Origin: Pontiellaceae bacterium B12219
GTDB lineage: Bacteria > Verrucomicrobiota > Kiritimatiellia > Kiritimatiellales > Pontiellaceae
Reading direction: 5' to 3'
DNA length: 36,927 nucleotides
Assembly (NCBI GenBank): GCA_029432795.1
Contig: JARNMJ010000044.1
Span: forward strand, 1 to 36,927
The stretch's first letter is position 1. Every line of letters begins with the position of its first letter. Below the pieces are notes generated by a model. It ran no database searches. It worked only from the letters and a program-made list of their open reading frames with translations, and had not been told where the DNA came from. Both the position numbers and the translations under genes were made by a program. Shown one piece after another: positions 1 to 36,927 of this stretch.

Positions 1-34
1 CACGGAACTGCTCACGATCGTGAGCAGTTCCGTG
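1..34. repeat. Perfect 34-bp palindrome
   Basis: The first 34 bases are an exact self-complementary palindrome: a 15-bp arm beginning CACGGAACTG, a GATC centre, then the mirrored arm. It lies inside the reading frame of the partial gene at the left edge and would form a very strong hairpin in RNA. It is unrelated to the TTCCAA palindromes elsewhere. More of the structure may lie outside the window. Confidence 0.75.
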
Positions 35-97
35 ACGGGCATTGTGAACGAATTCAAGCGGATCGGTGTCGATAAGTTAAATGCGCTGAAACATTGA
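2..97 (+). CDS. C-terminal fragment of an unknown protein
   Basis: An open frame enters from the left edge and stops at TGA 95-97. Its last residues include SSVTGIVNEFKRIGV and end LNALKH, which looks like an amphipathic helical tail. The other two forward frames look less protein-like. The 34-bp palindrome encodes the ELLTIVSSS part. Only about 31 residues are visible, so the family cannot be named. The gene ends 48 bases before the rhomboid start and could be in the same operon. Confidence 0.5.
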   Translation, partial: TELLTIVSSSVTGIVNEFKRIGVDKLNALKH

Positions 98-144
98 CCC
101 TCTTAAGCGGTTTTGGTCTTCTCGGCGAAATTCGAAAGGCATAC

Positions 145-942
145 ATGTTAAATAACCAATCAAGAAGTATCGGCACCATGGCTTCAATCACCCCTGCGGT
201 GAAGTTTTTGCTGATCATCAATATCAGTCTGTTTGTTTTGGAAAAGTTCTTTCGTATTCCATTCACGGAATGGTTCGCTCTTCCGGCTGACTGGTGGCGG
301 ACCTTCGATGTCGGACAGCTTTTCACGTATATGTTTGTGCATAGCACCGCCAGCTTTTCCCATATTCTGATGAATATGCTCGGGCTGTTTTTTATCGGCC
401 CTGCGTTGGAACGGACGTTGGGTTCGTATCGCTTTTTCACCCTCTATTACCTGAGCGGTATTCTGGGCGGGCTGGGCTGGTCGCTGCTGGCAGTCCCCGG
501 TCAATACTGCGTCGGCGCCTCGGGGGCGCTGATGGGGATTCTCGGTGCCTTTGCCGCATTTTATCCAAACGAAAAAGTCGCCCTTATTTTTCTGCCGATG
601 TTTCCGATCAAGGCGTGGAAATTTATTCTGGGTATTATTATTTTTGAATTCATCCAGACCTTTGTGCATCCGATATTCGGCGGCATTGCCAATGCGGCCC
701 ATCTGATGGGCGGGATCGCCGGGTTCGGCTATGCGATGTCGATTAAGCATCCGCACTTAATCAAAGAGCTGAAAGCAAAACGTTCAGGCTTTGGAAAGGT
801 GAAACCCTCGGCTCATACCGGCCCGAAAGCCGAAACGCTGTCGAAAGAAGAGATTGATCATATTCTCGATAAAATCGGTAGAGAAGGTATGGGCGCACTC
901 ACGCCCCGTGAACGGGAAATGCTTAAGCGTGCGACGCGCTAA
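145..942 (+). CDS. Rhomboid family intramembrane serine protease
   Basis: A 265-residue polytopic membrane protein of the rhomboid family, which cleaves transmembrane substrates within the inner membrane. The catalytic serine is in GASGA (about S126), the catalytic histidine in NAAHLMGG (about H186), and the oxyanion asparagine in HILMNM (about N77), so the active site looks complete. About six membrane segments span residues 18-200. A soluble tail of about 65 residues follows, rich in Lys and Glu. ATG 145 was chosen because GAAAGG lies five bases upstream; a longer TTG start at 94 has no clear ribosome binding site. A strong terminator follows the stop codon. The substrate is unknown. Confidence 0.9.
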   Translation: MLNNQSRSIGTMASITPAVKFLLIINISLFVLEKFFRIPFTEWFALPADWWRTFDVGQLFTYMFVHSTASFSHILMNMLGLFFIGPALERTLGSYRFFTLYYLSGILGGLGWSLLAVPGQYCVGASGALMGILGAFAAFYPNEKVALIFLPMFPIKAWKFILGIIIFEFIQTFVHPIFGGIANAAHLMGGIAGFGYAMSIKHPHLIKELKAKRSGFGKVKPSAHTGPKAETLSKEEIDHILDKIGREGMGALTPREREMLKRATR

Positions 943-982
943 ACGTATGCGGTTCCGCCTGAAGGCGAAACTGCATACGTTC

Positions 983-991
<9 letters not shown>
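942..991 (+). terminator. Rho-independent terminator of the rhomboid gene
   Basis: An 18-bp stem pairs 942-959 with 964-981, including two G-U pairs, around a TGAA loop. A T-rich run follows (980-991). The stem begins in the last base of the rhomboid stop codon, and the T-run overlaps the 3' end of the convergent uvrB gene. Confidence 0.9.
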
Positions 992-2956
<1,965 letters not shown>

Positions 2957-3032
2957 GGGAGAAGAATATACACGTTGTTGGTGAAGGAAAGCAAAACCAA
3001 GGGGATTCCGGGAGCTGGAGAATAGGCATTGA

Positions 3033-3049
3033 GTTCCAATCATTGGAAC
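3033..3049. repeat. TTCCAA-NNN-TTGGAA palindrome upstream of uvrB
   Basis: GTTCCAATCATTGGAAC has eight-base arms around one central base. It lies between the divergent uvrB and the secreted-protein gene, 77 bases upstream of the uvrB start. It belongs to the window-wide palindrome family. Confidence 0.85.
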
Positions 3050-3103
3050 GGTATATCTCGAAGGTCAAATTCGCTTCGGCATCACGAATGAGGGAGAGCA
3101 GGT

Positions 3104-3719
3104 ATGAAGTCTGTAACGGTGTTTTGTTTGGTGGGGTTAATCTGCGGGGCAGTCTCAGCGGTCCCTGTTTTTGAAGGAAAAGACGGTCTGGTTATCATCG
3201 AAGCTGAATCAACGGCTTCTTCCCGGGGCGACTGGGAGGAAAAGCAAACGATCGAAGGCTATACGGGAGATTGCCACTTCGAATTCACCGGGAACAAACC
3301 GGCAACCGGCCCGGCAAAAGATCCGTTGGAATTTCAGTTTACGGTGGATCAGGACGGCATTTACAGACTGCTGATCCGTTGTCACAAGCGTCTGGCTGGT
3401 GAGACCGGATAAATGCAATGACTGTTATGTCCGGTTGGATGGTGATTTTACAACGGGCGGGAATGCGCCGCAGCATATGCTGGAGACCGATACGAAACTG
3501 TATGGCGGAAGTGCAACGGGGTGGGGCTGGACAAGTAAGCTGGATCGGGACCACAAAAAATTCGAACCCCTGTATGCTCTGAAAGCCGGAGAAAAATATA
3601 CCCTGGTGGTGTCCGGTCGGTCACAACGCTTCAATATGGACCGCATTGTCTGGCAGCATGAAAGTGTTTCGGATGACGATGCCAAAGATCCGAAACAGCC
3701 GGAAAGTAAATCAAAATAG
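3104..3719 (+). pseudogene. Secreted carbohydrate-binding-like protein, frameshifted
   Basis: Two overlapping frames make one protein. The first (3104-3412) starts with a signal peptide, MKSVTVFCLVGLICGAVSA, followed by a beta-rich domain with the phrase LVIIEAESTAS. This is typical of CBM35/CBM6-like or related sugar-binding folds. The second frame carries the rest, from about DKCNDCYVRLDGDF to the stop at 3719, and ends with a charged Lys/Asp/Glu tail. Joining them needs a +1 (or -2) shift near 3398-3410, for instance one extra C in GAGACCGG. The joined protein would be about 204 residues, exported to the periplasm or outside. Whether this is a true mutation or an assembly error cannot be told here. 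A ribosome binding site (GGGAGAGCAGGT) precedes the start. No catalytic domain is present. The family assignment is tentative. Confidence 0.65.
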
Positions 3720-3722
3720 GGG

Positions 3723-4274
3723 CTATTGGTTTCTTGGGTTCACCCAGACTTCGTCTTCGATGCCGGCCAGTTTTGAGGCATAGCGCGCGAGAACAAAGAG
3801 GGTGTCGGACAGGCGGTTGAAATAGGCCAGCAGAATCGGGTTTACCTCCGAAGTTTCACGCAGCGTCACCAGTCGGCGTTCCACTTTTCTTGAAGCGGCC
3901 CGGGCCACATGCAGGTGGGCGGCGGCTTTTCCGCCCGCTGGAAGAATAAAATGGGTCAGTGGTTTAAGTTGCTCTTCCACATCGTCGATCAGCTCTTCCA
4001 TTTGCGTGATATTTTCGTCGGTGATATAAGGCAGGCGCCGATCCATGCTGACGTTAGTGACTTCCGAACCGGCAACAAGCAGCAGGCTTTGGAAATTTCG
4101 AAGAATAGTGTTGAGCTGTTCGTCTTGCACATAGGCGCGCGCAAGGCCGATAGCGGAATTACATTCATCAATGGAACCCTGTACTTTCATCTGTGGATCA
4201 TTTTTCGGAACGCGTGTTCCGTCAAACCGTCCCGTTTCGCCTTTGTCTCCGGTTTTTGTAAAAATCTTGGGCAT
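3723..4274 (-). CDS. pduO: PduO-type cob(I)alamin adenosyltransferase
   Basis: Transfers the adenosyl group of ATP to cob(I)alamin to make adenosylcobalamin, the cofactor of enzymes such as methylmalonyl-CoA mutase. The N-terminal ATP-binding signature TKTGDKGETG, the ARAASRKVERR helix and the FNRLSDTLFVLARYA motif mark the PduO/MMAB family; 183 residues is the normal size. Two ATGs lie in tandem (4277 and 4274). The second is six bases from AGGAG and was chosen. An upstream extension to 4331 is not family-like. The gene runs tail-to-tail with the frameshifted secreted gene, three bases apart. No cobalamin riboswitch or other B12 gene is nearby, so it probably serves salvage. Confidence 0.92.
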   Translation of the reverse strand: MPKIFTKTGDKGETGRFDGTRVPKNDPQMKVQGSIDECNSAIGLARAYVQDEQLNTILRNFQSLLLVAGSEVTNVSMDRRLPYITDENITQMEELIDDVEEQLKPLTHFILPAGGKAAAHLHVARAASRKVERRLVTLRETSEVNPILLAYFNRLSDTLFVLARYASKLAGIEDEVWVNPRNQ

Positions 4275-4440
4275 CATTTTCTCCTGTTGAAAGGGCGCAA
4301 GTTTAGTCGGCACGAGAGTGGGGTCAAACATCTATCTCACAGACTCGGTTTCTTTTTGAGTAAAGACTGGGAAAGGAGTTATGTATTTTATATATTTATT
4401 TTGGGTGTTTTATTTAATGGGACTTCGGGGGTGGAGCAGA

Positions 4441-7053
4441 ATGAGTTTGAAGTGGGTTGTGTTGTGGGGCGCGTTGGCATGTTCATGCTTTGCCGAAAAT
4501 TCGGTTGTGATTCAGGCGGGCGTACCGGAGAGCGCGGGGGATGAGGAGCGTGTGCGGCTCGGCATTCGTTACGAAAAGGGTGAACCGATATTTCGCTGGA
4601 ACTATCCGAAGCATCTGGAAGACGAATTTCTTGGCTGTGCAACAGATGAAGAGCGAGCAGTTTTGGGCTCTGTTGAGTTATTGCGGCAGGCGCGCGAGGG
4701 GGATCAATCGAGCGAGTACGAGCTGGGTTACCTTCAGTTTTATGGCATGGGAATGCCCGTCGATCTTGCGGAAGCTGAGCGTTGTTTTCGGTTAGGGTGG
4801 AAAATAAACCGTCCGATAGGTTCGATGCGATTGGCGAGAGCATTAATTGACGGACAGCGAGTCGAACGTGATCCCGGGAAAGCGGCAGACCTGGTGCTCG
4901 GCGGGCTGGAGCACGGTTTTAAAGAAATGATTTGGACCGCGAATCTGGTGGCCCGCTATTACGCAGAGAAAATGGAACCGTCGGATCCTCAGCAGGCCAT
5001 GGAAATTCTAACCGCTATTCTCGAACTGGATCCAAACGATGGATATGCATTGGTTTTGGCGATGAGCGTGAGTGAGGATCCGGCGTTTGAAGAGCGGGCG
5101 TGGGAAGCTGCGAATCGCGAACTGGAACTGTTGAAGGCGCGCACCGGAGAGGAAAAGGGCAGCTATCCCACATGCGCATATGAATTGGCGAGGGCATTGG
5201 TCTACGGTGATCCGAATGAAGTTGAAGTTGAACAAGCCCTGGAGTTGATTTTTCCCCTGTTGGAGGCGGGGTATGTGCAAGCAAATCCTCTTGCGAATCG
5301 TGCCGCGCGCTATTACGCCCGGGATTTGAATCCGCCTGATGAGCAGAAAGCCATGAGGATTCTGGATGCGGTCTTGGAGCTGAGTCCGGAGGATATGCGG
5401 ACGTTGATTTTGGCGGCCGGTGTGAGCGGGGACCCCGCATTTAAAGAGCGGGCGTGGAAGGGCGTTCAACTTGAACTGGAACGGGAAGGAGCAAACGCGA
5501 TAGCCGGAAAGAAGGTGTATCCAAGGTATGCCTATGCAATGGCATATCAGCTGATAGAGGATGGAAACCTTCAGGATATCCAACGGGCGGAGGAACTGGT
5601 CTTCTCCATGTTGGAGATGGATTATACGAGGGCGATGCCGCTTGCGCAGGGCATCGCGGAATTCTATGCCGAAAAGGCCGCTGCTCCTGATCCGCAGGAG
5701 GCTTTGCGGGTTTTAAATCGGGCTCTTGAGGTTGACCCGAATGCTGCTGATGTGTTGGTGGACTGCATACAGCTGAGTCAGAAGGCCGGGTTGCATGCGT
5801 TGGCGTGGGACTACGCCATGCGCGATTTGGCGCTGGCCCGCGAAAACGCACGTTCGAATAAAAAAGCCTATGCTCCGCAAGGTGCCAATTGGTTGGCATG
5901 GATGCTGATCCGGGGTGAGGATGAAGGATTTGATGCGGAAAAGATCAAGGCGCTTGTTCTTCCGTTGTTGGAGTTCGGGGGTGGAGATGCACTGCGGTCT
6001 GTGACTTCCGTTGCGCATCATCTTGCATGGAGGGAGGAACCACCTGATCCGGAGAAAGCAATGCAGATTTTAGAGGCGGTTGTTGCGGCCGACCCAGAGT
6101 ATGCCCGAGGATGGCGAATCGGGGCGGTTATATGCGAAGAGCAGGGGAATTATGACCGGGCATGGGAATGGGCATCGCGTGTGCTGGAAATTGAGGATGA
6201 TGAGGCCGATGGGGAGCGCCTTCGTGCTCAAATAGTCCGTGTACAGGTGGCTCAGGCAACGGGAAGAATTGACGATCTGGAACGGGCGGATCTTTTGGCG
6301 CCTTTTGTGTTGCTGACGGAGCTTATTCCGGATGTCTTTCTGGCGGGAGGAGGCATCGTGATTTTGCTGGGCTCGCTGATCGGATTGATTGCCATGGTTT
6401 TTGTGACGCGTCGCAGCGGGACTTCCGGACCGGGGATCTTCGTGGTGCTGTTTTGGATTGTTTTTCCTGCTATCGGCGCAGGAGTTTGGATTCAATTTCC
6501 GATGATTGGAATGATTGCAGAAGCGTGTCTGCTGCTGGCGCTTATTCTATCGCTCGCACCCGGGTTAAGGGTGGCCTATTTTCCGCTCCGGTCCATGCCG
6601 TCTGGCCGCACACTCGTGTCGGCCATTGGTGTGGTACTGGGCTGTTTCATTTTGATTGTTTTTGCTAATTTCGGATACGAAAAGCTGTATGTGTGGTTGA
6701 CGGGCGAATCATTGGGGGTTCAATGGGTTGCACTGCATATGAAGTGCGATAATGCTTATGAAGCCGCAGCCATGTTTTTCATGGCGGCACTTTGCGCGCC
6801 CGTGATTGAAGAGATTACTTTTCGTGGCTTTTTGTTAGACTGGTTTCGTCGGCGGATGGCTTGGATTTGGGCCATTTTATGTGTATCGCTCATCTTCGCC
6901 CTTATTCATGGATGGACTGCGGCTTTGCCCATTTTTTTTGTTGGGCTCACGTCGGGATGGCTTCGGTTTCATTTCAAAAACCTCTGGCCGTCGGTCTTAT
7001 TGCACATGCTGAATAATGGCATTGCCTTGATCGGGCTGTGGCTTATTCCGTAA
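4441..7053 (+). CDS. Exported Sel1/TPR-repeat protein fused to a CPBP membrane protease
   Basis: An 870-residue two-part protein. A signal peptide (MSLKWVVLWGALACSCFA) leads into about 600 residues of helical repeats. First comes a Sel1-like unit (YELGYLQFYGMGM, AEAERCFRLG), then about four longer repeats, each with a core like PDPQ-AMEIL-AVLELDP. After residue about 620 come several membrane segments and a C-terminal CPBP (CAAX protease/bacteriocin-processing, Abi) domain. Its putative catalytic set is intact: EEITFRG (E790, E791, R795), FALIHGW (H823) and HMLNN (H855, N858-859). The start at 4441 gives a clean signal peptide and has GGTGGAG at good spacing; an in-frame ATG at 4381 sits only two bases from AAAGGAG. 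The inferred topology puts the repeats in the periplasm, perhaps as a substrate-recognition arm. The gene is divergent from the adenosyltransferase. Function unknown. Confidence 0.85.
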   Translation: MSLKWVVLWGALACSCFAENSVVIQAGVPESAGDEERVRLGIRYEKGEPIFRWNYPKHLEDEFLGCATDEERAVLGSVELLRQAREGDQSSEYELGYLQFYGMGMPVDLAEAERCFRLGWKINRPIGSMRLARALIDGQRVERDPGKAADLVLGGLEHGFKEMIWTANLVARYYAEKMEPSDPQQAMEILTAILELDPNDGYALVLAMSVSEDPAFEERAWEAANRELELLKARTGEEKGSYPTCAYELARALVYGDPNEVEVEQALELIFPLLEAGYVQANPLANRAARYYARDLNPPDEQKAMRILDAVLELSPEDMRTLILAAGVSGDPAFKERAWKGVQLELEREGANAIAGKKVYPRYAYAMAYQLIEDGNLQDIQRAEELVFSMLEMDYTRAMPLAQGIAEFYAEKAAAPDPQEALRVLNRALEVDPNAADVLVDCIQLSQKAGLHALAWDYAMRDLALARENARSNKKAYAPQGANWLAWMLIRGEDEGFDAEKIKALVLPLLEFGGGDALRSVTSVAHHLAWREEPPDPEKAMQILEAVVAADPEYARGWRIGAVICEEQGNYDRAWEWASRVLEIEDDEADGERLRAQIVRVQVAQATGRIDDLERADLLAPFVLLTELIPDVFLAGGGIVILLGSLIGLIAMVFVTRRSGTSGPGIFVVLFWIVFPAIGAGVWIQFPMIGMIAEACLLLALILSLAPGLRVAYFPLRSMPSGRTLVSAIGVVLGCFILIVFANFGYEKLYVWLTGESLGVQWVALHMKCDNAYEAAAMFFMAALCAPVIEEITFRGFLLDWFRRRMAWIWAILCVSLIFALIHGWTAALPIFFVGLTSGWLRFHFKNLWPSVLLHMLNNGIALIGLWLIP

Positions 7054-7068
7054 AAATCGCTTTGCTTT

Positions 7069-7518
7069 TTATATGCTGAGTCCGTGAATGAATTTACGGA
7101 GGACCTGTTCGGGAACTTTTCGGTAATTACGGTGTCCGCTTTTTCGGAAGAAGGAACCGAGTTCGGCTTTGGTGACATTGAATTCAGCTTTTTGAAAAAC
7201 AGCCAGTACGTCTTCTTCTTTCATTTCGAGGGCAATACGGAGCTTTTTAAGGATTTCATTGCTCGAAAGAAATTCGACCGGCTGGGGGGCTTTCCCGGAG
7301 GGGTGCGGGCCGCGTTTTTGAATGATCAGTCCATCCAGGAAACGACAGAGGTCGGAATCCTTGAGGGCAGCATATCCGGGTTCGTCTTCGCGCTTCAGCC
7401 AGGTTGAAACCTCTTCGTCTTTCGTTTCCCGTCCGGCGAGGGTGAACAGTTCCGCGGCCTGAGCATCATTAATATTCAGGGCATAGCGCAGGCGGCGAAG
7501 GGTATCGTTATTGGTCAT
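7069..7518 (-). CDS. YehS/DUF1456 family protein
   Basis: A 149-residue protein made of two related halves, each with a short helical unit: LRRLRYALNINDAQAAELF... and LKKLRIALEMKEEDVLAVF.... This duplicated layout, with the linker FLDGLIIQKRG, matches the DUF1456 family (E. coli YehS). Its biochemical role is not established. It is convergent with the CPBP fusion gene (15 bases between stops) and lies 74 bases downstream of the desaturase start on the same strand's far side, so it may have its own promoter. No strong ribosome binding site is visible. Confidence 0.85.
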   Translation of the reverse strand: MTNNDTLRRLRYALNINDAQAAELFTLAGRETKDEEVSTWLKREDEPGYAALKDSDLCRFLDGLIIQKRGPHPSGKAPQPVEFLSSNEILKKLRIALEMKEEDVLAVFQKAEFNVTKAELGSFFRKSGHRNYRKVPEQVLRKFIHGLSI

Positions 7519-7592
7519 TGCAAGTTCTCGAAGGATTGGTGGGTTGCGTTTGTGGAGTTCAGTTCGTGCTGGTTTATTTCTCAGCCATCCAA

Positions 7593-8642
7593 TTATTTTT
7601 CATTCTCTTTTTTACGGCGTGCTTTTCGAATCAGTTTCATGGCCTTGAAGCTGATTAGTTTTTTATTGTCTTCATCCCAGAGGTGAATGAAAAGCGATTT
7701 CATGCTTTTTCGAACGCCCAACGGTTCGATGTGCTGCAGTTTCTGAATTTCATCGTGGCAGGGCTGCAGATTGTAATTCGGGATGGAGGGGTTGAGATGG
7801 TGGATGTGGTGTAAGCCGATATTGCCGCTGAACCATTGGGCGATTTTCGGCAGTTTATAATAGGAGCTGCCTTCCAGGGCGGCTTTCAATGAATCGCGGA
7901 CATCGTTCCGTTCCCAATAAACCTCTTCGTATTGATGCTGCACATAGAAGAGCCAGACGCCGAGGGTGGCGGCAATAATGACAATCGGAATCTGAATGGC
8001 CAGATAGGTTTTATAACCGATGGTTGCTCCGCCCACGATCAGGAGAATCAGCAGGGCCAGGTTGGTAATATAAACGCTGAGCCGTCCTTTGTGCTCAATC
8101 TCTTTCTGAGAGAAACGGTGAAAAATAAGGAAAACATAGGAGGGGCCAATGCCGAACATGAAAAACGGATTGCGGAAAATACGATAGATGATGCGTTTGA
8201 GCTTTGGCGCCGAAATATATTCTTCAACAGTCAGCGTCCAGATATCGCCGACCCCGCGCTTATCCAGGTTTCCGGCGGTGGCATGATGCCGGATGTGGGC
8301 CTGCCCCCAGTCCCGGTAAGGGGTGTGAGTAAGAACCCCGGTACAGTACCCGACCAGGGTATTGGCCCATTTGGATTTAAAATAGGAGGAGTGACAGCAG
8401 TCGTGGAAAATAATGAAAATTCGCACGAGAAAGGGACCGGCGAGCAAAATGGCCAAAACACCGAACCAATTCGATAGATCGGTTTTAAACGAATAGATGG
8501 CCAGCGCCCAGAGCGCAAAGTAGGGGATCAGGGTGTTGCACATCTGCCAGGCGGCTTTACCCCGCTCGGGGGTCGTGAACTTTCGGATGATCTTGTTCAG
8601 GGTCTGTCTTGAAATAGGTTCAATCGTTTCGTTTTCTTTCAT
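7593..8642 (-). CDS. Membrane fatty acid desaturase
   Basis: An integral-membrane di-iron desaturase that introduces cis double bonds into acyl chains of membrane lipids, using O2 and reduced ferredoxin or a similar donor. Three histidine boxes are present: HDCCH (80-84), HIRHH (116-120) and HHIHH (278-282), with the LNPSIPNYNL follow-on typical of the DesA/delta-12 branch. Hydrophobic pairs flank the boxes, and the 349-residue length is normal. The Lys/Glu-rich C-terminus is cytoplasmic. Use of O2 implies that the host meets oxygen. Regiospecificity (delta-9 or delta-12) cannot be read from the sequence. It is divergent from ffh across a 266-base AT-rich gap. Confidence 0.92.
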   Translation of the reverse strand: MKENETIEPISRQTLNKIIRKFTTPERGKAAWQMCNTLIPYFALWALAIYSFKTDLSNWFGVLAILLAGPFLVRIFIIFHDCCHSSYFKSKWANTLVGYCTGVLTHTPYRDWGQAHIRHHATAGNLDKRGVGDIWTLTVEEYISAPKLKRIIYRIFRNPFFMFGIGPSYVFLIFHRFSQKEIEHKGRLSVYITNLALLILLIVGGATIGYKTYLAIQIPIVIIAATLGVWLFYVQHQYEEVYWERNDVRDSLKAALEGSSYYKLPKIAQWFSGNIGLHHIHHLNPSIPNYNLQPCHDEIQKLQHIEPLGVRKSMKSLFIHLWDEDNKKLISFKAMKLIRKARRKKENEK

Positions 8643-8756
8643 AATCTGAGTGCCTTACCGTTTTCGTGATTCGCAAACTGATAGGTTGGCAATCGCGTTA
8701 TTCTTCAAACCCATTAAAATACTCCAAAAAAAAATCAGGTGCGAGTTTATAATAGG

Positions 8757-8762
8757 TATAAT
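8757..8762 (+). promoter_or_regulatory. Possible -10 element in the desaturase/ffh gap
   Basis: The divergent gap 8643-8908 contains TATAATAGGTATAAT. A TATAAT is at 8757-8762 on the plus strand, 146 bases before ffh. No matching -35 hexamer was found, so this is weak. The rest of the gap shows no other structure. Confidence 0.25.
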
Positions 8763-8908
8763 TTGGTCCGGTATTTTCAGCGTATGATTTTACCGGTTCC
8801 GGAGATCGGCTGAATGCGAATTAGTCGAGATTAGAGGTTTGAAAAAGCAGGCGCTTCCGCTTAACTGCGACGCGTATTTTATAACCCTACAACTGATGAA
8901 GAATACTC

Positions 8909-10252
8909 ATGTTTGATAACTTATCTACAGCTTTACAGAAAACATTCAAGACCCTGCGCGGCTACGGACGGCTGACGGAGAAAAACGTGAAGGACTCGAT
9001 GCGCGAAGTGCGCATGGCCCTGCTTGAAGCGGATGTAAACTTTAAGGTTGCGCGCGATTTTGTGAAAAAGGTGCAGGATTCCTGCATGGGCGATGAGGTG
9101 ATGGGCAGCATCACACCGGGGCAGCTCGTTGTTAAAAAAGTGCAGGACCAGCTGGAGGAACTGCTCGGCGGCGCCCATAAAGAGTTTGAGCTGACCGGGC
9201 ATCCGGCCTTTGTCATGATGATGGGACTGCACGGTTCCGGTAAAACGACCACCTCGGGAAAACTGGCGTTGCGCTGGAAGAAGTCGGGCCGCCGTGTGCT
9301 GCTGGTGGCCTGCGATATTCGCCGGCCGGCTGCTGTGGAGCAGCTGATGATTCTCGCAGGGCAGGTGGGGTGCGATGTCCTCGGGCCGGAACCGGGCGAA
9401 ACGGTTCCAATGCTTGGAAAGCGCGCCGCAAAATATGCCCGGGACGAAAAGTTTGATGTGGTGATTTACGACACCGGCGGCCGTTTTCAGGTTGACGACG
9501 AGCTCGTGCAGGAGCTGAAAGAGTTCAGCGCGGAGACCGAGCCGAAGAATCGTGTGCTGGTGCTTGATGCGGCCATTGGTCAGGAATCTGTGAATGTGGC
9601 GGAAACCTTCCGCGATGCCGTGGGACTGACCGGTCTGATTCTGACCAAACTCGACGGCGACGCGCGCGGCGGTGCGGCCTTGTCGGTCCATGCCGTGACC
9701 GGTTGCCCGATTCTGATGACCGGTTCCGGTGAGAAGATGGAGGATCTGGAGCCCTTTTATCCGGACCGGATGGCATCGCGTATTTTAGGTATGGGTGATG
9801 TCGTCAGCTTTGTGGAAAAGGCTCAGGGGCTGGTGGACGAAGAGCAGGCGATGAAAATGCAGGAAAAGCTGATGAAAAATCAGATGGACCTGGAAGACTT
9901 TCTTTCGCAGATCCAGCAGATGAAAAAGCTGGGCCCCATGAGTAATATTTTCGATATGATGCCGGGCGATGCCATGAAAATGGATCAGAAGAAAAAGGAC
10001 GCTATTGCAAAGGCTTCGGAACTCGAAATGAAGAAATTTGAGTCCATCATTCAGAGTATGACCATCTGGGAACGCAGGAATCCAAAGCAGATTGATCGGC
10101 CGCGTCGATTGCGAATTGCCGCCGGTTGCGGGCGCAAGCTTGCGGATGTCAACCAATTGCTGAAGCGGTTTGAGCAAATGGGAAAAATGGGCAAGCAGTT
10201 CAAAAAGATGGAAAAAAGGTTGCGGCACATGAAGAAGTTCACTACAAAGTAG
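8909..10252 (+). CDS. ffh: Signal recognition particle protein Ffh
   Basis: The SRP54 GTPase, which with 4.5S RNA binds signal sequences on nascent chains and delivers ribosomes to FtsY at the inner membrane. Domains are the helical N domain (1-90), the G domain (about 95-295) and the Met-rich M domain (about 300-447), which ends in basic MGKQFKKMEKRLRHMKK. G-domain motifs are GLHGSGKTT (106-114), DIRRPAA, DTGGR (188-192), TKLDGDARGG and GSGEKMEDLEPF. The G3 box is DTGGR where DTAGR is usual, and P-loop residue 108 is His where Gln is usual. Length is normal. The gene leads the ffh-rpsP-khpA block; rpsP starts 45 bases later. No strong Shine-Dalgarno sequence is visible. Confidence 0.96.
   Translation: MFDNLSTALQKTFKTLRGYGRLTEKNVKDSMREVRMALLEADVNFKVARDFVKKVQDSCMGDEVMGSITPGQLVVKKVQDQLEELLGGAHKEFELTGHPAFVMMMGLHGSGKTTTSGKLALRWKKSGRRVLLVACDIRRPAAVEQLMILAGQVGCDVLGPEPGETVPMLGKRAAKYARDEKFDVVIYDTGGRFQVDDELVQELKEFSAETEPKNRVLVLDAAIGQESVNVAETFRDAVGLTGLILTKLDGDARGGAALSVHAVTGCPILMTGSGEKMEDLEPFYPDRMASRILGMGDVVSFVEKAQGLVDEEQAMKMQEKLMKNQMDLEDFLSQIQQMKKLGPMSNIFDMMPGDAMKMDQKKKDAIAKASELEMKKFESIIQSMTIWERRNPKQIDRPRRLRIAAGCGRKLADVNQLLKRFEQMGKMGKQFKKMEKRLRHMKKFTTK
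9405..9419. repeat. TTCCAA-NNN-TTGGAA palindrome inside ffh
   Basis: TTCCAATGCTTGGAA, exact arms, within the codons for VPMLGK (about residues 166-171) of Ffh. It belongs to the window-wide palindrome family. Confidence 0.7.
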
Positions 10253-10297
10253 CCCCTTTACCCCAAATAGCGGGATAATTTACGGAGAGAAAACACC

Positions 10298-10633
10298 ATG
10301 GCAGTAAAAATTCGACTTCGCAGAATGGGCAGCAGAAACGCCGCATTCTATCGTGTAATTGTTCAAGACTCACGTTTTGCACCGACCGGCCGTTTCATTG
10401 AAACGCTGGGCTGGTATGATCCTAAGCAGGAAGGAAACAACTTCTCGCTGAATATCGACCGTGTTAACTATTGGCTCGATAACGGCGCACAGCCTTCTGA
10501 AACAGCACAGAGCCTGATCAAAAAGGCTGCAGCTCTTCCGGCTGAAAAATCAGTTTCCGGAGAAGTAAAGGAAGAAGAAGTTGCCGCAGTGGAAGCTGAA
10601 GAAGTTGCCGAAGAAGCAACCGAAGAAGCCTAA
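10298..10633 (+). CDS. rpsP: 30S ribosomal protein S16
   Basis: Small-subunit ribosomal protein bS16, which stabilises the 5' domain of 16S rRNA during assembly. The N-terminal MAVKIRLRRMGSRNAAFYRV, the RFIETLGWYDP motif and the WLDNGAQPSETAQSLIKKA segment are diagnostic. A Glu/Ala-rich acidic tail of about 25 residues extends past the usual fold. GGAGAG lies eight bases upstream of the ATG. The gene is three bases from khpA, so the two are co-transcribed and probably translationally coupled. Confidence 0.97.
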   Translation: MAVKIRLRRMGSRNAAFYRVIVQDSRFAPTGRFIETLGWYDPKQEGNNFSLNIDRVNYWLDNGAQPSETAQSLIKKAAALPAEKSVSGEVKEEEVAAVEAEEVAEEATEEA

Positions 10634-10636
10634 ACA

Positions 10637-10867
10637 ATGAAGCAGATTCTTGAATCCATTGCAAAATCTCTGGTTGATGCACCGAATGAAGTGCAGATTA
10701 TCGAGGTGGATGGCGAAAAGACCATAATTTTTGAACTGCGTTGCAATGCGAAGGACGTAGGTAAAATTATCGGAAAGAGCGGCAAGACGGTTGGTGCCAT
10801 GCGCACCATCCTGAATTCGATGGCCGCCAAGAATGGCCGCAAAGCCATGCTCGAAGTGGTCGACTAA
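10637..10867 (+). CDS. khpA: KH-domain RNA-binding protein KhpA
   Basis: A 76-residue single KH domain (YlqC/KhpA family). The RNA-contacting loop is in the segment GKIIGKSGKTVGAMR, with GKSG as the GxxG. Relatives bind RNA with KhpB and affect cell division and translation in Gram-positive bacteria. It commonly sits between rpsP and rimM; here it follows rpsP by three bases and then the operon ends in a palindrome and a terminator. No strong separate ribosome binding site is visible, consistent with coupling to rpsP. Confidence 0.93.
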   Translation: MKQILESIAKSLVDAPNEVQIIEVDGEKTIIFELRCNAKDVGKIIGKSGKTVGAMRTILNSMAAKNGRKAMLEVVD

Positions 10868-10870
10868 GCG

Positions 10871-10887
10871 TTTCCAATCATTGGAAA
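10871..10887. repeat. TTCCAA-NNN-TTGGAA palindrome after khpA
   Basis: TTTCCAATCATTGGAAA starts three bases after the khpA stop and sits five bases before the terminator stem. Both could form hairpins in the same transcript end. Confidence 0.85.
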
Positions 10888-10892
10888 CATCG

Positions 10893-10919
10893 AAAAGAGC
10901 GGTTCTGCCGCTCTTTTTT
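10893..10919 (+). terminator. Rho-independent terminator after khpA
   Basis: A 10-bp perfect stem AAAAGAGCGG/CCGCTCTTTT (10893-10902 with 10908-10917) surrounds a TTCTG loop and runs into a T-tract. It ends the ffh-rpsP-khpA unit and separates it from trmD. Confidence 0.92.
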
Positions 10920-10994
10920 ATTGGAGTCATGAAAGGTGCTGAAATTGCGGAATGTGAACCGTTTTTTGTTTCAGTGTATTTCGTGGTTTGAACG

Positions 10995-11693
10995 ATGAGT
11001 GATGTGCTTAAAATTGATGTAATCACCCTGTTCCCCGGAATGCTGACCGGCTTTCTGGAGGAGAGTATGATGAAGCGGGCTGCGAATGCCGGGCTCGTGG
11101 AATTTAACGTGGTTAACCCACGCGACTTTACAACCGATAAGCATAATACCACCGACGATCGTCCTTTTGGCGGAGGACCGGGCATGGTCATGAAGTGTGA
11201 GCCCTTGTTTGCCGCTATTGAATCCGTCCGGACCGCGGAAAGCCGGGTGATCCTGATGACGCCCTCGGGAAAAACCTTTAAGCAGGCGGAGGCCCGTCGG
11301 CTGGCGGATGATTATCATCATCTTATTTTTGTCTGTGGCCACTACGAAGGCATCGATGAGCGTGTGCGCGAAGCGCTGGTGGATGAGGAAATCTCCATTG
11401 GCGACTATGTGCTGACCAATGGCGTGTTATCGGCTGCTGTGGTGATTGATGCCGTTGCGCGGCTGCGACCCGGTGTGCTGGGAGGCGGTGCGGTGGCAAC
11501 GGAAGATGAATCGTTTTCATCGGGACTGCTGGAATTCCCGCAATATACCCGCCCGCCGGAGTTCCGGGGAATGCAGGTGCCGGAAATTCTGTTTTCCGGA
11601 GATCATGGAAAGATTGCTGCCTGGCGCCATGAGCAGGCGTTAAAACGCACCAAAGAGCACCGGAGCGACTTGCTGGACGCTGAAGAGGATTAA
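10995..11693 (+). CDS. trmD: tRNA (guanine37-N1)-methyltransferase TrmD
   Basis: Methylates G37 next to the anticodon of certain tRNAs, using S-adenosylmethionine, which prevents +1 frameshifting. The knotted SPOUT-fold motifs are present: [23 protein letters not shown] and [11 protein letters not shown], followed by the C-terminal domain with [12 protein letters not shown]. At 232 residues it is of normal length. It lies 127 bases after khpA, beyond a terminator, so it needs its own promoter. The usual rimM before it and rplS after it are missing. The ribosome binding site is weak. Confidence 0.96.
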
Positions 11694-11734
11694 ATTCCGC
11701 TAATGGGCGAATCCGGGACCATCGATTTGTTCGC

Positions 11735-11765
11735 GTAAAAGAAAAACCCCGTCAGAAGGACGGGG
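11735..11765 (-). terminator. Terminator of the porin gene
   Basis: CCCCGTC (11747-11753) pairs with GACGGGG (11759-11765) around a five-base loop. On the minus strand the stem is followed by TTTTTCTTTTA. It lies 65 bases past the porin stop and faces the trmD end. Confidence 0.85.
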
Positions 11766-11829
11766 CTTATCGCGAGGCAGAGGGCATCCGTTCGGGAGCC
11801 CTTTTCTGTTTCTGAATCCAGCAGTGGTT

Positions 11830-13017
11830 CTAGAATGAAACCATCAGGTCGAGCATCAGCGTGTTGAATTGCTGATCCATCTTGAGCGTGCGGACGGGAG
11901 TCCGTTTGGAATAGATGAAGGTCGCGCCGCAGGCCAGGTTCTTGGCAATATTATATTTCGCTTTCAGACTGCTGCCTTTCACGCCGGTTCCGCCATCAGC
12001 GAAGTCGGAATCGGTAAAGTAGGCCGGAGCGGCGTAGAGTCCGAGATCCCGGTAATTGTAGGAGGCCTGCCATTTTCCTTTTTTCGCATCGCCGAATTTA
12101 ATCCCGATGCAGTAGCCGGTGTTTTCATTGCCGGTGGCGGTGTTGTTAACGTAGTTGCCATAGAACTTAAAGGGAATGGGGCCGACGTCCTTCACGGACA
12201 GCGTGGCGAAAGCTTCGGCAATGCTGTAGTCGACTGCATAGTTTCCGGGAAGTACCGGATCGGTGAACTGCTGGGAATTATCGTATCCGTAGAAGGAGCC
12301 GCCGATGGTCAGTTTGGTTTTTCCGATGGGCTGGATTACGCCCAATTGTCCCTGTCCGAGGTTCATATCGGTGGTGAGCGATTCTTCCTGCACCCGGAAA
12401 TAGCCGAGGCTGCCGAAAATGCCGGTGTCGCCGGCTTTGCCGTCATAGGCATAGGCAATGCCTTCGGGGTTAACATCGCTGTCCCAGATCAGGTTGGAGG
12501 CATCAAACCAGGTCTGTTTCATTTTTCCGAACGTTGCCGTGCCGTATTTGGCATCAACCGGGGCGATTGCAAAGTAGGCGAGCGAGATCGACAGATCGAA
12601 GCCGTCGAAATTGTCTCCCAGCGTTACGTTGCCGCTGTTGGCTTTATTTCCGGTGCGGATGCCGACCCCTGCGGTGGTGAAATCGTTCACATCGGCATAG
12701 GCTCCGAGCCGAACGCGCAGGCGTTGTATATTTTTACTGGTCGAAAGATCCGCGCCGAATTCATCTTCGGCTTCAACATATTGAAAGCGATAGCGGACAT
12801 CGCCCTTCATACGGACTTTGGAGGTCCAGCTGCTCAGTGAGGTTTTCCGGTTTTCTTCCAGAGCCTGTAGGCGTTTGAGAATATCTTCATTGGTGGTATT
12901 GGAAAGATCTTCCGGTGTTACAGTGGAAACGGCTGTCGGGGTATCCGATGTTTCGCCCATTGCGGCGCTGGATAGTGCAAGGCCTGCGATAATACTGTAT
13001 GCAATTTGTTTTTTCAT
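11830..13017 (-). CDS. Outer-membrane porin, probably phosphate-linked
   Basis: A 395-residue exported beta-barrel protein. A signal peptide (MKKQIAYSIIAGLALSSAAMG) is followed by a short coiled-coil-like stretch (TNEDILKRLQALEENRK), typical of trimeric or peptidoglycan-linked porins. Alternating beta strands then run to a C-terminal ...LMLDLMVSF ending in Phe, the usual barrel signature. ATG 13017 was chosen because GGAGG is six bases upstream; the ATG at 13023 abuts it. The gene is the most downstream of the phosphate island and has its own promoter with 11-bp GTTAG/ATTAG repeats. A role in phosphate or polyphosphate entry is inferred from context only. A terminator follows. Confidence 0.8.
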   Translation of the reverse strand: MKKQIAYSIIAGLALSSAAMGETSDTPTAVSTVTPEDLSNTTNEDILKRLQALEENRKTSLSSWTSKVRMKGDVRYRFQYVEAEDEFGADLSTSKNIQRLRVRLGAYADVNDFTTAGVGIRTGNKANSGNVTLGDNFDGFDLSISLAYFAIAPVDAKYGTATFGKMKQTWFDASNLIWDSDVNPEGIAYAYDGKAGDTGIFGSLGYFRVQEESLTTDMNLGQGQLGVIQPIGKTKLTIGGSFYGYDNSQQFTDPVLPGNYAVDYSIAEAFATLSVKDVGPIPFKFYGNYVNNTATGNENTGYCIGIKFGDAKKGKWQASYNYRDLGLYAAPAYFTDSDFADGGTGVKGSSLKAKYNIAKNLACGATFIYSKRTPVRTLKMDQQFNTLMLDLMVSF

Positions 13018-13112
13018 TTTCATCCTCCGTTTGCATTTTGTTAGGCGAACGGTTCTCTTCCTGCTGATCACCCTTTTTTTAGTCCAATTCAGGATTTCTG
13101 TCCTGTTTTATG

Positions 13113-13129
13113 TTTCCAATGTTTGGAAA
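13113..13129. repeat. TTCCAA-NNN-TTGGAA palindrome upstream of the porin
   Basis: TTTCCAATGTTTGGAAA, with seven-base arms, lies between the Pho-box-like repeats and the porin start, in the probable 5' untranslated leader. Confidence 0.8.
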
Positions 13130-13186
13130 GTGTTTCCGTTCCATTGGATCCCCTTCAAAATATGAGCATATGATTAGTGACGGAGT

Positions 13187-13213
13187 GTTAGGAAGATATT
13201 AGGGACGTGTTAG
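13187..13213 (-). promoter_or_regulatory. Pho-box-like repeats upstream of the porin
   Basis: GTTAG at 13187-13191, ATTAG at 13198-13202 and GTTAG at 13209-13213 are spaced exactly 11 bases apart. On the coding strand they read CTAAC, CTAAT, CTAAC. Tandem 11-bp-phased half-sites are the known layout of PhoB/PhoP sites. CATATT, a possible -10, lies downstream towards the gene. Confidence 0.55.
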
Positions 13214-13260
13214 ATCTCTATGGCAGAGCCACGGGGGATGTCGCTCAGGCTGGATGTTGG

Positions 13261-13288
13261 AGTCGTTTTTTCAGAGACCGGAACGACT
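13261..13288 (-). other. Hairpin just after the first Na/Pi cotransporter gene
   Basis: AGTCGTT (13261-13267) pairs with AACGACT (13282-13288). It sits three bases past the stop of the Na/Pi gene on its 3' side. It has a 14-base loop and no T-tract, so it is at best a weak terminator. Confidence 0.3.
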
Positions 13289-13291
13289 GCA

Positions 13292-14968
13292 TTATTTTTC
13301 GCCGGCGATCACTTCGGCAATATTCAGCGCATGGTCTTTCATGCGACGGTAATTGTTGAGCATATCGGTGAAAACCAGGCTGGTGAGCGGGGTGGTTTTG
13401 TTATCGGAGAGTCGCTGGAGATGCTGCCGGCGAAATTTTTTCATTAAACGGGTGACGATTTCGCTATCCGTTTGAGCCCGTCCGATGACATTTTTATTGT
13501 CGTTCAGTTCAGCTTTATTAATCATTTCAATATAGCTGGCCACATTGGAATGCAGCTCAATGAGTTCGATGCGGCCTTCATTTGAGAGGACGAGCTGGTT
13601 GGCCCGGAGTTTCACGTGGCCTTTCAGGACATTCACTAAATAGTCGCTGAGGCTTTCATATTCGTCCGCCATGCGCATTTCGCGCCGTGCTTCTTCCATC
13701 ACATCATGTGGAATCTGCCCGGTCATCATTTCGCTGAGAAAGACGACAATCTCTTTCTGCACGTTATCCAGAATGGTTTCATAGTGAAATATTTTATGTT
13801 CCAGCTCGTCGAGCTGCTCATCGCTCGCAAGCACTTCGCCGAGCCAGTCACACATTTTTTCAACACATTCGGCCATGAATCTAATTTGTTTTTTCGACTG
13901 CACAATGCCCAGCGCCGGCGTGTCGAGCATGCGGATGTCGAAGTAGGACAGACGGTTTATTTCGTCGACCTTTTTATCGGGGACCAGTTTTTCAACCAGT
14001 CGGGCGAGCGGCTGAATCAGCGGCAGGAAAATGATGGTGTTGATCAGATTGAATCCCGTATGAACGAGGGCAATCTTTGCCGTGATATCATCCCAGTTCT
14101 CCTGTGTTTTGGCAAAGAACCCTTCGAGGTGGACAAAGATGGATTCGATTCCCTGAACATAGGAAAAAAAGAAGGGAATCAGCCAGAGGGTGCCGACCAC
14201 ATTAAAAATGATGTGGGCGTAAGCCGCGCGTTTTGCATTGGTGGAGCTGCCGATGGAGGCGAGAAAGGCGGTGATGGTGGTGCCGATGTTCAGGCCGAGA
14301 ACGAGTGCGGCCGCGGTATCGAATCCGATGATGCCGCCCTGGGCGAGTACAATGGTTACACCGATAGTGGCTGAGGATGACTGTACAATCATGGTGGCCA
14401 CGCAGCCAATGAAGGCACATTTCAGGACGCCCCATAACGAAGCGGCATCCATAACTGAAAAGAGTTGCGTGAGGTATTCCTTCACTTCCGGCGTCTTGAA
14501 TGCACCGCCCATGGTCTGCAGACCGAAAAAGACCATGCCGACTCCCAGCAGGGTCATTGCCAGATAGCGTACACGGTCTTTTTTAGCAAAAAGGAAGAAA
14601 AAAGCAGCGACTCCAAGGACCGGAAGACCGAACTTTCCAATTTTAAGTGCAATGATCCAGGCGGTTACGGTGGTTCCGATATTGGCTCCGAGGATGACGC
14701 CGATCGCCTGAATAAGGGTCATAAATCCGCTGTTCACAAAGCCGATGACCATCACGGTGGTTACTGAGCTGGATTGAACGAGGGCGGTAATCAGTGTGCC
14801 GATGGTGCAGGCGGCAAACCGGTTGTCGGTTACGGCGCTGATCATTTTGCGCAGTTTGTTGCCGGCCACGGCCTGCATGCCTTCGGACATATATTTCATG
14901 CCCAGTAAAAAAATGCCCAGTCCCCCGACCACCTTGAAGAGAATGTCCTGAATTGCCTGCCACTCCAT
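13292..14968 (-). CDS. Na/Pi cotransporter with PhoU-like tail (copy 1)
   Basis: A 558-residue inner-membrane protein of the NptA/YjbB family (SLC34-like), which couples sodium to phosphate movement. The duplicated core carries two QSSS motifs (about 65-68 and 196-199), each in a re-entrant segment, plus GANIGTT and GLNIGTT loops. From about residue 340 a soluble helical PhoU-like domain follows and ends in RRMKDHALNIAEVIAGEK. The family mediates uptake in some hosts and efflux in others. It is a paralogue of the adjacent gene 15126-16826. ATG 14968 has GGGGAA upstream. A CTAAC pair 22 bases apart sits 34 bases upstream and suggests PhoB control. Confidence 0.92.
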   Translation of the reverse strand: MEWQAIQDILFKVVGGLGIFLLGMKYMSEGMQAVAGNKLRKMISAVTDNRFAACTIGTLITALVQSSSVTTVMVIGFVNSGFMTLIQAIGVILGANIGTTVTAWIIALKIGKFGLPVLGVAAFFFLFAKKDRVRYLAMTLLGVGMVFFGLQTMGGAFKTPEVKEYLTQLFSVMDAASLWGVLKCAFIGCVATMIVQSSSATIGVTIVLAQGGIIGFDTAAALVLGLNIGTTITAFLASIGSSTNAKRAAYAHIIFNVVGTLWLIPFFFSYVQGIESIFVHLEGFFAKTQENWDDITAKIALVHTGFNLINTIIFLPLIQPLARLVEKLVPDKKVDEINRLSYFDIRMLDTPALGIVQSKKQIRFMAECVEKMCDWLGEVLASDEQLDELEHKIFHYETILDNVQKEIVVFLSEMMTGQIPHDVMEEARREMRMADEYESLSDYLVNVLKGHVKLRANQLVLSNEGRIELIELHSNVASYIEMINKAELNDNKNVIGRAQTDSEIVTRLMKKFRRQHLQRLSDNKTTPLTSLVFTDMLNNYRRMKDHALNIAEVIAGEK

Positions 14969-15001
14969 AGTGCTTCCCCATAAAAAATAGTGTGAGGGAA
15001 C

Positions 15002-15028
15002 CTAACAAAATACACATTGTTTACTAAC
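15002..15028 (-). promoter_or_regulatory. Pho-box-like repeats upstream of Na/Pi copy 1
   Basis: CTAAC at 15002-15006 and again at 15024-15028, exactly 22 bases (two helical turns) apart. On the coding strand the sites read GTTAG. TATTTT, a possible -10, follows about 12 bases after the last site. Confidence 0.5.
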
Positions 15029-15061
15029 CAATAATGCTGTTGTTTATCGCCGGCATGTCTC

Positions 15062-15102
15062 GTTTAAAAGAAAAAGGCCCTTTTGTTACCAAAAGAACCT
15101 TT
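15062..15102 (-). terminator. Terminator of Na/Pi copy 2
   Basis: On the minus strand 15102-15090 pairs with 15085-15073: a 13-bp stem with two G-U pairs closed by a GTAA tetraloop, followed by TTTTTCTTTT. It separates the two Na/Pi genes, so each is its own transcription unit. Confidence 0.85.
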
Positions 15103-15125
15103 CATTGGGGGAATCAGATTTATCC

Positions 15126-16826
15126 CTATTTTTCGCCGGCGACAACCTCGGCAATATTCAGCGCATGGTCTTTCATGCGGCGGTAATAATTGAGGATATC
15201 GGTGAAGGCCAGGCTGAAGAAGGGGGATACTTCTTCATTCTGGAGGCGTTCCAGATGCTGGCGGCGGAACTCTTTCATCAGTGCTCCGATGGCCGCTCCT
15301 TCCGTTGTTGCCCAGGATAGCAGATCGGTCTTTTCGCCTTTTTTCACGTAGCCGTTCACTTTGTCGATGTATATGGCGACTCGCGTATGAAGCGCCAGCA
15401 GTTTTTCCCGCGCGGGGCCATCAATCGGGAGATTCATTTCCTCCAGTTTTTTGATGCCTTTGAGTACGTTGGCGGCATAGTCGCTCAGCGATTCATACTC
15501 GTCGGCGAGACGCATCTGAACGTGGGCCTTTTTCGTGATGTCATGAGGGACCTGCCCTGAAACCAGACTGCTGAGGAAGATGAAGATTTCTTTCTGGACG
15601 TTGTCGAGGATGTCTTCCCGGTGGAAAATTTTTCGCTGCAATTCAGCATCCTGCTTATCACTTTCGAGACAGATTTTAAGTTTATCCATCATGATGCTGA
15701 CACTCTCGCCCATGAAATCGATCTGCTGCTGCGATTGGATAATGCTGAGGGAGGGCGTATTCAGCATACGGACATCGAGATAGGTCAGGTGTCCGATTTC
15801 CTTGGTATTTTTTTCCGGACAGATTTTGGTAACAAATCTTGCCAGCAGGCCGATGAACGGCAGGAAAATGAGCACGTTGGCGACGTTGAACGTGGTATGG
15901 GTCAGCGCGATGCCGGAGGTGATGATCTGCCCGAATTCTTTTTCATCCATGTCTTCGATGCCGATGTCCAGCGGATTGAATCCGGTTTTGGCAGCAATCA
16001 GGGACGAGAGGCCTTTGATGGCAACCGGGAACAGGGCAATGAACCAGATCGTCCCGATAACGTTGAAGAAAAAGTGGGCATAGGCCGCCCGTTTGGCATT
16101 GGTGGTTGTGCCGATGGAAGCGAGCAGGGCGGTGACGGTGGTTCCGATATTTTCTCCCATAACCAGTGCGGCGGCTGTCTGAAATTCAATTACACCGGTG
16201 GATGCCAGGCCGATGGTGATGCCCAGTGTAGCCGAGGAGGATTGCACAATCATGGTCAAGATCATGCCGACGAGGGCGCATTTTATGAGGCCGAGATAAC
16301 TCGTGGCCTGAAATGCGTGAAACCAGGCGCTGAATTCTTCCATGGAGCGCAACGGCTTAAATCCGTTTTTCATCAGTTCAAGGCCGAAGAAGACCATGCC
16401 GATACCCATAATCGTCATGCCGATATAGCGCACGCGGTCATTTTTGGAGAACAGGAAGAAAAAGGACGCAATTCCAAGGATTGGAAGGCCCCATTTTCCA
16501 ATATTCAATACCAGAATCCAGCCGGTGATGGTGGTGCCGATATTGGCACCGAGAATGACGCCGATGGCCTGCATCAGATTCATAATGGCCGAGTTGACGA
16601 AGCCGACGACCATCACGGTGGTTACTGAACTGGACTGTACCAGACAGGTAACCAGAATGCCCATAAGCACTCCCATGACCCGGTTGTTGGTGGCCACGCT
16701 GATGATCTTGCGCAGTCGTTCGCCGGAGACAGCCTGCAGGCCTTCCGACATATATTTCATGCCGAGCAGGAAAATCCCAAGCCCACCTGCAACGGTCAGC
16801 GCAATTTGCAGAAAACTAACTTCCAT
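15126..16826 (-). CDS. Na/Pi cotransporter with PhoU-like tail (copy 2)
   Basis: A 566-residue paralogue of the neighbouring Na/Pi gene with the same plan: QSSS at about 64-67 and again in the second half, GANIGTT and GENIGTT loops, then a PhoU-like helical domain ending RRMKDHALNIAEVVAGEK. Identity to copy 1 is clear along the whole length and highest at the very 3' end. GGGAG precedes the ATG. The promoter region, between this gene and phoR, carries CTAAC sites 22 bases apart. A terminator follows. Two copies could differ in affinity, or one could import and the other export; the sequence does not say which. Confidence 0.92.
   Translation of the reverse strand: MEVSFLQIALTVAGGLGIFLLGMKYMSEGLQAVSGERLRKIISVATNNRVMGVLMGILVTCLVQSSSVTTVMVVGFVNSAIMNLMQAIGVILGANIGTTITGWILVLNIGKWGLPILGIASFFFLFSKNDRVRYIGMTIMGIGMVFFGLELMKNGFKPLRSMEEFSAWFHAFQATSYLGLIKCALVGMILTMIVQSSSATLGITIGLASTGVIEFQTAAALVMGENIGTTVTALLASIGTTTNAKRAAYAHFFFNVIGTIWFIALFPVAIKGLSSLIAAKTGFNPLDIGIEDMDEKEFGQIITSGIALTHTTFNVANVLIFLPFIGLLARFVTKICPEKNTKEIGHLTYLDVRMLNTPSLSIIQSQQQIDFMGESVSIMMDKLKICLESDKQDAELQRKIFHREDILDNVQKEIFIFLSSLVSGQVPHDITKKAHVQMRLADEYESLSDYAANVLKGIKKLEEMNLPIDGPAREKLLALHTRVAIYIDKVNGYVKKGEKTDLLSWATTEGAAIGALMKEFRRQHLERLQNEEVSPFFSLAFTDILNYYRRMKDHALNIAEVVAGEK
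16472..16486. repeat. TTCCAA-NNN-TTGGAA palindrome inside Na/Pi copy 2
   Basis: TTCCAAGGATTGGAA, exact arms, in the codons for PILG. The paralogue has PVLG with a broken palindrome at the matching place, so the palindrome is not needed for the protein. Confidence 0.7.
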
Positions 16827-16866
16827 TATAATTTCTCCCGGTAGGATTACGTAATTTCGCGAGAAC

Positions 16867-16893
16867 CTAACAGAAAGCCTGTGCTTTGCTAAC
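16867..16893 (-). promoter_or_regulatory. Pho-box-like repeats upstream of Na/Pi copy 2
   Basis: CTAAC at 16867-16871 and 16889-16893, exactly 22 bases apart, the same layout as in front of copy 1. TACGTAAT lies about 13 bases closer to the gene as a candidate -10. A third GTTAG (16913-16917) overlaps the phoR stop codon. Confidence 0.5.
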
Positions 16894-16913
16894 CATTAAA
16901 TGTTCGGGATTTG

Positions 16914-18704
16914 TTAGGCACCGGGATTGGCGCTAGCGGTCAGCGGAAGGGTGATGATGAATGTGCTGCCGATTCCGACGCGGCTTTCAACGCGGATGGA
17001 ACCTTCATGCGCTGAAATAATATGTTTTACAATGGAAAGTCCGAGGCCTGTTCCGCCCAGTTTTCGGCTGCGGGCGGTATCGACTCGGTAAAAGCGTTCA
17101 AACAGGCGGTCCTGGTGTTTGTGCTCAATGCCAAAACCTTCATCCTTCACATAAATCACAATCTGATGGTGCTGTTTTTCTGCCAGAATAAGAATTTTTT
17201 TGTCGTTTTCGGAATATTTAACGGCGTTGATGATCAGATTGACCAGTGCCTGTTCAATGAGCGGGACATTAATTTCGAATTCCAGATCTTTCGGGCAGAT
17301 TGAGCTGATTTGTATGTTCTTTTTGGCGGCCTGCAGCTGGCAGAGATAAATCGCCGTTTCAATTACCGGGGCCAGTGCAACTTTTTCAGAAAGAACACGG
17401 CCCTTTTTCTGCTCCAGTCGGGAAAGGATCAGCAGATCATCAATAATCGAATTCAGCCGCCCGGATTGTTGATTGATAATTTCCAGAAACCGGAGAATAT
17501 CGGGTTCATGATTCCACTCATCGGAAAGCAGGGTTTCCACAAATCCTTTAATCGAGGTGATCGGCGTTTTGAGTTCGTGCGATACGTTGGCGACAAAATC
17601 AGAGCGAATGGTTTCCAGATGACGCAGATGGGTTATATCGCGCAGCACAATCAGCGCTCCGATGGATTGTTCTTCCGCATTCCAAAGCACGGTTCCTCTG
17701 GCCTGAATCTGTTTTTCGTCATCACTGCGCAGGCACATATCGCGCTGAAGAGGCTGTTGAGAACCGAGCACCGACTTGATGAATTCCTGCAAATTTGCAA
17801 AACGAACGACCTGCTGAACCAGTTGCGATTTGGCATCGGTATATTCAACTCCGAGAATTTCACCCGCCACGCGGTTCATGTGGATGACCCGTTCGCGTTT
17901 ATCAATCGCGAGCACGCCTTCATCCAAAGAGGTGAGCACCGCATTCTGTTCGTTGCGTTGTTCGCTCAGGGAGGAAAGGGTTTGATTGAGCTGCTCCGAC
18001 ATGCTGTTCAGGGCTTCGGCCAGCTGGTCGAATTCCAGCGTCTGCTGGGCCGGGATGCGGTGGTGGAAGTCGCCTTCGGCAAACTGGCGAGCTGCAGAGC
18101 TCATGCCCAGCAGCGGAGTGGTGATTCGGCGAACCACATACACACACACGCCCATGGCGAGCAGTCCGGTCAGGATCGAAACAATAACGACCTGACGGGT
18201 CATTTTCCCGAGTTCGGAATTAATATCCGTCATCGGCAATGCGGCACGGACCGCACAGAGCGTTTCCTGTCGGTCGTTCTTCAGCGGAACCGCAATATAC
18301 ATCTGTTCCTTTCGGACCGTTCGACTGAAGCGGATGTCCATTCCGGATGAACCGTGAAGCGCCTGTTTAATTTCGGGGCGATTATCGTGCAATTCAATCG
18401 TATCGGGCTCTTTATTCGAGTCGCCGACCACTTTTCCGTCGGGAAGAATGACCGTAAAGCGGGTATTTGCTGTGGCCCCGATTTTTTTACAAAGCGCATC
18501 TATTTCGGAAAATTTTTCATCCGTAACCAGCGGGGCAACCTGTTCTGACAGAAGCAGGGCTCGGATGCTGATGTCTTTTTCCAGGGCCTGGAAATAGAGG
18601 TTGGACATCGAGTGGAATGTATAAAATGCCATCACCAGAATGGCTACGGCTGTCAGCAGCCAATACGAAGGAAGCAATAGCCAGAACAGGTGCTTTTTCT
18701 TCAT
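16914..18704 (-). CDS. phoR: Phosphate-type sensor histidine kinase PhoR
   Basis: A 596-residue membrane kinase, partner of the response regulator just upstream. TM1 is at about 7-29, a periplasmic sensor domain at 30-170, TM2 at about 171-192, then HAMP, a PAS domain (about 250-360), HisKA with the phospho-acceptor H376 in NVSHELKTPITS, and a HATPase_c domain (NLIINAVKY, DEGFGIE, GGTGLGLSIV). The order HAMP-PAS-HisKA is typical of PhoR. ATG 18704 has GGAG eight bases upstream; a longer frame to 18911 has a non-family leader. It follows phoB by 118 bases. The phosphate role is inferred from the neighbouring Na/Pi genes. Confidence 0.88.
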   Translation of the reverse strand: MKKKHLFWLLLPSYWLLTAVAILVMAFYTFHSMSNLYFQALEKDISIRALLLSEQVAPLVTDEKFSEIDALCKKIGATANTRFTVILPDGKVVGDSNKEPDTIELHDNRPEIKQALHGSSGMDIRFSRTVRKEQMYIAVPLKNDRQETLCAVRAALPMTDINSELGKMTRQVVIVSILTGLLAMGVCVYVVRRITTPLLGMSSAARQFAEGDFHHRIPAQQTLEFDQLAEALNSMSEQLNQTLSSLSEQRNEQNAVLTSLDEGVLAIDKRERVIHMNRVAGEILGVEYTDAKSQLVQQVVRFANLQEFIKSVLGSQQPLQRDMCLRSDDEKQIQARGTVLWNAEEQSIGALIVLRDITHLRHLETIRSDFVANVSHELKTPITSIKGFVETLLSDEWNHEPDILRFLEIINQQSGRLNSIIDDLLILSRLEQKKGRVLSEKVALAPVIETAIYLCQLQAAKKNIQISSICPKDLEFEINVPLIEQALVNLIINAVKYSENDKKILILAEKQHHQIVIYVKDEGFGIEHKHQDRLFERFYRVDTARSRKLGGTGLGLSIVKHIISAHEGSIRVESRVGIGSTFIITLPLTASANPGA

Positions 18705-18822
18705 TTTGAATGCTCCGAATGCACGGATTGCCGGATGACTGGAGGGTTGGAAACAGAGCTCATGCGGGCGGGGTTTCCCTTTCGGAAATTCATTAATCCC
18801 ATAATCCGGCGATCCATTGCGC

Positions 18823-19518
18823 TTACTCTTCCTCTTTAAAGCGATAGCCGATGCCGCGCACCGTTTCAATAAACTGGCCGGCGTCGCCCAGTTTCTTGCG
18901 TAATCCGACAATCTGAACGTCCACCGAGCGGTCGGTTACCGGATAGTCCTCGCCATGAACGGCATCCACAATCTGGTACCGCGTGAAAACACGTCCCGGT
19001 TGCTGGGTCAACAGGTGCAGCACTTTAAATTCCGTGAAGGTCAGGGAAATGTTGCTGCCGTCGACTTCCACCTTGTGCCGGCCGACATCGATCGAAATAT
19101 TATGCACACTGATCAGATCCTCATTTGCAAGCGGCTGGGAGGAAACAATCCGCCGCAAAGCGGCTTTCACCCGAGCCAGCAATACACGCGGGCTGAATGG
19201 TTTCGTAATATAATCATCAGCACCCAGCTCCAGACCGGTCACAATATCTGCTTCTTCGCAGAGTGCGGTCAGCATAATAATCGGGATTGACGCGGTTTTG
19301 GGATCGCCCTTCAGTTTTTTACAGACCTCAAGCCCGTCTGCACCCGGCAGCATAATATCCAGCAGAATGAGGTCCGGCAGATATTCACCGGCAAGTGTGA
19401 TGGCCTCTTCTCCCGAATCGACCACCTTCACACGGTATTTTTTACGCTCCAGATTAAACTGCAACAGTTCCTGAATCGGCGCTTCATCCTCAACCACTAA
19501 AATCTTTATCTTTTCCAT
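18823..19518 (-). CDS. phoB: OmpR-family response regulator, PhoB-like
   Basis: A 231-residue regulator with an N-terminal receiver (acidic pair E10/D11, phospho-acceptor D54 in LLDIMLPG, conserved Lys in YITKPF) and a C-terminal winged helix (TRYQIVDAVHGEDYPVTDRSVDVQIVGLRKKLG) that binds DNA. The receiver and wing sequences match the PhoB branch. ATG 19518 has GGAAG upstream and gives a receiver start of normal length. It is transcribed before phoR and probably with it. An upstream CTAAC/GTTAG pair suggests autoregulation. It is the likely reader of the CTAAC repeats in the phosphate island. Confidence 0.9.
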   Translation of the reverse strand: MEKIKILVVEDEAPIQELLQFNLERKKYRVKVVDSGEEAITLAGEYLPDLILLDIMLPGADGLEVCKKLKGDPKTASIPIIMLTALCEEADIVTGLELGADDYITKPFSPRVLLARVKAALRRIVSSQPLANEDLISVHNISIDVGRHKVEVDGSNISLTFTEFKVLHLLTQQPGRVFTRYQIVDAVHGEDYPVTDRSVDVQIVGLRKKLGDAGQFIETVRGIGYRFKEEE

Positions 19519-19546
19519 GCGTTCAATCTTCCGCATTTACCCAACG

Positions 19547-19568
19547 CTAACAATCTTTAAAATGTTAG
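19547..19568 (-). promoter_or_regulatory. CTAAC/GTTAG half-site pair upstream of phoB
   Basis: CTAAC (19547-19551) and GTTAG (19564-19568) form an inverted pair spanning 22 bases, starting 28 bases upstream of the phoB start. The half-sites match those of the other phosphate genes, but here they face each other, so this is a weaker match. Confidence 0.35.
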
Positions 19569-19607
19569 AATACGGTTATCTGTTTGTTCGGTATGTGTTT
19601 GAGGCCG

Positions 19608-19700
19608 ACGAGGGGGCTCTCTCGTGATAACCCATCCACCGTTGGCGGCCTGGTGAAACAGGAACGGCTTACGACAGGATTGCGGTCTCCTGCGGGTTAT
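19608..19700. ncRNA. Possible structured RNA between phoB and the PP2C gene
   Basis: A 7-bp closing stem ATAACCC/GGGTTAT (19627-19633 with 19694-19700) encloses two hairpins. The first is CCGTT/AACGG (19639-19643 with 19663-19667) over CCTG/CAGG. The second is CAGGA/TCCTG (19675-19679 with 19688-19692). Together they form a three-way junction of 74 bases. A further hairpin ACGAG/CTCGT (19608-19625) lies alongside. The strand is unclear; on the minus strand it would be the 3' untranslated region of the phosphatase gene. It fits no RNA family I recognise and has no clear T-tract. Confidence 0.35.
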
Positions 19701-19703
19701 GTG

Positions 19704-20930
19704 TTATTCGCGCAATGCATGCAGGGTGAAGCCCAGCAGGCAGATGTCGTCGCCGAGTCTGGTGGTGCACGTATGCTCCCGCGCGGTTGCAATGAGAAGG
19801 GGCAGTAAGTCCTGCAGCGAAAGGCGGGTATTTTTCTCCAGCGTTTCCTGAAGCCGGAACGTACCGAACTCTTCGCCGGCTTCGTTCTCGGCTTCGCTGA
19901 TCCCATCGGTGTAGAGCAGAATTTCATCGCCGGGGTGCAGCTGGGTTTCAAAAGTGGCGTATTCATATTCCGGTACAATGGCGAGTGCGGGGCCGGCATC
20001 GGGTTCTTCAATTTTCAGCAGTGAAGCGCGGCCTTGTCCGGGTTGAATTAAAAACGGGGCGGGGTGGCCGGCAATGGCTCCGGAGAGCATCCCGGTTTGC
20101 GTGTCTATGATGACGTAGCAGGCGGTGGTGAAAAGGAAGGCATCGCCGGTTTGGAGCAGCGGGTATAATTGCTGATTCATGGCGGTGAGAAATTCGCCGG
20201 CAGTGGCGGCCTGATGGGTCAGTTTTTCAGAAACCGCCCGTATGATTCCGGTAATGAGTGCAGCCCGTACCCCGTGTCCCATGGCATCGCAGATCAGCAG
20301 GCCGGCTTTGGTTTCGTCGACTTGCTGAACGGAACAGTAGTCGCCGCCGATCTCGCTATCGGGTTCGTAATGGTAGTGGAAATCGAGGCAGGCTTTTCCG
20401 GTGTTGGAAATAAAGGAGGGGTAGGATTGCGGCAGGAAGGTATTCTGCAGGCGGGCGGCCATGCGAAGGTCTTCGGCAATCTGTTCCTGAGTTTGCGTCA
20501 GCTGCTCATTGACTTTTCGCAGCCGTTCACTTGTTTCTTCGAGTTCAGCTTCTTTCGTTTTGAGTTCTGTGATGTCATGGCCGATTCCAATGCATCCGAC
20601 AATGTGCCCCTCTTTATCGCGTAATGGAATCTTGGTGGTGGAGACCCATTTAATCAGGCCGTCGTTCCATTCCGCTTTTTCCTCTTTGCAGCGCATCGGT
20701 TCGCCGGTTTCATGAATTCGCTTTTCGTCCTGGGTTGCCATGGTGGCAAATTCTTCGGTGAACATATCGAAGTCGCATTTTCCGACGGCTTCCTGGGGAT
20801 TGCGGAATCCATTCCATTCTGCACAGGCTTTATTGACCAGGATGAAGCGGGAATTCAGGTCTTTGAAAAAGATCTTATCGGTCATGTTATCCATGAGCTG
20901 TTGGAGTAGTTCAGAATTATTCGGAATCAT
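19704..20930 (-). CDS. PAS-domain PP2C-type (RsbU/SpoIIE) phosphatase
   Basis: A 408-residue cytoplasmic signalling phosphatase. A PAS sensor domain (about 10-118, with FKDLNSRFILVNKACAEW) is followed by a short coiled coil (about 120-165) and a PP2C_SIG catalytic domain. The metal-binding acidic motifs are intact: EIGGDYC, DAMGHGV, LYTDGISEAEN and GDDICLL. Relatives dephosphorylate anti-sigma-factor antagonists in partner-switching stress pathways. No anti-sigma factor or STAS protein lies in this window, so the partner is unknown. GGAG lies seven bases upstream of the start. It is on the same strand as phoB but separated from it by the structured gap. Confidence 0.9.
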   Translation of the reverse strand: MIPNNSELLQQLMDNMTDKIFFKDLNSRFILVNKACAEWNGFRNPQEAVGKCDFDMFTEEFATMATQDEKRIHETGEPMRCKEEKAEWNDGLIKWVSTTKIPLRDKEGHIVGCIGIGHDITELKTKEAELEETSERLRKVNEQLTQTQEQIAEDLRMAARLQNTFLPQSYPSFISNTGKACLDFHYHYEPDSEIGGDYCSVQQVDETKAGLLICDAMGHGVRAALITGIIRAVSEKLTHQAATAGEFLTAMNQQLYPLLQTGDAFLFTTACYVIIDTQTGMLSGAIAGHPAPFLIQPGQGRASLLKIEEPDAGPALAIVPEYEYATFETQLHPGDEILLYTDGISEAENEAGEEFGTFRLQETLEKNTRLSLQDLLPLLIATAREHTCTTRLGDDICLLGFTLHALRE

Positions 20931-21004
20931 GGCGGTCTCCTTATCCGGATGAATCGTGCGGAGATCATAATCCTGAAGTGTATGGGTAACAAGGAACTAC
21001 AGCT

Positions 21005-22102
21005 CTATTCTTTCAGAGGGCCGGAAGAGGAATTTCGAATGATAAGCTGCCCTTTAAGTGTGATGCGCAGGGCGGAGCTGTCGGGAAAATGAATGCGGTT
21101 GAGCATGACGCGCACAGCGGCTTTGCCGATGTCTTTGCAAGGCTGTTTGTAACTCGTGAGCGGCACGCTGAGCAGCGAAGCATACTTCACGTCGTCAAAA
21201 CCGCACACCTGAAGAGCGCGGGGAATATCGGCCCCGAGGTTGAGCAGGGCGCGGAGCAGCAGGGCGGCCATGGCATCGTTGGCGCAGATGACGCCATCGA
21301 TATTGTTTTTCAGTACTTGCCGCGCGGTTTTTTCCGGCTGTTTGGTTGAAAAGTTTATGTCGAGTAATTCCCGGGCCATTCGCCCGTTGTGAACGAGGGC
21401 TTCCCGGGCGCCGATCCGGCGCAGCTGCACCGTCATGGCCGGGTTGGGGGCAGCCACGAAGGCAATGTTTCGACAGCCGTTGCTGAAAAGATGGCCGCCC
21501 ATGGTATAGCCGGCTTCGATGTTGTCGATGCCGATCAAATCGTAGGGGGTTTGACGCGGCCAGGAATAGACATCGCGGTCGAGCAGGACCACTTCGATGC
21601 CTTGGGCACGGAGCCGTTTGATGATATTAAGGTTAAAATCCTGCTGGGCCGGAATATATTCAACGGGCGTGAAAAAGACGCCGTTGACCCTGGCATTGAT
21701 AAACTGGTCGGCCAGCGAATCCGCGAGGGCTCTGGGGTTGCTTGCCAGGCTGAAGTCTGTCGGGCGGATGATGTACATTCCGGCTTCGCCGGCATTTTCT
21801 GTAATGCTGGCGCAGATCGGCTCGAAAATTTCAGTTTCATGCAGGCGGGGAATCAGCAGACCGACGCTAAGTGCGGATTTGCCCGGAGCCAGCACCTGGG
21901 TGCCGAAACCGGCGCGCCGCCGGATCATTTTTTCCTTGGTCAGCAAGCTCAGTGCTTTGGCGATGGTCGGGCGCGAAGCGTTGTAGGTTTTGCATAACTC
22001 GTTCTCCGTTGGCAGGAGGTCTCCGGCTTTGTAGGTCTGGTTTCGGATTAAAATCGTTAATTCGTCGTAAATCTGTAAGTACCTTGGTTTGGAATGCTTC
22101 AT
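21005..22102 (-). CDS. GntR/LacI hybrid transcriptional regulator (AraR-like)
   Basis: A 365-residue regulator with a GntR-type winged helix at the N-terminus (PRYLQIYDELTILIRNQTYKA, ENELCKTYNASRPTIAKAL) and a C-terminal LacI/periplasmic-binding-type effector domain (about 80-355, with DLIGIDN, GVICANDAMA and CGFDDVKYASL). This is the AraR-like layout, in which a sugar or sugar derivative releases the protein from DNA. It is divergent from the polyol operon across 134 bases that contain four AATGT repeats, so it is probably its repressor and autoregulated. The effector is unknown; a polyol, fructose or a phosphorylated form would fit. Confidence 0.88.
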   Translation of the reverse strand: MKHSKPRYLQIYDELTILIRNQTYKAGDLLPTENELCKTYNASRPTIAKALSLLTKEKMIRRRAGFGTQVLAPGKSALSVGLLIPRLHETEIFEPICASITENAGEAGMYIIRPTDFSLASNPRALADSLADQFINARVNGVFFTPVEYIPAQQDFNLNIIKRLRAQGIEVVLLDRDVYSWPRQTPYDLIGIDNIEAGYTMGGHLFSNGCRNIAFVAAPNPAMTVQLRRIGAREALVHNGRMARELLDINFSTKQPEKTARQVLKNNIDGVICANDAMAALLLRALLNLGADIPRALQVCGFDDVKYASLLSVPLTSYKQPCKDIGKAAVRVMLNRIHFPDSSALRITLKGQLIIRNSSSGPLKE

Positions 22103-22108
22103 GAGTCA

Positions 22109-22148
22109 AATGTAAATCTAATGTTATTAAAATGTTAAGTTAAATGTA
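22109..22148. promoter_or_regulatory. Four phased AATGTW repeats: likely operator
   Basis: AATGTA at 22109, AATGTT at 22120, AATGTT at 22131 and AATGTA at 22143 lie in tandem with spacings of 11, 11 and 12 bases. They start seven bases upstream of the regulator gene, within the shared divergent promoter region, so they may bind the regulator or a co-activator. Confidence 0.45.
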
Positions 22149-22236
22149 GCAAATAATTTTACAAAGTGGACGTTCGTGAGAACCTGTGAAAGTCAAATCA
22201 GGAAAAGGAATAACTCAATCAGGTGAGGAGAGTGCA

Positions 22237-23145
22237 ATGAGCGATAAATTTACAGTGGTTGGAATCGGAGAGCTCCTTTGGGATGTTTTTTCGCACCATA
22301 AGCGTCCGGGCGGCGCACCTGCCAACTTCGCATGCCATACAAGCCGGCTTGGAGCGCAGGCCTATCCGGTGAGCTGTGTCGGGCCGGATGCACTGGGCCG
22401 CGAGCTTCGTGAGCAGATTCAGGAAATGGGCGTCAGTACCCGGTATATCATGGACGCTGCTCAGGCAACGGGGGTGGTGGATGTGGTCTTGAATGCGGGA
22501 AAACCGACCTATGAAATTCACGAGGATGTCGCGTGGGATCATATCCCGTTTACGGACGACCTCAATGCGCTGGCCGGCAAACTGGATGCGGTTTGCTTCG
22601 GATCGCTTTCGCAGCGTTCGGCGGAATCGCGCAAAACGATTCACCGGTTTTTGCGGAGTATGCCGGATCATGCGCTGAAGATTTTTGATGTGAATCTGCG
22701 GCAGTCGTATTTTTCCAGGGAGCTGATTGCGGCTTCGTTGGAGCTGGCCAGCATTCTGAAACTCAGCGATGAAGAGTTGCCGGTGCTGGCCGATTTTTTC
22801 GGCCTGACGGGAAATGCGGAAGAGCAGCTCAAGCAATTGATCAAGCAGTTCGATCTTAAGCTGATTGCCTATACCCGCGGTCCCGATGGCAGCCTGTTGG
22901 TTGGTGCCTACGAAATGGACGATACCGCCGGACTTCCGGGAAAAGCGACCGATTCGGTCGGAGCCGGCGATTCGTTCACCGCAGCGCTTTGTATGGGGCT
23001 GCTGAAGGGATGGCCGTTGAAAAAAGTGAATTTGTTTGCGAATGAAGTCGCCACATTTGTCTGCTCCCAGAAGGGGGCCACTCCGGTTCTTCCGGGACAT
23101 TTGCTGGAGTATGGCGAAGTTAAAGAAACGGAGGAAGTGTCATGA
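22237..23145 (+). CDS. PfkB-family sugar kinase, probable fructokinase
   Basis: A 302-residue ribokinase-fold enzyme that would phosphorylate fructose with ATP. The N-terminal sugar-binding motifs (GIGELLWDVF, PGGAPANFACH) and the C-terminal signature DSVGAGDSFTAAL, with its catalytic Asp and anion hole, are intact. ATG 22237 has GAGGAG six bases upstream; an in-frame ATG at 22186 has no such site. The stop codon overlaps the permease start (ATGA), showing translational coupling. Fructose is inferred because the downstream dehydrogenase converts mannitol to fructose. Confidence 0.87.
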   Translation: MSDKFTVVGIGELLWDVFSHHKRPGGAPANFACHTSRLGAQAYPVSCVGPDALGRELREQIQEMGVSTRYIMDAAQATGVVDVVLNAGKPTYEIHEDVAWDHIPFTDDLNALAGKLDAVCFGSLSQRSAESRKTIHRFLRSMPDHALKIFDVNLRQSYFSRELIAASLELASILKLSDEELPVLADFFGLTGNAEEQLKQLIKQFDLKLIAYTRGPDGSLLVGAYEMDDTAGLPGKATDSVGAGDSFTAALCMGLLKGWPLKKVNLFANEVATFVCSQKGATPVLPGHLLEYGEVKETEEVS

Positions 23146-24878
23146 AATCAAGATTCCAATCATTGGAAAATGTCAGTGCTGAACAATTACCGATCGCGAA
23201 ACATAAACTGCATGGCTGGACTCATTTCATGGGGCTTTATGCCGGTGAGCATGTTGCGGCAACCGAATTTGTGATCGGGGCCACCTTCGTGGCGCTCGGG
23301 GCGAAAACCATGGATATTCTGCTCGGGTTGCTGATCGGGAATATTCTGGCCATTCTGAGCTGGACGCTCATCACGACGCCGATCGCGGTGGACACGCGGA
23401 TGAGTCTGTACACCTACCTGCATAAGATTGCCGGCGACAATATGACCAAATTATATAATTGGGCAAACGTCATCATATTCACGGTGATATCGGCGGCCAT
23501 GATCACGGTGTCGTCGACGGCGGTGCGCTTTTTATTCAAGATACCCGCCCAGCTGGCCTGGTATCCGACCAACCCGTGGTTTGTGCTCGTGGTGCTGGCC
23601 GTCGGGATTATTGTGGTCTTTGTCGCCATGTACGGCTTCAGTGCGGTCTCCGATTTTTCAGGCATTTGTGCCCCCTGGCTGTTTGTCATGTTTACCAGCG
23701 GAGCACTCGTGCTGCTGCCAGCCATTGCACAGGCGGTGCTGGGTAAAACCACCCTGTCCGGATTCGGCGATTTTCTGACCATCGGTAACGAGTCGATCTG
23801 GACCGGAGTGAATGCCGCAGGAGAACCGGGCATTGGATTGCTGGAAGTTATCGGTTTTGCGTGGGCGGCCAACACCATCACGCACTTCGGTCTCATTGAT
23901 ATGGCGCTGCTGCGTTATGCCAAAAAGAAAGTCTACGGACTGTGCACCAGCTCCGGCATGCTGTTCGGCCATTTTGTGGCATGGGTTGCTGCGGGAATCA
24001 TGGGTGCCGGAACAGCGGTTCTGCTGAAAAAAAGTATTACCGATCTCGATCCGGGCGATGTGGCATATTATGCACTGGGCCTTTCCGGTTTCGTCATCGT
24101 GATCATTGCCGGTTGGACAACCGCCAATGCCAACCTCTACCGCGCCGGTCTCGCCGCGCAGGCTATTTTCCATAAACATTCCCGCAAGAAAACCACGCTG
24201 GCTGTCGGCATTGTAACCGTTATTGTGGCCTGCTTCCCGTTTGTATTCACCAAAATGCTTCCGATGCTGACCTATGCCGGACTGCTGGTGGTTCCGGTTG
24301 GTGCGATTGTTTTTGCCGAGCACGTGATTTTTCCAAAGATCGGATTTACCCGCTACTGGGCGAAATACCGGAAACTGACACACAGCACGCCGGCGATTAC
24401 ATCCTGGATTGCCGGACTCGTTTTCGGATTCGGATTGAATGCACTGAATGTGATGTCGTTCTACTACCTCTTCATTCCCACCTGGATCTTCACCATTATT
24501 CTCTACACGCTGATGGCGAAAAAATACGGTGCTGCTGAAAAATATCCGGAAGAGGAAGCCGCGGAAGAAGCCTTCAATAAAGAAGTAGATGCCTTCCATG
24601 CCGAGCAGGCGCTCACGGCACCTCAGGCGGTGAAAGACCGTTCCATGCTGTCGAAAGTGTTTCACATTATTTCGCGTACCAGCCTGGCCATCACCCTGAT
24701 TCTCGCCTGTATCGTAATGTGGGGCAGTCCCGATATGGAAGCCTATGAAGTGAATCGCGATATATTCTATCGCTACGGATTCATCTGCACTGTCCTTTAT
24801 TTCGTCTTCGCCTACTGGGTGATGCGCCGCCGGAAAGCCCTCATTGTGGTGCCGGAGTCCGAAAACGCCATGTCCTAA
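23142..24878 (+). CDS. NCS1-like permease in the polyol operon
   Basis: A 578-residue inner-membrane transporter with about 12 to 14 hydrophobic segments. The N-terminus (LHGWTHFMGLYAGEHVAATEF, ILLGLLIGNILAILSW) and the central stretch with WTTANANLYRAGLA resemble the purine-cytosine permease (NCS1) family, which usually moves nucleobases with H+ or Na+. It is locked into a polyol operon by a four-base overlap with the kinase, which suggests a polyol or sugar substrate. A charged loop (about 470-500) precedes the last two or three helices. Codons 4-9 contain an exact TTCCAATCATTGGAA. The family call is moderately sure; the substrate is inference. Confidence 0.7.
   Translation: MKSRFQSLENVSAEQLPIAKHKLHGWTHFMGLYAGEHVAATEFVIGATFVALGAKTMDILLGLLIGNILAILSWTLITTPIAVDTRMSLYTYLHKIAGDNMTKLYNWANVIIFTVISAAMITVSSTAVRFLFKIPAQLAWYPTNPWFVLVVLAVGIIVVFVAMYGFSAVSDFSGICAPWLFVMFTSGALVLLPAIAQAVLGKTTLSGFGDFLTIGNESIWTGVNAAGEPGIGLLEVIGFAWAANTITHFGLIDMALLRYAKKKVYGLCTSSGMLFGHFVAWVAAGIMGAGTAVLLKKSITDLDPGDVAYYALGLSGFVIVIIAGWTTANANLYRAGLAAQAIFHKHSRKKTTLAVGIVTVIVACFPFVFTKMLPMLTYAGLLVVPVGAIVFAEHVIFPKIGFTRYWAKYRKLTHSTPAITSWIAGLVFGFGLNALNVMSFYYLFIPTWIFTIILYTLMAKKYGAAEKYPEEEAAEEAFNKEVDAFHAEQALTAPQAVKDRSMLSKVFHIISRTSLAITLILACIVMWGSPDMEAYEVNRDIFYRYGFICTVLYFVFAYWVMRRRKALIVVPESENAMS
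23154..23168. repeat. TTCCAA-NNN-TTGGAA palindrome at the start of the permease gene
   Basis: TTCCAATCATTGGAA begins 12 bases after the ATG of the permease and encodes FQSLE. It lies in the translation-initiation zone, where a hairpin could lower expression. Confidence 0.8.
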
Positions 24879-24888
24879 GTGAAATAAA

Positions 24889-24932
24889 ATCGAAGGTCTG
24901 GCTTACAGACCTACGACCTTCAGACCTTCGAT
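24889..24932. other. Hairpin with two competing folds between permease and dehydrogenase
   Basis: ATCGAAGGTCTG (24889-24900) pairs perfectly over 12 bp with 24921-24932. Its inner part can instead pair with CAGACCT at 24906-24912, making a 7-bp stem with a five-base loop. The two folds exclude each other. The element ends 24 bases before the dehydrogenase start, whose AGGAG is free. It may be an attenuator, an RNA processing site or a dispersed repeat. Confidence 0.55.
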
Positions 24933-24956
24933 AAAAAATTAATCAGGAGTTTAATC

Positions 24957-26447
24957 ATGAAAGAATCCGTTCTGTTGAAACAGGAAAACCTTCACCTTCT
25001 CGCAAATAAAATGGGGGTGCCGACCTACGACCGCAGCAAGGTCAAAGCAGGCATCGTGCACATCGGCGTCGGTGGCTTCCACCGTTCGCATGAAGCGTTT
25101 TACACCGATGCGCTTATGAATGAAACCGGTGTCCTCAACTGGGGCATCTGCGGCGTTGGACTGCGTGAAGCCGATCGTAAAATGCGCGATATTCTCAGCG
25201 ACCAGGATTTTCTGTATGCGCTGATCGTCAAGCATCCCGATGGCAAGGTTGAAACCCGCGTCATCGGCTCCATCATCGACTTCATGCTCAGCGTCGAAGA
25301 TCCCATCGCCGTCATCGACCGGATGGCGCATGAAGACACAAAAATTGTTTCGCTGACGATCACGGAAGGGGGCTACAACTTTAATCCCGCCACCGGTGAA
25401 TTTAATTTCGATAATCCGGATGTGCAACACGACCTTGCAAATCCCGGCAATCCGACCCTCGTCTTCGGTTTCCTGACCGCCGCACTCAAAAAACGCCGTG
25501 CCGCCGGCCTTCCGCCGTTCACCGTGCAATCGTGCGATAATGTGCAACACAATGGGGATATGACCAAAAAAATGCTGCTGGCTTTTGCCGGTAAGCAGGA
25601 TCCGGAACTGGCGGAGTGGATTGAAGCCAATGTCTGTTTCCCGAATGCGATGGTCGACCGCATTACCCCCTGTACCACACCAACGGATATTGAACTGCTC
25701 AGAACCGAGTTTGGCATTCGCGGTGCCTGGCCGGTGACCTGCGAACCTTTCTGTCAGTGGGTGATTGAAGACAACTTTTCGAACGGCCGCCCTGAATGGG
25801 AAAGCGTCGGCGCGCAGTTTGTGCCGGACGTTACGCCCTATGAAAAAATGAAAATCCGTCTGTTGAACGCCGGCCATTCTGTACTCGGTTTGCTCGGCTC
25901 GATTCACGGCCATGAAACCATCGATGGAGCCGTAAGCGATCCGCTGTTTGCTGAATACCTGCGTGCGTTCATGGATCTTGAAGCCACTCCGGTGCTCGAC
26001 ACCGTGGAAGGCATCAATCTCGAAGCTTATAAAGACAGTCTGATCGAGCGTTTCGGCAACCCGAATATCAAAGACAGCCTGTCCCGGATCTGTCTGGAAA
26101 GTTCGGCTAAACTGCCTAAGTTTCTGATCTCCACCATTCACGAAAATCTGGCTGCAGGAGGAAGCATAAAATACGCAACGCTCGTTATCGCCGCGTGGTG
26201 CCTCTACAGCGACAAAGGGTTGAGCCGCCACGGTGTTGAACTCGACATCGTTGATGAAATGAAAGACGAACTGCATGTTGCCGCCATGGGAACCGAAGAC
26301 GACCCGCTTTCGTTCCTGCGGTTGGAAAGTATTTTCGGCGATCTGGCCGGCAACGAACGCTTCACTGCGCTCTATACGGAAATGGTCAAGGCCATCTACG
26401 AAAATCCCGACATCGCCAAACAGATGGAAAAAGTTCTGGCCGGCTAA
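24957..26447 (+). CDS. Mannitol 2-dehydrogenase family oxidoreductase
   Basis: A 496-residue member of the long-chain mannitol dehydrogenase family. It would oxidise D-mannitol to D-fructose with NAD(P). An N-terminal Rossmann-type motif (IVHIGVGGFHRSH, about 33-45) is followed by a C-terminal helical catalytic domain with the family signature K299-x4-N304-xx-H307 (KMKIRLLNAGHS). Length matches bacterial mannitol 2-dehydrogenases. The related fructuronate and altronate reductases share these motifs, so D-arabinitol, sorbitol or a uronate are alternative substrates. The fructokinase partner favours mannitol. AGGAG lies eight bases before the ATG. Confidence 0.85.
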   Translation: MKESVLLKQENLHLLANKMGVPTYDRSKVKAGIVHIGVGGFHRSHEAFYTDALMNETGVLNWGICGVGLREADRKMRDILSDQDFLYALIVKHPDGKVETRVIGSIIDFMLSVEDPIAVIDRMAHEDTKIVSLTITEGGYNFNPATGEFNFDNPDVQHDLANPGNPTLVFGFLTAALKKRRAAGLPPFTVQSCDNVQHNGDMTKKMLLAFAGKQDPELAEWIEANVCFPNAMVDRITPCTTPTDIELLRTEFGIRGAWPVTCEPFCQWVIEDNFSNGRPEWESVGAQFVPDVTPYEKMKIRLLNAGHSVLGLLGSIHGHETIDGAVSDPLFAEYLRAFMDLEATPVLDTVEGINLEAYKDSLIERFGNPNIKDSLSRICLESSAKLPKFLISTIHENLAAGGSIKYATLVIAAWCLYSDKGLSRHGVELDIVDEMKDELHVAAMGTEDDPLSFLRLESIFGDLAGNERFTALYTEMVKAIYENPDIAKQMEKVLAG

Positions 26448-26459
26448 TTCGGATTAATT

Positions 26460-26539
26460 GCCGCAAAGATGCGCAGGATGCCGCCGCAGGCGGCTTCACG
26501 AAGAGAGTTTTTTTTGTGTTTTTTGCGCCTCTTTGTGGC
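26460..26539. repeat. Imperfect inverted-repeat element upstream of the OprB gene
   Basis: GCCGCAAAGATGCGC (26460-26474) and GCGCCTCTTTGTGGC (26525-26539) are near-perfect inverted arms (13 of 15). They flank an inner hairpin GCCGCC/GGCGGC (26480-26494) and T-rich runs. The 80-base unit resembles the 'gcaaagaggcgcaaaaa' intergenic repeats seen in several PVC bacteria. It ends 31 bases before the porin start and leaves the AGGAGG site free. Confidence 0.6.
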
Positions 26540-26570
26540 CAGTTGCTTATTTTTTAAGGAGGAAATAATC

Positions 26571-27830
26571 ATGAAAAAACAAATCATCACCACACTGTTA
26601 TTCGCCGCCGGATTTGCACTGGCAGAAGAACAAACCGCCAATGTAACCGTTGAACAAGAGGGGGCGGTGGTTGCAGCCAATGTGGCGCCCGCCAAACCCT
26701 GGTATGAAGAGGATCGTCTGTTTCCCCGCTACGAAAGCATGGTTGATTCAGGAATTATGCCGTTCCTCTATTTTGATTCCATTTATGCCGCAAATGTGGA
26801 CGGAGGCATAGAGACCGGCGATAATTTTACAGCGCAAACCTACGCCGGGGTGGATCTCGATCTGGAAAAACTGATTGGCTGGGATTCAACGATCATGAAA
26901 ATTTCGATGGTCAACCGGCAGGGTAACGGCATTGCCGGGGATGTCGGCGGCATCTATGACCCCATGTGCATCAACGGTGGTCCCGAAGGCCAGGTGACCT
27001 GGCTTTACCAGTTTTGGCTCGAGAAAAAGTTTGGTGATGATTGGGCGGTTAAACTGGGCCGGACCTCCATGGATGAGGATTTTGCCAACGACGATCTCTA
27101 CCGTTATTCGCTGAGCACGGCCATTAACGGGCCGATCCGTTCCATGATGCTGGAGAGTCCCCAGATCTTCTCCTTCCCGCTGGCGCTATGGGGCGGGCGT
27201 GTGAAATACAGCCCGAACGAGCGGCATCAGTTTCAGCTGGGGGCCTATCAGATCAACGATACTATCTGGAGCGATTACGTTCCGGGTACGGACTGGAGCA
27301 TTAACAGCGGTGATGGTGTAACTTTTATGGCGCAATACGACTGGACGCCGGAAATGATGGAGCGCCCGTCCCGCCTTTATCTCGGAATCGCCGACTCCGT
27401 TTATGAATACACCGATTTCGACGGCGGCACCACCGACAACCTTTTCCGCCTTTACGGGCATTTCGATTTCGAAGTGATCGATCGATTGTCCCTGTTCTGT
27501 TTCGGTGCATATACCCCTCAGGATGAAACGGCCAAGGTTCCGCTGCAGATCAGCGGCGGTGCAAACTGGAAAGGGCTGATTCCCGGCCGGGAAGACGATC
27601 GGACCATGCTCTTTGCCACCTACGGTAAAATCTCCGATGCCTACGGACAATATGTAACCATGGGCGATGTGGATGCTGAAATGGTCTACGAGCTGGGGCA
27701 TCGCGTTCAGATTATTCCGAGTTTCTACATCCAGCCGTCCGTTCAGTATATCGTGGATCCCGGCGGCGGAACGAATGGCGACATCGATAACGCGCTGGTT
27801 CTCGGCGCATGGATCGGCGCTTCGTTCTAA
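26571..27830 (+). CDS. OprB-type carbohydrate-selective porin
   Basis: A 419-residue outer-membrane beta barrel for sugar entry. A signal peptide (MKKQIITTLLFAAGFALA) is followed by a short linker and then strands with the OprB-like pattern (YDPMCINGGPEGQVTWLYQFWLEKKFGDDWAVKLGRTSMDEDF in part), ending in ...VLGAWIGASF with the terminal Phe of barrel proteins. AGGAGG lies eight bases before ATG 26571; a longer frame from 26469 runs through the upstream repeat and is not real. As last gene of the polyol module it would bring the substrate through the outer membrane. Confidence 0.85.
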   Translation: MKKQIITTLLFAAGFALAEEQTANVTVEQEGAVVAANVAPAKPWYEEDRLFPRYESMVDSGIMPFLYFDSIYAANVDGGIETGDNFTAQTYAGVDLDLEKLIGWDSTIMKISMVNRQGNGIAGDVGGIYDPMCINGGPEGQVTWLYQFWLEKKFGDDWAVKLGRTSMDEDFANDDLYRYSLSTAINGPIRSMMLESPQIFSFPLALWGGRVKYSPNERHQFQLGAYQINDTIWSDYVPGTDWSINSGDGVTFMAQYDWTPEMMERPSRLYLGIADSVYEYTDFDGGTTDNLFRLYGHFDFEVIDRLSLFCFGAYTPQDETAKVPLQISGGANWKGLIPGREDDRTMLFATYGKISDAYGQYVTMGDVDAEMVYELGHRVQIIPSFYIQPSVQYIVDPGGGTNGDIDNALVLGAWIGASF

Positions 27831-28149
27831 GACGTTCCAATGCCTGGTAAGAAATAAGGTATCCCGTAGAACGGTGCTCTGCGCCGTTTAGCCGCGCCAA
27901 ATACGAAACGGCCGGGCTGAATAGTGGGTAAAGATCTCTAAGGTGTAGAGCGCGTTTACCTGAGGAACGAAGGAAACGTGGATACCGTCGTTCGGCCTCA
28001 CCGCTTCCCTCATGCTTCGGGTAAGCGGTCCCCACACCTGCAACGCGGCAAAGATCCCTCATCTATATTTCTGGTGACAACCATTCTTATCCCCGCGCTT
28101 CCAGACATTGGAACTGAATTTGAGAGGACTCTAGATGACGGGCCGATTT
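27831..28149. other. 319-base gene-free stretch with several hairpins
   Basis: No credible gene. It starts with a decayed palindrome copy (27835-27849) and holds hairpins AACGGTGC/GCGCCGTT (27870-27888), GGTAAA/TTTACC enclosing CTCTA/TAGAG (27927-27960), GAACGA/TCGTTC (27965-27993) and ACCGCTTCCC/GGGTAAGCGGT with one bulge (28000-28029). The first could end the porin transcript, but it lacks a T-tract. A 30-base direct repeat begins at 28098. The density of stems suggests a structured RNA or a dispersed element. Confidence 0.4.
28098..28127. repeat. Direct repeat, left copy, flanking the toxin-antitoxin pair
   Basis: Thirty bases that contain TTCCAGACATTGGAA (28099-28113) and continue CTGAATTTGAGAGG. 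They match the right copy at 28721-28750 in 27 of 30 positions, in the same orientation. The copy lies 22 bases past the toxin stop codon. Confidence 0.75.
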
Positions 28150-28455
28150 TTAATGGGGCAGTGCCGTCTTCGTTTTGTCAGGATTTTGGCGTTGGTCAAG
28201 GACCCGGTACACAATCACAACATCAAGACTGATTTTGTAATATACAGCATAAGGGAAACGTTTGCTCAGCAGACGGTGATAATCGAAAATTTTACGGTGC
28301 TTTTCGGGGAATAACAGCAGCGAATCGATATCGGAGAACAGGGTATCGAAAAAGTATTCTCCCAGTTCTTCTCCCAGTTCTTCTCCCTGTTTTTCATAGA
28401 ACAGTCGACCTGTGTGTAGATCCTCAATCGCAGAGGGAAGAATTTTTATTTTCAT
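28150..28455 (-). CDS. RelE/ParE-family toxin
   Basis: A 101-residue small basic protein with the RelE/ParE plan: an N-terminal KILPSAIEDLHTGRLFYEKQG helix pair, the core LLLFPEKHRKI, then strands FPYAVYYKI and VVIVYRVLDQRQNP. Relatives either cleave mRNA on the ribosome or poison gyrase; which applies cannot be told. The antitoxin gene overlaps its start by four bases (ATGA), the normal type II layout. An in-frame tandem repeat of 12 bases (28357-28387) gives EELGEELGE in the helix loop, an insertion relative to the usual short loop. Confidence 0.87.
   Translation of the reverse strand: MKIKILPSAIEDLHTGRLFYEKQGEELGEELGEYFFDTLFSDIDSLLLFPEKHRKIFDYHRLLSKRFPYAVYYKISLDVVIVYRVLDQRQNPDKTKTALPH
28357..28387. 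repeat. 12-bp tandem repeat inside the toxin gene
   Basis: TTCTCCCAGTTC occurs twice in tandem (28357-28368 and 28369-28380), followed by a partial third copy TTCTCCC. The unit is a multiple of three, so copy changes keep the frame and alter the number of EELG units. Confidence 0.75.
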
Positions 28456-28661
28456 GCAAATCGGTTGCGTAACTGGTTTTTTGCCTCTTTCCAGTCAACA
28501 GGTTGTTCAAGGCCTTTTGAAACGCGCTCTTCAGTTTCTTTAAGGGCTTGTTCATGCCATGCTGGAGCGGAGACCTCGGTTTTAGAAAGGTTTTCCCAGA
28601 TCGCTTCCATGAGCTCGAGTTTTTCTTCTTGGCTCAACTTTTCAATATCAGTTGTTTTCAT
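28452..28661 (-). CDS. Addiction-module antitoxin
   Basis: A 69-residue acidic helical protein of the short 'addiction module component' family (TIGR02574-like): MKTTDIEKLSQEEKLELMEAI then WENL, followed by PAWHEQALKE and a C-terminal VDWKEAKNQLRNRF. It neutralises the RelE/ParE-type toxin encoded four bases overlapping downstream. ATG 28661 gives the normal family length; a longer frame to 28787 runs through the upstream repeat. The right flanking repeat with a palindrome lies 60 to 89 bases upstream and overlaps the likely promoter region. Confidence 0.85.
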   Translation of the reverse strand: MKTTDIEKLSQEEKLELMEAIWENLSKTEVSAPAWHEQALKETEERVSKGLEQPVDWKEAKNQLRNRFA

Positions 28662-28720
28662 GATGAATGGGATATAGCAGAGGTAAGGCCGAAATGCAAA
28701 CGGCACAGAGATGTTTGAGG

Positions 28721-28750
28721 CTTCCAGGCATTGGAACTGAATTCGACAGG
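28721..28750. repeat. Direct repeat, right copy, flanking the toxin-antitoxin pair
   Basis: The right copy of the 30-base repeat, with TTCCAGGCATTGGAA at 28722-28736 followed by CTGAATTCGACAGG. Mismatches to the left copy are at positions 8, 24 and 27. The two copies bracket a 653-base segment that holds only the toxin-antitoxin pair. Confidence 0.75.
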
Positions 28751-28891
28751 CCGAAGCATAATACCAATTACAAAAACATATAGGCATTTAGGGCAGTCGC
28801 TTCCGTTCAGCAGGGCAGGCGGGACAGAACTAAAAAGTGACAACTTTAAATCAGGACGTAAATGACAGATAAGGCAGAGAAATGCTTCGGT

Positions 28892-29923
28892 TTAATGAAC
28901 GTTTATTTCCTGTAATGGTGAATGGGTGTGAGCTTCGAACACATCCAGCGATCTAAAAAATAGTTCACGGCATTTGGTATTCACGGTTTCGATGGGGAGT
29001 TGTTTAAAGCTTTCGGGATCGTTGGCCTGGATGACCCATTCTCGGTGTTGATACAAATTGGCCTGTCCGGGAGTGCAACTGTTAATGAGCATCAATACGC
29101 GTTTGTTTTGGGCCATGGCGAGGTGGATCATTCCGGTATCTCCTCCGATGATGAGAGAAGATAAATGCATCAGTCCGGCGGAAACCAGCAGGGGGGTGTT
29201 GCTGAATGCGGGAAAGCCTCTTTCGCGGGCCAACTCCAGATTCGGGGCATCATTCGGCCCGCCGCCGAACAGAACTTGAATACCCTGATCCCGCCAATAT
29301 TCAGCGACGGCTATATAGTTCATAAAGGGCCAGTTTTTTCTTTCGTTGCTGGTGAAGGGCTGGATATACAAACTGGGCTTATCCGGGTTCATATTTGCTT
29401 TTTCGAACAACGCTTTCGCCCGGTTGATCGCATCTCCGGGAATGGAAAACTGATTTTCAGGTTCCGACATGCGGATCCCGCAGGTCCGCAATAATAAAAG
29501 GTCCCGTTCGATGGGATGAAGATTTGTATTCCGCGGAATGCTCCGGGTGTAGGCCCATTTCCGGCCCCGGCTGTAAATGGTGCTCCAGCGTTCCGCCGCT
29601 CCGGTAATCCAGGAAAACCAGGCCGTTTCTCCATAGCCCTGCAAATCAACCACCAATGAAAACTTTCCTGCACGGAGACGGTAAATGAGCCGGAATAATT
29701 CCGGCAGAGCCCGCAGGGGGCTTCTGATTGCGTCCTGGTCGAGCGTGAGTACTTCATCCACATCTCTGAAGCCTTCGAGCAGGGCGGAATTTGAGCTGCG
29801 GGTGAGGTAGGTGATACGGGCGTCGGGATAGTGTTCCCGCACCGCATGAACGGCTGGCAGGGTGAGAACGATATCCCCGATGGACCGCAGGCGAATGATT
29901 AAAATATTGGTACGCTTTTTCAT
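28892..29923 (-). CDS. GT9-family glycosyltransferase (heptosyltransferase-like)
   Basis: A 343-residue GT-B fold enzyme of family 9, related to ADP-heptose:LPS heptosyltransferases that build the lipopolysaccharide core on the cytoplasmic face of the inner membrane. Signs are the N-terminal ILIIRLRSIGDIVLTLPAV, the acceptor-domain DLQGYGETAW, the C-domain IQPFTSNERKNWP and the nucleotide-sugar-binding IGGDTGMIHLAMA. GGGAG precedes the start. It stands alone, divergent from a two-component system, and no other LPS gene is near. The sugar donor may not be heptose. A tail of about 40 residues is less conserved. Confidence 0.87.
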   Translation of the reverse strand: MKKRTNILIIRLRSIGDIVLTLPAVHAVREHYPDARITYLTRSSNSALLEGFRDVDEVLTLDQDAIRSPLRALPELFRLIYRLRAGKFSLVVDLQGYGETAWFSWITGAAERWSTIYSRGRKWAYTRSIPRNTNLHPIERDLLLLRTCGIRMSEPENQFSIPGDAINRAKALFEKANMNPDKPSLYIQPFTSNERKNWPFMNYIAVAEYWRDQGIQVLFGGGPNDAPNLELARERGFPAFSNTPLLVSAGLMHLSSLIIGGDTGMIHLAMAQNKRVLMLINSCTPGQANLYQHREWVIQANDPESFKQLPIETVNTKCRELFFRSLDVFEAHTHSPLQEINVH

Positions 29924-29994
29924 GGTTTTACTCCCATTGGTTCCGCGTCAGATGATTGAACTGCCGTGGTCTTGTTTATGGCGGGAACGTAGTG

Positions 29995-30008
29995 CCGGGA
30001 TATCCCGG
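29995..30008. promoter_or_regulatory. 14-bp perfect palindrome in the divergent promoter region
   Basis: CCGGGATATCCCGG lies between the glycosyltransferase and the response regulator gene, 102 bases before the GTG start. It could be an operator for the regulator. TATACT near 30078 is a possible -10. Both are weak single-site observations. Confidence 0.3.
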
Positions 30009-30109
30009 GAGGCAATTTCAGGAACTTAACCATTTCGTCATGTTCGGTTGATTGCGCTGGTCAGGGTTGCGCAGGTATATACTATGCCTTTCGAGAGGGA
30101 GGCCGGTCC

Positions 30110-30787
30110 GTGGATATATTGCTGATAGAAGATGATCAAAAAATTGCCTTGTTTGTGCTCAAGGGGTTACGGCAGTCCGGCTACACCGTTGAGCATGCTC
30201 AACGCGGTGACGACGGGTTGCGGACCGCGCTCGCCGGCAACCATTCACTGCTGATTGTCGATCTCATGCTGCCCGGCCTGGATGGACTGCAGATTATTCA
30301 GCAGTTCAGAGACGCCCGGCGGAATACGCCGATTCTGATTCTGAGTGCTAAAAGTGATATTGAGGACCGTGTGCTGGGGTTGCGCGCCGGGGCTGATGAT
30401 TATCTGGTGAAACCGTTTTCTTTTGCAGAACTGCTGGCCCGGGTTGAGGCCCGTTTGCGGCGTTACGATCAGCATCCGCCGGCGGAACTCTGTGTGGCCA
30501 ATCTCCGGGTGGATATTCTGCGGAATAAGGTCTTTCGGGATGACGATGAAATTTTTCTCCAACCCCTGGAATACATGTTATTGGTTTATCTGATGCGGCA
30601 GGTGGACCGGGTGGTTTCAAAGGATACAATTCTGCAGCAGGTCTGGCAGTATAATGCGGGCTCGCAGACGAATGTGGTGGAGGCCCGGATTTGCCAACTG
30701 CGGGAAAAAATTGATCGGTCCTATGAACCGAAACTGATTCATACGATAAGGGGGGCGGGCTATGCGCTCACCATTAAAGACACATAA
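30110..30787 (+). CDS. OmpR-family response regulator
   Basis: A 225-residue two-component regulator of the CusR/QseB type. The receiver has the acidic pocket IEDD (about 7-9), the phospho-acceptor D51 in LIVDLMLPG and the Lys in YLVKPF. The C-terminal winged helix includes YMLLVYLMRQVDRVVSKDTIL and a recognition helix with TNVVEARICQLREKI. The start is GTG 30110, with GGGAGG eight bases upstream. The kinase gene overlaps its end by 26 bases, so the two are coupled. The signal is unknown. Confidence 0.93.
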   Translation: MDILLIEDDQKIALFVLKGLRQSGYTVEHAQRGDDGLRTALAGNHSLLIVDLMLPGLDGLQIIQQFRDARRNTPILILSAKSDIEDRVLGLRAGADDYLVKPFSFAELLARVEARLRRYDQHPPAELCVANLRVDILRNKVFRDDDEIFLQPLEYMLLVYLMRQVDRVVSKDTILQQVWQYNAGSQTNVVEARICQLREKIDRSYEPKLIHTIRGAGYALTIKDT

Positions 30788-32438
30788 AAGCCGATCCTTT
30801 CGGTTTCGAATGGTGCGGTATAGTCTGGGACTCACCCTGGTGCTGCTTCTGGTTACGTTCGGAATCAGTTTATTCATGGTATATCAGCGGTTGCGATCGG
30901 ATGCCTTGATTCAATTGGATCGGGCCATGGTGTTTTTAACGGAAAAGTATGTGGGAACCGCCCCGGAATACGAACCGCAGCAAATCCTGATGAGCCAGTG
31001 GCCTGAAGAGCTCCGGACTGCGTTCCATCAAAAATTTCCAACGGCAAAGATTGCTCTTATTGAAGCGGAAGGTCAGCACGATGGCCTGGGTTATGAAGTG
31101 ATTGCATCCACCGGCCGGGAGCGGATGGAAATCCTTATCTCGGAAGGCGGCCAAATGTGGATCGCCCATTCGGAATCGATTGAGGAAATTTTCCAGGCGT
31201 TGGATGCTTCTCTCATCAATCCGTTTGGCGATGCCTCCGCATCGGGAATCAGTTTGCTGTTACTGGACCCGATGGGGAAAATAATAGGAGGTACAGCAGC
31301 GGACGCGATTCCCATGGACCGGGCAACGCTCCAGCAACACTTGACGGAAACAAATGCGGAGGTTCATTCGTCGGAATTTATGAAAAGTATTTTCATCGCC
31401 CGGAAAATGTACGATGGAAATTTGCTGTGTATCTCGGACGACTTTTCCGCCGGGGTGATGGAGCTTCGGCGCTGGGGCATCTTTTTGCTGAGTTTGCTGG
31501 TGGTCTTTCTGCCGTTCAGTCTGATGGCCGGTCTGCTTCTTTCGCGGCATGCGATGGAAGGGGTTAAACGGGTTGCTGAAGCGGCCCGCGTGTTCGATGC
31601 CGGGCATCTGCAGCAGCGTGTGCAGAGTCGCAGGGCGGGTTCCGAAGTGGAGGAACTGTGCCGCTCATTTAACGGAATGGCTTCGCGAATCGAAAAACTC
31701 GTGCGGGAACTGCGGGAGGTGACGGCCAATATCGCCCACGATATCCGCACTCCTATCACGCGCATACGCGGCCTGGTGGAAACCATGGACTGGAATGGAG
31801 CTTCCGAATCCGAGCGCGCTGAAATTTCCGGAATGGTGATTGCGGAATGCGATCAACTGACGCCGCTGGTGACTGATATTCTGGATATGGCCCGTGCAGA
31901 AACCGGCGTGATGGAACTGCATCGGGAGTCAATTGATTTAGGTGCCGAACTGGAAAAATCAATCGAGATATTTTCTGCATTTGCGATGGAGAAAAAAATC
32001 ACCCTGCATCATGAATGTTCAGCGGAGTCGGTTTGGGTGGAGGCGGATCGAAGTAAGATGCAGCGGATAATCTCCAATCTGTTGGATAATGCCATTAAAT
32101 ACACCCCGCCGGGCGGGCGGATTGATATCCGTCTTTTTCACGATGAAAAACGGGTTGGTTTTGAAGTGGCGGACAACGGGGAGGGCATTCCGCCGTCAGA
32201 GCGGGAATCGGTTTTTGAACGTTTTAATCGGAGTGGAGACAGTCGAACCATTCCCGGCAATGGGCTGGGACTGAGTCTCGTCAAGGCCTTTGTTGAGTTA
32301 CACGGAGGGGGCGTGGTGCTGAAACCGGTTGACCCGCACGGATGTGCTTTCAGCGTATGGATTCCTGTGGAAAAGCCTAAAGAAGGCTGGAATCTGAAGG
32401 ATGTTTCGTGGCTCGGTCGAAAAGAGGCCGGCAGTTAA
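30762..32438 (+). CDS. Two-component sensor histidine kinase
   Basis: A 558-residue membrane kinase, the partner of the regulator that overlaps its start. TM1 is at about 17-41, a periplasmic sensor domain at about 42-237, TM2 at about 238-260, HAMP at about 261-313, HisKA with H326 in NIAHDIRTPITR, and HATPase_c with NLLDNAIKYTPPGG, DNGEGIPPSE and GNGLGLSLVKA. The core resembles CusS/heavy-metal-type kinases. The sensor domain has no Cys or His cluster that would prove a metal ligand. The start at 30762 has a G-rich stretch upstream; a second ATG at 30810 lacks a ribosome binding site. Confidence 0.92.
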   Translation: MRSPLKTHKSRSFRFRMVRYSLGLTLVLLLVTFGISLFMVYQRLRSDALIQLDRAMVFLTEKYVGTAPEYEPQQILMSQWPEELRTAFHQKFPTAKIALIEAEGQHDGLGYEVIASTGRERMEILISEGGQMWIAHSESIEEIFQALDASLINPFGDASASGISLLLLDPMGKIIGGTAADAIPMDRATLQQHLTETNAEVHSSEFMKSIFIARKMYDGNLLCISDDFSAGVMELRRWGIFLLSLLVVFLPFSLMAGLLLSRHAMEGVKRVAEAARVFDAGHLQQRVQSRRAGSEVEELCRSFNGMASRIEKLVRELREVTANIAHDIRTPITRIRGLVETMDWNGASESERAEISGMVIAECDQLTPLVTDILDMARAETGVMELHRESIDLGAELEKSIEIFSAFAMEKKITLHHECSAESVWVEADRSKMQRIISNLLDNAIKYTPPGGRIDIRLFHDEKRVGFEVADNGEGIPPSERESVFERFNRSGDSRTIPGNGLGLSLVKAFVELHGGGVVLKPVDPHGCAFSVWIPVEKPKEGWNLKDVSWLGRKEAGS

Positions 32439-32518
32439 TGGCATTGCTGATAGTGAAGAGGATATTTGACAGCGTTGGATGTCCCCCATAGATTCTATTG
32501 TTTTCAAGGAACCAGTAT

Positions 32519-33556
32519 ATGAGTGAATTTGCACAGATCCCCATGCAGTTTATCGGCCCGCTTAAGGTGTCCGGCGCAACCATCGAAGGCGACTACGAGG
32601 TGCCGCTGGCGACCTACGAAACACCGCTTTGGCCGTCGGTCAACCGCGGCGCCCGCGTTTCCATGAACTGCGAAGGCGGAATCAACTGCACGGTGATCGA
32701 CGACCGCATGACGCGCTCGGTCCTTTTTGAAGCGCCCGATGCGACGGAAGCCTTCCAGGCTCTGGAAAAAATAAAGGCCGATTTTCCAATCCTTGGAAAG
32801 GTGGTGGAGGGGACCAGCCGTTTTGCGAAGCTGATCAATATCAATTCCCAGATTGCCGCCAACCTGCTGTTCATTCGGTTTGAATTCACGACGGGCGATG
32901 CCTCCGGCCACAATATGTGCACACAGGCCGCCGAAGCATTGATGAATCACATTCTTTCAATTCACCCGAACCTGAAATACGGCTCGATTTCCGGCAACTA
33001 CTGCTCCGACAAAAAAGCCACGGCGGTCAACGGCATCCTCGGCCGCGGAAAATACGTCGTTGCGGAACTTACAATTCCTGAAAAAATCTGCCGGCGTTAT
33101 CTGAAAACCACGCCGGAAAAAGTTGTGCAGCTCAACATCCGTAAAAATCTGATCGGCACCTTGCTGGCCGGCGGAGCGCGCAGTGCCAACGCGCACTTTG
33201 CCAATATGCTGCTCGGTTTCTACCTCGCCACCGGGCAGGACGCCGCCAACATTGTGGAAGGCTCGCAGGGATTCACCATTTGCGAGGAGCGGGAAGGGAA
33301 CCTTTATTTTTCCGTCACCCTGCCGAATCTGATTATGGGCACGGTCGGCAACGGGAAGGGCCTCGATTTTGTGCTGGAAAATATGCAGCGCATGGGCCTG
33401 ACCGAAAACCGCGAACCCGGCGAAAACGCCAAACGCCTCGCCTGCCTCTGCGCCGCGCAGGTTCTCTGCGGCGAACTTTCGCTGCTCGCCGCCCAGACCA
33501 ATCCCGGCGAGCTGATGGATGCCCACCGCCGCATTGAACGCGGGAAGAAGATCTGA
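32519..33556 (+). CDS. Compact hydroxymethylglutaryl-CoA reductase
   Basis: A 345-residue HMG-CoA reductase, which makes mevalonate from HMG-CoA with NAD(P)H. The N-terminal phrase GPLKVSG...YEVPLATYETPLWPSVNRG holds the catalytic Glu (E34). Then come FTTGDASGHNM (altered from the usual TGDAMGMNM), SGNYCSDKKATAVNGILGRGK with the catalytic Lys (DKK 164-166), LATGQD with the Asp (D241), IMGTVGNGKGL, and a C-terminal His (H336 in MDAH). All four catalytic residues are accounted for, but two signatures deviate. AAGGA precedes ATG 32519. It has no membrane anchor. No other mevalonate gene is near. It lies 25 bases upstream of the cotransporter, perhaps in one operon. Confidence 0.88.
   Translation: MSEFAQIPMQFIGPLKVSGATIEGDYEVPLATYETPLWPSVNRGARVSMNCEGGINCTVIDDRMTRSVLFEAPDATEAFQALEKIKADFPILGKVVEGTSRFAKLININSQIAANLLFIRFEFTTGDASGHNMCTQAAEALMNHILSIHPNLKYGSISGNYCSDKKATAVNGILGRGKYVVAELTIPEKICRRYLKTTPEKVVQLNIRKNLIGTLLAGGARSANAHFANMLLGFYLATGQDAANIVEGSQGFTICEEREGNLYFSVTLPNLIMGTVGNGKGLDFVLENMQRMGLTENREPGENAKRLACLCAAQVLCGELSLLAAQTNPGELMDAHRRIERGKKI
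32753..32767. repeat. TTCCAG-NNN-CTGGAA palindrome inside the HMG-CoA reductase gene
   Basis: TTCCAGGCTCTGGAA, in the codons for FQALE. It is followed 31 bases on (centre to centre) by an exact TTCCAA copy. Confidence 0.55.
32784..32798. repeat. TTCCAA-NNN-TTGGAA palindrome inside the HMG-CoA reductase gene
   Basis: TTCCAATCCTTGGAA, in the codons for FPILGK. Same PxLG frame as the copies in ffh and Na/Pi copy 2. Confidence 0.7.
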
Positions 33557-33581
33557 TGCCAGACCAGCTATAGGATATCGT

Positions 33582-35798
33582 ATGAAAAAAGAAAACCCGT
33601 CTGCCCGATCTTCCGCTCCGACTAAGTTCGGCACATTCGGCGGGGTTTTTACTCCGAGTCTGCTGACGATTCTCGGCGTGATCATGTTTCTGCGCTATGC
33701 CACCGTTGTAGGTTACGCGGGGCTATGGGGCGCATTGGCCATTCTTGCGGCGGCCAAGCTCATTACGGTACTCACCGGGCTTTCGCTCTCGTCGGTTTCA
33801 ACCAATATGCGGGTCAAGGGGGGCGGGGCATATTTCCTGATCAGCCGCAGCCTCGGTGCGGAGTTCGGCGGCGTGATTGCCATCTTTTTCTATGTGGCGC
33901 AGGCCGTGGCGGTCACGCTGTATGTGATCGGTTTTTCGGAAGCCCTCTTTTCCGCATTTCCCGATTTGGGTCTGTCGATGCGGGCGGTGGGCTCGCTGAC
34001 CAATCTGGTCGTTTTTATCTGTGTCTACATCGGAGCCGGCTGGACGATCCGGCTGCAATACGGAATTCTGGCGGTGCTGCTGCTTTCGATCGTTTCCTTT
34101 GCGGTCGGGGCCTGGATGAACTTTTCGCCTGAAATGCTGCAGGCCAACCTCACGCCGCAATGGACCGGGGAATTTTCCTTCTTCACGGTATTTGCGCTGT
34201 TCTTCCCGGCCGTCACGGGCATCATGGCCGGGGTCAATATGTCCGGCGATCTGAAGAATCCGGCCCGCTCCATTCCGACCGGTACCTTTGCGTCGATTGG
34301 CGTTTCGGCGCTGATCTATGCCGGTGTCGCGGTGCTGCTCGCCGCCAGCTCTTCCCGCTCGGAACTGGTGGGCGATGGTTTTGTGATGAAGGACAAAGCG
34401 TGGTCCGGTGCTTTGATCTATGCGGGAGTTATCAGCGCCACCCTGTCGTCGGCGCTGGGCAGCATGATGGGAGCACCGCGTATTCTGCAGGCCTTTGCGC
34501 GGGATAATATTTTCAAAAAACTCAAGTGGTTCGCCCATGGCAGCGGGGCTTCCGGTGAGCCGCGGCGCGCTGTGATTTTGACCTTTCTGATTGCGCAGAT
34601 CGGCATTCTGGCGGGCGATCTCAATACGATCGCGCCGATCATCACCATGTTTTTCCTGCTGACCTACGGCACGGTCAATCTGGCATGTTTTTATGAAGGC
34701 ATTTCCCATAATCCGAGTTTCCGGCCGACTTTCCGCTTTAATCACTGGTCCGCCGCGCTGCTGGGGGCGATCGGCTGTCTGTGCATTATGTTTCTGATCA
34801 ATGCGGTTTGGGCCGGCGTGGCCATTGTGTTGGCGGCAGGGCTTTACATGCTGATTAAGCGCGCAAAAATCATCGTGCAGTGGGGCGATCTTGACAGCGG
34901 TCTGGCCTACCAGCGCGCGCGAAAAGCGCTGCTCAAACTGGAGCAGGAACGCTATCATCCGAAAAACTGGCGGCCCTCTATTCTGGCGCTGTGCGGCGGG
35001 GCGTGGAACCGTATCCACCTCGCTGAATATGCCTGCTGGCTTTCTGCGAATCTGGGCATGGTTTCGCTGGGACAGATTATCGAAGGCGATCTCGATAATT
35101 ATTTTGAGCGCCGTCGGATGGCTGAAGAACGCCTGCGCAAGTTTATCAAGGCGGAAGAGCTTCCGGCTTTTCCCGTGGTGGTGGTTGAAGACGATATCAA
35201 TGCGGCGGTCAAAGCCCTGCTGCAGTGCCATGGGGTCGGTGGCCTGCGCCCCAATACCCTGTTGCTCGGATGGAGTGAGGATCCGGAGAATGCCCCGTTT
35301 TTCACAGAAGCCCTGCGGATTGCCCGCAAGATGCAGCGCAGTATCATTATTGTTTCCTGCGAGGAAGAGCGTGAGAAGGATTATGTGCCTGCCGGGGCGA
35401 TCGATGTCTGGTGGGACGATCCCCAAGAGGGCTCGTTGATGCTGATGCTCGCGTATCTCATCAAGAAAAATCCGGAATGGCGCGACCGGCCGCTGCGCCT
35501 GCTGCGACCGATCGGTTTGCAGGACGATGTTGAAAGCGCCACAAAAAAAATGAAGCTCATCCTTTCCGTTGCGCGTATTGAGGCGGAGATTGTGATTCTT
35601 CCAACAGCTAATCCTTTGGCGGCCGTGCGGGAAGTCGCGGATGGTACGGGATTGCTGTTTGCCGGGTTCGATCCCGCCGAGGAGGAGTCCGACGGAGCGC
35701 TGCCCGCGTCATTGTGCAAGACCATTGATCTCCCTGGCGACGTCATCATGGTTTACAGTGCCGGCGATGTGGCACGGATTTCTTTCCTGAGTTTTTAA
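33582..35798 (+). CDS. SLC12-like cation-chloride cotransporter (APC superfamily)
   Basis: A 738-residue membrane protein. The N-terminal GTFGGVFTPSLLTILGVIMF then LRYATVVGYAG is the hallmark of the Na-K-Cl/K-Cl cotransporter family. Twelve hydrophobic segments reach residue about 430, including AVTGIMAGVNMSGDLKNPARS and GSMMGAPRILQAFARD. A cytosolic domain of about 300 residues follows (ILALCGGAWNRIHLAEYACWLSA in part, VVVVEDDINAAVKALL, IVVSCEEERE-like), as in eukaryotic SLC12. It would cotransport Na+ and/or K+ with Cl-, perhaps in salt balance. ATG 33582 has AGGAT upstream. It follows the HMG-CoA reductase gene closely. Confidence 0.87.
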   Translation: MKKENPSARSSAPTKFGTFGGVFTPSLLTILGVIMFLRYATVVGYAGLWGALAILAAAKLITVLTGLSLSSVSTNMRVKGGGAYFLISRSLGAEFGGVIAIFFYVAQAVAVTLYVIGFSEALFSAFPDLGLSMRAVGSLTNLVVFICVYIGAGWTIRLQYGILAVLLLSIVSFAVGAWMNFSPEMLQANLTPQWTGEFSFFTVFALFFPAVTGIMAGVNMSGDLKNPARSIPTGTFASIGVSALIYAGVAVLLAASSSRSELVGDGFVMKDKAWSGALIYAGVISATLSSALGSMMGAPRILQAFARDNIFKKLKWFAHGSGASGEPRRAVILTFLIAQIGILAGDLNTIAPIITMFFLLTYGTVNLACFYEGISHNPSFRPTFRFNHWSAALLGAIGCLCIMFLINAVWAGVAIVLAAGLYMLIKRAKIIVQWGDLDSGLAYQRARKALLKLEQERYHPKNWRPSILALCGGAWNRIHLAEYACWLSANLGMVSLGQIIEGDLDNYFERRRMAEERLRKFIKAEELPAFPVVVVEDDINAAVKALLQCHGVGGLRPNTLLLGWSEDPENAPFFTEALRIARKMQRSIIIVSCEEEREKDYVPAGAIDVWWDDPQEGSLMLMLAYLIKKNPEWRDRPLRLLRPIGLQDDVESATKKMKLILSVARIEAEIVILPTANPLAAVREVADGTGLLFAGFDPAEEESDGALPASLCKTIDLPGDVIMVYSAGDVARISFLSF

Positions 35799-35813
35799 AA
35801 TGGAGGGCCGGGC

Positions 35814-35828
35814 TTCCAGACGCTGGAA
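35814..35828. repeat. TTCCAG-NNN-CTGGAA palindrome after the cotransporter
   Basis: TTCCAGACGCTGGAA, first member of a palindrome pair in the gap before the AraC gene. Confidence 0.7.
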
Positions 35829-35842
35829 CTTTCGTGTACAAA

Positions 35843-35863
35843 TTTTTCCAACCTTTGGAAAAA
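35843..35863. repeat. TTCCAA-NNN-TTGGAA palindrome before the AraC gene
   Basis: Core TTCCAACCTTTGGAA (35846-35860), extended to nine-base arms TTTTTCCAA/TTGGAAAAA. Centre lies 32 bases after the preceding palindrome and 63 bases before the AraC start. Confidence 0.8.
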
Positions 35864-35915
35864 ACCGGAGAAGTGAACCGCATTGAACGCGGCACTTTTC
35901 CGTTGAGGCAAACAG

Positions 35916-36782
35916 ATGATCCCTGATGTGAAATATAACGCGCAGAAGCGTGGCGATACCGGCATTGAATACATCGACCTGGATGCATTTTATAAACGCT
36001 TTCCTTTCAAGAATCATGATCCGTCGAAGCCGCACCGCGTGCATTTCAATAATCTGATCCTGATCACCAAAGGGACCGGAACCCATTTTGTGGATTTTCA
36101 TGAATATCCGGTTAAACCCGGTTCCATTATTTATGTGAGCCGGAATCAGGTGCATGCGTTTGATTTCGATCGAAAACCGTTGGGGAAAATGTTGTTGATC
36201 ACGCCCCGTTTCATCGATCAGCTGCGCACGGAAATCCGACTTCCCTTTTTTGCGCCGCATCATATTGATGCAACCGCTGTGCCGGTGTTTTCAATCCGGC
36301 AGCAACAGGCGCACAGCTGTGAGGTGCTGATGGACGAAATTCATTTGGCACTGGGATCGACTCAGGAATCAGCGCTGGTTCGGCTGCTGTTTGCCGCGTT
36401 GTCTTTCAAAACCTTCGGGGAGCGACCGGATGAACTTTCCCGAAAGTTTGATGAACATCGCATTCAGAATTTCAGGACATTTATTGAACGGGTTGAAGCC
36501 CATTTTACAGAAACCCGTGAAGCCGCGGCCTATGCCGAGATGATGCATACCACCTATAAAACCCTGAACGAACTCTGTAAATCGATTTGTGGTAAAACCG
36601 CCAAGCAGGTCATCGATTCGCATACGGTCCTCGAAGCCAAACGACGACTGGCAATTGAAGGAATTCGAGTGGAAGAGCTTTCCGCAGATCTGGGGTTTGA
36701 TGAACCCACGAATTTCGTGAAGTATTTCAAAAAGCACGCATCGATCACCCCGGCAAAATTTAAGAAACAGTTTGCGGGTTAG
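35916..36782 (+). CDS. AraC-family transcriptional regulator
   Basis: A 288-residue regulator. The N-terminal half (about 1-170) is a cupin-type sensing domain (FNNLILITKGTGTHFVDF, PGSIIYVSRNQVHAFDF). The C-terminal AraC DNA-binding pair of helix-turn-helix units (about 190-286) includes AYAEMMHTTYKTLNELCKSI then GKTAKQVID and ELSADLGFDEPTNFVKYFKK. GAGG lies seven bases before the ATG. The target is unknown: the gene stands between the cotransporter and the right edge. Two palindromes and a 117-base gap precede it, so it has its own promoter. Confidence 0.92.
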   Translation: MIPDVKYNAQKRGDTGIEYIDLDAFYKRFPFKNHDPSKPHRVHFNNLILITKGTGTHFVDFHEYPVKPGSIIYVSRNQVHAFDFDRKPLGKMLLITPRFIDQLRTEIRLPFFAPHHIDATAVPVFSIRQQQAHSCEVLMDEIHLALGSTQESALVRLLFAALSFKTFGERPDELSRKFDEHRIQNFRTFIERVEAHFTETREAAAYAEMMHTTYKTLNELCKSICGKTAKQVIDSHTVLEAKRRLAIEGIRVEELSADLGFDEPTNFVKYFKKHASITPAKFKKQFAG

Positions 36783-36927
36783 TCGGGGTTTTCTGATCCT
36801 CGTTCGATATTTACCATTTTTCAGCCGATAGCTACCTAGAGCCTGTCCCAAAGTCTCCGATTTTATTTTCACCTCAAAATCAGGCCGGAGCTAAAAGTCG
36901 GATTTGTGCCGCTTGACGGCTTGTGCA
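36783..36927. other. Right-edge gene-free stretch, possible element end
   Basis: No gene is visible. From about 36838 the sequence reads GAGCCTGTCCCAAAGTC and then holds a stem CTCCGATTTT/AAAAT...CGGAG (36855-36890). Such ends ('CCTGTCCCAAAGT') resemble dispersed or insertion-element termini, but the window stops before a partner end can be seen. Confidence 0.25.

Follow-up and report, generated by a model that had tools for sequence, protein, structure and literature searches.

Pontiellaceae bacterium B12219 encodes an 870-aa protein in which a predicted signal peptide, a long arm of helical repeats, and a C-terminal CPBP membrane domain are joined in a single chain. As far as we found, an exported TPR/Sel1 arm on a CPBP core is a rare combination, undescribed in open-access papers. 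We give roughly an even chance to the reading that this is an active intramembrane glutamic endopeptidase, with the exported arm capturing an envelope protein and keeping it at the membrane to be cut. The gene lies in the window, by which we mean the whole 36,927-nucleotide stretch of contig JARNMJ010000044.1 that was analyzed. Its features are:

4441..7053, + strand: whole gene, 870 aa (open reading frame and translation; full-length homologues at L043:2527-4080 and L044:5974-7515)
4381, + strand: alternative in-frame ATG start (890 aa, adding 20 residues)
4441..4494, + strand: putative signal peptide, residues 1-18 (MSLKWVVLWGALACSCFA; hydropathy peak at residues 6-24, cleavage site by inspection only)
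4546..4920, + strand: conserved N-terminal beta segment and Sel1-like region, residues 36-160 (38-44% identity to L043 and L044)
4939..5292, + strand: TPR-type block 1, residues 167-284 (internal alignment; DNA repeat with block 2)
5293..5643, + strand: TPR-type block 2, residues 285-401 (56/118 identical to block 1)
5644..6003, + strand: TPR-type block 3, residues 402-521 (39/109 identical to block 1; TPR_14)
6004..6303, + strand: TPR-type block 4 and linker, residues 522-621 (TPR_19; counterpart in the short homologues)
6349..6666, + strand: TM helices 1-4, residues 637-742 (hydropathy; 33-42% identical among three members)
6766..7044, + strand: CPBP core, TM helices 5-8, residues 776-868 (PF02517; AF2; profile match to 4cad)
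6808..6825, + strand: motif EExxxR, residues E790, E791, and R795
6907..6909, + strand: predicted catalytic His 823 (FALIH)
7003..7017, + strand: motif HxxxN, residues H855 and N859

The gene forms part of the longest open frame of the window (897 codons). In 50 first-order Markov simulations of the window the longest frame reached 405 codons, so we consider the frame open and real. The choice of start codon is uncertain. The ATG at 4441 has GGAG 4-5 nt upstream and yields a tidy signal peptide, and the ATG at 4381 has AAAGGAG 2 nt upstream; an N-terminal hydrophobic segment is predicted with either. Promoter and terminator signals for the gene did not exceed those of shuffled sequences. It is flanked by genes for a cobalamin adenosyltransferase and a DUF1456 protein, both on the opposite strand.

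From the N-terminus, the protein comprises the signal peptide, a short beta segment, a weak Sel1-like unit, four TPR-type blocks of ~118 aa, and a membrane domain of eight predicted helices that ends in a CPBP (Rce1-like) core. The original prediction of a signal peptide, a long repeat arm, and a C-terminal CPBP domain in one polypeptide is borne out by the open reading frame, by Pfam, and by homologues. It had further described the arm as a Sel1/TPR solenoid. TPR-type repeats are indeed present, but Sel1 character is limited to the first ~100 arm residues, the remainder being the four blocks. The Pfam Sel1 match in the window protein is weak (residues 91-118, E 0.024, 15.6 bits versus a cut-off of 30.7); at the corresponding place in both short homologues, Sel1 matches with E 3e-4. 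Several Pfam TPR models match across the arm, among them TPR_19 (E 2.8e-11) and TPR_14 (E 3.3e-9), both above cut-off.

By internal alignment, residues 167 to about 621 resolve into four homologous blocks of ~118 residues (z 39.7 for blocks 1 and 2; 23/61 identical residues for blocks 1 and 4). The DNA of blocks 1 and 2 is 72% identical over 79 nt at a spacing of 354 nt, which points to a fairly recent duplication. The window protein has four blocks, and L043 and L044 have one each. The single block of L043 is closest to block 4 (22/59 identical) and that of L044 is about equally like blocks 3 and 4 (26/76 identical to block 4). Because each homologue carries one such block, we read the longer arm as an expansion, and the window protein is probably an elaboration of a shorter ancestral plan.

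Structure prediction had been proposed as a check. The AF2 model of the whole protein (pLDDT 72.8) has strands at residues 37-43 and 51-56 in the N-terminal beta segment, followed by alternating helices or helix pairs over residues 69-607. Block 4 locally matches a consensus TPR (7obi_A, Z 13.2, rmsd 1.3 over 67 residues; VIA-align). With its repeat units and helix-pair solenoid, the arm belongs with the TPR/Sel1 solenoids. The check returned helix-pair repeats and also a confident CPBP core, mostly >90 in pLDDT (residues 791-820, about 93; residues 831-860, 92-95), but TM1-4 are of low confidence and pTM is 0.47, so the model is no guide to how the arm is arranged relative to the membrane domain. 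The model of L043 alone was poor (pLDDT 50.6), and a fold search with it returned nothing below 1e-3.

The C-terminal CPBP assignment stands (PF02517, residues 776-860, E 1.1e-19, 70.9 bits versus a curated cut-off of 22.4), although the membrane part is larger than the ~90-aa CPBP core: seven hydropathy peaks and a weaker TM7 make up a unit of eight predicted helices. The catalytic set was predicted to be intact, and E790/E791, R795, H823, H855, and N859 are all invariant over 34 aligned CPBPs, as are F794, G796, and F797. Score and motifs both place the protein among the CPBP/Rce1-like endopeptidases (PF02517; MmRce1, PDB 4cad), with which it shares the EExxxR, FxxxH, and HxxxN motifs and eight predicted TM helices. 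The 34-CPBP profile, which includes the window protein, matches MmRce1 with E 4.7e-7; a structural match of the membrane domain to 4cad was absent from the Foldseek and VIA-align lists, which TPR chains filled. Unlike the window protein, MmRce1 (271 aa in 4cad) has no exported repeat arm.

Topology was assigned by eye from hydropathy and the positive-inside rule. The arm probably lies outside the cytoplasm, with eight TM helices and both termini outside. We place the arm and the C-terminus there because a signal peptide stands in front and positive charges fall in predicted cytoplasmic loops (TRR after TM1, R/K after TM3, and FRGFLLDWFRRR after TM5). The same loop pattern recurs in L043, L044, and L135. 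MmRce1, the only Rce1 structure named in one review, has eight helices with both termini lumenal; its catalytic cavity is open on the cytosolic side and to the lipid, with a side entrance flanked by TM2 and TM4 (PMC12067869). The predicted topology agrees with it. The exported placement of the arm that had been proposed is supported by the signal peptide, by the positive-inside charges of the loops in L135 and in the three closest members, and by the agreement with MmRce1.

Two further metagenome-assembled genomes encode full-length homologues with fewer repeats, L043 (518 aa; JADLBR010000323, 'Verrucomicrobiia bacterium' SJ186) and L044 (514 aa; VGWF01000096, 'Lentisphaerae bacterium', also seen as G095). 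The two share 41% identity and, by region, are 30-54% identical to the window protein: 38 and 44% in the N-terminal region, 31 and 30% in the linker, 33 and 38% in TM1-4, and 44 and 54% in the core. Their N-termini also resemble its signal peptide region. Since arm, TM1-4, and core are all conserved between these lineages, the arm has been kept together with the enzyme. In a tree of 111 CPBP cores the three proteins group together (99/92), apart from both the permease-fused type and L028, a class-wide CPBP carried by the same genome as the window gene.

Two more genes share the overall plan. L135:1250-2677 (- strand) encodes 476 aa with a signal peptide, five Sel1 repeats (PF08238, E 4e-44), and a CPBP domain, and L158:220-2082 (+ strand) encodes 620 aa with a signal peptide, a Sel1 array (PF08238, E 2e-47), and a CPBP domain. 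They align over most of their length at 29% identity. Unlike the window family they have canonical Sel1 arrays, and their TM1-4 have no detectable similarity to it, being no closer than those of background CPBPs. With p-AU 0.33, a single origin of all five intact genes is neither established nor rejected, and their TM1-4 are too divergent to tell a shared origin from independent ones. L135 and L158 show that the predicted exported-arm-CPBP architecture recurs, from one origin or several. The full catalytic residue set is kept in all five. It had been suggested that no described system has this architecture; none was found in the open-access literature, but at least four other intact genes have it in common with the window gene.

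The arm-CPBP family is very sparse, with three carriers among 334 genomes of the class. At E 1e-20, the membrane-domain profile A4 found the window gene, G095, and G074, which are among the profile's own rows, and one ordinary-length CPBP; in 388 genomes from elsewhere in the phylum it returned three ordinary-length CPBPs (G534). Within the genus (28 genomes), an arm query returned nothing beyond the window genome and a plain Sel1 protein in G005. When 84,980 species were scanned for two short peptide patterns, at least two intact members and one remnant emerged, a lower bound given that both patterns are strict. Viral contigs yielded no instance of the architecture. In the remnant (L068:5993-6140, JAKQKQ010000261), which immediately follows a sulfatase gene, the fragments PVVEEITFRGFLVDWLRRRFSWGWAIAI and SILLHGLNNGVVITLLWLDKT lie in two frames. 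Only the surroundings of the EExxxR and HxxxN motifs are kept and the remaining gene is gone, reflecting either a decayed copy or an assembly fault.

Several other candidates were set aside. Weak arm-only matches (G005, G125, G166, and others) proved to be, or resemble, plain Sel1 proteins. The long CPBP frames in sister genomes G027, G001, G016, and G014 are permease-CPBP fusions beside an ABC ATPase gene. Such fusions (NF041647) resemble the window protein as long CPBP proteins in the same genus (L021-L024), but their N-terminal part is a permease and an ATPase gene adjoins; the window protein scores 61.6 bits against a cut-off of 435 and has no ABC-2 domain. Elsewhere in the class, the long CPBP frames L139, L141, and L143 bear no additional Pfam domain and resemble over-extended open frames. 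Sel1 repeats occur on exported polymorphic toxins (PMC3482391), but we saw no toxin or immunity gene nearby. As separate observations, a CPBP core ends a 1177-codon open frame in a Planctomycetia genome (L057:41-3571), where ~1070 preceding residues have no other Pfam match, and in two class genomes CPBP is joined to a C-terminal Kdo/WaaP-like kinase domain (PF06293; L142:1530-3230 and L146:1828-3555). To our knowledge, no such kinase fusion has been reported.

One described parallel is the Bacillus subtilis rhomboid YqgP/GluP, in which an intramembrane protease and an exported TPR domain occupy one chain (PMC7231995). YqgP is, however, a serine protease of another fold with a C-terminal TPR domain of three repeats, whereas the arm here is N-terminal and of ~600 residues; the likeness is analogy, not homology, and Pfam finds no rhomboid match. 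In the LbcA-CtpA and NlpI-Prc pairs a periplasmic TPR protein also partners a protease (PMC6050968), but as separate subunits, with a soluble protease and an outer-membrane lipoprotein partner. Myxosortase MrtX and its kin are bacterial CPBPs that act on surface proteins (PMC11980579) but have no arm. The NCBIfam myxosortase models score the window protein at 18.8-47.7 bits against cut-offs of 75-195 (Mrt_core, 25.3 versus 100; MrtJ, 44.2 versus 75; MrtC, 18.8 versus 195).

If the arm acts as an adaptor in cis, the signal peptide would send ~600 residues across the inner membrane, and the eight helices that follow would set the Glu/His/His/Asn site within the membrane and leave both termini outside. 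The arm would then capture an envelope protein, which could be a membrane- or lipid-anchored substrate itself or a partner bringing one, and keep it close to the protease's lateral gate; the protease would cut near the substrate's membrane anchor. We infer catalysis from motif conservation, and topology and export from hydropathy and charge; substrate recruitment by the arm is plausible by analogy with the YqgP TPR domain, LbcA-CtpA, and NlpI-Prc. Protein or peptide ligands are considered likely for the extracellular TPR domain of YqgP (PMC7231995), and variation in arm length by repeat gain is as expected of a binding surface. MrtX shows a bacterial CPBP to be capable of cleaving the membrane anchor of surface proteins, and the lipid-bearing part of MYXO-CTERM has been modeled as entering it between TM2 and TM4 (PMC11980579). 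Geometry is the main doubt about recruitment: judged by MmRce1, the cavity would open on the face opposite the arm, so a recruited substrate would have to span or insert into the membrane.

The natural fusion to a putative binding arm offers a handle for finding partners. If the arm recruits, the protein would be the cis counterpart of adaptor-protease pairs known in trans, and differences in repeat number would amount to a natural experiment in specificity. More speculatively, and in our view improbably, these genes could represent an undescribed intramembrane protease class of Verrucomicrobiota, Kiritimatiellota, and Lentisphaerota, with variable-length exported Sel1/TPR arms on a CPBP core, substrate choice evolving by repeat gain and loss, and action on secreted polysaccharide-degrading enzymes such as sulfatases.

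Gene neighborhoods bear on an explanation that we consider quite unlikely, a sorting or processing protease for a few secreted enzymes encoded next to it (sulfatases, glycosidases), with myxosortase-like action on membrane anchors as in MrtX (PMC11980579). In L043, L044, and L068 the gene is immediately preceded by a sulfatase gene on the same strand (gaps of 77, 11, and about 9 nt), that of L044 being fused to a cellulase-like domain, and an upstream URO-D family gene, 75% identical in L043 and L044, marks shared synteny of the two. However, no sulfatase adjoins the window gene, nor were any found among the scanned neighbors of L135 and L158. The neighboring sulfatases are only 25% identical, not orthologous, and by their ORF sequences end in hydrophilic residues without a C-terminal helix. 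The window genome has 92 sulfatase matches (G000), so in such genomes these neighbors may be chance, and the myxosortase models fall far below cut-off. The sulfatase link is suggestive for part of the family only and may reflect shared ancestry or sulfatase-rich genomes.

Another reading, which we consider unlikely, is that the protein is instead a regulator or scaffold: the exported arm would sense or bind envelope components, serving as a switch, and the CPBP would signal or cleave one regulatory protein. TPR solenoids serve generally as binding surfaces, the N-terminal extramembrane domain of YqgP controls that protease's activity (PMC7231995), and LbcA activates CtpA (PMC11021448), but no obvious regulator or signaling gene lies directly beside the members examined. 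Sequence alone separates this from recruitment in neither direction. A non-proteolytic role, as a chaperone or acyl-transfer partner with a scaffold arm, would also count against the adaptor-protease reading. We regard it as very unlikely: CPBP proteins without protease function exist (PMC7387801), and relatives such as LnsB and SpdC appear to be of this kind, but those two are without the catalytic residues, all of which are kept in the five intact arm-CPBP genes.

Elsewhere in the window, 3104-3719 (+) contains two overlapping frames, of which the first matches Golvesin_C weakly (E 0.0076); a frameshift may have split one small secreted protein. At 13292-19536 (-), two Na/Pi cotransporter genes in tandem, with PhoU domains, adjoin a histidine kinase and response regulator; together with a putative porin at 11830-13071 they look like a phosphate locus. 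At 32498-35798 (+), an HMG-CoA reductase gene is followed by a gene for an amino-acid-permease/SLC12-type transporter, with a 38-base overlap.
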